64,000 nt of DNA, from assembly GCA_025201365.1 (NCBI GenBank), contig JAIXMF010000003.1:1426001-1490000 (forward strand), in the 5' to 3' direction. Both the position numbers and the translations under genes were made by a program. Positions 1 through 64,000 of this stretch are shown here, one piece after another. Origin of the DNA: Syncephalis plumigaleata (taxonomy: Eukaryota; Zoopagomycota; Zoopagomycetes; Zoopagales; Piptocephalidaceae). Each line of letters starts with the position of its first letter. The first letter of the stretch is position 1. The notes beneath the pieces were generated by a model. The model was not told where the DNA came from and did not search any database. It saw only the letters and a program-made list of their open reading frames with translations.

Positions 1-490
1 CCTGCTTTGCGTCATCGGTTTCGAGTTCCGAGAATGGAGTATGCGGGTGCTAGGACGATTCTTCACATTGAAGCTTGGTATCAGCGAAGGACATTACCTT
101 GTGGATACTGGACCATACCGGCTTTTACGCCACCCCAGTTACACTGGCATTCTTCTCGCGGCGTTTCACATGGTCTACTTGACTGTAGTACCAACGTTTA
201 ATGAAGTAGTAGGGCCGTTACTCATTAGACTCCTTGAAATAGCAGTACAAAACTTTAATCCAGAGAGCTATCTCGCTCAATCCATGCTAGAACTCGTTGC
301 TATACTTAACGATCCATTCGTATTTAATCTCATTGGACCAGCTATTACTATCTCTACTTATGCGGTTTACATATATCTTCTTCTTGGTATGCGCGTTCCC
401 CAAGAAGAGGAGATGCTTAAGAAGAATTTTGGCAAGGAATGGGATAAATTCGCTGCTAATCGTGCAAGAATTATACCATACATCTACTAA
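1..490 (+). CDS. STE14: Isoprenylcysteine carboxyl methyltransferase, copy 1 (5' part outside window)
   Basis: The reading frame is open from the window edge (frame starting at base 2) to a stop at 490. It matches the catalytic C-terminal half of the ICMT/Ste14 family, an ER membrane enzyme that methylates the prenylated cysteine of CaaX proteins using S-adenosylmethionine. Visible family features are GPYRLLRHPSYTG, the cofactor-side motif, followed by membrane segments, then EEEMLKKNFGKEWDKF and a C-terminal RIIPYIY. It is the upstream member of a tandem pair and aligns with copy 2 at a constant offset of 1,620 bp with no net indel. The copies differ most in the loop after the RHPSYTG motif. 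The start codon and any upstream exon lie outside the window. No intron is seen. Confidence 0.85.
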   Translation, partial: LLCVIGFEFREWSMRVLGRFFTLKLGISEGHYLVDTGPYRLLRHPSYTGILLAAFHMVYLTVVPTFNEVVGPLLIRLLEIAVQNFNPESYLAQSMLELVAILNDPFVFNLIGPAITISTYAVYIYLLLGMRVPQEEEMLKKNFGKEWDKFAANRARIIPYIY

Positions 491-1231
491 GTGTATAGGT
501 AGATTCCACTTGGAAATTGTTACATAATATTCCAGTTTAACTCGTTAGTAATCCACGCAAATGCAATGTTGACAGTTCACACTATTGCTATGCCCTCTCT
601 ATATATATATAATAAATCGTGCCAAATTTATTTTCTTATTTCCCTGATGTAATATTGACCATTAGTAAACTGACCACATGTATCGCTCAGATATTCATGT
701 ACTAATCTGGCTGATGACAATGTTACCCCACTCGAATGATATCCTTCATTGCATAAGCATTCCATATTTATATATGCTGCGAATCAATAAAATACCATTT
801 GCCACGACAATCAGAAAAGTCGACCCAGATTACCACGTTATCATAAATGTAAACTTATGTACGTTATAACGTGCCATGCACGATATCATTTTATGTTGGA
901 ATTGTTTATCTACCATATCAAATTCAATGCTAATTGTAACACCTGAGCTTAGCATAGGCATCGCACTCATAAATGCGAATAATTTCCTTATTCGCAATGT
1001 GATTACGCGGCCTCTTTCTACATTCGTGCTGCATTACGTAGAGCTTAGGCGTATATTAGCACTATTTAATGCTAACATTTTTTGCGCTCACTCCCCCATT
1101 CTGTCCTATTTCTCCGTATCTAGCACATATTATCTATTCATATTCATTTATTGTCTATCAAAGTGTATACGCTTTCTTTAGTCTTTAATTACAAGGGTAT
1201 ATCAACAAAGTGCTAGTGACTAGTAAACACG
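491..1231. other. Intergenic region between the ICMT copies
   Basis: AT-rich spacer holding the 3' end of copy 1 (an AATAAA-like stretch near 611) and the presumed promoter of copy 2. The short open frames here look random. I see no further gene. Confidence 0.6.
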
Positions 1232-2110
1232 ATGGAGTCTCCAATAGTTTCAAGTACAAAGCTATTGGCAATGATATACATTGCCTACCGTAGCTACTAT
1301 ACCATCAGGCCATCGAAATCGGAGATAAGCGAACGTGAGCGACGAGAGAAGGATAAACGCCAGTTTAGGGAGCGTGCTTCGACGTTTATTGTCGAGATAT
1401 TTCCGTTCTTCTTGAGACATCTATGCAACTCGTGTATAATGCTGAATTTCATCGGTCTTGCCATCTCTCAGCTTAATCCTGAGCTTTTCCATTCCAATGA
1501 GCAAGTCAATGTCGATACGGATGTGCCACGTAATGATCCATTCTCTTACGTGGCCCTAATTTCTATTCCATACGCGTCATCCTTCTTTAAATGGAATGGG
1601 CTAGCTGACGTCATCAATGTCCTGCTTTGCGTCATCGGTTTTGAGTTCCGCGAATGGAGTATGCGCGTACTAGGACGATTCTTCACATTGAAGCTTGGTA
1701 TCAGTGAAGGACATTACATCGTGGATACTGGACCATACCGGTTTTTACGCCATCCGAGTTACACTGGCATTCTTCTCGCGACATTTCCCCTTGTTCATTT
1801 GACTGTAGCGCCAACCCTTCACGAGGCGATACTACCATTCATTACTAAGGTTCTAGGAATAGTAGCGCTCAATTTCGGAACAGGAAGCTATGTGTCTCAA
1901 GCTATACTAGGACTTGTCGGTGTACTCGAGGATTCACTCGTTTCCAACTTTATTGGATTACTTATTAGTAGCTCAATACTCGCCTTCCACACATATAATC
2001 TTTGCATTTTACGTATTCCTCAGGAGGAGACGATGCTGAAAAAGACGTTCGGCGAAAACTGGGACAAGTTCGCCGCCACTCGTGCACGAATTGTACCCTT
2101 CATCTACTGA
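1232..2110 (+). CDS. STE14: Isoprenylcysteine carboxyl methyltransferase, copy 2
   Basis: A single-exon gene of 292 codons for an ICMT/Ste14-type prenylcysteine methyltransferase. The N-terminal 90 residues contain a charged stretch (KSEISERERREKDKRQF) and hydrophobic segments. The catalytic region has GPYRFLRHPSYTG near residue 170, further membrane helices, and the terminal EETMLKKTFGENWDKF block ending in RIVPFIY. The ATG at 1232 follows a clean non-coding stretch and gives a length close to the roughly 240-290 residues usual for the family. It lies 741 bp downstream of copy 1 in the same orientation. Having no intron is unusual beside neighbours that carry two to sixteen. Confidence 0.88.
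   Translation: MESPIVSSTKLLAMIYIAYRSYYTIRPSKSEISERERREKDKRQFRERASTFIVEIFPFFLRHLCNSCIMLNFIGLAISQLNPELFHSNEQVNVDTDVPRNDPFSYVALISIPYASSFFKWNGLADVINVLLCVIGFEFREWSMRVLGRFFTLKLGISEGHYIVDTGPYRFLRHPSYTGILLATFPLVHLTVAPTLHEAILPFITKVLGIVALNFGTGSYVSQAILGLVGVLEDSLVSNFIGLLISSSILAFHTYNLCILRIPQEETMLKKTFGENWDKFAATRARIVPFIY
1621..2110 (+). repeat. Tandem duplication unit, second copy (pairs with 1-490)
   Basis: Bases 1-490 and 1621-2110 align end to end at an exact offset of 1,620 with substitutions only. The first 160 bp are nearly identical, and the part coding for the variable membrane loop is much more diverged. This indicates a gene duplication followed by uneven divergence or partial gene conversion. 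Confidence 0.9.
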
Positions 2111-2463
2111 GACGATATGCGCATTCACATTAGCGAACCGTCTCTTTTGTTGTGTGTCGGTTTTACTTGGTGCTAGTATATAAACTGCAATTTTAGTAAA
2201 CTTTACTATTGTCATATTTATTACAAACAATAAATCGTGTTCACTTGCAATTTGAAATGTCGCATATTACGTACATGTAGAGCATGAACTCGTAAGATTA
2301 AATACTTGTAAATTACTATACTATTATTATTTGGCAGGTACATTTTAATTATGCAGAACTATTTATTACTAAAAGCAAAAGATAAAGACTAACAATATCA
2401 ATCGTCAGGAAAAAATCCTGTATACTCGAGAAAGCGAACTAATATTAACAATCAACTAACTTG

Positions 2464-3078
2464 TCATATGAGCCTTGTATTTCTGTACTCGGTCCACATT
2501 TGCCGATAAATATCACGTTCCATATTTTTGGAAAAGTCATCTTTATCGAAAGAGTTAGTAGTATCCATCATAGAGCTTTGATCGTTGCTGGCAGTAGTAC
2601 TCTGACTATTTAACCAATCCTGTAATTGTGAGTCGATAGTACTTCGCACAACCTATTATTATTAATAGTACTTAGCCTAGCGTATCGCTGACTGCCTATC
2701 ATTACTTACTAAGGATTGCGATGCACTTGGTGGCGGCATTGATTCATAACTATCATCGTCAATCTCCATCGATTCGTGTAAGCCACGATAGTCATTGATG
2801 ATGTCGTCCCGCTTATGGTGTAGTCGTTGCAAGCATTGTTGCAAGAATTGTTGACGCCATTCATTCGAGTTAAGATGGTGCATTATCGATGCATGATGCG
2901 TATGTCGTTCGGGAGCAGTGTCATGCCATGAAGCACGTCGCCTAAGCGCTGACGATGACGATGGCGAACGACTATGCTGTCGTGTATAATTTGATGATAA
3001 TTGTGGTAATAATGAGCTCGTTTGCCCATTGTCGGTAAATCCTAAGGTGGATGATACGCTACTAGATGGATTCGACAT
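2464..3078 (-). CDS. Possible RPA-interacting-protein-like (RPAIN N-terminal motif) protein
   Basis: Two exons on the minus strand, 2710-3078 and 2464-2652, joined in phase 0 across a 57-bp GTAAGT...TAG intron, give about 185 residues. The N-terminal 40 residues are Ser-rich. Around residues 65-95 the pattern EWRQQFLQQCLQRLHHKRDD followed by IINDYRGL resembles the helix that opens RPA-interacting proteins (W-K-x-x-[YF]-R-x-x-C-x-x-R), which import replication protein A into the nucleus. The second exon ends with a helix, DIYRQMWTEYRNTR. The C-terminal zinc finger of full-length RPAIN is not found, so this may be a short fungal version or an unrelated protein. It is convergent with the ICMT gene. 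Confidence 0.4.
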
Positions 3079-3545
3079 TACAAGTGTAGTTCAGCAAGAA
3101 AAGTACCAATTATTACAATAGAGAACAAGTGGTGTCTAGCTTTTCTTTTCTTTCTTTTTGTATGAGCAGAAGGATCGAGTTGCACTGTTAGTTGCAAAGT
3201 AAAAGTAATGCTTTTTTCTTTGACATGCATGTGTGTTTAAAACATAATGGTTTGGGAATATTTTACACATTGATCGTCATAACATGATAATGTAGTAATT
3301 TGTGAATGTGTACGGATTACTTGTTCAACACAACAAATGCAACAATGTTCAGTATATCAATAGTAATTAGTAATTTCGAATCATTACATCATCTAATAGC
3401 GAGAGTGAGAGACTATTATGTAATGATAATCGCGTAAATAAAACTGTTCAGATCCAATCTAATTGCTGAAAATAAGTAAAGCTTTGTTATTTTCATGCAG
3501 ATTCACGACAAGAAATGGGCAAGCAATGACATAGATGCGCGTTAT
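3079..3545. other. Intergenic region
   Basis: AT-rich sequence between the start of the RPAIN-like gene and the end of QCR6, presumably holding the promoter of the former. Nothing else is recognised. Confidence 0.5.
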
Positions 3546-4083
3546 CTACTTGAGTGGAGCGAAAATCTTGGGCACAGCCTAGAAATAAATAGATATATAA
3601 ATATTAGTTGGTGTATTTACATTGAATTGTCCATTAATAAAAGACGCGTCTATCATCAGTGTCGTCGTCGTCGTCGTCTACTTACACAAGCATCAACGCA
3701 GTGCATCAAATGGAAGAACTCCTCAACGCAATTTTCATTGGAACCGGCCTCGACACGTGCTGTGCATTCATCCAAGTGATGCTTGTATCCTACGCACTCG
3801 GCTGATTGCTCGCAGGCTTAAGCAATAACAATTGGAAATGATAAGCATATATATATGTATGTATGATGGTATAGGGACGCGTTATTATTAGTGAATTTCA
3901 AATACTAAACAAAAGGTATAACAAACTAGCTAAGAAGCAACACTTACCTTCTACTACCGCTGGCATATGATCTTCTGGGTCTTCTTCTTCCTCGGCTTCT
4001 TCAACAACTTCTACGACCTCCTCCTCTACTACAGCTTCTGCGTACACTGTAGGTAACCAGCTGCTTAGATCAAATAGTGTCAT
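3546..4083 (-). CDS. QCR6: Cytochrome b-c1 complex subunit 6 (hinge protein)
   Basis: Three minus-strand exons (3948-4083, 3686-3816, 3546-3578) splice to a 99-residue protein, phases matching at each GTAAGT donor. It is the acidic hinge subunit of mitochondrial complex III, which helps cytochrome c dock on cytochrome c1. The first exon supplies a short N-terminus and a long Glu run (VVEEEVVEVVEEAEEEEDPE). The second carries the twin-Cys signature: ACEQSAECVGYKHHLDEC, then NCVEEFFHLMHCVDAC. The third is the terminal AVPKIFAPLK. The spaced cysteines form the two disulfides of the helical hairpin. Most of it is too short per exon to appear as a single open frame. The identification is firm from the EEFFHLMHCVD block. 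Confidence 0.93.
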
Positions 4084-4478
4084 GGTAATATATATATCTC
4101 GATTCTGCTAAATGACCCTGATCACCGTTGAATCAGATGAATAAATAAGCAATCCAATAGGTGATGCTGTTGTTGTTGTTGTTGTTACTCGAACGAAAGA
4201 ATAGCTACGCAAATAAGAAAAGGTAGCAACAATGAGAGGTGGTAAAGAGAAACAGGAAGAGAGGAGAGAAAACGACACCACTTGATCAATTGGGTGGTCG
4301 TGATATGGCATCATTCCGATTCATTCCATGATTGAAATGATGATTATATGGGCAAACACTTTTTTGGAATTCATTCACGAAAAAAAAGGACATACACTTC
4401 ACTATGTGCACATATAATGTATACTGAGATATCTAATGAACATAATTTATTACCAAGTTGCTAAGAATGCTTGAATGC
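4084..4478. other. QCR6 upstream region and SNF4 3' flank
   Basis: Holds the presumed 5' region of QCR6, a short GTT-repeat stretch near 4168-4186, and the 3' flank of SNF4. No further coding evidence. Confidence 0.5.
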
Positions 4479-6016
4479 CTATTGCTGCTCTTCATATTGA
4501 CGAATAGTCTCGTCATAAGTAATGGGACTGGATTCATCTTGCAATAGGAAACGAAGAATATCGCTGAGTGACACAATACCGCGTAATCGATTCTGATCGT
4601 CTACCACGATAAATCGATGAACACGCGTCGTTTTCAGTACATCGAGAATCGAGTAAAGCGTGTCGGTCTCCCGACAAGTATGTACACCCTCGAAATCCTA
4701 GTCGATCAACAAGAATAGGATAGAGTAAGTAAAAGGAAATGGAAATTGCTACTACTACTGCTGCTACTTTACCTTTGAGCGTCGTTGCAATGCCTCCTCA
4801 ATGGACATACGTAGATCGAGACATGTATCCGATTGAGCTAGAGTCTATTGGACAGTTATTACGCGATATAATGATTCAAAATCATTCTTTTTACTTGCCA
4901 GTAAATCAGCCTTCTCGTAAACATTAAGCACACGACCTAATGAATGCAAGTTGTCATTAATTACTTGCAATGGATGAAAGGAGTAATAACTAATTGATCA
5001 GACTTGCCTTCATCGTCAACTACAGGTAATGCCGTGACATGTCGCTCGACGAACATGTTAATCGCATCAATCACTGGCATACTCATCTTAACTGTGGCTA
5101 GTTTGTCATAGGTTACAAGACCTAGTTCGGTAACGGGAATTCGAAGTGCCTCCAGTCCCATATACTATAATAGAGATAAGTTAGGTTGTTATCCCAAATT
5201 ATTCATGCTCTCGGCAATTAGCATCTTACATTAATGGCTAGAAAGCGTAGAACACGATACTGCGTCAATACAGATACGACAATCTCTTGTTGTGTTTGCG
5301 GATCCGTATCAACAAGGGGAATCCGTCTCAATCGTAACTCTAACATTCTACGAGCAGCATCATAAAGCGATGAAAGTGGATGCAATACGACTACAGATGA
5401 TGCAGGCTGACCAGCCGATAATTTATCTACATATCATCATTATCATCATCATTATTACTACTACTATTATTCAATAGAGTAGCCTACCTCGTAATTGCTT
5501 AATGGTTAGCTGTTCCAATTCATCGAGGATAGCATCATAGGACCATTCCTCCACGTAATAACGATGCATTAATCGAATCAGATGCGTCATGGTAAGTACA
5601 CCTACTAGACGCTGCTGCGTAGAATCATACAACGGAGCGGATGCTACACCTAGTGACAATGATAACAACAACAACAACAACACGTACTACTTGTCAGTAA
5701 TTTACCATAGTTACCACTATATTGCTTTTCTCCTCCTCCTTCTGTATCTACCATTCTGTACAAGTGCTGCTAACGCTTTCTTTACTAGCAGTTCCGTGTC
5801 AAGTATCATGAGTCGAAAACTAAGTGGTAATACATCATAGCCCGAGTGTCGTTTTAGAAACCATTGAATCTCTCGTCTTGCTACGTGTATAGGATTGTCG
5901 TTAGGCTCAATAGCACTGTTATGATTACTATCGCTCAAGGTGGAATCACGACGACCACGCTGACTAGTATCGCTCTGGTTATCGCTCGCTTTAACCATCG
6001 TGTCTGGTCCACTCAT
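4479..6016 (-). CDS. SNF4: AMP-activated protein kinase gamma subunit (Snf4)
   Basis: Seven minus-strand exons (5752-6016, 5488-5649, 5230-5426, 5008-5164, 4899-4936, 4773-4844, 4479-4697) give 369 residues with all phases consistent. This is the nucleotide-sensing subunit of the SNF1/AMPK complex and is built from four CBS repeats. Recognisable blocks in order: FLKRHSGYDVLPLSFRLMIL (N-terminal helix), SAPLYDSTQQRLVGVLTMTH, RRIPLVDTD then EIVVSVLTQYRVLRF, HVTALPVVDDEGRVLNVYEK, and HRFIVVDDQNRLRGIVSLSD near the C-terminus. The N-terminal 50 residues are Ser/Asp-rich. Introns 4 and 5 both need GC donors (GCAAGT): a GT donor at either place loses the conserved reading frame. It lies head-to-tail behind QCR6 on the same strand. 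Confidence 0.93.
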
Positions 6017-8492
6017 ACTAGTGTTCTTAGATGATTGACTCGTCGTCTTCTATACTAGTAATAATACTAGTAATAATTACAAGCTAGCCCAACGTGAGTT
6101 GAGCCAATAAAGCACGAGCAAGTGAATAGACGACACACGCGTCTCGATAGAGGTAAGTGAGAGATGGGTGAGGCGCGCACACACACACACATACGTACAC
6201 GTACATACGCACACACATACACGCATATACAGGCACACTCCACACACACACACAGTATGATAGAAATAAAGGAAGGAAAAGAAGGAAATGCAGTCCAACT
6301 TGATTGTAGTAAAACGAGTACCTCACCTTCATTATTACTAGTATCATTATTATAACATGGTTATTGTTCTATACAAATTCAATCTACATATCATTGTAGT
6401 ATCTTCTTCTTTTGTTCTATCATTTACATTCTTGCATATGCTATGATTGGTATCTCTGCCGGTCGAGTTCATGCGACAGCTTTTGCACTGCAGATGGTCT
6501 GTTTCTCTCTGTATCAGCACGCCGATCTTCCTATCCAATCACATCCTTGATAGACGAGAACACCGCCAAAGGTGCATCAGCAGCCGGTTCTACTGCGCTG
6601 AGTCGTTGTTATCCGCCGTGGCTTGTAACAAGTCAGCTGGTAGTACACTTGTAACACCACAGAATGTTCATCTCTCTCTCTCTCTCTGAATGAGCTGTCG
6701 TCACTTTGTTGCAGCAACTGTTTCCCCACTTTTTTATTGCTAATGACTATCCTTTAGTTATCCTACACCATATACATATCATTTGTATAACTATTGAATA
6801 ATATGAAGTGTTCGTTGATTACTACCTCACTCGTAAGAAGCGTGTATACGTCATGAAGACTAATCGCGTTAGAGAAACATGTCCTATTACAATGTACTTC
6901 CTTACAAGCGACCATAATGCAATGCGTTATTGTACGCTATCGTATCTCTGCGCCATTGAATGTGGTTGCGCATCATCAACATTATCAATGTTGCTGTAAT
7001 AATTATCACACGCACATCCATTGCACTTGCTCAATTAATCAATCAATCAGCCATTCATTCATCCATTCATTCATTCACTCACGCATCACACGCTCACGCC
7101 AGTAGCACGCACCTTCTGTTACTTATTGTGCGTGTTAACCATCTCTATGAATGCATACTGCCTCAACTACTGTTCCTATGATGAGTACTGATGGTAATGC
7201 TGACAAGTGCACCGAAATATGCCTGTGAATTCGATACAGTTCAATTAATCATCTATATATATATATATATATTAATAGTAATAGTAATAGTAATGATAAT
7301 GCTTGATCCTATAACATTCTACGTAGAATGACATAGTATCCTATCATAGAGTATAGTCTACTTCCTTCATCGTTCAATAATGCGGTATTGGTTGGAGTAA
7401 ATCTCTACAAAGTTATAAATTCACCCCTTTGCTTATTTACAGGTTGTTGTTGCAGCAGTCCGAATAGCACGCGCCTTCATACTTTTCATTCCTTTCTCTC
7501 ATTCCTTTCTCTCCTTGTCGTTGCTTCATTCTTTACTTACTTTTGTGGTTTCCTCCTCGTATTGCCATTATCGTTATTGTTGTTGTTGTCGTTGCTGTTG
7601 TTGTTGTTATTCTCCTACTCTTCTTCTACTCCTTTAACTTACTTGAAGAGCATTTATAGCTCGTCGTATTTCCATATTTCCATTGCTACTTTCCTCTTCT
7701 ATCTTATCTCCTGTCTCTGTCTCTCTCGTTGTCTCTCTCTCTCTCGTTTACATTTGCATCCTTTCCACTTTTTATTTGTGCTTCTCTTACCAGGTGTGCA
7801 TTGGTGCATTGAAATATCGTTGTCATTTCTATTAGGGAAATAATACTTACTTACTACGTTTATCTTTATAAATATACGTACTTTGCGTGGCACATATCCT
7901 GTAGCGTTATTGCTGTGTTGCGCCGCCATTTTGTCTATCGTGCGCGATTTTCCCTGTCTTCTCCACTGTTGCTCTCCTCTCTTTCTCTCGTTTGCCTACC
8001 TCATAGCAAGTATTTGTGCTTTTTTTCTGTAGCCACCAGTCGACGTGGATATTGCTACATTTATCTCCTTCTTTTCTTCTTCTCTTCTCTTCTTCCCTTC
8101 TCTCTTCTTCTCTTCTCTCTTCTCTCCTCTATCTCTGTCTTTTCTTTTAGTTGTACTTTGTTTCGCTAATAACTGCAGCATTATTGTGTCGATAGGTGTG
8201 CTTACGTACGTAATTCTTCCTCCGTGTGTTCGTGTGTATATTTATACACGCGCACTATTTGTTTCTATCTGTGTACTCGTGGATACATACAAGGCTGTGA
8301 CGCGCCTTCTTATACTACAACAGTCGTGTATGTGTGTCTATAGACATTGAAGCGGACTTTCTCTTTTCGTTTGCACTTGTTTATTTCACTGCGCGTCGTT
8401 TACTTCTTCCACTACTTCTACTACTTCTACCTCTATTATTATTATTATTATTATTTCTTTATTATCGCCGTCAGCAATTATATAGGCACAAT
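6017..8492. other. Long non-coding region between divergent SNF4 and the RRM gene
   Basis: About 2.5 kb with a CA/TG microsatellite at 6177-6255, a TC run near 6670, a TA run near 7255-7270, and long pyrimidine-rich stretches at 7480-8140 typical of a fungal 5' UTR or promoter. Open frames at 7388-7843, 7915-8169 and 8045-8350 are Leu/Ser/Phe low complexity read through these stretches. A segment at 6440-6660 has mixed composition in several frames, but I cannot support a gene there. Confidence 0.5.
6177..6255. repeat. CA-rich microsatellite
   Basis: Imperfect (CA)n with ACGTACA and CATACA interruptions. Confidence 0.85.
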
Positions 8493-10601
8493 ATGAATGC
8501 TGCAGCATCAACACAAGTTAGCCTAGCTAATGGCATATCAGCTGTGACATCTTCGGATGCTATGCCGGTCAATGGCACTACGGTTAATATGGCTGTGGTT
8601 ACTGCCGCTGGTTCAGGTGCTGCACCACAGCCTGCCAAGTTTCACGAAAGTTGCCGTAATTTATATGTTGGCAACCTGGATCCACGTGTGACGGAATACA
8701 CCTTGCAAGAGTTGTTCGCCGGTATTGGCCAAGTCATTATGATAAAAATTATCCCCGACAAAAATGTAAGCAATCGTTTAGTACTCCGCGAATATTCATG
8801 TTCGCACTCTAATACTAATCATTATTCTCTATTAGCATCCATATGGTCGTGGTAATTATGGTTTCGTCGAGTTTAATTCGCATCAAGCAGCCGAACAAGC
8901 CATGCAAATGCTTAATAATCGTAAATTATTTGATTCGGTTAGTATAGCTAGTTAGCGAGGATGATGCTGCTGCTATCTAACACCTTAGTATTGATGAACT
9001 ATTATTTATAGGAAATTCGTATTAGTTGGGCATTAACGCCGTCTAACTTGCAAAAGGAAGATACAACTAGTGAGTATATCATGAACATCAATTAGTTGAC
9101 AATACTAATAGTGCTAATCATAACTAGATCATTATCAAATATTTATTGGTGATCTAAGTGCCGAAGTAACGGATCAACTATTGGCAAAATCATTCGGCGG
9201 TTTTGGTAGTCTTTCGTAAGTCATTCAGTAATAATATACTAGTAGTTAGCGTATACTAATACATATATTATTAGAGAGGCTCGTGTTATGTGGGATCCAA
9301 CTACTGGAAAATCGCGTGGTTATGGATTTGTCTCATTCCGATTGAAACCGGTAAGTTGACGATTACGCGTATTAGCATATTCCTTCTTTTTGTATTAATG
9401 TATGATATTATTATACAATATATAGGATGCCGAGAAGGCCATTAACGCGATGAATGGTAAGTAGTATTAGTAGCGATATAATATAACATTGTAGTAAATC
9501 GATGCTTATTATTACCATTCATTTATAGGACAATGGCTAGGAAGTCGTACCATCCGTTGTAACTGGGCGAATCAAAAACCAAATGTTGTTAATCAAGGTA
9601 AGCTATTATTAACAGCGTAGCATTACAATTATATATATCTCCTAGTAATATAGATGCATCTCGCTCACCTTACTTGTCTCTAGTTCATCATCCGCAACAG
9701 GCATACGATGAAGTGGTAATGCAGGCGCCCACTCATAACTCCACCGTTTATGTGGGCAACTTGCCATTCTTTACAACTCGTAAGTTGAATGATTTAACAG
9801 TCGATTAGCATCTATTAACGCGCTTCTCGCCTAATAATACACGATCAACAATGCTACACTTTTTAGGCGAACATCTAATTGGTCATTTCCAACAATTCGG
9901 TAATATTCAAGAGATTAGAATGCAAGCGGAACGTGGTTTTGCCTTTGTTCGAATGGAGACACACGAGGGTGCCGCCATGGCCATTACTCAATTACAAGGT
10001 GCCAATATTAACGGTCGTCCAGCCAGAGTACGTATAAATAAATAGAACAAGATGACAGTAAAGAAACGAAGTTAACGCGTAGTATCCATTCATCGCATTA
10101 GTGTGCATGGGGTAAGGATCGAGCCGTTGACATGGTGAACATATACGGACCCGGTCCTAATATGGCACCGCCACCACCACCACCTGTGGCTGCGGCCGCT
10201 CTTGGTCCACACGGCGGTCCGAGTCCATTCGCGTATGGCCCCCACCACCGAATGGTGGCTATCCACATCCTATGTTCCAGTCGCCGGGATTCTCTACGCC
10301 CATGACACCGGATCTATCGAATCCTGGTGCCACTCCCGGACTAGCTGGTCCACCCGTGACAATGCAACCTATGGATCCGGTCATTGCTGCAGCAGCGGCA
10401 GCAGCCGGTCTAGCACCCGGTGGCTTTGCAGGTTATGATGCTTATGCTGCTGCTGCTGCTGCTGCCGCTTCCTATTATGGCGGTTATGGAGCACCACCAG
10501 GTAGTATGCCCTACATGCCATCAGGTGTTGGTGCCATTCCATTCGCTACCGGTCCACCCGACACGAAAGCTCAAATGAACGGACAACGAATCCCGCATTA
10601 G
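8493..10601 (+). CDS. PUB1: Three-RRM poly(U)-binding protein, Pub1/TIA-1 family
   Basis: Ten exons (8493-8765, 8836-8937, 9012-9069, 9128-9215, 9275-9350, 9426-9456, 9529-9597, 9684-9779, 9867-10027, 10102-10601) encode roughly 485 residues of the Pub1/TIA-1 family, which binds U-rich mRNA and takes part in stress granules. RRM1 starts NLYVGNLDPRVTEYTLQELF, RRM2 IFIGDLSAEVTDQLL, RRM3 TVYVGNLPFFTTREHL and ends CAWGKDRAVDM. The tail is rich in Pro, Ala and Gly with poly-Ala runs. In the last exon the frame shifts within a C run near 10238-10243. Either one C is missing, or a GC-rich 89-bp intron (10135-10223, GTGAAC...GAG) is removed. I prefer a missing base because the bypassed frame keeps the same Pro/Ala/Gly composition. 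Confidence 0.9.
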
Positions 10602-10769
10602 AATTGATGTCGATGTCGTCGTAGCACAATGATGCGCATTTCATTATAATAAAATAGCATGTCAATGATTACATACATATACATATACATGTGATAGTGT
10701 TTACTACTAATGAAGTATAAAACAGTATCCGAATGAATAATTATATGAAAAACAAATAGTTTCCGTTTA

Positions 10770-12114
10770 TTAAGCAGTTGATCCTCGACGATAATACTCG
10801 ACGAACTATGATCAAGTATGTTAACATTAATATACATTAGATTCATGATATCCATTCAAAACAACAATTTACCTCATCAATAAGTGGTGGCCATGCATCT
10901 ATACATTGAGATAAGTAAAGAAACAAACAATCTATATTAATCATAGTAGTTACTTACCATTCATATCGTAGTTGGATAGATCCTCATTGATACCATTGAT
11001 AAATTCAAGCAACTATTATAACATTTACTATTATTACTAACACTGCTACAACTATAGTTCTATAGACACCGTTTATCTTACCATATTCCATGTATCCTTT
11101 GGAATAGCTCTACCGTGTTCCTCTTGCAAGAACTTAAACCATAGATTGAGTTTATCAAATCTACCCGTCAGTAATAGTTCCCATAGTGGTAGTGCCATCT
11201 CCAATGCTTAATCAATGCTAGTTGGTTAATCATCTCATTTGCGATAGGATTCATTGTAGTCGAGTGTACTTACGTAACACGCGTTGAGATGGTGCCAAAG
11301 CAAATACGAATGTGTACTCGTAGATCTTCTTAAAACTAGTAGAATTCTCGAGTTCTCTTCTGAGTTGCGGTAAGGCATCTTTCATCTTGTCTATTGAATC
11401 ACATCTAATAGGATCATTGAAGTAGATAGATCAATCGCTAGTATACGTATGCATAGAGTTACTTACCCTAGTTCACGCCAACCATTAATGAACTCCTGAC
11501 GAGGGAATTCGCACATCTTTGCCTTCAAGTGAGTAGCAATCACTAACATGAGAACATCATCGGGTTTCACGTTCAGATCGGCACAGTATCGTTCTGTGCC
11601 TTCTACGAGGATCTTATTTGGTTCATCAGCATCTATGAACAATAATGATGAGACATGATCAATATATTATTATTCACTCGTTTATCTATCTAGTTAGCTA
11701 GTTAGCTATCTACCTTTATACTGGTCAAATACTTGTTGTAATCGAGATTCAACAAAGTTACCAGAAGACGTTCTAGCACTGGCTGTTACTCCCTGTTGAC
11801 TATGCTGAGAAAAGTAGTTCTCGGCAGCTGCATCCAGATTCCAATTACTTGCTTTTAGTAAATTAGTAGCTACGGATTCACTATATTATCAAGTATGATC
11901 AGTCCAGGAGGTATGAGTATATTGTTTACAATAGCCTATACTAGTGAATATATGATGTATATCTGTATACACGTACACAAGCGTGTTTGTCTACTCACCT
12001 GCACGATGTAAACGACATCAATTGCCGTATCTTCTCCTTTTGTATCTTGTTCTTTCCAAACTAAATCAAAATGATCAGATAGATTACGATAACGCTTTAT
12101 TCAAGTCATACCAT
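10770..12114 (-). CDS. DCN1: Defective-in-cullin-neddylation protein 1 (Dcn1)
   Basis: Nine exons (12112-12114, 11999-12060, 11714-11880, 11467-11632, 11274-11404, 11082-11206, 10958-11012, 10873-10898, 10770-10805) give 256 residues, all phases agreeing. Dcn1 is a co-E3 that promotes attachment of Nedd8/Rub1 to cullins. The N-terminal UBA-like domain reads KIRQLMSFTSCSESVATNLL then NWNLDAAAENYFSQ. The C-terminal cullin-binding (PONY) domain includes LPLWELLLTGRFDKL, FLQEEHGRAIPKDTWN, EDLSNYD and the family ending AWPPLIDEFVEYY. The proposed first coding exon is just the ATG followed by a GTATGA donor. It is the least certain part, but it restores the usual MFGKNK start. The gene is convergent with the RRM gene. 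Confidence 0.92.
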
Positions 12115-12400
12115 CTTAGTGGAATAGGTATTGATGATAATAGTGTCACTGTAATAAACGATAAAGAAACAAGTAGACGCGATAAGTAAATAGTAGTAAT
12201 AGTAATAAACGAGTAGAACACGTATGTATACGCGTACCTATACACACACACTCGTACATAAACACACGCACACACAGACACAAAGGAATAGTAAGAGATA
12301 TGCCACTAACAGATGCACTTCTGCTATGAATATGATTGGAAGCAAGAGGAGAGTAACGAGTTGAATAGAAAGTGCAAAAGGATAGAACAATCATGTGACG

Positions 12401-12641
12401 TACAGGCTATTTCCATCCAATTTGCGCAGTTAGCCTTCTGTCTTTACGAATAAATGATAGTTAACACTATTGTAGTATATGATATCGCGATCATTAACAT
12501 CTCCCTCAACTGCTAGGGCCATGACAACTACTCAATAATAATAGCAATGCGATGATGGTGCTAACAATTGTCCAACTCTTTTTATTATTAAACTGCAAAT
12601 GTTAAAGGATAAATGCGCTAATTGGATGGAAAAACACTGTA
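12401..12641 (+). mobile_element. MITE copy A, Tc1/mariner-type ends
   Basis: A 237-bp element (12403-12639) flanked by TA on each side. It starts CAGGCTATTTCCATCCAATT and ends with the complement of CAGTGTTTTTCCATCCAATT. Both ends match the Fanzor-bearing transposon at 27,961-32,152. The middle has a core (CTGCTAGGGCCATGACAAC region) shared with copies B and D but not with the Fanzor element. It holds no coding capacity, so it would depend on enzymes supplied in trans. It lies in the shared promoter region between divergent DCN1 and the UVRAG-like gene. Confidence 0.88.
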
Positions 12642-12756
12642 ATAATAAAATATTAATAGACTTTATTAAATTGTGAGTGCAATCATCCTATCTACTACAA
12701 CTAGTGCTTTTGTCGTTTCTGTTATATATTATTCCATATATCTTTCTTACAATTCC

Positions 12757-15287
12757 ATGAAGGTAAACTCATCCAGTAGTTAACAATAACAAGAAGCGAA
12801 TACTAATGAATAGGAGTGTATGTGTATGTATATTGACTGCGCTAATAGCTCTGTACCAATAATCTACTATCAATATCTGTTCGTGGACTGGAACGGTCTA
12901 TTGGTGGTCATCTACCGTTGAAGGAAAACTCTTCAGGCAAGTCAGTTAATATTAAACTAGACAACGATTAGTAAAGCGGGGCCTATCTATTAACTGAACG
13001 GACACAACTTCATAATGACTGATATGTATATATGTATATCCGTATGTATATAGACAAACTTTTTGACCGTTCTAGTCATACAACACAACAGTTGAATGCA
13101 AATAGTATTCCAGATACAGTATGCTCATTACATGCTACATCTAATGGTTTGTATATCTATCTATCTATCTATTATCTATTATCCCAATAATCAATACTAG
13201 GTTACTAATCATCGCTCATATAGCATCGCCATTCTTTGTTAGTGATGTTATTTCAGCATCTCTAGTAAGTTGTTGTTGTAGTAGTACTAATCAATAGTTC
13301 ACTAGTATATCCTTGACAACCACTATTATTAACCAACATTAATAGAATCCGATGTTTCCTGTACAAATCAATTGTGAAAAAGTGGATTCTGCAGTATCAC
13401 CGCAGGAGCGTATTAGTGTTTGTCATCATTATCATATCCTTGATCGTGTATGAGTATACTCATTAGTAATATTGATTATTCCTTAACAGAGGAACACAAA
13501 TGATAGTGCGTATTTGGCAGGTAGATTCACTTGATAAATCTGTAAATCTACTACTTGAATGGGATGTTGATCTACGAGGAATGCAATCCATGGGTAGTCA
13601 AGTAAGTGAATAATACAATGAATGAATACGATATGATACGACTAATTATACTAGTTGAGCTATCTAGATAAAGATCTAGACAAGGAAACCATATTATTTG
13701 AATTCAAAGATGGCTACTATACATCACCGGATATTCTAGATGCCATTGTTAGTATAAGAGGATGTCATTATGAATGGAGTGACTAATCTATAGTAAATCT
13801 TATATTATAGACAATGCCACCTAAATTGAATGAACCTATTACGGTAATTACTACTACTACTACTACTCTTACTAGTAATATTGTAATTAACATTTGTAAT
13901 GATTGTCTAATATCAATAGCTCTATAATACTTACGACTTTCGTCAAGTGATAAAGTTAGTTACATTATTGATTCATTCTATGTATACACAATTACTAATT
14001 ACTATTTACTTGTAGACTAGTAGAAATGCATCGTAAAGTGATTGAACTATACAAGGGAACTCAATTATTGACTCAACAAATAGCCGATCATATTAAGCGT
14101 AATGAAGCATTAATGCGTATGGTAAGTTGTGATACACAAATGAACTATACAAGTAATTGATATTGTCATTCAACTGATACTTGTAATCAATTCATTAGAA
14201 ACGAACAATAGGAGAAAGGAGGAATAATATTAACAAGTTGAAAGAACAATTACTAGCGTGTAACATGCAAATAATATCAGGTATGTATTCTATAATGCAT
14301 ATGATTCAAGAGGTGATTATTAACAGTTGTTTTCTTATAGAGAGAATGCGACTAGATAACTTTCAAGAGCGTATTAATATAAAACGCGGTATAGTTAAGG
14401 AGCATTGTAAACGATTGCATGATGCAGTTCTAGCCACTGAGACATTAGAGCAAGAACTGAATACAACACGGTAAGTGATGATTTATCTTGGATAGATAGC
14501 TATTATTGTAACCCTACTATTATTACTGATATCATACTTAGTGAATTACTATACTCGATGAATGAACAAGTGGACAAGGTACAACAGGAGCGAATTACTT
14601 CACTGGCCGATCTTTATCCCATAAGCCATGTAAGTGGTGATATAGCATGCCATCAATAGAATATTCTATTCATTGTATGATATACTTGTTAGGCGAATAC
14701 CATTAACAATGCATACACCATACGTGATATTCACTTGCCTAGTGCAGATCATAAAGGTACATGACAATAGTAATGATGATGTATAATGTATTATTGAATA
14801 CTAACTTGTATACACACACATGTAGGCTTCCATTCCGAGGATGTAGCCACTGCATTAGGATATACGTGTCATCTAGTTGAAATGATATCCTACTACTTAC
14901 GAGTACCGCTTATTTATCCAATGATAGCCATGTCATCACGCGCTTATATCATTAATCCATTGGCACCTGATGTTGATCAAGCCATGTAAGAAGTCACATA
15001 TGCGTGGATATGCACATTTATTATATGAATTAACACAACGATATGATCCTATGTGTAGATATCCACTTTATGGTAAAGGACAAGATGCAGCCCGACTAAA
15101 GTATGGTGTATTTCTACTTAACATGAATATTCAACAGGTAATTAATTATTGCCAAGTGTATATGATACATATACTAACAAGTAATCATGTATAGCTTATG
15201 ACATCGCAACATTTGAATGCTAAACGTCCCCGTGATACATTACTTAATATACTTACACTATTATGGAAGACATCGGGTGAATACTAG
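12757..15287 (+). CDS. UVRAG: UVRAG/Vps38-like subunit of the class III PI3-kinase complex
   Basis: Seventeen exons (12757-12762, 12849-12936, 13054-13146, 13224-13264, 13346-13445, 13492-13601, 13655-13747, 13811-13843, 13920-13954, 14016-14121, 14199-14280, 14341-14470, 14542-14629, 14693-14756, 14826-14985, 15059-15137, 15195-15287) give 466 residues with every phase consistent. The family bridges Vps34-Vps15-Beclin in endosomal sorting and autophagy. Visible parts: NLLSISVRGLE near the start, a C2-like beta segment, a long coiled coil (residues about 200-330), and the diagnostic C-terminal block EDVATALGYTCHLVEMISYY, RVPLIYPMIAMSSRAYI, YPLYGKGQDAARLKYGVFLL and NMNIQQLM. The second intron uses a GCAAGT donor. 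The two-codon first exon is tentative. Order-preserving splicing removes an apparent frameshift at 14986-15058. Confidence 0.85.
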
Positions 15288-15446
15288 AGAGAAAGAGAAA
15301 GAGAAAGAGAAAGGAATAGGGGAATGTGCGACCATTCTGTTGTATAATAAATGTGTGTGTTAATCATTCTAGTTAATGGAGGTAAAAAGTGAACATAACA
15401 AAAATTTCTATTTCTTTTTTTCCAATATACACTCATATTTTACACT

Positions 15447-17633
15447 ATGTGGAATTCAAGAGACGATGACGACGACGAATATGCAGAGGATTACTATCTC
15501 AAAGAAGAGGATGACTACGATGACTCGTTAGATGAGTGAGTATTATCATACTAATACAATAGTGTTATTGAATACTTATACACCTAATAATTATAGTAAT
15601 GGACTAGCGATAAAGGAGGAGAACGACGATGACAATGATAGTGAGGCAGAAACAGCACTATTAAGTCATGTACATTATGCTCCCCTTAAAATTATTGCTG
15701 CTGCCATTGAAGCATCGGTGAATACAAGTGAAGTAACTAGTACAAGTGTATCTACTGGCGTAAAGAGAGAAGAGCAACCACTATTACATAATGATGTAGC
15801 AACATCACTAGATATGAATGATGACACAAAAGTGAAATCAGATGAAGATATTGTTAGTGAGAAATCAGAAGATAGTGATGAGGATACGAAATACACGATA
15901 GCTACACCAACAACGATTAAGAAAGAAGAAAGTGATGATGATGATGATTCACGATATAGTATGACAACATCCTCGACTACACGAAAGATCAATGCAACAA
16001 ATTATCTAGACAAGATAAAAGTTGAAAAGAAAGAGAGCGACATCATGGATAATAAGAGTGACAGTGATAGTGATAGTGATAATGAGGATAATCATGAAAC
16101 GACATTAACTACGAATATATCTACACCTACAACGAATGAAGACAACATTACTGAATCATCAGACTATGCAAGTATGACTGTTGCATTGCCACCGATGAAT
16201 GAGGCAACTTCATTATTACAAGTAACACATCTTGTTCAAACTCAAGTTGATTCTAATGAAAGTGAGGATATGGAACAAAATAGCAATTTCGATCATTTAA
16301 ACGATAAAGCATTCTCGGTTAGTATTCGTAAATAATGAAGGTACTATTATTAATAATATAGGTGATTAGGTAATACCGCGCTACTTTCAAGAAAAAGGAC
16401 AAGAGACGCGTACCTGTCAAGTATGTAATAAAGTGGGACATTTACGACGTGATTGTCCTCAAAATAAGGTAAATATGATAGCATACGTATTCATCATATT
16501 AATAATTACTCATGTATTCTGTTCTATTGATTGTAGCCACAATGTTCAATATGTGGTGAATATGATCATTTAGCGCGTGAATGTAAATTCAATGGTGTTG
16601 TATGCTTTCGATGTAATGAACCAGGACATGTGTCCAGGGTAATGTTTATTTATTTATTATTATTGTATATGTATTAATATTAGTATATATATATATATAT
16701 GTATGTTTATTAGGATTGTCGAGCATCAATGGAACAGATAAGACGTCGTTGTGAACGATGTGGTTCAAGTAATCATAAGACAACGGTAAGTGAACCTACA
16801 TTTGTTTATTCATTCATTCATTCATTTATTAATAATGTTTTTGCTTATTCTAATAGACGTGTCCAACATTTTGGCGTTCTTATAAATATGTAAAAGTAAA
16901 TTCATCATCTACTAAGGTAAGTTATTAATATCATTGTAATAATAATAATAACTTATATATTAACATATATATAGATGCCTAAAATAATCTATTGCTATAA
17001 TTGTGGTGATCAAGGTCATTTCGGTGATGTAAGTCATTATTACAATCAATGATTAGCTAGTATTACTCACTCATTAATCAAATGAATAGAATTGTGATCT
17101 ACCACGTCCTCGTCGAACACGCGTGGAATCATCCGCGTTCAACTATCATTTGCCATCACCTGATCATAAGCGAGCTCGTACAGATACACATCGACGAGCT
17201 TACTCGTCTAAATCATCATCATCGAATACACCAGCTGCATCTAGATCATCTCGTCGATATGGTGTATCATCTACTACTACACATCATCAACAACAACATC
17301 AACATCATCATCATCATCATCATATACCATCAAGTAATAATGATCGAATGGGTGGCTATATCGGTGGTAGTGCTAATCGACGTGCTATGGCATTTAATAA
17401 TCCTGTACCCCCGCCATGGCATCCTGCTTCTCGATTGAATCCACATAGTTACGCCGCTAATCCTAATGTAAGTTATAAGGGATACTGACTATATCATATA
17501 ACTCACTCATAATGTATTTATATGATAGTGGGCATTACATCAACAACAACAGCAGCAGCAGCAACAACAATATCAACAGTATCAACAATACCAACGATCA
17601 TATCAAAATGATAGAAATAATTATTATCGATAA
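15447..17633 (+). CDS. AIR1: Five-zinc-knuckle protein, Air1/Air2-like (TRAMP complex)
   Basis: Nine exons (15447-15535, 15597-16317, 16370-16468, 16537-16638, 16714-16785, 16857-16916, 16975-17028, 17090-17467, 17529-17633) encode 559 residues. Five CCHC knuckles lie in order: CQVCNKVGHLRRDC, CSICGEYDHLAREC, CFRCNEPGHVSRDC, CERCGSSNHKTTTC and CYNCGDQGHFGDNC. The linker PKIIYCYNCGDQGHFG is the Air1/Air2/ZCCHC7 hallmark. These proteins bind RNA and the poly(A) polymerase in the TRAMP complex for nuclear RNA surveillance. The N-terminal 300 residues are acidic and Ser/Thr-rich, and the C-terminus is Arg/Ser-rich then Gln-rich. Retaining the last intron would end the protein at SYKGY instead of the poly-Gln tail. 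The start ATG is the first in an acidic exon and agrees in phase. Confidence 0.87.
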
Positions 17634-17977
17634 TAAAATGGATAAGGTAGATTTATTATTTATAATGAATCTATTACTAGTAGTAGTAGTACAAATCACA
17701 TACCATTCATTCATTCATTCATTCAACATCATAGATTACATTGTCTATCTCATAGTTACTCGATTATTCAATTATAGTCCATTTTGCAAAGGATGTCTGT
17801 TTATATTATAGGCAACAACAAAAAAGAGAAAAGAAAAGAAAAAGAGAACGCTAGAGGAGTATATAGCCACAAATGCTAATAACAATAAAAATACTTGAGA
17901 AAAATAACAACAGATATACACTAATGTATAGGGAAAGTATTATAGCAAAGGTTAACTACTACTAGTAGTAGTAGTAG
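17634..17977. other. Convergent 3' flanks
   Basis: AT-rich sequence between two convergent genes, with ATTC repeats near 17707-17730 and a near-palindromic CTA/TAG run at 17954-17977. No coding signal. Confidence 0.55.
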
Positions 17978-20900
17978 TTAATGTACCATATCTGGATTGA
18001 TAAAGGCTATATTGGAAATAATAGATGAATTAGTTAATTTAGTATCAATTACAGTCATCTCAGTACTTACTATTGAACATCTCGGCAATCTGCTCACCCA
18101 TATCAAGTGTCCAAATATCATCATGATTAGCTGTCTTGTTATCAATTGTCTTCATTGATTCAAATGGTTCTTTCTTGTTTATAAACGATGTATCTATACT
18201 TGTATTTGATGACACATTGCTTGATGCAATTGTTGTCGTAGTTGCACTCGTTGCAGACACACTTGATATCCATGGATCGGAACATGTCATCATGGAGGTT
18301 GGTGATGTGGCTGTTATACTCGTATCCGTACTGGTCATGGCAAGTGGTACTAGACATTGTGTGCTTGCTAATATGGCTAATGGATCTTTCTCATTGTCTA
18401 GCCAATTTAGTAATTCCACTTGACTTGATGGATCAGACCATTCATCAGATGTATCGGTCGTTGTGGGCCATGTATCATCACTGCCTGGACTCTTTACATT
18501 ATGGAATTGATCTGACGATGATGACAATAAAGGATCATGCTTCAAGTGAAGTGCCAGTGGTGACAGTGTATGTGCATCAATAGTGGGACTAATGTTACTT
18601 GAATCGATATATGGTACATGACCGTGATGTTGATGCAATGAATACAAGTTGTCGTGTTCATGATCATCTTCACTGTCGTCACCTTCATAGAAGATGGCTG
18701 CTTCATCATCGGAGATACTATCGGTAAATGATGTATTTGTATCACTTGCTATCTCATCGTCATCATAGTCGTTTACCGGTGTATCTTCTTCATTGTATAT
18801 AAGACGTGTCTCCTCTATGGTAGATAGCCAGGACACTTTCTTTGAATGAGCCATCATCTGGCTAAGCTGAGAATGGCATCTATTGCCGGTGGACGTGTGA
18901 TAGTTGATCTTTGATAATCTATCATTGTATATGGAGTGTGCCATGTCAGAAGAGGTAAATGATAATGACTGAGGAGGAGGAGGAGGTAAAGGAACATGAT
19001 GAGTCGATGATAAACCATGGTTTTTTACGACGCGATGTAACTCTTTCAAATGCTTCTCGTATTCCCTGACTCGCTTCTTTGTCGGGCGAGATGCGTCGTG
19101 TAATGCGGTTATTTGCTTTTCTGTCAAAGAGATCTCACATAAAGGACAAGTGTATTGTGTGGGGTATGATCGGCCTAGTCCCCATATACAGTCGATATGC
19201 GCGTACATTTGACATTTCGGACATCGTATAGCCTCGGTCTTGTGCTGTAGCATGGGTTGCTTCAAATGACAGGCGGTTGTATCCGTCCCACGAATCATAC
19301 AAGGACAACGGAATTGATCGTTCCTTAGATTGGCCATTTTGATATCTACCGCCTATACGTACATGTATTATACATCTATTCATTTACTACTTATTGTTAT
19401 TATGATACTTACCAATGCTTTAACCTCACAATGCCTCCAGTGTATTGTACAGCCCTGAGTCCCCTTACAACTCTTACGACAATACCGACACAGTATAATA
19501 TCTAATTGATGGCAAGAGTGTTAATTGAATACACAATCATTACATGTATAATTAATAATTACTACTTACTAGGTGTATGTGAAATGGACGGGATCAGTCG
19601 AGGTAAAGGCTTTCTGTTGGTGTACTGTCCATTGATGTCAGCAGTCATGCTCGGTGCTACCATTGTTCGTGCATCGTGTAACTTTGGCAGTAATGGCGGT
19701 GGTAGTGCAGGTAATGAACGCGATTTATTCTTGCCATTAGATCGGTTGGCCAGATCGAATTCGGAAGCACCGGTTACTAATACGGCACGTACACGCGTTG
19801 CTTGGCACATCTTCCTACTCGGTGTAGAACGGATGGCTACATAAGGCTTAGCGGTCGTATTACGCGATTTGATCGAATGATCTCGTTGAGGAATGGATAC
19901 CACCGGTGTATATGACATATTAGCATGGTCATACCTTTCGGTAGTATTCATTGTGGATGACTTTGACGGTGAGCGTAAATTGTCTAGGTCGTGCCTATTA
20001 GGTTTCTTGACATTGCTACTCGACACTGATGATCCTACTTTTGATATGTTCATGTTCTATAATAGAGACAAGTTAATACTGTAATGTTATAATATATTGT
20101 AACTATAACTTACCAGCAATGTGTTTTGACGCTTTAATGGTAGTTTAGTACGTGCCGGGGATGGTGTATGGGGTGTATGAGGTGTATGTATCGATGATGC
20201 CATACGTCTATTTGTGATATTGCTCGTTTCCGTATCAGTATCTGTGGCATCACTATCCCATAACGTGGACGGATCAATGGCTGAAGATCGGGGAATGTTG
20301 GCGCGCTTTCTTTTACTACTACTATTACTATTGCTATTACCGCTAAACTGACTCGATTGTTCCAATGGTCGCTTCTTACTAACAACTAATACTCCCGACA
20401 ATTTGGTTGGTGTTGTATGTTGCAACTCTTTAATTGCCGTTGATATTAGGATGGGACCATTAGCGATGAACTCACCAACAAGTGGCCCACCAATCACGGG
20501 AAAATGCTCTGTACTCGCGTTGATACCCAAGTAGATATGATTGGCAGGTTGACTGGTGAATGGCGTGCATTGTCGCTGATTATCGATGCGGGATGGCGTG
20601 TTAGTAGATCGACGATCAGACGATGGCGATGAAGAAGGCGGATCCAATGATGATGACGGAGTTAGAAGGGGCGGTTTCTTTTTAGTGGTCCGCCTCTTTG
20701 TCGAGGATATCGGCGATGACATTGGCGAGGCAATCCGAGCATTACTATTGTTGTCCTTGGGTGGCGTTTGCATCAATGGTTGTCGATAGGCACTACTTGT
20801 GCTAGCAGGCAACAAAGCAGTAGAGATAATGTTTTCTTTATTGCTATTGCCTAGAGGAGCCCGCTGACTAGCATTGGCTTTCTGTAGTATGCTATACACG

Positions 20901-21084
20901 TGCCATAAGAAAACAAAATACAGGCGATACAATAATGGTGTACTTACTTTTGCATATTGACTTTTAGTCGTTTAGCCAGTGCTGCAATATGTGCCCGACT
21001 ATATCCATTGTGAGTAGTAGTAGTAGTAGTTGTAGTTGTAGCGGTGGTAGTGGAATTATGAATGGGGGCAGGTACTTGCTCCAT
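17978..21084 (-). CDS. Large nuclear-type protein with C-terminal PHD-like zinc fingers
   Basis: Six minus-strand exons (20948-21084, 20114-20891, 19570-20056, 19413-19501, 18071-19352, 17978-18006) give about 933 residues with consistent phases. The N-terminus has an Ala/Lys helix (HIAALAKRLKVNMQ) followed by QRAPLGNSNKEN, which looks like a KEN box. A long Ser/Thr/Pro-rich region follows with many S/T-P sites. From about residue 468 comes a Cys-rich region: CRYCRKSCKGTQGC, HWRHC, FRCPCM, then RCPKCQMYAHIDCIWG and TCPLC, a PHD-like C-x-C...C-x2-C...H-x2-C...C-x2-C pattern. The remaining C-terminus is acidic and Ser-rich. The last exon is optional: without splicing the protein ends five codons after the same donor. 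I do not recognise a named orthologue. Confidence 0.7.
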
Positions 21085-22378
21085 TGTAAAAATACGCGAA
21101 TTAACGCATAAACCGTAATAGCATATAAAATAAAACCGTAGCAAAAGAATATAAACAGGAATAACCGCTTTTTAGTGCGGTAACAAGGATTCAAATAGTG
21201 TAACAGTACACTGTGAAAGAAAGAAAGATAGCAGTGCTAATAGTATAATAGTCGACAGAACAAATGTAAGTCGTGTAATGAGAGAAAAAAGTTAGAAGTG
21301 AGGGAGTGAGCTAGGATAGGATAGGAGAGAAGGCAAAGCAGTAAAAAAAGGAGTAACGACAACAAGCATACAACCGCAAGAAAAAAAGGAGTAGATAAAT
21401 AGTTAGTATGATTGGATAGAGCACTCGGAATATACGCTACGTATTACGCCGTTATGAAAAGATAGCATACATACACATACATAAACGCATACACACACGC
21501 ATATACGCATACAAGCACACGTATTTTGGAGGAGTGAGAAAGAACAGACACAATAAACTAGACGGGTGTGTAGTTAGGTATGAGTGAGTAGAAATACGAG
21601 CAAGAAATACCAAAGGCACACGACAATAAGGGAATAGAGGTGGTGTGCGTCTTATGACCTGCTAGTACCACAGTTATATAAAGGGTAGTACCCCAGCACG
21701 GAAAGTGTAACGAAAGCACGCATAATCTGGACTAGAAAGCAAGTCTATTCGTAACTCCGTTATCGTATGATAGATATATATACATATACACATGTACATA
21801 CACGAATACACGAATACATACGAGCAATGAGAGTGTCTATGTTTAATTACATTTAATAAAATTGATCAAGTAAACGATAGTATAGCAGTGTATATTGTAT
21901 ATTGTATACTGTATGACGACTACAATTTCATCCTCTAAAACAATGACGTGCATTTATGAGTCTGTATCCTTCAAGATTACACAACAATATTGTTCCTAGC
22001 CAGATGCTGTACTAGTGAGACAGAAATGATCATACGCCATTAATGGTGCGTGTATGTGTACGTACATGCTAGCAGCTTTATAGTCTGAATCATTAGTTTA
22101 TCACATATATACATCGTATACATCATCTACTATATGCTGCAATAGATACGAGTATCATCATGAACAAGCGGTGTTTACCGTCATAATAGAATATGTCTGT
22201 TTACAGGTGGATCAATCTAATTGGATTAACATAGGGTGGTACAATTCTCCGCAAATAGATAATCAAGACTAGAAAGAGAAAGAAAGAAAGAAGGAAAGAG
22301 ATGAATAACCAGTTGTCCACAATTGACGAATATCATCGAGCATTATTGGATTGTTTATTATTATATATGCGCATGATT
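21085..22378. other. Intergenic region, purine-rich leader and CA/TA repeats
   Basis: Contains the upstream region of the PHD-like gene (GA-rich stretches at 21210-21410, CA/TA-rich repeats at 21465-21515 and 21775-21820) and the 3' flank of QNG1. No supported gene. Confidence 0.5.
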
Positions 22379-23995
22379 CTAATAAAATATAGAGCGTGTA
22401 CGATGTACAGGAATATCCTCGAGTGCTCTTGCATTATCTTTTGCAAAATCCCATAGATAGAAGTCAAGTAGAATAGCATTGATGATAGGAGATGAAGAAT
22501 GTGCATGCTGATCATCAGATCTAGTAGATGATGATAAAGAAGAGGAAGATGACGATGCACTAGCAAGATCCCGTTTAGCAAGCATACACTGACGCAATTG
22601 TTCCACGGCCCAGATACTATTGCCACGAATCTCAACTTCCATTCGACTGCCATAGTCGAGGGGTCGATTTGCCTCTAAATGATCCTGTAACTCGGTCGAA
22701 TACCGTAACAATCCCAGATAAGCGAGTGACTGTGGCACACTAGATACACGATGTTAAGCTGTGATGATATCGATTGGAATGCTTCATACACTATAGCAAA
22801 CACTTACCGATAGTCTGCAAACATTGTAATATAGTCGATATCCACAAATTCACCAATACCATTCCCATCGAAACAAGCCCTATATGTCAAATTCGATCAG
22901 CAGTCTATACTAAATAGTATAACTTGCTGCATTAATAGCAATAGTCTTACCATATATCAGCAATAAGAATCTGTGCTCGCTTGTAGAATTGCACTAAATA
23001 GATACAAGTATTAGAAATGAATGATAATACAAATATAAGATAATTGCTCATATTACCTGATCTTCCACGAAATTGACATTCATCACGGAATACGGTAAAA
23101 TCTTGAACGATTATGTCTAATAGTTTGGATGCATGTTTATTCGCTGCTTTAACGCAATTGACGAATGATCCATTATATTGCTAATCATGTATATTATTAG
23201 TGTACACAATTGATTGATTGGTTTCGATATTGAACTATCCTACCTTCATTAGTACTTGGCCTGCCTCGCGTAATACACGAACTCTCTCGTGAGGCAATGA
23301 TATCTGTTCTGGTGTATCCGATCGAAATATACTCAATAATTGTGCATCGGTTGCATTTGCATAAAATGAAGGTTGTGTAATGGGTATACCTTCATCTATG
23401 GCTATAGAATGTTATAGTGAGATACTCATTACACACACACATATATATATATATATAGCTTCTACTTACCACGATTGATAGCAGCACAGAGTGCCCAATA
23501 ACCGGTGTATGCTTCACCATTGTATATGACTGTGTATCGATCGGGAGAAAACTCGCCTGCATTACTCCAGAATGAGAAATTGAGTAAATCAATCACGAAT
23601 ATCCTATACAATGTGTGTGGATTATCATCAATCTATCTATTCATCATATAATATAAAGAACAGTCTAGATTACCAGTCGATGGTTATCTCGGTAGGATAA
23701 CTCGGATTCAATGGATGTTGACGCCAATTCTCAGTGGTATAGGATGTTTTCTCCATTTGCAATAGCAACTAGTGTAACTCGTTTAATTATGCCATGCTAA
23801 CAATTATCACTCTACAAGAATACTTACTGTTGTTGCTGCTCTTTCCACAGAATTCATATCTATTGAAACATCTTTACTATGCTTTATAGATAAAATGAAG
23901 AAGATATCGCGTTAATAGGAATGAGCGAGTATCATTACTAAACCACATACTTCTGCAATAAAATGCGCACTCTCTAGCACAGGATTCAGCAACAT
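22379..23995 (-). CDS. QNG1: Queuosine 5'-phosphate N-glycosylase/hydrolase (queuosine salvage)
   Basis: Nine exons (23951-23995, 23828-23881, 23674-23768, 23470-23603, 23244-23401, 23057-23180, 22951-22993, 22808-22879, 22379-22739) encode 361 residues with all phases correct. The family (Q_salvage, formerly DUF2419; human C9orf64) releases the base queuine from queuosine phosphate so it can be inserted into tRNA. Conserved blocks: [83 protein letters not shown], the MEVEIRGNSIWAVE helix, and the ending IPVHRTRSIFY. A Ser-rich insert lies before the last block. The length is typical of the family. Ascomycete yeasts lack this gene, so it helps place the organism. Confidence 0.95.
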
Positions 23996-24257
23996 TGTAA
24001 CAGTTGACCACTTGTACTATTAATCACTCGTTGACTCCTAGTATTAGTATTAGTAGTAATATAGGTTGCTATTAGGATGGCTGCAAGAGTACGAGAGAAC
24101 GAATGGAATAACAATAAAAAAGAAATAAATAAAAATGGCCTTAGTAGATGATGGCTTGTTAATCATCTCATCTCATTTATTTAATTACTCTATTGATATC
24201 ATTGTTTATCTCCTCTCACTCCTTACTCGCTTACTCACTTGCTTTATCTTTAACACC

Positions 24258-24957
24258 ATGACTACTACAGAAACCTCGGCTGTCGAAACAGACAATACAT
24301 TTGTGTCTATTCGACCGACATTTGCACAAAAGTAAGTTGGATGACGAACAAGTCAGCAATAGTAGCGTACATCTTGCAATATCGATATTTATTCTATCAT
24401 TATTATTATAATAGATTCCGTCCAGCTGTAGTCACTACATTACTGCAACAGACACTAAAGGAGAAATTAGAAAACTATTCGTATGATGCAGAGACCGCGC
24501 CAGAAATATCTAAAAATATATCTGAAACGATAAAGGATAAACTGAAAGGTAAATAGGCCACGCAAGTGATGACACGTAGTAGTAGTAATGGCGTCATCAC
24601 TTATTAACTAACCATTGACTCAATAGAACTTGATCTCCCTCGATATAAATATATTGGCAATGTCATTCTTGGTGAAAATTCGGGTACAGGTGCACGGTAA
24701 GTAGCGTGTTATTATCAGATTTACTTGCTATATATATGTATATATATGTTAATATTCATACTTGTGTATACTACTAGCATGGATTGTCGTTGTTTCTGGG
24801 ATGCAGATACTGATAAAATAGTTAAAGAAATGTTCACCAATGTAAGTAGCAATAGTAGATTGATGGATTATACACGACAGTGATTAATGATCTAATGATA
24901 TTATGGTAGGATTCTTTATTCTGTGCGGTTACCGTGTTCGGTGCCTATCTTTACTAG
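24258..24957 (+). CDS. DYNLT2B: Tctex-type dynein light chain, DYNLT2B/TCTEX1D2-like
   Basis: Five exons (24258-24331, 24415-24548, 24627-24696, 24778-24841, 24910-24957) give 129 residues. The Tctex-1 fold is clear: FRPAVVTTLLQQTLKEKLEN, YDAETAPEISKNISETIKDK, PRYKYIGNVILGENSGTG, RCFWDADTD and the ending SLFCAVTVFGAYLY. The conserved AP-EISK segment and the R-C-F-W-D block point to the TCTEX1D2 (DYNLT2B) branch, whose animal and algal members belong to the intraflagellar-transport dynein-2. That suggests a flagellated ancestor or a zoosporic life stage, though assignment to the branch is by eye. The gene is divergent from QNG1 (263 bp between start codons) and has a MITE just 27 bp after its stop. 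Confidence 0.9.
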
Positions 24958-24984
24958 TATATACATATCGTCTATTGTCATAAC

Positions 24985-25203
24985 TACAGGGGTTTTCCAA
25001 CCAATTAGTGCTGTTACTCTTTATTAATAAATAGATTAACACAATTGTTAACATCATCATCGCATTACTATTATCATTGAGTAGTTGTCATTGCCCTAGC
25101 AGTTGAGGATTATCGCTTCTATACTCTAAATATACTTGTAAGTGCTATCATTTATTCGTAAAACAGAAAGCTAACTGCACAAATTGGATGGAAAAGAACT
25201 GTA
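24985..25203 (-). mobile_element. MITE copy B, inverted relative to copy A
   Basis: A 215-bp element (24987-25201) with TA on both sides. Its right end reads, on the minus strand, CAGTTCTTTTCCATCCAATT and continues like the left end of copy A and of the Fanzor element. Its other end begins CAGGGGTTTTCCAACCAATT. It shares the internal core seen in copies A and D, partly diverged. It begins 27 bp after the DYNLT2B stop codon and may supply or disturb the 3' UTR. Confidence 0.83.
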
Positions 25204-25279
25204 ATAGCAGTGGAATATAAATATAAATCCTTATTTCATGTTTATTGATTATTAGTATAACAATGGTTTATTCATTAAT

Positions 25280-27852
25280 CTAATCGCGTGCTTGTATCGA
25301 TTTCAAAAGTGATGCACCGAATTCACTAATGGGCATGCTAGTCGATGCTCGCTCTCCTCTTTTTCGTATGGTGACCAGCTGCTTAGTGGCCTCTTGCTCG
25401 CCCAACACGAGTAGATAATTGTAGCGTAACTTTTCCGCTTGTCGTATCATCTTACCAAGACTATGTCCCGTGGTGTTTACATCCACATAGAGTGGCAATC
25501 CATACTGATCATGTAGCGTGGTCAATTGATGACGTACCTTGTGCGCGTAATCTACAAATGTACTCGCCACCGGACATATCATCACTTGACGTGGACTCTG
25601 CCATAATGGCCAGTCACCCGCGTAGTGTTCCGTGAGAATGGCCATCATTCGTTCTAGTGAACCCATAATAGCACGATGAATGATAACAGGTCGTACGTGT
25701 TGTTGTTGATTACTTTTCGTATCCGTGTATTTTAGATCGAAACGTTGTGGCAATTGGAAATCCAATTGAATCGTGGCCGTTTGATGTCTACGACCCAGTG
25801 CATCACTGATATAAATATCGATCTTGGGTCCGTAGAATGCACCATCACCTGGATTCACCTGCCATACTCGACCGGTGGCGTTTAATGCATCGGATAAGGC
25901 ACGCTCTGCCTCCTGCCAATCTTCTATACTACCAATATAATGCTGTTCAGGACGAGTGGACAGGTACAGCTCATATTGATCGAATTTCAACGTGGAATAA
26001 ATACGCTCCACCATATCGAGTGTCGAGCGTATCTCTTGACCGATTTGATCGTGTCGACAGAATATGTGCGCGTCATCTTGATGGAAATTACGTACACGCG
26101 TTAATCCAGATAAAGCACCGGCTGCTTCCCATCTAATTGATTGATGCATTAGTTAGTTACTTGATTATGACAACTATTAGTTATAATTCTGTTCTTCTAC
26201 TTCTTACCGATGAAGTGAACCGAAATCCGCGAAACGCAATGGTAATTCGTGTGCAGTACGTGGTTGCGAGGCATAAATCAAACAATGTGCAGGACAATTC
26301 ATCGGTTTCAATCCATACCAATCGACGGATGATGTCTTGTTACCATCAGCGATTGCCATTACTTCCGTTGTCGTGTCTGGTAGTCCACCACGTACTGCAA
26401 ACATATCCTCCGCGTAATTCTGCCAATGACCCGATTGTTCCCATAGTGCTTTCTTATAGATCATCGGTGTCATCACTTCATCATAGCCGAATCGACGGTA
26501 TTCCGAACGAAGAAACGAGAATAATCGCTCGACAATACGCGTGCCATGCGGTAGAAAGAAAGGACCACCGGGACTATTGACGTCAAAGTGGAATAGTTGC
26601 TGATTCGTGCCAATTACTCGATGATCACGTTGATGTGCCTGCTCCTGACTTTGTCGCCATTGCTGATACTTTAGTGCAGTTGGGAAAGTAACACCGGCTA
26701 CGCGAGTTATCTGCTGTTTCGCTCGTGCTTTATCACGTTCCGCCCACCAATGTCTAGCGGATACAGCGGTCAGCGTCGTATGCTGCAATAGATCGGTACG
26801 AGGTAGTAAAGGGCCGGATGCCACGTCGATATAATCACCAATACGGTAGAGTGGTATGACGGTCTTTTGTGCCGTGTAATTATGTCGAATGCGGTACACT
26901 TTGAGTGGATCATAGCTTAATAAATCAATGGCAGTCGCTAATGGTACATCAAGACGTTCAATGGGCAATGCCGCATTAATAATACTATTAACACGCTTTG
27001 TTAACGTCTTCAAATCATGCTCGCTAATATGTCGTACACTAGTGTCATTTAATAGTTGTGCTACACGCTCATAACAATCGTTCATCTCTTTCGCGGATGC
27101 TAGTATCTCGCGTAGTTGCGATTTAACATTATCACTCGATGTCGTCGATGATGATAACAACATGGAATCATAGGCAAAATTAGGTGCCCTACCGTCGCTA
27201 CTAACATCTATAGACCCTGCAATGATATCATTAGGATACTCGAGTGACAATGCTTTACCAAGTACCATGGCTGCTGAACTAGCGTAGAATGGTGTCACTA
27301 GCGTGTCATTCGCCGATAGAAAGGTGAGCGTATCATTCGATTGAGTAGTTGATGTTGTAGCACGATTAAGCAACGGTAACCCGCTAGTATTTAATGGTTG
27401 ATACAACTCCCATAGCTGACCACGGAACAAGGCACCTACTGTGCGTGGTAATAGTTCCGGATTCCAGTCTACGAATATCATACTATTAGTATAGATAGAA
27501 TGGTAATAAGTATTCAATGCAACACTGCTTACTTTCAAGTAGAGTATTTGGCGTGGTTATACCAGGCTGATATTCATATGTTTGTCCATCTGGTAGTGTA
27601 ATAGTTTGAGTGGTAGCGGTTGTCGTTGCACGCTGACTATAAAGCAATTTGTCTTTCTCTGCTGTCCATCGCGTAGATAATGAGGAATAATGGCGGTGTA
27701 GTTGAAATTGGTCTAGTAATGATAATATGATTCAATAGTATTGGCTGTTAGTCACGTCTGTTGATTATACTATTTACGTGTGTATACATACAAGTACAAG
27801 CAGTGCTCCTCCTGACCGATAAAGCGGTCGAGCTTCGGAGGATAGATAACAT
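25280..27852 (-). CDS. MST1: Mitochondrial threonyl-tRNA synthetase with degenerate editing domain
   Basis: Four exons (27792-27852, 27526-27712, 26208-27482, 25280-26132) give about 791 residues. The first 35 residues (MLSILRSSTALSVRRSTA then RHYSSLSTRW) look like a mitochondrial presequence. A TGS domain (ITLPDG...TTP), an N2 editing-like domain, the class II catalytic core (MTPMIYKKALWEQSGHW; MNCPAHC; GALSGLTRV; QDDAHIFCRHDQI) and a C-terminal anticodon-binding domain (VMICPV, GHSLGKMIRQAEK) follow. The editing pocket is altered: the usual HSSAH reads ASSAA (residues 150-154) and the usual C-R-G-P-H reads ASGPL (304-308). The boundary between exons 2 and 3 is uncertain: a GTAAGC donor breaks the frame and a GTGTTG donor 7 bp downstream keeps it. 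A Fanzor transposon ends 109 bp upstream of the ATG. Confidence 0.9.
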
Positions 27853-27962
27853 ACTGCAACGAGGAAAAAGTCGTAGAAAAGAAAAAGTCTGTAAAAAATA
27901 CACGTTATCACTCGTATTAACGCGGTATTATTAATAAAAATATTTACTACTTTAATGATGTA

Positions 27963-27988
27963 CAGGCTTTTTCCATCCAATTTGCGCA
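27963..27988 (+). repeat. Left terminal inverted repeat of the Fanzor transposon
   Basis: Preceded by TA (27961-27962). Homology to MITE A continues inward past the TIR to about 28028 (GTTAACACT), so about 65 bp of the left end are conserved between family members. Confidence 0.9.
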
Positions 27989-28104
27989 GTTAGCCTTCTG
28001 TTTTTACGAATAAATAATAGTTAACACTTACAAGTATTACTACTCCGTATTTTGGGTGCCATTGTCGTTTGGGCGACAGTGTGGCGGTTGACGATACAAC
28101 CTGG
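27963..28104 (-). ncRNA. Candidate Fanzor guide (omega) RNA region
   Basis: The 142 bp between the Fanzor stop codon and the transposon end lie where TnpB and Fanzor guide RNAs are known to be encoded: downstream of the nuclease gene, running to the element end, with the guide supplied by flanking DNA. Read on the minus strand it contains two short hairpins, GGTTG-N6-CAACC (28086-28101) and TGTCG-N6-CGACA (28063-28078), followed by the conserved terminal 65 bp. A transcript continuing past the end would carry flanking sequence starting CATCATTAAAG as its guide part. The hairpins are seen; transcription and function are inferred. Confidence 0.5.
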
Positions 28105-30471
28105 TTAATTTGTAATTTGTTGTTTGGATCCCTCTTGATCTTGATCTTCATTTAGTGAATTTTTTGCGGACGTACTAGGCTCAGGAGGAGGAACGGCACC
28201 TCGATGGAATTGTGTTGGAACACCCTTGTCCTTACGAACACTGCGAATAATCTGAATAAAATTCAGACATGCTGCCATATCCCGATTCCACAAACGATGA
28301 TCGTATCTTTTAAATTCCGGATCCTCTTTATAATCCACCTCCAGCTTGCCCTCTTGCTCCTCCTCGTCATCCACTTCCATCAGATCCTCTTGCTCCTCCT
28401 CGTCATCTACGTCCATCCTATCCTCTTGCTCCTCCTCGTCATCCACGTCCATCAGATCCTCTTGCTCCTTCTTAGCCTTTATATCTTTCATGGCTTTATT
28501 ACAAGTTTGATGTGTGCATCTAATAAAATAATTAATTAATATATTTAATAAATAGCAAAGTGTAATAAATTGTACTTACCTTAAAAGACCATGACAGATA
28601 ATTCTATGGCTGTCTCCATGTTGCTTCGACCGAGGATTCGCGACCTTCTTGAATTTCTCGAGGGTGGGATTGTTGCAGGCTGGGCAGCACTTGCTGGTCT
28701 TATGCTCGTCGATTAGAAAGACTTTAAACCCGTGTCGTTTCAAAAGCCTTCTAAAGCCAATACCACGTATGGGCTCGTGATATTTGGTGTGAGGAGCAGA
28801 CCAGTTCCCCATCACAAATGCTGCATCCCTATCGAACTTCTTCCTTAAGTCATCAATCAGCTTTTGATCACTTTGCTGCTTGCTGATGTAGGCTGACAAT
28901 TTCAACTTCCTGAAGAGAGGATGTTGGGCAGAATGGTCGGAGGGGAGGGTGAGAGTATCTCTGTAGAAGCTAGTAAGGACCTCCGAGTGCTGTGATCGGC
29001 GTTCCAGATATTTTTTATATTCCTGTAGAGATAAAGTGTTGCCCTTGGTTCCTGAGAGAGCCACCTCGGCCTGCTGCACCGCCAAATTCCCCTCCTTGCA
29101 GTCATCGCGAATCTTGCGGTATTTCTTCGTCCTCCGCATCTTGTCTTGATGTAGTTTCGTGTACCGATATTTGCGCTTATTTTCCACTGTCGAGTTTTCG
29201 TGTACACAAAACAGTAAGTTCCTTCTTCCCGGGTCCACCGCCACGCATTTGCCGTCGATTGCCTTGTGATCATCAGCTTTTAATTTACTGATATACGGGA
29301 AGGGATCCTTTGCTGATTTCGCTCCCCCTTCCTCGGTGACCTTCTCGATGCCCTTTTTGAGGACCGTGACACCAACGCCATCGGTCTCAATCGAGCCAGA
29401 AAACTCGAGCTCACCATCCTTTTGATCTCTGAATACCCTTCGATTGAGCTCCACGATTTCTCCCCAATGTTTCTTCTTTTTCTTCTTAAGGGCTTCCTTC
29501 CTCTCTTCATCGGTCCATTCCTTCTCCAATTCCTTCTGCTGATCAGTCTTCTTATCCTCATAACTGCGTCCTAATATGTTGTGGCAAAGAATAACTGTGT
29601 CGATATGAACGTAGCACGGCGAGAAGGATCGGCGCAAGGGAAAGCAGTTGAAAGGCTTCAAGTCGAGCTTCTTAAACAGACGCGCAAGTTCAAGGAACGC
29701 CTTAAAGTGCTTCACCGGGTGTTGTTTACAGTCGTAGTAAATGCCGTTTGTACCAAATTTGTAATCTTTACCGTAAGCATTTAAAACACCTTTGAATTTG
29801 TTGTATGCTCCAGCAAACATGCGACCCTCACCAGCCAACCTTTTAGGCCCGTCTCGCTGTACCATTGCTAGCTTGAATGTTCTTGCTGGCTCAGTGATTT
29901 TATTGGTTTTCTTGCGAATCACATCAGCGGTTACATCCTTGGGCAATCCATCCCTCATATCCTTTAACTTCTTCTTAACCTTGAAATGCTCGTTAATAGC
30001 GCGTCGAAGATGATCACCAAAACGCAATCGGACGTTGTTGGTGTAAGCGACGTACATCTTCCTTGCCTCATAGGTTGCTGATTGCTGAGCATAGGCCAAC
30101 TCTGGCTTTTTATAGCCAGTATGGACAAGGTAAGCTCTAACATGGTCGTCGAGGAACGCGCGATATCGACCTGTTTTCTCTTGAGGCCCGTGTGCTTTTT
30201 TGGGCTTGATTAAGGAGAGCCATACTTCTTTGAAAAAGTCTACACGGATATACTTCTCCATGTCAAAGTGCCGATTATGCTGCTGTTCAAGAAAAATGTA
30301 CTTTAGGAGCGAATAGGCATGGAAGGTCGTAGTATGTACGATGTTTACAAAATCGCGCAAAACATCGTGATGCTTCTTCCAACCAATGCCGGAAAGCGAG
30401 GACTTCACAGCCAGAACTCGTTCAATATCGGCAGAAGTAGACGAGCCATGAGTGCCTGGCTGTGACGCCAT
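28105..30471 (-). CDS. Fanzor RNA-guided nuclease (eukaryotic TnpB relative)
   Basis: Two exons (28580-30471, 28105-28519) joined by a 60-bp GTAAGT...TAG intron give 768 residues. The C-terminal half is a split RuvC nuclease: AVDPGRRNL (Asp414), the GNWSAPHTKYHEP block, DEHKTSKCCPAC (Glu589 just before the first zinc-finger cysteine pair), CHGLLRCTHQTC completing the zinc finger across the intron, and WNRDMAACLNF (Asp711). The Glu beside the TSK motif matches the rearranged catalytic site described for Fanzors. The N-terminal 400 residues are Lys-rich and helical, as in the family's guide- and DNA-binding part. An acidic 12-residue repeat separates the zinc finger from Asp711. No stop or shift interrupts it, so it looks intact. 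Its base composition appears less AT-rich than neighbouring genes. Confidence 0.93.
28333..28467 (-). repeat. 36-bp tandem repeat coding an acidic insert in Fanzor
   Basis: Nearly four copies of a 12-residue unit of the form EEEQEDLMDVDD, at about residues 649-693 of the protein, between the second zinc-finger cysteine pair and RuvC-III. Repeat copies differ at a few positions (R for L, E for D). Confidence 0.9.
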
Positions 30472-32124
30472 GAATAAAAGGGATATTATTCAATATAGAA
30501 GCAGTATGTTAAACGAGCACAGTTACAATATGAAGAGTTAATTAATCTTTTATTTTATTGTAGTATAGACGCTTCTTTATATACATGGCACGTTGGTAGT
30601 ACTAACTGCGTGGATCTGATGACGTAGGGGTGAAACGCTCGTGCAGACACATACAGGAAGGGTGAATCTATTATGGTAAGTAGTATCATTTACAGCGCAG
30701 CACAGTAAGACTCGTATCATCTAGTGTCATTGTAGCAATGGTATAACGCCGCTTAGAACACAGCAATCGGTAAGCATTAATAAGTACTAATGAACTTGTT
30801 AACACTTTATTAAATATATTCGTTATTAATAAATGAACAGAATTTTGTAATGGATGTTAATAGATGAATTAGCACTTATTAATGCTTCCATTAACAACTT
30901 CTCCTTATCTATTTGTTAACACTTGATTAATGGTCTATCAATCCACTCCAAGTATTCATTTCATTGCTGCTTCTCTTTCCCCTTTCCCCTTTACTTCATT
31001 ACCTACATTCTTTCCTCCTCCTTTACTTCGTTACCAATGATAATATATTTCCATTCCTCATTATCGACTGATGTATAAATTGTTAATTTTCTTTATTAGT
31101 CAATAAAAGCATTCTTTCTCTTTCTCTCTTTATCACTATGCTGTCTTTTTCGTACTAACCTCTTTTTCCTTGTCATTCAGTAACACACTTATTTGTGTCA
31201 ACTACATTCCACTTGTCAGTAAATAACACGCATCTACTTCCTCTTGACTATATGCTAGCTAGTTCTTTTACTTTTATTTACCTATTTACTTTCTCAGTAA
31301 TACGCGTCTTCTTCGTGTCATTCACATTCCACTTACTTCCTCTTTCACTTTAGCATACACATTCCCAATAGCAACTATTCTGCCATACTATCTCTATGCC
31401 TTTTATTTATCTCTTTGTTCTTCCTCTTGCTCTAAGCTATCTACATGCTCACTTGTCGTTATTATTACTATACCAATAAGTCTTGTTTATTGTTCGTTCT
31501 AGTCCTTTGTTCTCTATCACTGTCCTGCTTATTTATCAATGTTCAAGCGTTTACTGCTCTCGTTGTAATATGTACCATTTACTTTTACCACTCTTTTCCG
31601 TCATCTGTTTGTATGCCACCAATACGTCATGCTTTTATTTGTATTTTCATTTGTTTACTGCCATCTCCATACTCTATTTACTTACAAGCATACACTGCTT
31701 CTTCAAATAAACTGGCATACGTGTTCATGTACTCTTCCTTGCTCATTCCTTGCTCATTCGTGACAAATCAGTCATTCTACTATTTACTGCTTGTTTATTA
31801 CATTGTTTATCGTGTATTCTCTTTGTTCACTCGTTGCTACTCATATGCCATTAACCGTATGCATTATCATCATGATTTATCTATCATACTAGTTTATTGC
31901 TACTTGTAAGTACATGACATGGTAATATCCAACTATACTAGTACACTTGTATCATCTATCGTATAGAATTGATGATGATAGTTATCGCTATCAATAAATG
32001 ATCCATTACTAATACTGAATTGTTATTATTATCATGCTATATCAATTGGCATTTCTACGGTGATAATGGTGTTAACAATTGTGTAAATCTATCTATCAAT
32101 AAACCGCAAAAGTTAAAGGATAAA
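30472..32124. other. Non-coding interior of the Fanzor transposon
   Basis: Holds the Fanzor promoter side and about 1.6 kb of pyrimidine-rich DNA. A loosely repeated segment (CAGTAA-ACACG..., CATTCCACTT, CTTCCTCTT) recurs at about 31180-31245 and 31296-31350. The open frame at 31445-31909 is Leu/Ser/Phe-rich low complexity with no transposase DDE/D motif. No transposase is recognised. Confidence 0.6.
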
Positions 32125-32150
32125 TGCGCAAATTGGATGGAAAAACACTG
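32125..32150 (-). repeat. Right terminal inverted repeat of the Fanzor transposon
   Basis: Followed by TA (32151-32152). Homology to the matching end of MITEs A and D extends inward to about 32070 (GTTAACAATTGT). Confidence 0.9.
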
Positions 32151-32238
32151 TATTTTCATTCTTCTTCAGTACAAAGACTTTAATCGACTACAAATAGATA
32201 GGACTCATTGATAGTGTATGCTTCTTGTGCTTTTCTTT

Positions 32239-35200
32239 CTAAACAGCCATACGCTCCTGTTGTCTTGTGACGTAGCCCAGTTTATCCATAACTTCCTCGA
32301 GTTTTTTCTTTCTATCCATCAATTCTAATTGTTGTAGAACGCGGGGATTCTCCTTGGCAAATGCTAGTACGTGATCCTTGTCAAGTCCAAAGTAGAGTTT
32401 ACTATCGAGTTCGCGGGGGAATTGGAAAAAGAACTCGTTCAACAGTTCGACTTGCAAGAACATGACCGCAGCATTCGTCAGTTTATCGGCAACGAGATTA
32501 AGGAAAGCTTCTGGACATTGAGAACGATTCTTTCGATCACGGCATTGTTTGCCACGAAGTGCGGCATGTCGTAGTTTAAGCACGGTTGCACGATCTCGTA
32601 GGGATAGTGCTAGTTTTGCCTCCTCTAAGATAGCCGGACTCAATGACGCTTGACTTGATTCCGACTCGCCCTTTGTTTCGTTGTTCTCTTTTGTCGTTTC
32701 TGTACCTGTTGCGTTCGTTATTTTATTTTTTGTCGTCGTTGTCGTTGTTGTTGTTGCTGCACTATTCATAGTAGATGTTGACCTAGTGGATACTGGTGCA
32801 GGTTGTGGTGCATGCCAACCTAATGCCGCGGCATTATTGCTCGTCTCTTGAATGTAGTTAATGGCTGAGTTGAGCGTTCGTTTACCCACACGTGTATTGA
32901 TATCTTTCAATGCTCGTGCGCACATATCCATCTCTCGTTCTAATAGTTTGGTGGCACGTTCCACACTACTCTCCCATTCCGATTGAGTACAATCTACCTC
33001 GAATTTGAACGGCTTAATGGTATTCTCCACTTGATCCATGGCGAAATGGAATTTACGTCGAAGAATATCATTACCGAATCCCATTACGTTTCGTTGCGTG
33101 TCCGGATGATACGGGAACGGTTCAACCTCGACTAGTCGGGTCAGATTATGCTTCAGCACATCCATGACAAGCTGTGTGCTTAACCGACCGATACCACACT
33201 TGGTGAGAGAGGAGACGCCCACGTCCAGTTTATGCTGCCAGTAAAAGTCGTCGAGTGTCGATTTGGGTAGTTCCGATATTTTCCGATCGGACCAGTAAAT
33301 ACGCGCGCAAATGTCGAGGGCACGCTGCTCCAACATCGTTCTAACCGATGTACGCACGGTGGATCGATCAAATTGATGCGAGAACTGCTTGAACGCTTGC
33401 TTCAACGTGTCCAGCGAGTCGGCCGCGTAGGATTCCGCGCTTATGGGTCGATCATTATAGTGGACCTTGTACTGGTAGCGTGTCTCGTCTAGTTCTGCCT
33501 GTACCGCATCGACAATACGATGAAGATTACGTCGCATATTCTCTTCGAGTACTTTGATCAGTTTTCTCTTCAAAAAGTCCGTGCCAACTTGCAAATCGGG
33601 TTGACGATACTCTTCATGCTCTTGAAAGTAGGCGTTTCCCGCTTTAATAAGCTCCTTCGATGACGTGGAACGCGATTTCCGCTGTCTACTCACGACACCA
33701 ACATAGCCGAGCATAAGTGGGTAGTCTTGATTACGTAGTATTTCTACGCCATCCGTCGGAGGAACGAGATCCATCTTAGTGAGCACACCAATGGTACGTA
33801 CACCTAGTGGGTCGGCGCGTCGACTGGCCAGCAGAGCCTCGGAATTGGCGAGATCGACATCGGCCGCACAAACGGCTAGAATGATGTTCGGTTCACGGAT
33901 GTACGCCTCGCATAATGAGGCAATTTTCTGTTTAAGCATTTCTGGCTGCTTTCGATTATGTACCTGAATATAACCCGGTAGATCGACCAATGTTAGATCC
34001 GGTACATTTGGCGAGTAGATACGCAATTCAATGGGATCGGCAGAGATACACTCTTCATCTGATACTGCCAGATTTAGATCGGTTAACGTTTGGCGAATTC
34101 GTGAAAAGTCTTTTAGTTTGCCAAGTCCTAGTTGTGGAAATTCGCCATACTCCTCCTTTGATTCCGGCGTATGAATCAGTGTAAGCTCGATGGGACGACG
34201 TGTCACCATGTTGGATCCCCTATTAGACGAGGATAACGCGTATGTGTGTACGTGTACGTGTACGTGTAAGTCATTAGTATAGTGCAATAATAATAATAAT
34301 AATAATAAGTATCCACTTACTTTGGTAAGAATTCATTGCCAACAATTGCCTCTAATACGGAGCTCTTACCCGAGCTTTGCGATCCAATAACCACAATACT
34401 CGGTAGTTGTAATGTGCCATCATGTTTGACCGTTTTCAATAAATTACGTATTTCAATCAGTGTACGGGTTAGTGCCATGAACTCGGTGCTTCCTTGATCG
34501 GATTCCCCGTTGCCTGGCTCTTGTTCATCGCGAGTACGCAGACCAGCACCAAATGCTGCCACTGCAGCTATTACTGATGTTGGCGGTGTATCGGAAGGTT
34601 GATTACTATTGCCACTATTGCCGCTATCATCATTACTGCCGCTGTTGCTATCACTGCTACTACTACTGCTGCTGCTGCTGCTACCCATCAAGTCCCTATT
34701 ATATCGAGCTGCTTCTGATATGTAAACATCTCGATTTAATGTATCATCATTGCCATTCTGACCGAAACTTGGCAAATGCCAGTCTGCATTGGCAATCGAA
34801 CTAAATACACCTTTAGCATCGGATACAAGCTCGGGTAGCCAGCTTGGTGTGATTTTCTCCGAGAATTCTATCAATAGCCAGCCGAATGAACCACGTTAGC
34901 TATGACGTGATATCCACGCGAGATTCACTCGTCTACTATCAACTTACCATGAAGTTTGTAGTTAGCATAGCCCGCTGCGCCAGCACCCACACCAAAGACG
35001 GTAATCGGGAAGCGGAACATCTGGAACAGGTAGCGCGGTGTCGACATGAACGAGATCGTTCGCGCGTGACGAGGCACGCCAACTAGTGCAACCGTAGAGG
35101 GTCGTGCCGTGGCCAGCAGACTGAGCTCGTGCGAACTCCTCCGGTGCACGGCTATATGCTGGCTCGTAATCAGTCTACCGCGTGTCGCATCCGACCTTCT

Positions 35201-35266
35201 TAGCGAAAAAGGTATGGTGCTTACTACGGGTAGTCTCGGATTCCGTCGTTGTAGTATCAATGACAT
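32239..35266 (-). CDS. MGM1: Mitochondrial dynamin-like GTPase Mgm1/OPA1
   Basis: Three exons (34948-35266, 34321-34867, 32239-34219) encode 948 residues in consistent phase. The protein fuses mitochondrial inner membranes and shapes cristae. The N-terminus is Arg/Ser-rich and amphipathic, a mitochondrial presequence (RRNPRLPVVSTIPFSLRRSD), followed by the membrane anchor PITVFGVGAGAAGYANYKL near residue 90. A Ser/Gly/Asn-rich linker precedes the GTPase domain: P-loop GSQSSGKSSVLEAIVG, T in NMVTRRPIELTLIHT, switch DLPG, and TKMD. The middle and effector regions follow, ending in a helix (KKLEEVMDKLGYVTRQQERM). Poly-Ser and Thr/Asn low-complexity inserts are present. It lies 86 bp from the right end of the Fanzor transposon. 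Confidence 0.95.
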
Positions 35267-35634
35267 GCGCGAATATGAACGAGCGTAAACTAGAGGAGAG
35301 ACGTACAGCAGTTACAAGTAGTAATAATACTAATACTAATAAGTATATCAAGTGTGCGTATCTGAGTGGAACGACAACATTAGAGAGAACGGACGGATTA
35401 AAACTATTTCTTTTGATCTCATGACATGAAAATTGAAGTGACGAAATCTTTCTTTTATTGACCATACTGCAATTATCATTACATCTACTTAATCATTCCA
35501 GTATACAAAAGACTCTATATAAATTATTAATATATCATTGACACCAATAAATTATAGTAATTGAAAGCAGCTTTATTGCTATGCATTCTATCGACTGATA
35601 ATAAGCAGCTAGATTCATTGTATCTGACATTTGC
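35267..35634. other. MGM1 upstream region
   Basis: Promoter side of MGM1 and the 3' flank of the kinase-like remnant. No gene is seen; open frames here overlap without family resemblance. Confidence 0.5.
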
Positions 35635-37024
35635 TTATAGTTTATCATAGACATTGACCATGGCATTAGTGTATCGTTTAATTACGAGGGCGCACTGCAG
35701 ATTGCAACTCTGAAAAACGCTGCTAAATTCAGGTCTATTGAGATATTCCTCTGGTGTTGGTTGTTATTTGCTGTTAGGGTTCAAGAGCTCCCTCACTAAA
35801 TAAGTCAGTTGGAGTGCAACAGCACCACTTCTATATCTGTAGACCATAGCTGGTGGTGGAGTAACTAAACCGTTCTGATAATCTCTTGTAAATCTTGCCA
35901 TAACGGCTGTCAGTCTACTATTACTATTACTATCATATTGATGTTCGTATGAATTCAAAGCATCCAGCTTAACGTTGCTACCAGTTATAAGCTGGTAAAG
36001 TCTTGCACCAATATACCAAGTGTCAGCCTTGGGTATACTATCCACTTGATTTTGTTACTCTGGTGGTAATATTAGAATCTATGGTCTATTTTTCCTACAA
36101 GTGGTTTACCGCCTTGAACATGATACTCGTGTCAAAGTCAACAAGCTTATAAGTGTATTATTATTTGCATCCGGTGTTACAATGATATCTAGTATGATGG
36201 GTATTAGTGATAGAGTCATGATATCATACTGCACTTACCTGAAGATTCATGTTGTTATAGATAATCTGATTCTTATGGAGGAATCTATGTGCTACATAAA
36301 TAATGTTAGAAATCACGTATGCAATAACAATAATTGACATTGACTCATCTTTGAGAAGCTGAATAGCTATATCGTAGATAATACGATCTCGATTGTGGAC
36401 ATTCAGCGTCTTAATGTATTCATCCAATGATACATCTCCAGCATACTCCATAACCATGCATCGACCAAATTTAACATAAGGAATTTCTTTGGGCAGGAAA
36501 CCAGGTCTATACTTCTTGACTGTTTCTGCAGTTGCAGATGGCAAACCAGTCTTGAATGTCTTATGTGATTCACAAGAACTGGACCATCTTGAGGATTTGC
36601 TTGTTTGGCCTTGGCAATTGCCTAGTAATAGTACGTTAGCCATAGTAATAAACAACCATAGTGGCGTATTATTACCTTCAATATCTTGTCTTCTCCTCTG
36701 GCCATTCCATAGTATCCGCATTTAATAAATCTTTCTTGACCATTGTATGTGCAACACCCATTGCTGAACCAATACATAGCCGACAACTTTTGTAACTGTA
36801 AGACCTGGATGAAGCTTGCCCTCCATGCCCACTGGCAATGTAACCCATCTCTTTGACACGTCATCATTTGCTAATTCAATGGAGGTTAGAACAGTATAGT
36901 CTAGTATATCAATACTAATCAGTTGCAGGTTCGAAATTTACCGGTGTTCCCAATGCCTGCTGAATATACGCACAGCAACCAAAGTGGAAACAAGAACGGT
37001 GCTGCTGAATGATAAAGGCTTCAT
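35635..37024 (-). pseudogene. Disrupted secreted protein-kinase-like gene
   Basis: Minus-strand fragments in changing frames together resemble one kinase-fold protein. They are: a signal peptide (MKPLSFSSTVLVSTLVAV, start 37024); YSAGIGNT and TSIELANDDVSKRWVTLP; NGQERFIKCGYYGMARGED (N-lobe); GRCMVMEYAGDVSLDEYIKT (hinge); RFLHKNQIIYNNMNLQ (catalytic loop region, H-x-N rather than a clear HRD); TPDANNNTLIS followed by DFDTSIMF in another frame; and DTWYIGARLYQLITG (subdomain IX). At least three single-base shifts and one in-frame TAA (after NPNSK, just before TPEEYLNRPEF) break it. Each shift fits loss of one base, so sequencing error is possible. The secretion signal on a kinase-like protein is unusual. 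Confidence 0.6.
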
Positions 37025-38610
37025 GATGCAAGTGTTGGATATGGACGACGATTACTTGTAGCTTGGCTTCTCGAGTAGTGTAAGCTCGTTAACAATAATA
37101 TAAATTGTAATAAAGAGTAAAGTGTATGCTTTGATAAGCTGTATGAGGTGTAATCGTATAAAGAATGATGATAAACTATAGCTTACTGTTGACAGATATC
37201 CGTCTATTTATATTTTTGCGATGTTTTTCTGCTTGTATGTACATCTCGATGATGAATAAACGATAAATCTATACAATAGCCATGATTAGAATTTTGCATG
37301 ATGTATACAAGCTTCATTTGGCATAAAGAACTCGGTATAAATGTGCTCAGTTCTTGTTGCTTTATGTATCACGAGTGTTGAATTGGCCATTTCGCATCTA
37401 TTGCTAATTTGTCTCGAGTATGCTAGCATTATAGCATTGTAGCGCTGTACAGTGTATTGTGTTTGTTACTCATATTAACACGCTACTATTGACAGTATAA
37501 TGCTAGCAACATCTAAATAGCATAGTATTCATCGGTGATAATACAGTAAGAATTATCATAGTTGAGCAATATTACAAATTGCATTTAGGAGCGAGAAGAA
37601 TAACGCATTGTAATAAGAATGGCGCACATATCATACAAACATTCTACAGCTGAGTTTCATATCACGTTTACAAAACACATCTTGCTATGACAGGGTTGGC
37701 TATAACCAGTGTAGTCCTTTGCATAGCACTTCACTGTAATGATATATTTAGTATACAGATCGTGTGGCATTGCTAATTATATATTTTCCTTATTACTTTG
37801 ATGCAAAAGCTGGCTTACCGACTCATGCCTTCCCCTTGGAATCCTTATTCAGGAAGATGTCAATGAGAAGATGTCAAAACATTGGACAGAAAGAGGGCAG
37901 ACATGTTGCAGGCTTAAACGTGGATTCCAACGAGATTACAGCAAAGTGTCGTCACCAGTTATTCCAGCACTTCCGATAGAATGCAATTCGGTGAATAGCA
38001 ACGAAAAGTACTTCAAACTAGGAAGGAGGGCAACATGTCTACACCTATAGCTCACACGTATGACTTCTCAAATGGGATGAACTACAGAGCAACTATCAAT
38101 TAGACGAGGATGTATCTCCGTATCATGCATAGCTAATGTGTCGATATCAAAACAGAGAACTAATGGTTGCACCGGCAATACATGAACATTGCAGTAATAG
38201 AACATGACAGCAGTATGTTCCATGACTAATCTACTCGGGGATTTGATCGTAATCAATGAATGACCAATAAGCACTTACAAAGCTTGTGTCATGCTAGGAA
38301 AGAGCATCATCCATCCGCTATCGACTCGCCACACACACACACTTTAACAATAGTGACAGCATTCTATCGAAGACGCTTTGGAAATGGCAATGGCATTTTA
38401 CAAATTGAAATTGCATATTGTGTAACAACTAGGTAAACTAAGTTTATTACTTTCAAGCCAATGTAATAAAATGGTTGATACTGGTAAATAATAATAATAA
38501 TAATAATAATAACATAGGTAATCTATAATAATGAATGGCGGCAATGTCTATCCTCTGGAACTACTTGATAATTGTTATACAATGATATTACATTATTGCA
38601 GCAATCACAG
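37025..38610. other. Intergenic region with an unassigned coding-like stretch
   Basis: Mostly AT-rich. Between 37,800 and 38,100 on the plus strand there is hydrophilic, coding-like sequence: one frame reads HAFPLESLFRKMSMRRCQN, another EDVNEKMSKHWTERGQTCC then VSSPVIPALPIECNS. It matches no family I recognise and changes frame, so it may be a remnant. An ATA/ATT trinucleotide run lies near 38488-38512. Confidence 0.4.
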
Positions 38611-40307
38611 CTAGGCATTGGGACTAGTGCCGTTCATCTGCGTGTATTGCATAACAATAACGAATATGTAAAATACAACAACAATGAATACAATCTGTAG
38701 CATTGTCGCGAGGGTTGCCGACACTAGACTGGTTCTAACCGGTGTCAATCCTCTAAATGGACGATGCACTCGATTGTAACGCAATTGCAAAATAATAATA
38801 ATAAGCGTGACTAGTGCTAATACACCATAGCCAATATATGTGCCAATTTGGAATGGAAGGAAACAGACATCGTACACGGCAGTGGCACTAGATGTACTGC
38901 CGCCATTGGTAGCATTGCCAGAGGGATTGTATAGACTTAGCATACCGAATGCAGGGAATGGATTACCCATTGACCAGGAGAATGTACCCACTGTATACTC
39001 GGGTATGTCCATTCCATTGACGTGATGTTTCCATAGACATTGATCATGATCGTCACCTGCAATACCATATCAGGCTTGGTCTTGTTCAGGATCTCCTTTG
39101 ATATACTGTACACGAATGGAAAGATTAGCTAGTTGCCAATGAACCAATAGTGATCACTACAGCCATGCATGCCGTCGACTTACTCTTCGACCACTAGATT
39201 TTGGTATTGATAACCATGACCTTGATATAGGCCTCTACTGGCATGACGCAATGGACCACAATACCGGAAATCTGGTCGATACAATGGTACGTGAGTAAAG
39301 AGCATACGCGGCAATGTTTTATCTAGTGCAATGTCCTATCAGTATTAGCACACTAGTATACACACGACAATAGTTGACTAGTTACTTACTCTGTGTTGAC
39401 AAATCATCCAGGAATGTCTGCGATGTATTTCGTATATCGGTTACACGACTACTAAGGCTTAGTGTATCCAAAGAGATAATCGAATGATTACCCAATTGTG
39501 TAGACCAATTGGGTGGTCCGAATTCTCTCTCGTATCGCGCACGAGCCGGTTTGACCACTTTATCGCCAAATCCAAAATCATGATTACCCGCCATGTACAG
39601 CATCTTGCCGTGATAGCTCGGTTGACGATGAAATATCCATTTAAACCGATTTAATTCGGGATACCATCTAAATCACAAAGCGTACAATAGATGAGCATCA
39701 TCGTAGGTCAACATAAGTCATACGCTTGGCTGCTTACGCGTCATCCTGCCATTCACGCCTCCATCGAATAGATCGCCTAGGAAGAGAATGGCATCGGGTT
39801 GATGTATTTTTGCAAATAATAAAAGCTCTTGACCATATAAATATCAGTGTAGAACTCGGTCAACGCCAGTCCCAATCCCGGTGATTGTTTATACGAGTAG
39901 CATCAATAATTTGCGGATCAGCTACAATGGCCATACGAAACATATCTTGCTTGGCCTTGAATCAATCAATCAGTCAACCAATCAATCAATCAATCATATG
40001 ACATGAAATAAAATGTAAATGTGCATGGGTGTATACGCACATTACACATTAGCAATAGAGCAGTCTCTTTTTTCCTAGTATTCACTACTTACCATTGCAC
40101 CCCAGTTTTATTTGTCGGCCATTGACAACGATTTACAGTGTGACGAAATACGCCTAGCTCAACCCATAAAATAAAGAGCATCCAACTAGGCTCCAGACAC
40201 AGGCATAGACGACCATTGGCGGATACTTCTGGCCAAATGACGCATGGCGGTACTTGCCAACCCTTCTTAATAGATGAAGCACTCGAAGACTTGGTTATTG
40301 GTAGCAT
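38611..40307 (-). CDS. CDC1: Cdc1/PGAP5-type ER metallophosphoesterase, frame disrupted
   Basis: Minus-strand blocks match the Cdc1/Ted1/PGAP5 family, membrane phosphoesterases that trim ethanolamine phosphate from GPI anchors. In order: an N-terminal membrane segment (SWMLFILWVELGVFRH...RCQWP), AIVADPQI (first metal ligands), LALTEFYTDIYM, LFLGDLFDGG, MLYMAGNHDFGFGDK, MLFTHVPLYRPDFRYCGPLR, DHDQC, PEYTVGTFSWSMGN, and two C-terminal membrane helices ending near 38611. Exons are clear, but at least five places need one extra base to keep the conserved frame (around 39,930, 39,810, 39,750 and 39,040, and at one or two exon joins). The catalytic residues seen are all present. Either the gene is decaying or this stretch contains sequence errors. 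Confidence 0.75.
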
Positions 40308-40852
40308 GATATATAGTGTATAATAAAGATAGAGTGGAAATCAAATGCACCAAAAAGTAAGTATAAGAGAACAGAAGGAAAGAAGAAGAAAAAAGGAGAA
40401 GCGCTTTACACTATGCTTTACCCAAGATCGATAGCGAGCTATTTAGGTCAGATTTCGGTTATACGTTTTAGAGAGTGTAACAAAAGTGACGATGTTATTG
40501 GTAGGCGCGATAGATGTCATTTGTTGCACGATATGCGCGTAAAACTGTTCAGTCAAGGAGACACGTGTCAGTTTTTTATTCCTATCTAGCCTATCGTAGA
40601 ATAGCAACCTATGCTTCATACACATCTAGGCACAAAACATCAGAATAGGAATGAATGAGTGTGCGCGTGGCAATACAATCATGAATGACAACGTTTATCA
40701 GTATCCATGCCCTATATAAATAGATAATAGAACTTCCATTTAATCCGTGTAACTACACCTCATCAGATACACATCACTGATAATTAGTCTTACAACCTCT
40801 TTATTGTTATCACTCCATATACTTGTTCTGTAGAAATAAAAAAGGCATAGTT
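40308..40852. other. Intergenic region
   Basis: Upstream side of the phosphoesterase gene and 3' flank of the nucleotidyltransferase gene. No supported feature. Confidence 0.5.
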
Positions 40853-43262
40853 TTATTTTTCCATTCTTGTAACAATCTCATGATGGTAAATGCCAAGATC
40901 ATAAAAACGAGCTGGATCACATGATTTCCATGGAAGACAGGCACCGGCAAAACCACGTCCACTTAATAAAGCATGATAAGCGCGTTCATACTCCCAGCGT
41001 AGTCCCGCCACTTCCCATCGATTGGCATTACCGCTCAGGTTGTACTCCAGTTCAAATGGATCCTCGATACACAGACCGGCAGCAAATCCGTAAGGATCGC
41101 GTGTTGCCGTGGAACGACCACTACCCCAGTCTTTGGCCTCGCGTCGAATTGGATGGCCTAACCTTACGGATACGCAGTCATCGAGATAGGGAAACTCGAA
41201 GGCGTAGTAACGGAAGAACTCGATTAGTAGTTCAGCTATCATATGATTGTTGGATGTTTGATGCTGGGATTTACTATCGGTGAAATACGTAAATGGTCGT
41301 TCATAATTGTAAGTGCCGAGTGTTCTATTACACACAATACATTCTGTAATGGGCGTGTTAGCCACATAATTCCGTGGTCCACGCCGAGGTTGCGCGCGTT
41401 TCTTCGTATTGTCTCCCGTTTCTTGATCAACATCTTCTCTGATCACTCCTTGTAGTAGCTGCTTATGCTGTGCTCTATTGGGTGAGTGTTGACTGCACGT
41501 CAACTGCAATGGCCGGATAATGCCATAGGATAGTAGAAATTGCAATCCCATCATAACATGCGCGTAACTAGTAAGTACGCCATTATGATGCAATGAATCG
41601 ACCAGTTGACGCTGACGACTCCAATACTTGATAGCGAGTAGGAAGGTAGTTATTTGCGGGTTATTGCTAACATATTGTCGAATGAGCTTTGAATTGTACA
41701 CGGGCAAAAAGTTGTGAAGTGTCATATCGAAACGTATATTTCTGATGAGCAAAGTTGTACAAGTGATTAGTTAGCAAGTTATATACACTTATATATACAC
41801 ATATGAGTGCTGCTTACACTTCCGGATCAACGAATGTAATTACTGGCAAGCGTAGTGTGTTATGTATTTAACCTTCTTCATACCAACTATATAGCGTAAA
41901 TAGTTATTATCCTGTCGACTCATCTATCTAGTTTCTTTCTGTACTCACTTAGTTTTAACGCGTTGGCCACTCGACTTACTTCAACCGTTGTACGTCTCTC
42001 CCTGGATTCCTCCGCTTTTGCTAGGACGGCGTTTTTAATGTCACTCGATGTGATCGTCAAATCGATATCACTGCTATCGAGTAGTAGGCCAGATTTTACC
42101 GAGCTAATATGCATGTATTAGCAACGAGTGTGTCATAGCTTTCAATGCTAGTCGAGATTACCAACCCAAATGCCGCTACTACTGCCTCTGAGAAGGATGG
42201 CACGCCCCGTATCAAATCTTGAAGTCGAAGGGCTTGACTACGATAATCCTTAGTCCTTTCAGGTGTCAAGCGATTCGCCTAGATTGACGTGCATATCTTA
42301 GGAACTATGCAAATAAATACTCTGCTTATTGCTTACCTTTACCATAGTGTATATCTCCTTATCAAGCTCCTTCCAGTCAAGTTTCCTGGAATGTTCACTA
42401 TTGCTCCCGTTATTATCTTTCTCCATATTGCGGGTTGATTCAACAGTTGATCTTCCGTCCATTCTACATGATAGAATGTTAGTAAATCTAGCATCATCAC
42501 AATCATTATAATCATATAATAAGCGGCATACTTACTATACTTGTCTACCTGGTATAGAATGCCATTCTTTTCTCGTTCACTCAACAGTTGACCCGACCAT
42601 AATACATTAATCTTTTCTGGATCCATGATAGTCGTGTCTTTAGTTGTGCTATCATTGCCCATCTCGGATATTGAGAAAACATCATTTTGCGTGCTACCAA
42701 GAAACCACTGATGGAAGCTAGCAGGAGTGGCGAGCAAGTTTTGTAGGGTTGTATTCTCCTTAAATTGTTGATCATTTTGTAATAGTTGTATCAAGGTCAT
42801 TAATGATATTTGACGTGTATTCTGCGCCTTCAATACTGAAACAATCGCTTCTTGCACGCTGAAATCATCCTCTATACGTTTGAATAGTTTTTCACGTTTC
42901 TGAAGAGCATTCAAGCAAATGGCTGTGCTGGGGAATCTCTCCACTTTTACATGTTTTTCGTTGGCTTTACCATTCGATAAGCGACAAAGATCGTCCAAAG
43001 TCTGCTTGTTCTCTGACGTAAGACGAAATGGTGCATATGCCGCTACTAAATCCCCTTCAGTCGATAAAGTATCCGCCTTACTTTGCTTATCGTTAAATGA
43101 CGTTCTAGGCTTTTGCGGCCTAGCAACATATGCAAGCCCTGCTCTTTGTATCCACTGACTAGGCAGAGTCTTTGCTATGACGTTTAAAGGTCGAGCACCA
43201 AGATTATTGGTGGATCTAATAGCCTGTAGCATTGAATGAAAGCAGCACGATTGTCGTGACAT
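40853..43262 (-). CDS. Cid1/mtPAP-family RNA nucleotidyltransferase (poly(A)/poly(U) polymerase-like)
   Basis: Six exons are proposed: 42536-43262, 42337-42463, 42166-42278, 41949-42103, 41819-41843 (a 25-bp microexon) and 40853-41741, about 678 residues. The catalytic signature is assembled across an intron: FGSVKSGLLLDSSDIDLTI, with the Asp pair of the nucleotidyltransferase fold. Then ITFVDPEV and NIRFDMTLHNFLPVYNSKLI (third Asp region) and the PAP-associated domain (LLSYGIIRPLQL; AELLIEFFRYYAFEF; CIEDPFELEYNL). These enzymes add A or U to RNA 3' ends. The N-terminus (MSRQSCCFHSMLQAIRS and following Arg/Lys residues) resembles a mitochondrial presequence, favouring a mitochondrial poly(A) polymerase. 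The first two exons join with a one-base phase mismatch, so that junction, or the base sequence, is uncertain. Confidence 0.75.
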
Positions 43263-43293
43263 TCATTGAAGAAAGAAGAAAAAGGAAGAAGTG

Positions 43294-43470
43294 CAGTGTT
43301 TTTCCAACCAATTAGCGCAGCTGACCCTTAACTTTTGCTGTTTATTAATAAACAGATTTACACAATTGTTAACATCATCATCGCATTGCTATTATTATTG
43401 AGTAGTTGTCATGGCCCTAGCAGTTGAGGGAGATGTTAATGATCGCGATATCATATATTACAATTAGTGA
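43294..43470 (-). mobile_element. MITE copy D, truncated
   Basis: Begins CAGTGTTTTTCCAACCAATT and matches copies A and B through their shared core to about GATATCATATATTACAAT, after which homology is lost. The other terminal repeat is missing, so the copy is truncated. The base before it reads TG rather than TA. Its preserved end (ACTTTTGC, TTTACACAATTGTTAAC) is closest to the right end of the Fanzor element. It begins 32 bp upstream of the nucleotidyltransferase start codon. Confidence 0.8.
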
Positions 43471-43579
43471 TAATAAATAATAGGTATTCTTCATTATCAA
43501 TTCACATTATTAGTTAATAGAAACATGTTGCTCTCTCTAATGTGATCAATAACAATATAGTATAATTTATTGATACTGG

Positions 43580-45218
43580 TTATAATTCACCATGTTCTTG
43601 TATTATTGCCACATGACTGTCACGAAAACTATATATCGTACCAACCATTGTATCAATTTTCGAATCCCCATTTATGTTAGGTGCTTCCAATTCACGTATT
43701 ATTTCTTTTGTATTGATGTCTACAAGCAGTCTATTCTTTTTACAATTATAATCTCCTGTAATAAAAACATAGAGATTTCCAATAATATGTCTGATAGAAA
43801 CTGTACCCGGTATTTGCAATATTTGGTCATCATTGTAGGCTAAGTCTGCCCATACTTTTGCTGGTCTGAAACGAAATGTTATATAATCGCATCCAGCCTT
43901 AATAATGGAATAGGTATATGTTGGTCAGTCATAGTATAGCTATTACGTGGAATATGACTTTGACCACTGGATGCTACACTATGAATTATGCATGGAATAT
44001 AATGAAAATGACCAGGCCGTTTGATGATTATGTGCGAATCGTATGAGCTATACGGAATTAGCCAATCAGTTGACATCGTCTCACGTAGTTGGAACCAGCC
44101 ACTTCGCAATTGTACAACAGGATTATTGGTCGAGAATCGGTATAATGCCCATTCAATACGATCCACATCATCGTCTGTGACTATTCTTGCCGTGTATACT
44201 ATTGCCGTATTGTTGGTTGTTTTGTAGAAACATGTCGCATCCCATATATCATCAATGTTTCCTGGGCACATGATACTATTATCTATATCAAATACCATTA
44301 TACCGGCTGAATTCATTGGTTATTAGCACTAATTATAGTGCATCATTGTACAATTACTACACTTACAAATTCGTACATTCTTGGGTGGCATTAGTGATTT
44401 GTTCACTAATAATACCCATTTCCCTTCAATTGCCTTCACTTCATATTGCGCTGGAACGCTAAATGTAGTGAAAACACCACCATGTTTGCGAGAAAGTATT
44501 TTTACATTATAGTTGGTACCGCTCTCGATTGGTCTAGGAGATGCGGCTATATAATGATCACACGTGGCATAATCATAGCGATTATTAGTGCTACTATCCA
44601 GTGAAAGAACGTTGGGCGATGTCGATAATGTACTGTTATATTCAATATTGTTGCTTAATTTAAGATCTGCATGCGGCAAACATTCTAAAGTATAAATATG
44701 AGTTGGTGTTTCGTCTGAATGACTTTGCCGCGTAATATATATACGATTAGCACTCACATCTCTGTGATATAGCGTACTTCATCCTTGTCAGGTATCATAT
44801 CGATATGCGTGGTCTTGCATCGTCCATATCGCCAATTATTCTCGGTGCTCACTCGTCGACGATATGTGTTGTACCAGTCCACATTCTCTAGTAGATCGGC
44901 TCGTTTATCCGATGTACATGGAATGTTGACATCCGTGCGTATACACCATAATACGAATTCCATTTCTTTAGTATAATAATCTCCCGATAGGAAATCCCTA
45001 TGGTATAGTGCTTGCCATAATACTGTATCATTTCGAATACTGCTTCTTAACGAGCGACAACATGCTGATAAACGTAATAATTCGATATGACCAAGTAGAC
45101 TACGGAAGACACGCTGGTCATGAAATGGAAGACTATTCAGACAAACTAGTAATCTACAAGACGAGTTGGAATTACTCGATATTTCAATAGTAGTAGTAGT
45201 AGTAGTAGTAATAGACAT
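43580..45218 (-). CDS. F-box-like protein with beta-rich C-terminal half
   Basis: Minus-strand segments at about 44759-45218, 44367-44757, 43870-44306 and 43580-43860 give roughly 530 residues. The N-terminus after a Thr/Ser run reads LPFHDQRVFRSLLGHIELLR then ACCRSLRSSIRNDTVLWQAL, an F-box-like helix set (a substrate-receptor motif that binds Skp1). The rest is beta-rich with alternating hydrophobics, as in a propeller, with no repeat signature I can name. One intron (donor 44366, acceptor before 44306) joins in phase. Two further joins, near 44758 and near 43865, need one extra base, or for the first an implausibly short 35-bp intron. I chose the second ATG (MSITTTT) as start; an upstream in-frame ATG lies at 45317. 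Confidence 0.55.
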
Positions 45219-45529
45219 AGTGGAATGGAATAAGAAAGGCGATATGGGGTAGAGAAATACGATGACTTCTAAACGTTCAAGAAATGGAGGACAAGGACAA
45301 GGACAACGAAGAACCAAACAACAAAAAACAGCTTTTCTCCTCCCCTTATCATTATACAGTTGATAAACTACAATAAAAGAGAAGAATCACTAGGGCATTA
45401 TTTATTGCTTGGGTTATACAAACTATTAAGCAAACTAGAATTAAGTGACAATAAAACAATCTACATAAAATAATGTGCATATTTATTTACAATTGGTCTG
45501 ATAAGACGTTTATTGTATTGTGTGAAAGA
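45219..45529. other. Intergenic region
   Basis: Purine-rich leader of the F-box-like gene and the 3' flank of the subtilase gene. Nothing else seen. Confidence 0.5.
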
Positions 45530-48457
45530 TTAAGACCGATACTTCTTCATTAATAGCGCGGTAGCTGCTTGACGATTGAGATCCACTCTGACTTGGTTGG
45601 CTCGTGGAAGAACAGCCCTAAGCTTGCCGCTTATTCTCGCTGATGCACCCAATGCACCCGAGTTCGATTGAGCTGCGGCACCACCACTGGCTTGGAATTG
45701 AGCTGCAATACCCTTGACAGTAATATCGGGCGAGAGCCATGTGTCATAGTTTTTCGGATCATTGAGATCGTTGCCACTCATGAAAGAGCGAGCGGCATAG
45801 ACACGTAGACGATATTTGCCATCGGGAACGGCAAGGATAGTCGAGTCATCGTAGTTGTTGAACGAGATGACCGGATTAATCAGACCATGCCAGGCTGACC
45901 AGACGTCATCATTCGGATCCGCTTTGGTTCTCTCCATGGGTCCACCGATACTTGGACCGCTGTAGATGTCGGTGGATAGACCGAGTGTCTTTCCAGCAGT
46001 GTCTTCAACCGTGACAATAAGCCATGGTGTCGGTTCTACGAAGCGGAATCGACCAGCAACAAAGTTACCCTTGTCGTCAATAATTCTGTTGCTACTATTG
46101 CTTGGTAGGATGTTGTAACCCGCATCCGATGAATCCAGTCGAGGATAAGTGGTGGTCTCACGGTGCAGGATGGGTATGGCGTTTTGCGTTCCTAGAGATG
46201 CTTGGATAGGAATGTGACGTATCGTTGACACGCCCGTAGCTGCGTCTGTGTGCATGGCGACGAATGCATAGCCGGCTACCCAGAAAGAGTTGCTCGTGTC
46301 GACTACTGGTAGTGTAAGGGTAACGGTAATCGTTTCGCTGCGAAGTGTGTTGATATTGGTGACACCAGTTTGCGACGATATGCTAATAGTGCTTGGGCTT
46401 ACGGTAAGACCACCGGGAGTCAGATCGGAAGTTAATCCAGAGCTGATATTCTTGGCCCAAGTGCTGAAAGCGGGATATTGGGCTCCAATAAACCTCATTG
46501 TACCAGGTGGAATGTTACCGGTGAGCGTGATCTTGAATGAACGAGTAGATCCGGCACCGCCAGTTAATGCGCCTATATAACTAATAGACTCCGGGCTCAA
46601 GCCCCAGTTTGGTTCTGATGGCACGATAGGTTGAGCCACACCTTGTCCAAGAATGAATGGTGGCCAAAAAACAGCAGTACCATTGTTTTGATCAGCTGGA
46701 GCTATTATATGCGGATATGAACGTTGTTTGACGACACGTCGCACTGCTGCTGGTCGTTCTGTCTTGGATATGGTGGAGCCCAAGCTTTGCAATGCTGCAG
46801 CGGCCATACCGGCAACTTGTGGTGCTGCCATACTAGTACCGGTGAGCAAAGCATATGAGCCAAGTGCGCGAGGATAGGTGCTGTAGACGGAGTCACCATA
46901 CTGACTGATGTCAGGTTTGATATTATTGAAATCCAACGACGGTCCAACTGAAGTATAGCGAGCCATGAAGCCAGCAAAAACATATGGCGTACCTATTCTG
47001 CCCGGTTGCCATTTGGCGGTGATATATCCCACGCTGGTAGAGTTGATTGCTGTAGCTAGTTGGTCAGCCGCATTTGCTTCCATCGTAACAACTGGAATGT
47101 TTGGACCGGGATCCACCACTGCAGTGAAGTAGTCTAGTTCCTCGTTCCTGATAAGCATACCACTGCCACCGGCCTTCTTAACATTTTGCGCCTTAGTTGT
47201 GAAATCGCATGCACCACGTTCCACCAGAACAAATTGACTTGTATACTTCTTTGTTAATGTGGAGCATGCATACTTATTGGTTTGTTCCACCAAGGCGATA
47301 CGAGTATTGCCCAATGTTACAACTGAGTTATTGCTTGACACATAGCCATAATTAGCTCCAGTGGCAATGTCAGTGAAATAAAACGTAGTATAGTTTGTGC
47401 TGGCTCTGGATCCGACAGAAATGACACCAGGTGCAATACCCGGACTATTTACACTATTCAACACTCCATATCCGTCATTACCCGCAGATGCAATAACCGT
47501 GATGCCTTTCTGAACCAAATACTGTGCAACATCGGCATCGGGATAGTTGAACGATCGGCCACTTCCAATGGAAATATTGATGACATCCATGCCATCGGAG
47601 GCGGCTCTCAACAAGGCAGCCACAATGATATCGACGGGTGTCGAGCCAGTGCACGATAGGACACGATAGGCGCCGAGTGTAGCTGCAGGTGCAAAGCCTT
47701 TAAAGTCTGCGGCATTACCGGCAATTAGACCGGCCACATGAGTGCCGTGTCCATTGCAAGTATCGAGTGGATCATCGTCTTCGACGGGCTTCCAACCAGG
47801 AGCGGGCCAAACGGCATTGGTGAAATCATCACCAACGAAATCGTGGCCATAGGCGACCTTGCAACCGGCACCAAAACAGCCACCCAATGCCGGATGCAAA
47901 TAGTCGATACCTGAATCGACGATGCCGACCTTGATGCCACTGCCTGCATTCGGATCAATATCAGATGACTGACGACGTCTTAGTCGCGCGGCGTCAGCAC
48001 CAGTGGCATGGACAATGGGTGCATGACCTTCCGCGTCAACAAATGGTTTGGCCGTTTTAACGTCAGAGATATTGGCTAGCTTGTGAGCATTCTTCTCGTC
48101 ACCTCCTTGGAATTCAATGGATACGCCATTAATCAGGCTGTTGTAAGAGCGACGAACCGTAAAGTTAAGCTGTTGATTGGCGGTTGCCAAGAAGGCGGCC
48201 TGTTTATTAGCGGCATCGGTAGTACCAGGCGTGCCATCCAGCTCGACAATGTACTGCTTGGGTATAAATGTAGTAGAGTTAGTGGCTGGATTGGTAACAG
48301 TTGAATTGTCACCAGTTGAATTGCCATTGTCGGTGAAATTCAGACTAGTAATAAGAGTATTAAAGGGAAATCGAAGATTAACATCGGCATAGCTTGTATT
48401 GCCAGCTGCAATGATACCGGCAAGTGCCAGTACCAGATTGCTACTAAGTGAACGCAT
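45530..48457 (-). CDS. Secreted subtilisin-like serine protease (S8, PA-domain type)
   Basis: A single uninterrupted frame of 975 residues. A signal peptide (MRSLSSNLVLALAGIIAAG) is followed by an I9-type propeptide (KQYIVELDG...VRRSYNSLINGVSIEF) and a dibasic processing region (RLRRRQ, about residue 160). The catalytic triad is VGIVDSGIDYLHP (Asp181), CNGHGTHVAG (His240) and LTGTSMAAPQVAG (Ser542), with oxyanion Asn327 in IASAGND. A protease-associated insert lies between His and Ser (residues about 380-470), and a beta-rich Fn3/C5a-peptidase-like tail follows. It resembles Vpr-like extracellular subtilases used to digest protein outside the cell. It has no introns over 2.9 kb in a window of intron-rich genes, which could mean recent retroposition, transfer or family expansion. 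Confidence 0.95.
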   Translation of the reverse strand: MRSLSSNLVLALAGIIAAGNTSYADVNLRFPFNTLITSLNFTDNGNSTGDNSTVTNPATNSTTFIPKQYIVELDGTPGTTDAANKQAAFLATANQQLNFTVRRSYNSLINGVSIEFQGGDEKNAHKLANISDVKTAKPFVDAEGHAPIVHATGADAARLRRRQSSDIDPNAGSGIKVGIVDSGIDYLHPALGGCFGAGCKVAYGHDFVGDDFTNAVWPAPGWKPVEDDDPLDTCNGHGTHVAGLIAGNAADFKGFAPAATLGAYRVLSCTGSTPVDIIVAALLRAASDGMDVINISIGSGRSFNYPDADVAQYLVQKGITVIASAGNDGYGVLNSVNSPGIAPGVISVGSRASTNYTTFYFTDIATGANYGYVSSNNSVVTLGNTRIALVEQTNKYACSTLTKKYTSQFVLVERGACDFTTKAQNVKKAGGSGMLIRNEELDYFTAVVDPGPNIPVVTMEANAADQLATAINSTSVGYITAKWQPGRIGTPYVFAGFMARYTSVGPSLDFNNIKPDISQYGDSVYSTYPRALGSYALLTGTSMAAPQVAGMAAAALQSLGSTISKTERPAAVRRVVKQRSYPHIIAPADQNNGTAVFWPPFILGQGVAQPIVPSEPNWGLSPESISYIGALTGGAGSTRSFKITLTGNIPPGTMRFIGAQYPAFSTWAKNISSGLTSDLTPGGLTVSPSTISISSQTGVTNINTLRSETITVTLTLPVVDTSNSFWVAGYAFVAMHTDAATGVSTIRHIPIQASLGTQNAIPILHRETTTYPRLDSSDAGYNILPSNSSNRIIDDKGNFVAGRFRFVEPTPWLIVTVEDTAGKTLGLSTDIYSGPSIGGPMERTKADPNDDVWSAWHGLINPVISFNNYDDSTILAVPDGKYRLRVYAARSFMSGNDLNDPKNYDTWLSPDITVKGIAAQFQASGGAAAQSNSGALGASARISGKLRAVLPRANQVRVDLNRQAATALLMKKYRS

Positions 48458-50562
48458 GGTTAATTATTAGCGATAATTAAACAAAAGTATTAGGGAGAGT
48501 GTATAAACATATGAACGGTCGGTTGGCTAGTTAGTAAATTAGAAGAGGCAGGAGCATGCTATTATAGCAGCATGTCTATTTATTGAATCTAGTCGTAATT
48601 GATATGTGATCACGGCGGCTTTCAATATGAGAATCACTTGAGGCGGTCTAATTGGCTAATGCCTGATTTAGCAAAAGAGATCTAGCGGAACTTCCATTAT
48701 GCACCACCACTATAACGGTCTATATTCAATTACTATACAAAGCAACTTGAAGGTATTTGACATCGACTTGGCTATCTAAGGATTCCCATGGTTTATTGTC
48801 GACTGTCATATATCGTGTCTATACTTGGACTGCTGCCTTGAAACTACGCCATTCGGATTGCTAATAAAGGAGGACCACCACTCCGGTGGTTACTCAGTAA
48901 GTTTGCAATGGTGAGACTACATATTTTAAGAAGAATAGCAGAATATTGCTCGTATGCCATTTTGAGTGTTATGGCAGTAGTTAAATGTATGATGCTACAT
49001 CCTCAAACATGTCAGCATACCACACCAATTAACGCGCATATTGTGATAAACGAGTAAGTATACACAACATCGATTGATCTCTCGGTCGATTACAACTCGT
49101 GTGCTAATCAATCTTTACGTTAAATGAAACAATAGCATCAATGCTAATAAATCATTGTCTATTTGTTGCAACGATACGTACATACATACATCATCATCAT
49201 CAGCAGCAGCATGGTATTATGAGCTGTTTTATTGATGTTTTACATAAACTAAAAAAGACTACGACATGTTCAAGCTATGAGACTTTCATCATGACCGCTA
49301 TCGGTCTTTCCAATCTGACTCTATGACTGAGAATACAACACAGGACAGTTTAATTGGAGTTTAAACTTTCATACTTTTTGTACTAATTACGATATTGTTT
49401 GCCTTGGCCAATATAATCATTGGTATATCTTGACTTGTCAAATAGTAGCAGTAGCAGCAGTAATAGAAGCAATCAAAATACTATGATGCTATACACATAT
49501 ATAATACATAGCAAATAGGCATACGTCGAAATGTCTTCTTACACGTGATTCACTTGGTAAGTAGGCAAAATAAGTGACTATTGATTTCTAGCCACAATAC
49601 TTGGTTGCTAAACTCGTTGACGTATTTATATCTAAAAATAGTATAGGTTGATTGCGTATGCATACAAAACAATTGCTCTTGATAGAAAACACATCAACTA
49701 AATCTAGTATAGTTGTAATAAGCTAGTAAGAGCTGAATTGCACTTGGCAAATAGACAGTTCAATATTATCATTTCGGTTCATTATGAAGCACATATGTAA
49801 CGAGGTATTGTTTTATATACAATGTAATTGATGAATGAGATATACGCAAACGAAATGCCACGTGTACTAATATCATTCAGATAGTGTTGGCTTGAGCATC
49901 GTTCAATTTGACATGTGATTTCTTATCCATTTGATCGATACAGAGAGAGAGAGAGAGAGAACTTGCCATTAATTTGTGTCGCATTCAAAAAAAGACGGGC
50001 TGTAGTAACCGAATCCACACCTCTTTAATATACCACCACCACCTATAGACGATCATTCATCATAATGGCTATATACTCCATTTATTTGATAATCATTACA
50101 TCAATAGTTAACGTAACATATGACGGTCATTGACTTCTTGGTTGTGCCATATCCACTAATGCACAACGCTTTACGTTAGGATCTGCATGATTTATCACAT
50201 ATCGTTATCTCGCCAAAGGAGACGGCCGAAATAAGTGGTATGCTCACCCATTCACCTGTTCCTTTCTATGTTGCTCTTCCTGTAGATAAGCACGTTTGTT
50301 GCACACGCCATTCGTTCGTTCGTTCGTTCGTTCGTTCATTCTTTATTTTTCTTCACTTGTGAAAATAGGTTCTACCACTGCCATAACCGTGCGTGTCTTA
50401 CCTTGTTCCATTATTACTTATAACTAGGATAGTTACGATATCGACCACCATTCTCCTTTCTATCTCACCAACTGCTCGCCTCGCCTCGTCCCGTTGTTAT
50501 ATTGACTTCTTTTTTACCCCACATTATTTCGTTTACTTTCTAAAATATACTCCGCTTGCGTA
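48458..50562. other. Long intergenic region
   Basis: About 2.1 kb AT-rich spacer between divergent genes. Contains a GA run at 49943-49960 and a GTTC/CGTT tandem repeat at 50309-50337. No gene, RNA or transposon end is recognised. Confidence 0.5.
50309..50337. repeat. TTCG tetranucleotide microsatellite
   Basis: About seven tandem copies of the unit in the presumed leader of the downstream gene. Confidence 0.8.
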
Positions 50563-52494
50563 ATGCAACAAACTTCCTTGGTTGCTAACGGTAGTAGTTC
50601 CAGTTGCCATACGACCAGTATACGAAGCAGCGACCACGATGCCAGTCAGGGTTTGAAGCTGCTATGGACACCGGTTAGAATGGCGATAAGTATCGTTCAG
50701 AGCACATATGCTCAGTTCTGCGCGTTACCCAGTCAGACTCGCCAGTGCTCACTAAGTTTACTACACATGTCGTTGGCGAATGGACAAGCATTCCTTGAAG
50801 TTAGCGGGAATGTATGGTGTTATTTCTTTCATTCCGTTGTGACAGCAATTAACGTTGGTGGACCACCACCAATGCGCTATCGAATAGGTGGCAGCAAGTT
50901 CTATGAAGGTGTCGCAATACTGGTAACGGGTGCAATACCATCGGATGACGCTATCGAAATGAACGAAAGCATCGGTGCTCGTGTGATCAATCAATTATGG
51001 TCCCTTGGCTACACGGTTGTGATGATGGATATCCCATCGAGTACAACAACTACAACAACAACTACAACAACATCTAACGACAATCACGCTGCTACAGATG
51101 CATCGACATCTTCTCAAACGAAACACCGACCAAAGTTTATTAAACGACATTCAACTAGCGGTGGTCGTGTTATGCGTATTTCATCTGTGATCCTTGAGAA
51201 AACGTTAGAGAGATTACGCAAGCATCGTATTGTATTGGCTGCAGTCGTGCATATGGCAGCGGAATCTGCATCTGCCACGCAGGTTAATCATAGTGCATTA
51301 GACTCGTTGGCCCATGATTTATTGTCAAGTAACATAGAACAACAAGGACAAGCATCCGCCTTAAATCGAAACACTAAGAATAATAATAACAACAACAACA
51401 ATGATAATGATAATGGTGATGGAAAAACAGGCTATCTACGTAGATCGTCAATTGATGCTGCGACAACGGCAATTAATGCGGTAAGCAAACCTTACTCATT
51501 GCCATCAGCAGCATCAGCATCATCTGCATCATCTGCATCTGCACTAACTTCAACGCATCGTGCTGAAATTGAATGGAGACATGCCACCATTTGGGCACAG
51601 CGTACACTGCCGCATCTAATCCATACCGGTGGTCGTATCGTGTTTCTTAACGCGCCAGTCTCGTTGGCAGCATCACCCGCTGATCGAGCATGCGCTGAAC
51701 AGATCGCTGTGTTGGCACGACAATTGCGGGCAGAGTTAGCCAAGGAGAACATATCAGTTAGCTTAGTGCAACCGGATGATCTCGTCTACGATGTTAACCG
51801 GCCACACACGCTTGTCGATTGTTTCGCCACACCGACATTACAAGCTGCATCGGCAGTGGAACACGCGGTGGGAGCATGCTGGCCACGACGTCGGTATGCC
51901 GTTGGATGGAGTGTACGCCTACTGGATGCATTACACCGAATTATGGGCGAGGCAGTGGCTGACGGTCTAACAACGATGACGAGTACATTGTTGGAGATGA
52001 AACGTGCACGCGATGAACGAATGAATCAGGCTGCGCAACAGTATCAGCAGCAACGACAGCAGCATGACAAGTATCATCATTCTACGGTTGAACAATCAAG
52101 TAGTTTGGCCATGTTAACCACTATTACTAGTAGTAGTACTTCTGCTAGTACTAGTAATCGTCATCATTATAATAATAATAATGATGATGATGATGACGAT
52201 GAGGAAGGTGAAGCGATGGAGATGGAACATGGTAGAATTGTAAATGTCACACCGCACGAGCAAGAATATTCCATGGTATCCGGTTCATTTACTACACCTC
52301 ATCTAACATCGACACCAAACACTAGCACGCAGTTCAAACGCCAAAACAAATCGACTACGTGTAAGCAACCATCCATGCCGCTACTGTCGTCTCGTTCCTC
52401 TTTATCATCTAGTTTATCATCACAACGACATCGAGATGATTCCAAATCATCTATTCTAGATACGAGGACATCATCATCTGTTGTGATCATTTAG
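50563..52494 (+). CDS. SDR-like protein, possibly the fungal DUF1776 family
   Basis: A single exon of 643 residues. After a hydrophobic N-terminal region, FYEGVAILVTGAIP near residue 120 resembles the nucleotide-binding turn of short-chain dehydrogenases, followed by WSLGYTVVMMDIPS (second strand). Later, WAQRTLPHLIHTGGRIVFLN, RACAEQIAVLARQLRAEL and ENISVSLVQPDDL follow the order of SDR strands after the active site. Thr, Asn and Asp-rich inserts interrupt the fold. A clear catalytic YxxxK is not visible, as in DUF1776 proteins. The C-terminal 150 residues are Ser/Asp/His-rich and probably disordered. Function is not known. Confidence 0.55.
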   Translation: MQQTSLVANGSSSSCHTTSIRSSDHDASQGLKLLWTPVRMAISIVQSTYAQFCALPSQTRQCSLSLLHMSLANGQAFLEVSGNVWCYFFHSVVTAINVGGPPPMRYRIGGSKFYEGVAILVTGAIPSDDAIEMNESIGARVINQLWSLGYTVVMMDIPSSTTTTTTTTTTSNDNHAATDASTSSQTKHRPKFIKRHSTSGGRVMRISSVILEKTLERLRKHRIVLAAVVHMAAESASATQVNHSALDSLAHDLLSSNIEQQGQASALNRNTKNNNNNNNNDNDNGDGKTGYLRRSSIDAATTAINAVSKPYSLPSAASASSASSASALTSTHRAEIEWRHATIWAQRTLPHLIHTGGRIVFLNAPVSLAASPADRACAEQIAVLARQLRAELAKENISVSLVQPDDLVYDVNRPHTLVDCFATPTLQAASAVEHAVGACWPRRRYAVGWSVRLLDALHRIMGEAVADGLTTMTSTLLEMKRARDERMNQAAQQYQQQRQQHDKYHHSTVEQSSSLAMLTTITSSSTSASTSNRHHYNNNNDDDDDDEEGEAMEMEHGRIVNVTPHEQEYSMVSGSFTTPHLTSTPNTSTQFKRQNKSTTCKQPSMPLLSSRSSLSSSLSSQRHRDDSKSSILDTRTSSSVVII

Positions 52495-52530
52495 TATTAC
52501 CTCCTTCTATAGTTTAAACAATTAGTAAAG

Positions 52531-52564
<34 letters not shown>

Positions 52565-53016
52565 TTGTTAATTGCTCTATGTTTATTTATATTTGTTTTG
52601 TTATGCTTTTGTAATATGAATTTAGGGGGATGATGATGAGGATGAAGTTGAGGAGGAAAAAGAAGATGTTAGTTCTATTCATGTTCGTCAGGAGAGTATT
52701 TTCTTTATTCGCTAAGCATCATTACTGCATTTCTATTGCTAAATAGTGTGAATACGGGGCAGGATGAGCATGCGGTTGTCTTGGTATTTGTCAGGGACGA
52801 GGAACATGACTCGCTAACGTAACAATTGAATATAAAGCAATTAGTGAAGGAGATTGTAACACGGATATTTGTAAATTATTCACTAGTTTTGAGACATGTA
52901 TACTATTAAGATGCACGATGTAAGTGTAGCAGCTATCCTAAGGGATGAATAGATAGAGAGCTATGTATGTATGCTCGAACTAATGCCGCCATTAACAGCA
53001 AGATAATGCTATTACG
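52495..53016. other. Intergenic region with TTAG repeat
   Basis: Spacer between two same-strand genes. Holds (TTAG)n at 52531-52564 and AT-rich sequence. An upstream exon of the next gene could lie here but I cannot define one. Confidence 0.5.
52531..52564. repeat. TTAG tetranucleotide repeat
   Basis: About eight tandem copies. Confidence 0.85.
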
Positions 53017-53687
53017 ATGCATGAACTGCGTCAGCTTCATGCCAATCAAGCATTTAATAAGAATAAGAAAGTAGTATGCGATATACCAATCTCATTGGAG
53101 CTAGATTATACACGTATTAGGAGTAAGTGACATTGCTAGCAGTATAATTGATACTAACTATTTTATTTACAGATAAGTTACGGCATACGAGCGATGTGAA
53201 GCAGTTGTTGCGGGTAATCGATCATTTAAGAAACAACGAGATTAAACTACGACATGATCTCGGTGTACGAGAACGAGAATTGATTGATGCTAAGAACGAG
53301 AATGAACAACTTGAAGAGGAAATTAAAGTATTACAAAATAATCGACAGACTCGTTACGACAAGCATTCCTACAATTCGGATTCGGATACTAACTATGACG
53401 ATGATGACAATGATGACGATGATGGCAATGATGACAATGGTGATGAAACACGATATTACGACTCTCCAGGTGATGTTATTGATGTGTCATCCGAGGGCGA
53501 TAATGACGCTAGTCGTACACATTGCGAAAACAACAGTGATAGCAAATCAGATGTACACTCATCATTTGTAAATGACATAAAGTCATTCCCTAATGATGCT
53601 GATACATCAATACGAGTCGATGCCTTTATTAGCATTTTCGATATTGTGGAAGCTCAAATAGACCGACCAAAAAGATGGTGGAATTAG
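53017..53687 (+). CDS. Small coiled-coil protein with acidic tail
   Basis: Two exons (53017-53122, 53173-53687) give 206 residues. Residues about 35-95 form a coiled coil (QLLRVIDHLRNNEIKLRHDL; ELIDAKNENEQLEEEIKVLQ). A run of Asp/Asn (DDDDNDDDDG) and a Ser/Asp-rich C-terminus follow, ending RPKRWWN. No domain is recognised. The join is GTAAGT...CAG in phase 1. The start is the first ATG of an open, conserved-looking exon; an earlier exon cannot be excluded. Confidence 0.55.
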
Positions 53688-54428
53688 TAGTACATTATTA
53701 CCATAACTAAGTGACTTTGATGACAATAAAGCAATGCATAATTTTCTTTTACAGTGCATACATATTATTTCAATAACAACAATAACAATGATTATACCGA
53801 AACCATTTGGTTTTATCCTCTCTACTAAACTACCAATGGTGGTTAGCAACACACACACACACGCACACACACAACAAATGGAACGGCATTTCTCGCGGTT
53901 GTCCTATAGATAGATAGATGGGCTTGACTAGGTAAGTCGATGCCATCATATCCATGATGTATACACTCACTCTTTCCATTTCAATGTTCAATGCTCGATT
54001 CCTCTTTATTGTTCACGCTATTACACCTCTTCCATTGTATCAACTATATCTGTCCACATTAAACGCGTGCACATTAAGCGTGGTAAGTTTAACACGACAT
54101 TGATAGTGAGCACCATTGTAGTAGTGGTGGTAATAGCAGCAGAAGAAGCAGAGGAAAAAACAAGGCATGTCTCCACGTGTCATAATGCATCTTTATCACG
54201 AGTATCATCCAATTCGAATGGCAACTAGACCATAAGAATAGTCACTCATGTCTTCTAAAATCAACCTACTACTACTATTACTACTACTACTATTACTCCT
54301 GCTATTCTCTTTCTTTTTTCTATTCGTGCATTACTGAATACTAATTAGTACTGCCTTGATTGCTTTCTATATTACTACTAACAACAACAACATTCATTGC
54401 TATTATATTACCATCGTATTACCGTGCT
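53688..54428. other. Intergenic region
   Basis: AT-rich spacer with a CA run near 53850-53872 and CTA-rich trinucleotides near 54267-54300. Promoter side of the EHD gene. No other gene. Confidence 0.5.
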
Positions 54429-56404
54429 ATGACAGAAAGAATAAAACGTAATCTATTTACGGGCAGTATGAGGTCAAATACAAACCAAACGCAGTCGTCG
54501 AGTCATGGTCGTACCGCCGATATTAGCATGGATGAACGGTATAACACGCTACTATCCGAGTTATACGGCGTTTATCGCAAGAAGATTCGTCCACTCGAGG
54601 TGAACTATCATTTCGAAGGATTTCATTCGGCTCCACTCTCACAAAAGGATGTCGAGGCGAAACCCATGGTATTGCTACTTGGTCAGTACTCCGTAGGTAA
54701 AACGACATTCATCCAGTATTTATTGGGTCGAGAATACCCGGGTGCCCATATTGGTGTTGAGCCAACCACCGATCGATTTGTCGCCATCATGGATGGACCC
54801 GAGGAACGTGTGATTCCCGGTAATGCGGCAGCTGTATCCGCCGATTTACCATTCGGTGGCTTACAACGATTTGGCACGACGTTGTTGTCGCGTTTCCAAG
54901 TATCGCAAATGAACCATCCGCTACTGCGTCAATTCACCATTATCGACACTCCCGGTATTCTATCGGGCGATAAACAACGATTGGCATCGCGTGGTTACGA
55001 TTTCTCGCAGGTCACTTCATGGTTCGCCGAACGCTCCGATCTTATTCTTATGCTATTCGATGGCAATAAACTCGACATATCCGACGAGTTCAAGATGGCC
55101 ATCCAAGCATTACGAGGACACGAGGACAAGATTCGTGTTATTCTTAACAAGTCCGATCAAGTACCCGGCCAGCAATTATTACGTGTGCAAGTGTTGTAGT
55201 TTAATCGTTGCACAGTGTATACAGTACTAATAATAATAATAATAATAATGGTAATCCTATTTAGATACGGTGCTCTTATGTGGTCACTTGGTAAAGTCGT
55301 TAATTCACCCGAAGTGATGCGTGTCTACCTGGGATCATTCTGGTCCGATCCACCGCATAATCGCTACGAGGATTGTCGTGAGATTATCGATGCTGAACAG
55401 CGTGATCTAATGAAAGATCTTGAAATGCTACCACGTAATGCGGCTGTACGTCGGGTTAATGAACTGGTTAAACGTTCGCGTAATGCAAAGGTACGCAGTA
55501 ATGTCGATATTTCCATCGATGTCATGATACTGATTAGATATATATATTGTTCAGGTTCATGCCTATATTATTGGTCATTTAAAGAAAGAAATGCCCGCCA
55601 TGTTCGGTAAGAATTCGAAACAGGCCGAGTTGGAGAAGAATATCGGCGGTGTATTCGAGGAACTACAACGTAAATACAAACTATCCCCCGGTGATTTCCC
55701 GAATCCCGATGTATTCCGTAAATGTTTGCAAGGCTACAAGTTTAACAAGTTCAACTCACTAGACCGAAACTGATATCATCTCTTGAAACGGTAAGAAATA
55801 TGTATAATAGATGATGGTTAGAAGAGTGTCGTCGTATAATGCTAACTATTTGTGTGCTATCATTGATCACTTGATCTTTATGCAACACGATATCAGGCAT
55901 TATCGGTGGATTTCCCGCGTATTATGAGCAATTTCCCGCATGGTGAGTATATTAGTGATTCATAATCTATTTGTATTGCTCGTGTTTACATTCGTTTATT
56001 ATCAGATACATTCAAGGAGGAGGTCCATCTCACAGTCAGATGGAGGCGAGTAATCCGTTTAGCAGTGGTGGTAGTGCATCTAGACATTGACACCACCCTC
56101 GCCGTCAGCGCAAATTACACCAAGTGAACGGCAAGCGTATCTACTCGAATTCCAACGTGTCTGTCCTCGTGGTAAGCTAAGCGGTGCTGATGCTAGGCCA
56201 ATCCTCGAGGAAACACAACTCCCGCAAGAGATACTCGCTCACATCTGGAGACTCGCCGACTGGGATGCTGATGGTTGTCTTGATTCGGCGCAGTACGTCG
56301 TGGCTAAGCATTACGTTAAGGTAGCGCAACAAGGTGGTACGCTACCCGATCAACTACCCGCTCATATGGCACCATCATACACTGGTGCTTCTATGCTCGG
56401 TTAA
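54429..56404 (+). CDS. EHD1: EH-domain ATPase of the EHD/RME-1 family
   Basis: Exons at 54429-55186, 55265-55490, 55555-55790, about 55896-55941 and about 56006-56404 encode a dynamin-like membrane-remodelling ATPase of endocytic recycling. Visible parts: an N-terminal helix (YNTLLSELYGVYRKKIRPLE), P-loop LLGQYSVGKTTF, EPTTDRFVAIMDG, DTPGILSG, LNKSD, then VYGALMWSLGK, the helical domain (GHLKKEMPAMFGKNSKQAEL), and a C-terminal EH domain (LLEFQRVCPRGKLSGADARP; WRLADWDADGCLDSAQY, with the Asp loop that binds calcium). The first intron uses a GCAAGT donor, required to make RVYGALMW. Three places between 55,740 and 56,090 need one extra base to keep frame, again suggesting base loss in the sequence. 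An in-frame upstream ATG at 54360 would add a hydrophobic stretch that I consider leader. Confidence 0.85.
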
Positions 56405-56924
56405 TCTTTCTTTTATATTCATGATCAATATCATGTCATTACCATTATATGATGAGCGTGGTTATTACAGAACAACAGTAATAGTAACAGTAGTAGTAGT
56501 AACAATAATAAAGCAATATGTGTTTTAATAAGCAATTTAATATAATTTGCATATAAACTGATGGATATGATGAATGATTACAATGATATCGCACTATCGT
56601 TCACCAATAATATATGAATATATGTATGTATGAACGTAAAGACACAAATAAAATGTTGTAATGAAACAAGTAGAATCATCATCAATCATCATCAATATCA
56701 TCATCAGCAGTCAAGAATAAAGAAACAAAAGACAAATGGTAGAGAAAGATGGCGTAGCAGTCTAAAGATATATTGCACACGTAGATACAAAAAAAAGGTA
56801 GCACTAGAAGTAGAAGTAGAAGGAATGGAAGAAAATGGCAGAATACTGCTAATAAACCTAACTGTCACAATAAAGAGTACACAACAAGTAAGCAAACAAG
56901 CAAACAAGTAAGCAAACAAACAAA
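56405..56924. other. Convergent 3' flanks
   Basis: Between the EHD gene and the convergent Ser-rich gene. AT-rich with short AGC/ATC repeats. No coding support. Confidence 0.5.
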
Positions 56925-59900
56925 TTAGAAACGACGACCATTAAGTGATGGTGACTGAATACTATCTATGCCTGTTGTCGATTTCGTTGTAGTATACTGA
57001 TTGCTGCTGTTGCTGCTGTTGTTGTTGTGATAGCTGGATGATGATCGCCATGCTGTTGTATCGTCATATTTAGACAATGTTGGTAGTGTACGAGCAGATC
57101 CTAATCCATTAGGATGATAATTGTCATCATAGCCATAACCATTACCATTGATATTATCACTTGTAATAGCACTTGTAATGGTACGTGCGCGTGTATGACG
57201 TGTTAGATTCTTCATGGATGCTATTGATTGATGAGTAACTGCTGCTGCTGCTGCTGCCGCTGATGATGATGTTGCTGTTATTGGTGTAGTAAACCATTAG
57301 ATGTGGCAGTACTAGGTGTGGATGCAGCAAAGAATGCGCCTGTACGTGCAGCGGGACTAATCAACTGACTAAGTGCACGTTGTCGACGAATAGAACCACT
57401 ACTAGCAATAGCAGCGGCGGATTTCGGCGGATTACTAATGTCGACCGTGGCTGATGCTGCTGCACTATCCGCTCGATATTGCTGCAATTGCGCTAAGCCT
57501 TCATCATTGATCAATGCGATTCATGATCTGCTACCGGCGTTGGCAACTGTAATGGTGTAGGAATACTACGACCATTGGCCGATATACGTCCTGTCATACC
57601 TGCTGATGTCGATGCTGATGCTGATGTTCTATAGGCACGAGTGGGTGTTCCTCGCGGACTATCATTAGTGGGCGCAATAACTGGGGAGCGACTTCTTGGA
57701 ACACCGGCCGACAAGCCTAATAGTACGTCGGTTAAGCCACGAACCACTTGTTCACTGTCACGCCACAATTCCAACACTGCTTGACTTGCTTCGGTTGTAC
57801 GACCTTTGCGGAGATCGGCGCTAACTTGTCGTAGAATACGATCGAGTCGGACTGAGCTCTCCACGACTTCATCAAGTCTCGACTCGACACTTGGACCGCC
57901 GGCCGATCGACCATTAGCACTATGTGGATTCAAGTATTGCTGTGTTGCATCATGTATCGAGGGGACAACAGGACCAAGACGGGGTGATACGGCAAATCCT
58001 GCTGGTAAATTCGTATCTAATGAATAATGTTGTGCATCAAGAATGCATTAGTCAATTAGCTTAACTAGCTATTGTTGCTATTATTACCTTGTTGACTATT
58101 AAGTAGATTGGATGCTTGGCGTGCCATACAGAATTCTTGTTGTGCACGTATTAGTAGTTTCTGTGATCGTGTACATACACCATCCACATCGTTGGATTCA
58201 ATGGAAGCATAATTGCTTTGACGCGATGCTGCCAGTAATGATCCACGTCCCGCCGATGAGCTATGATCACTACCATCGTCGTTATTGTTACGGGAACGTC
58301 GACTAGTTGAACGTTGAAGACGTGTCCCGATGGTGGAGCCCTCGTCAGTTACTAGATTCATATTATTGAAACGTTCAATGGAACTGGCCGATGTTAATGA
58401 TCCCGTTCGCTCCATCTTATGCATTCGATAGGGTGATGTTGCGCTAATCGGTGTTGTAACAGAGGAAACCGAGGAACGACCACGTATTGTAGCCGACATA
58501 CCGCCACCATTACCTGACACGCTATGTGCATAACCATCGGCGGTCGATGCTCCTGCGCGTGTCTCCATCAATTCTCGAACTGCTGCGTAGTCGCCGGCAA
58601 GCACCGAGTCAGGAAAGTCTGACATACTACGAGCGTGTACCGATCGTTCCTCGGTCGAGCCTATCATTGATCGTGGTATAACACCGCGTGGAGTACGTAA
58701 TCCCTCATCAATCGAAGTACGAATCGATAAGCGTGGACTATCCGCATCCGTACTACTGTCATCGGCTATCTTGCCATTTAATGTACGGAGTGCACCACGA
58801 ACTGCGCGTTTACGTCTGAGTGGTCATTCTCATCGCCGTCATCATCATAGTCGTTGTCATTGTTGTTGCTGTTGTTGTCGTGATTATCATTGTCGACATC
58901 AATTGCTTGTAGATCTGATCCACTGCGTCGTTACGATCAGTATCATCGCTCATTAATGTCCTCGTGGTAGTGGATGCCAATTCATTATTGCCACGATTGT
59001 TTCCGGTCCATTGAGCGGGCAGTGTAGATCGTTGTGCAATGGGTGAATTTGCATTGCATTAGCCGATGTACGAGCTAGGCCTGGAAGAGACGATGTCATA
59101 TGATCGGGATCAGATCGACGGAAACGTGATATTGCCGATGCCGAGTGTGATGATTGATGCAAAGATAGGCGACGAATACGACGATGACCATCTAGGAAAG
59201 AAAGAGTAGATGGCATCGAGGATGATGGCGACGATGATGATGATGCCTGTCCTGTAGTATCGTATTCCGTTTCATTTAACGCTGCCTGGACAACATCGTC
59301 AATCGAGTTGTTTAATGGACGTTGCTGCTCGAATGATGTACGCGCAGAACTAGACGAGATATGAATGGAATTAGTGCGAGATGGTCGTTCATGACGTAGC
59401 GAAGTGCTTCGACTCAATGCTACATATTGCCGCTATTGGATAGTGCATTTGATCCGTGGTCAATGTGTTCTTCTTCGATAATGGTCGCGTTAGCTAGTGT
59501 GCTCGATGTCATTGAACTAGATGATACTTTACGCATCATGCGAGCATTGGACAAGCCGTTATCGCGTGTGTTGCTGACGCCACCAGTGATGATGATGATG
59601 AGGCCGCCGAGGAAGCCGACGATGAGCCTGGTAGTAAATTGGAAATAATTTTGTTTTTAAGTGGTTGCCTAATAGTTTCGCTGCCTCCCGTATTCGTCTC
59701 TTCTTCTTCTTCTTCTTCCCGTGGCACTTGCCGTTCGAATGTCATCCGCGGAAAAGTATTTCTCGTCCAGTAAGGAGGAACGACGTCTATGTTGTTGTTC
59801 CGCGGCCGCTGCCATTTGTTCCGGGTCAACTGTGCTTCCACCGCGAGCTCTAGCCCTAGCAAGCCAATCGCACGTATTGTATCATTACTACGCTCAGATA

Positions 59901-61410
59901 CTGTATCCGATAAAACATCGCTGCTAACGAGTTTCGCCGGTTGTAGTGGTGGCGTTTGCTGCTCCTTAATGGCACCGATTAACGATTGATACGTGTTTTG
60001 TTGTCCCACATTAATCAATCGATCTGGGTTACCACTCGAAATATCCTGTCCATTAATGATCAACGAGGAACGCATAGCTGAAGTGGCTATCCCAGCTGTT
60101 GTCGCTTTAGATTCTTCAGTTAATGAAGCAGAACTAGAATCAACAGATGGACGAGATAAACTATCCGTAGATGATGGTAGACTTTCAACAGCTGTGGTAG
60201 CCGATGGCGATGGCTCGTTGTTACTTGCACCGGAAGACAATGTAGGTACAGAATCGTCGCTATTGGCTCTTCGTTGTAAGCTACGTACTAGTTGATCTTT
60301 TTGTTGTTGTTGTCGTTGTTGTTGTTGTAATGGAGTGTTGCTTTGTCGACTTGGTGGTGTACTGGCTGGTGTGGCTGATCGTGAAGCACGATATTCCTCA
60401 AAAGAACCGGATGCTGACCGAGAACCATTACGCTGAAGTAGCGGTGATTTTATAGTTGATTTCTGATCCGTGAGGGTGGCACCTGCCGCTCGTAAACGAG
60501 CACGTTCTAATGCAGCCGACGCTGCAGCAGACCATCCAGCACGAACATCACCTGCAATTGACGCTGATCCCATAACCGAATGATGGCGTCGATGACGTGA
60601 TACTTCTCTCGCAGTGGTAGGACTACCGGCTGTAGGACTACTACTACTACTACTAGCAGTAACAGCAGGAGTGGTAGCAGCAGTTGCAGGCTTGCTAGTA
60701 GGATTTGTTTTCTGGCGCAGATCATCCACTAAGCGATCGACATCAAACTCGTCATCCGTGTCAATAGTATCGACCATGTTTTTCGCGGGCACAGACGCCT
60801 TCTTACTGTTGGCGGATGTCGGTGGAGATGGTTGTTTAGGTCCCCAGCCAAATCGACCATTTTTCAACTCTTTACCCGAAAGACCGGTGCCGAGGTAGGA
60901 CCATTATCGGCCATGGACTGAGTTCGTCGATGTGATGATGGTGATGGCGATGCTATTGGAGAGTCTGCTGTACGTAGTCCCGATTTCTGTCCAATTGGTG
61001 GTGGACGACCAAACCTAGACACTCGCGAGGTCAACTCCTGTAATTGTTCCGTATCCAGTGGTTCGACCGTTGCCGTGGAGAAATGGGACTAGGACGAACT
61101 AGTCGTTTCGGTTCGATAACAGTTTTTGCTTTCGTCTTTTCTGGAATGGATGTACGAGAGGAAGCGGAAGAAGAGAGGAAATGATTTTGTAGGCATAGTT
61201 GCTGATTTGTTCAAACCAAATGTTCGTTTAATCCGTGACCCAATCTCCGTACTACTACCAGTACTAGATGCGTTAGAGGCAGCCGCACTAGCAATACCAC
61301 TACCATTCTTGCTACCACCCGTTGGAGGACGCGGACGTCCAAACACCTTTGGTTGCTCGTAATCGGTGCCAGGTCGTACAATGGAACGTGGACGAATGCC
61401 ACTAGATGCC
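56925..61410 (-). CDS. Large Ser/Thr-rich low-complexity protein, model incomplete
   Basis: Minus-strand open segments at 61089-61410, about 60870-61085, 59536-60867, 58953-59417, 58065-58667, 57511-57933, 57278-57514 and 56925-57215 share one composition (Ser, Thr, Ala, Arg with RSxS and SP sites) and almost abut, so they probably form one gene of about 1,400 residues. The start is MASSGIRPRSIVRP. Two helical stretches stand out: DEVVESSVRLDRILRQVSAD with an LRKGRTTEASQAVLELW continuation, and LIRAQQEFCMARQASNLLN. Poly-Gln, poly-Glu and poly-Ser runs occur. Breaks between segments are mixtures of possible introns and one-base shifts that I cannot resolve by eye. No family is recognised. Confidence 0.5.
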
Positions 61411-64000
61411 ATGACTGGATTTACGCCTGACTATTTCGTTTTGATAATCTATAAAAGATAGACGGCAGTGACTGGCGTAGTTGGTGGTCGTGATGGGTGT
61501 ATCAGGCATGCGCCGTTATACTGTAATATAACCCTAAAGAAATATAGATATAGGTAAATATATATATATATGTGGATATGAATGTGTATGTGTATGTGTA
61601 TGTGGATGCGTGGTGAGTGTGCCAAGACAAAGAAAAGAGAAGCGCGGTTCACAATGGAAGAGCAAAGTTGACGTTAATGAAATAGCGCTTCGAAGAAATT
61701 CCGTAAAAATATCACACTACTACGCAAAAAAAGAAAGGAACGTGAAACAGTGTAGAGACATGCACTTGTAAAAGAATAGTGTCGCAATGTAAGAAGAACA
61801 CGAGAAAGCGATAGAATAAGCGTTAGAGAGCGAGAAACAGTAACAAATCAGCATACACACATACGCACGAGTATGGTAAGCATGAATTGTTGTTACTGCG
61901 AACGAGTAAAGTTGAAGCGTACTGCCGTTTAAGGAAAGGAAGCAAGCAAGCAACCGAATATCCAACAGTGAAAGCGACTAGTTTTATCGGAAAATAGCGT
62001 ATCCACACGAAGACGAGAAGACAAGACGGAAATGAACGATACGGTACGATACGATACGATACGATACAAGCCAGACTGTAGCGAGATTATGCGAAACACA
62101 CATGCAAATATGTACGCAACTGCGCGATAAAAACAAAAGTTAGTTGGAAAAGGTGAGGTTGCGTTGAATGTAAACTGATGTAACAATAGTAGAATATAGG
62201 AAATAGGGGAGAGGAGAGGAGGAGTTTTAGGAATGAGGAACCGATAAGTGTGGAGAAGGTCAACGCGCGAGTAAATAAGTAAGCGGGAAGAAGAGGTAAG
62301 AAGAGGTGGTGGTGGTGGTAAGAGGCGTCGTCAGTGCGAACTTCTATAGTGTAATAACAATAATACGGTGTTGTAATAATGATGATTTCAAGGTAAATAT
62401 AACCGCATTATATATTAACATCATCATCATCAATAACAACATCATTACTGTTTTGTATTTTAATCATACTTCATTTGAGGACAAGGAGTGGCACTTCCGC
62501 ATTTCTCTTATTGTCAACTCTGCATAGCCAATATACAGGAAGCCACAATGCTAGTAGACCTCTGATAGGTGCTTATACCCGCGCATATTGCGTACAGCTC
62601 GCCTGTCTGATACCCATTTGTACATGCATCAATGCACGAAACTAGTATGGCAAATGTACGGCAACGCTGTAAACATCACAGTATTAGCAGCTGTAACAAA
62701 CCACATTTACAATAACAATCGCGAGGGGTTGTGCGGTGGAACATGTGGGCACGAGTGGTGCCTATTGGTGTGTGTAACACGTGGAGTGTAAACCTATCAA
62801 AAAGACAAACACCACATAGATGAGGGGAAGAGAGAGAGGGGAAGGAGAGGAGAATAGAGTGAACGATGAAGTGTAGGTAGGCATACCATTAGCAAGCAAG
62901 TGTATATATATATTAGATAAACAAATGCTCGCTTATAAATAATCATTCATTATTGGAGTACATTTCATCAAAAGCCATTAGAAAGTATATGTATCTGTGC
63001 ACGTATGTATGCGTGTATGCGTATATGCGTATGTGTGTATGTGTATATGTGAGGCTATTATCGTAACTACCTTGTAGTTATCGGAACAAGAAGCAGGCAG
63101 ACAGTAAGACGTATGACGTTACACTGCAAGCAATAATAGTGTACGCCAAGATACTAACTACAAGTGAATATTGCAGCTTACCTTCCTCACCTCTACAACA
63201 GTAGTAGTAGTAGTAGTAGTAGTAGATGTATGCCTATTGTAAGATGATCAAGACCTAATTATAAACAAGACCCTAATAACAAGAATTAACCACTGTAGTA
63301 GTTGCAGTGATGATAAAAGGAGAAACAAGGAGGAAAGTGGAAAGAATAACGTCGGCGGAGTAACAATAACGCAGTTAAACAAGAATATAAGCGTGAATAT
63401 GCAGTAAGAGCGTACGAATGAAGAATAGGACACGACAGTAGTAGTAGTAGTAGTTATAGAAGCAGTAGTAGTAGTAGTAGTAAGAACGATAACCACCAAT
63501 AATATCCGATGTATATGCACGACTAACAAGTACACACGGTGTATATGAATGGGAATCAGTTCAATGAACGGAGATTAAACGAACGCGGCTCACTTTCTAT
63601 AAAAATAGAGTTGAATAAAGAAGAGGACAAAGGCGGTTCGCAATAACACAATCATAATAGGAGTGGTGGTGGTAATTACTACGTGCATGTGTGTGTATGT
63701 GTATATGTGTGTGTGCATGCGTGTGTACGTGGATGATCCATATCAAAACAATCCTTAAACATTATCCGAATGCAATCACATCAACAACAGTTGCAATAGC
63801 AATAGTATGAATATAATGATACAGATTATTACAGTGGTCACTCTACTACTTATGATGTCAAGTAAGTATACTATCAATAGAATACGCGGGTATCCTTGCA
63901 GCTATGTTCATCTACGGTGATCATCATGTAGACGACATGTCACGTGGATAGCAGCAATGCTTATAGGATTTAGTACGGAAATAGAAAAGGATCAGCCGGA
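61411..64000. other. Long non-coding region at the window end
   Basis: Upstream region of the Ser-rich gene followed by about 2 kb without a supported gene. Contains TG/TA repeats (61556-61605, 63000-63050, 63685-63730), an ACGAT pentanucleotide repeat (62040-62066) and TAG trinucleotide runs (63200-63226, 63436-63481). Open frames on both strands read through these repeats. Confidence 0.5.

Follow-up and report, generated by a model that had tools for sequence, protein, structure and literature searches.

The stretch of DNA analysed here (the window) comprises 64,000 nucleotides from Syncephalis plumigaleata, as the host is labelled, and at positions 27963-32150 it contains an element of 4,188 bp that carries a single spliced minus-strand gene for a Fanzor1 of 768 residues. 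An earlier note, made from the letters alone, had placed a TA-bounded element with CAG-starting inverted repeats at this locus, and these boundaries are confirmed by direct reading of TA duplications (27961-27962 and 32151-32152) outside 26-bp inverted repeats and by inverted pair I1 (63 nt, 27961-28023/32090-32152), the longest of 18 in the region. The 3' repeat (27963-27988) reads CAGGC followed by TTTTTCCATCCAATTTGCGCA, and its inverted partner (32125-32150) reads CAGTG followed by the core. The features of the locus, with their basis, are as follows.

27941..27960, minus strand: predicted 20-nt guide in the flank after TA (analogy with the published descriptions of Fanzor/TnpB loci)
27961..27962, unstranded: TA target duplication, Fanzor-3' side (direct reading)
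27963..27988, unstranded: 3' terminal repeat of CAGGC type, which reads ...GCCTG in minus-strand orientation (direct reading, genome core search)
27963..28104, minus strand: predicted scaffold of the guide RNA (omega RNA/reRNA), starting immediately past the stop codon and reaching the end of the element (its position, and a hairpin that covaries)
27963..28302, minus strand: element positions 3849-4188 (coding end and guide-RNA end), kept in ~597-bp derivatives (derivative alignment)
28086..28101, minus strand: stem-loop GGTTG-TATCGT-CAACC (covariation)
28105..28519, minus strand: Fanzor1 exon 2, with the remaining zinc finger, acidic repeats, RD motif and stop (splicing, residue check)
28322..28465, minus strand: acidic repeats of 12 residues in tandem, located after the zinc finger and before RD (copies differ in the number of units)
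28520..28579, minus strand: intron, 60 nt, GT-AG (splicing; same place in other copies)
28580..30471, minus strand: Fanzor1 exon 1, with D413, E589 and the first zinc cysteines (ORFs, splicing, PDB match, residue check)
30472..32124, minus strand: 5' non-coding region of the element (ORF list, Pfam test)
31899..32150, minus strand: element positions 1-252, kept in ~597-bp derivatives (derivative alignment)
32125..32150, unstranded: 5' terminal repeat, CAGTG type (direct reading, genome core search)
32151..32152, unstranded: TA target duplication, Fanzor-5' side (direct reading)
32151..32153, minus strand: predicted TAM, ATA (flank counts; TAM 5'-ATN-3' reported for PpFz1)

Removal of the intron, which has the ends GTAAGT...TTATTAG (28579-28520), joins the two exons, and the protein so obtained possesses a RuvC D-E-D triad (D413, E589, D711) together with zinc cysteines C596/C599 and C632/C637. 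In a phmmer comparison with the PDB it matched the Fanzor1 proteins of Parasitella parasitica (PpFz1; E 2.1e-110) and Spizellomyces (SpuFz1; E 1.3e-37); judged by these matches, PpFz1 is the closest among solved structures. The Fanzor identity, length, intron and complete zinc finger proposed in the earlier note are therefore upheld, as are Glu589 and Asp711, whilst its Asp414 is to be corrected to residue 413. In the profile searches, which the note had also suggested, Pfam TNB (PF07282) reached 16 bits on this protein where its cut-off is 26.3, and found no match in a six-frame search of the genome. This profile is of the TnpB/Cas12f type and its miss is outweighed by the PDB match; PF26935 is precomputed on 16 of the 17 database matches. 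As defined in 2013, Fanzor1 carries a [TS][TS]xx-C4 zinc finger with RD 5-50 residues further on (Bao & Jurka 2013). The TS pair, C4 finger and RD are all present, the distance from last cysteine to RD being 72 residues because of the acidic insertion. Neither of two plus-strand ORFs tested in the 5' non-coding region (31445-31906 and 31483-31707) has a Pfam match.

This element belongs to a family whose copies number several hundred. A search of the genome with the terminal repeats, proposed in the earlier note as a route to further copies, found the repeat core 949 times at ≤2 mismatches (reversed control, 0), and the 144-bp 3' end used alone gave 40 scored copies out of 565 candidates. Some relatives are broken, including L047 (E to K), L034 (a Tc1-like insertion in the intron) and further copies with stops, which is what might be expected if the sequence were a relic, dead or decayed, or had arisen as an error of assembly. 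That explanation is already contradicted and highly improbable, since the window copy is intact on a 1.95-Mb contig with other genes either side, recurs on contig C61 and has a relative, 98% identical, whose reading frame is open. The C61 sequence is a second copy of this locus, 99% identical to it and with the same element present; it was rejected as a decayed allele, its stops being gaps near the contig end. With this second copy occupied, no empty allele of the exact window site was seen.

Among 22 near-complete Fanzor copies, 20 retain the D-E-D triad plus the zinc cysteines and 21 splice through to the RD motif. Pairwise dN/dS lies below 1 in all 231 pairs (0.15-0.59, with dS up to 0.84), a pattern indicating that the Fanzor copies are under purifying selection. 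An intron of 60-61 nt occupies the same position in 21 of 22 copies examined, and intron distance is ~0.033 irrespective of coding distance (L048 not being part of this comparison). Divergence of the non-coding ends is likewise decoupled from coding divergence, with the row for L048 resting on a wrong exon end. Intron conservation was accordingly rejected as proof of function, the non-coding ends being alike and the compared copies having been chosen by exact intron ends; exchange between copies may explain the constant intron distance. The conserved coding capacity could also mean that the Fanzor persists because it serves the host or keeps other elements in check, through gene regulation, defence or silencing, with any flank signature incidental, and the published accounts cited here describe the role of Fanzors as unknown. 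This possibility appears unlikely, as the copies are scattered, bounded by repeats and exchanged between sites, and it is in many mobile derivatives, not at a fixed locus, that the guide-RNA-like end survives.

Many family copies are such Fanzor-less derivatives, which, from the core count, appear to number in the hundreds. Those of ~597 bp consist of element positions 1-252 joined to 3849-4188. When distinct sites with both flanks in hand were counted, the GTAAGT motif of the guide-RNA end was found in 31 of 32 derivatives of 500-1300 bp (L097 is the exception) as against 0 of 6 short ones, and TA stands directly before the 5' repeat in 30 of the 32. The DDE_3 profile has 31 matches in the genome, and these repeats were found at none of the seven DDE_3 loci examined; the DDE_1 and Transposase_1 profiles gave no matches, and their controls were silent too. 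Because no transposase with these repeats was found, the element looks non-autonomous. The Tc1/mariner type named in the earlier note is thus borne out by TA duplication and terminal inverted repeats but not by a DDE/D transposase; the assignment derives only from the TA duplications and CAG-starting repeats, and 'Mariner-type ends' describes the element better than autonomous membership of the class. A 4.2-kb interval between two repeats (L068) was rejected as an autonomous copy, since it proved to be a derivative into which a long ORF resembling reverse transcriptase has been inserted.

The guide region that the earlier note had recognised gains support from the hairpin in the 3' end, whose pairing is kept in diverged copies though both arms change. 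Over 28 unique segments, native halves paired at -5.79 kcal/mol compared with -4.00 kcal/mol for swapped halves, and none of 2000 shuffles was as low. The predicted scaffold has no Rfam match. The 3' end is predicted to be a guide-RNA-like region that would be transcribed into the flank.

The flanks of the family are asymmetric. A precedes TA at 63 of 100 Fanzor-5' flanks and 30 of 100 3' flanks, the window background for this comparison being 0.335, and after reduction to unique 6-mers the counts are 50/78 and 23/84. The difference between the sides has Fisher p ~4e-6, and enrichment is confined to the 5' side. Fanzor copies with a 5' flank read (n = 23, five of them assigned by position, and L032/L033 representing one site) comprise 17 ATA, 5 CTA and 1 TTA. 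The measured TAM of PpFz1 is given as 5'-ATN-3', and the 5'-flank signature fits it, as a probable sign of RNA-guided activity. The opposing explanation is that the Fanzor is a passenger and that a TA-specific transposase alone accounts for spread and flank preference, with ectopic gene conversion producing swaps between copies; the TA duplications, the near-identical repeat cores at both ends and the decoupled divergence of non-coding and coding sequence favour it. Since A/C is likewise favoured ahead of TA in a control Tc1 family (12/15, p 0.04, at both ends), some of the flank signal may reflect a preference of the transposase, which leaves the asymmetry unexplained. ATA precedes 23 of 30 derivatives with the guide-RNA region (one of them, L099, otherwise read as CTA) and 3 of 6 short derivatives, the latter being too few for comparison.

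A similar one-sidedness is seen at the junctions, where some copies open with 4-9 nt that repeat the start of the 3' flank of the same copy. Aberrant ends number 17 of the 5' type and 4 of the 3' type, or 14 and 2 by distinct site (p 0.004 if the types are equally common), and the 3' flank is known for 8 of the 14. For these 8 ends the strings shared with their own flank sum to 50, against a shuffled mean of 30.5, with 4 of 50,000 shuffles as high; addition of three aberrant ends met earlier gives 67 against 40.3, with 0 of 50,000 as high. This test needs no choice of insert start, whereas in an earlier prefix test the start was chosen after the 3' flank had been viewed, favouring a match. No prefix match was found at C101:342497 or L047, and the match extends to 1 nt at C90:8441 and 2 nt at L116. 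Outside the tested sets, the 5' junction at C354 reads TA-CATAAGCGA-CTTTCC and its own 3' flank TA-AATAAGCGATTT, whilst the other copy of the locus has a normal CAGTG end; C179 compared with C362 (L112/L035) has a like pattern. These scars look as if an empty site had been cut and the element copied in one-sidedly. Alternatively, one-ended 5' cuts by the transposase, repaired from an element-free homologue with microhomology, would give the same duplications. Tc1 transposase makes a staggered cut, and such a cut would fit L038, L117 and L112, in which the element restarts at GTG and only the terminal CA is lost. Against the Fanzor being a passenger stand the purifying selection on its copies, the one-sidedness of flank and junction signals despite the same repeat cores, and the failure to find a transposase with these repeats, two of the three profiles having had silent controls. 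Taken together, this alternative is doubtful, though it retains considerable weight.

Several 5' truncations were considered and set aside. L007, truncated at element position ~70, has no target duplication and was rejected as a copy-in truncation, its upstream sequence being unlike the 5' flank of the other copy and only the 3' side comparable. The 5' end of L037 is of the CAGGC type and lacks one T, at ATTA, and in L040 element-like sequence continues upstream, so that the break is not clean. L088 breaks off at about element position 84. When a locus is present twice, the second copy frequently carries another element at the very same TA, and all 3 of the 3 element-free second copies are scarred; both observations count as a further sign of RNA-guided activity. 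At occupied pairs whose elements differ, however, the present neighbour was not the template, and since 3 of the 6 sites with a second copy were element-free there, any drive is incomplete.

The evidence is best explained, with a probability that we would place at about even, by a Mariner-type, TA-targeting element whose intact Fanzor1 cuts element-free sites and so favours copy-in retention. The anatomy, the selection, the hairpin covariation, the asymmetry of the flanks and the duplications at junctions can be read from the sequence itself, and for guide RNA production, cutting and the repair route we infer the following steps. A transposase supplied in trans would move the element ends. The Fanzor would bind RNA whose source is the element's 3' end, either in Fanzor copies or in those Fanzor-less derivatives that retain it. 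The guide part of this RNA would be the flank just outside the element, and the Fanzor would cut copies of the site without the element, beside an (A/C)TA TAM. Repair would then use an occupied copy of the locus as the source from which an element is copied in; where this is one-sided, synthesis from the 3' flank would stop near the element's 5' end and be joined through microhomology to the stump on the TAM side, so that part of the target would end up duplicated at the 5' junction. As the Fanzor would cut its own sites and those of its derivatives wherever they are unoccupied, retention would be favoured. A fuller proposal, which we hold tentatively and at somewhat less than even probability, is that in nature the Fanzor works as RNA-guided homing machinery for a DNA transposon that targets TA, serving hundreds of guide-end Fanzor-less derivatives in trans, with its TAM imprinted on insertion sites and one-sided copy-in recorded as fossil 5'-only junctions. 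With insertion sites marked in several hundred places, numerous nuclease copies that are intact, paired loci and Fanzor-less derivatives both with and without the guide-RNA region, this genome opens the homing hypothesis to testing by flank and junction counts within itself. If correct, this hypothesis would mean that retention of the TnpB kind also operates in a cut-and-paste transposon of eukaryotes, and would offer an explanation for 'ghost' guide-RNA loci.

An insertion-site guide and the cutting of unoccupied sites, proposed here, are described for IS200/IS605 TnpB ('peel, paste and copy') and TnpB plasmid drive; these systems are bacterial, employ other transposase chemistry and are reported as experimentally demonstrated, in contrast to the inferred case presented here. 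Fanzor1 in Mariner-type elements, of which PUl-4 is an example, is already known (Bao & Jurka 2013), and these likewise have the Fanzor as sole gene, TA duplications and Mariner-like repeats; Syncephalis plumigaleata does not occur in the consulted portion of the species table of that paper, and its consulted passages do not report the present copy structure. SpuFz1 (Spizellomyces punctatus) is similarly described in repeat-bounded elements for which a search yielded no transposase, and the ghost omega-RNA loci described with it, which lack the protein, resemble the Fanzor-less derivatives. Its sequence similarity to the present protein is lower, and it is in the present family that derivatives, estimated to run to hundreds, carry flank and junction signatures. 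With PpFz1 (PDB 9cf0-9cf3), three blocks align, covering the DPGRR, DE..TS, zinc-finger and WNRD stretches, and the ATA flank signature fits its reported TAM. Between the aligned blocks PpFz1 has ~110 residues with no counterpart here, in the place that its FRI domain would probably occupy, and unlike PpFz1 the present protein has acidic repeats before RD. The omega RNA of PpFz1 is given as 75 nt, whereas the scaffold predicted here is ~142 nt.

The element occupies 4,188 bp between TA duplications (window 27963-32150), and TTTTTCCATCCAATTTGCGCA is common to its two ends, which differ at bases 4-5, reading CAGGC on the Fanzor-3' side and CAGTG on the 5' side. The sole gene recognised in it runs along the minus strand and encodes 768 residues.

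Features of the element and its neighbours (window positions)
26204-27538, minus strand: neighbouring tRNA-synthetase-like ORF (Pfam 27.4 bits, just under the cut-off)
ending at the stop, 28105, minus strand: Fanzor exon 2
28520-28579, minus strand: Fanzor intron, GT-AG, 60 nt
30471-28580, minus strand: Fanzor exon 1
32239-34287, minus strand: neighbouring MGM1-like dynamin

The encoded protein almost certainly belongs to Fanzor1. It is matched by the Fanzor1 proteins of Parasitella parasitica (PpFz1; E 2.1e-110) and Spizellomyces punctatus (SpuFz1; E 1.3e-37), and carries the catalytic residues D413, E589 and D711 together with cysteines 596/599/632/637. Its best protein-database matches from other named species come from Mucor (37-41% identity). 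A tree built from 22 copies of this genome together with seven outside proteins places the genome copies on one side of a branch (support 79/97); it carries long-branch warnings, and its L048 row extends past the exon. Acidic 12-residue repeats (EEEQEDLMDVDD; window 28322-28465) lie between the zinc finger and the RD motif, and their number differs among copies.

Genome-wide, the core of the terminal repeat, the part common to both ends, occurs 476+473 times at ≤2 mismatches, against 0 for a reversed control; this corresponds to roughly 475 elements, if each has two ends. A genome search with Fanzor exon 1 returned at least 83 matching pieces, and comparison of the two numbers suggests that the majority of elements lack Fanzor. 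Among 30 loci excised from the exon-1 matches, exon 1 stays open for at least 610 residues in 22, some of which are paired copies of a single locus (e.g. L032/L033). Splicing to the RD motif is found in 21 of these 22 copies and all motifs are kept in 20; L034 has a Tc1-like insertion in the Fanzor intron, and L047, its frame otherwise open, has Lys where the catalytic Glu should be (LIDKYMTS). dN/dS is <1 for all 231 pairs, with medians of 0.37, 0.43 and 0.36 across three dS bins, exact values being rough because copies exchange sequence.

The end of the L034 insertion (CAGTGGGGGAAAA...) is related to a Tc1 that interrupts the Fanzor gene of L050; this Tc1 has a 380-aa frame and perfect repeats of 213 nt (CAGTGAGGGAAAG..., seen in L066). 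The Fanzor intron itself (window 28520-28579 and 19 other copies) shows a median difference of only ~3% whatever the coding divergence, across 4-fold-distance bins that reach 0.25-0.40. The L031-L060 non-coding ends likewise diverge hardly more where the coding parts have diverged further, which would fit an exchange of ends between copies.

The flanks are asymmetric. A survey by leading-W patterns listed 100 of 160 5'-type ends and 100 of 155 3'-type ends, and among the ends listed A precedes TA in 63/100 on the 5' side vs 30/100 on the 3' side. The same contrast is seen for unique 6-mers among the ends listed (50/78 vs 23/84, p ~4e-6), and the 3'-side frequency, again among those listed, is near background (window A before TA, 0.335). 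The 5' flanks of 23 Fanzor copies, five of them tied to their copy by position only, read ATA 17 times, CTA five times and TTA once. The TAM, the motif beside the target, of PpFz1 is reported as 5'-ATN-3' (PMC11423790), so that an element inserting at TA and carrying a Fanzor like PpFz1 would be expected to show ATA. A Fanzor-less Tc1 family of the same genome provides a control that is small and not clean (15 ends: A 7, C 5, G 2, T 1 before TA).

Directly after the Fanzor stop codon lies a recurrent hairpin with a TATCG-containing loop, the predicted guide-RNA end. Its native halves fold with a mean of -5.79 kcal/mol vs -4.00 for swapped halves, and 0/2000 shuffles were as low (28 unique segments), a significance inflated by copy relatedness in a set where a few segments had a shifted start. 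An Rfam search with this predicted end gave no match. Most family segments form 5-8 pairs; a first stem-loop of seven pairs is common to published Fz1 omega RNAs, the Fanzor guide RNAs (PMC11423790). In some systems, bases of the flank belong to the scaffold (PMC10711439).

Aberrant ends, whose core is exact but whose first base is not C and whose leading position is not G, comprise 17 of 5' type and four of 3' type, or 14 and two distinct sites when repeated flanks are grouped by hand. Those of 3' type start with T (TAGAC three times, TAGGC) and show nothing more complex. At several 5'-type ends, the flanking TA is followed by the opening bases of the element's own 3' flank and then by the repeat.

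Example junctions at 5' ends, by locus
L112: GATA-AAAAGTG-TTTTTCC; own 3' flank TA-AAAAGTGCG
L117: AACTA-TTGTG; own 3' flank TA-TTGTGGAG
L038: AATA-ATGTG; own 3' flank TA-ATGTGCG
L099: AACTA-TAAAAGG; own 3' flank TA-TAAAAGGTTC
L118: CTGCGGA, the 5' TA reading TG; own 3' flank TA-CTGCGGGTT
L001, found earlier: CATA-GAATG; own 3' flank TA-GAATGTTG

The first cases were spotted by eye before any test; the defined set then gave 8 testable sites of 14 distinct ones. For eight ends of known 3' flank, prefix matches totalled 33 nt vs 6.0 with shuffled flanks (23/200,000 as high), and for 11 ends, including three found earlier, 42 vs 6.8 (1/200,000). In this prefix test the insert start was chosen with the 3' flank in view, and a longest-shared-string test was used instead. 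It gave 50 vs 30.5 for the eight ends (4/50,000 as high), 67 vs 40.3 for the 11 (0/50,000) and 42 vs 24.7 for six ends with a 12-nt flank (59/50,000). The prefix match is only 0 or 1 nt in three of 11 ends (C101:342497, L047 and C90:8441) and 2 nt in L116. The search pattern demanded an intact core and would thus miss deeper truncations; L007, truncated near position 70, has no duplication.

At two loci, a clean 5' end in one copy is paired with a target duplication in the other. On contig C354, a second copy of the L052 locus, the 5' junction reads TA-CATAAGCGA-CTTTCC and the copy's own 3' flank (L041) TA-AATAAGCGATTT; L052 has a normal CAGTG 5' end and the 3' flank TA-CATAAGCAATTT. At one TA shared by C179 and C362, L112 is scarred and L035 normal.

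Such junctions could arise by homing, in which Fanzor, guided from the 3' flank, would cut an empty site within the guide-matched stretch. Because the distal end of the cut shares homology with an occupied copy's 3' flank, it would prime synthesis across the element in the direction of its 5' end, while the TAM-side stump would retain TA and a few target bases; end-joining to this stump would yield junctions like those seen, and would do so at the 5' end alone. The main rival is transposase-only repair with conversion: identical junctions would result if a transposase cut the 5' end and the break were repaired from a homologue lacking the element, and sidedness is the only argument against such an origin.

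Small contigs often carry second copies of loci, whether alleles or duplicates, and comparison of pairs shows that sites persist while their element content is exchanged.

Paired loci (substitution rate, or elements at one TA)
L006/L008: flank 0.16% vs element 3.2%
L010/L016: flank 1.1% vs element 5.2%
L019/L027: flank 0.6% vs element 4.1%
L032/L033: flank 0.35% vs element 3.0%, in patches
L024/L025, opposite pattern: flank 0.9% vs element 0
window/C61, opposite pattern: flank 1.6% vs element 0
L003/L094, different elements at one TA: 597 vs 227 bp
L012/L113, different elements at one TA: 597 vs 548 bp
L035/L112, different elements at one TA: Fanzor vs 583-bp derivative
L005/L007, different elements: Fanzor vs derivative, comparable on the 3' side only

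At the single site of L032 and L033, runs of zero differences alternate with runs of 10-14 per 100 bases, a mosaic that suggests gene conversion. Ordinary ectopic conversion may be enough for the exchange of elements. Joined-flank queries (n=12) found a second copy for six, three occupied and three element-free, and none of the latter is clean: C136 has two changed bases directly after TA and others, C325 retains 14 nt of the repeat and has lost flank at a CCAT microhomology, and C307 has ~26 extra bases between two TAs. Homing is the best account of the combined signs, with about even odds of being right.

Fanzor1 without transposase in Mariner-type elements has already been reported (PMC3627910). 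The role of Fanzor is described as unknown in a paper that also treats ghost loci and a possible activity in trans (PMC10432273), TnpB is linked to retention and drive (PMC11870625), and in an alga no repeat is more abundant than a Fanzor element (PMC12633428). A literature search, with most subscription papers outside its scope, found no publication on Fanzor and Syncephalis, and within the same limits the Fanzor titles and abstract openings listed held no TAM imprint or copy-in junctions for a eukaryotic transposon.

Among derivatives, the Fanzor-less family members, those of ~597 bp join element positions 1-252 to 3849-4188, and those of ~1.1 kb have shorter pieces of the two ends along with sequence surrounding the intron. 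The 3' region's GTAAGT motif was scored in 38 derivatives from distinct sites with both flanks: 31/32 of 500-1300 bp have it, vs 0/6 under 300 bp. One 606-bp derivative (L028:1503-2108) has first five bases of the CAGGC (guide-RNA) type at both ends. Another (L068:169-3594) is interrupted by an insertion whose 1141-aa ORF, read by eye, resembles a non-LTR reverse transcriptase with RNase H.
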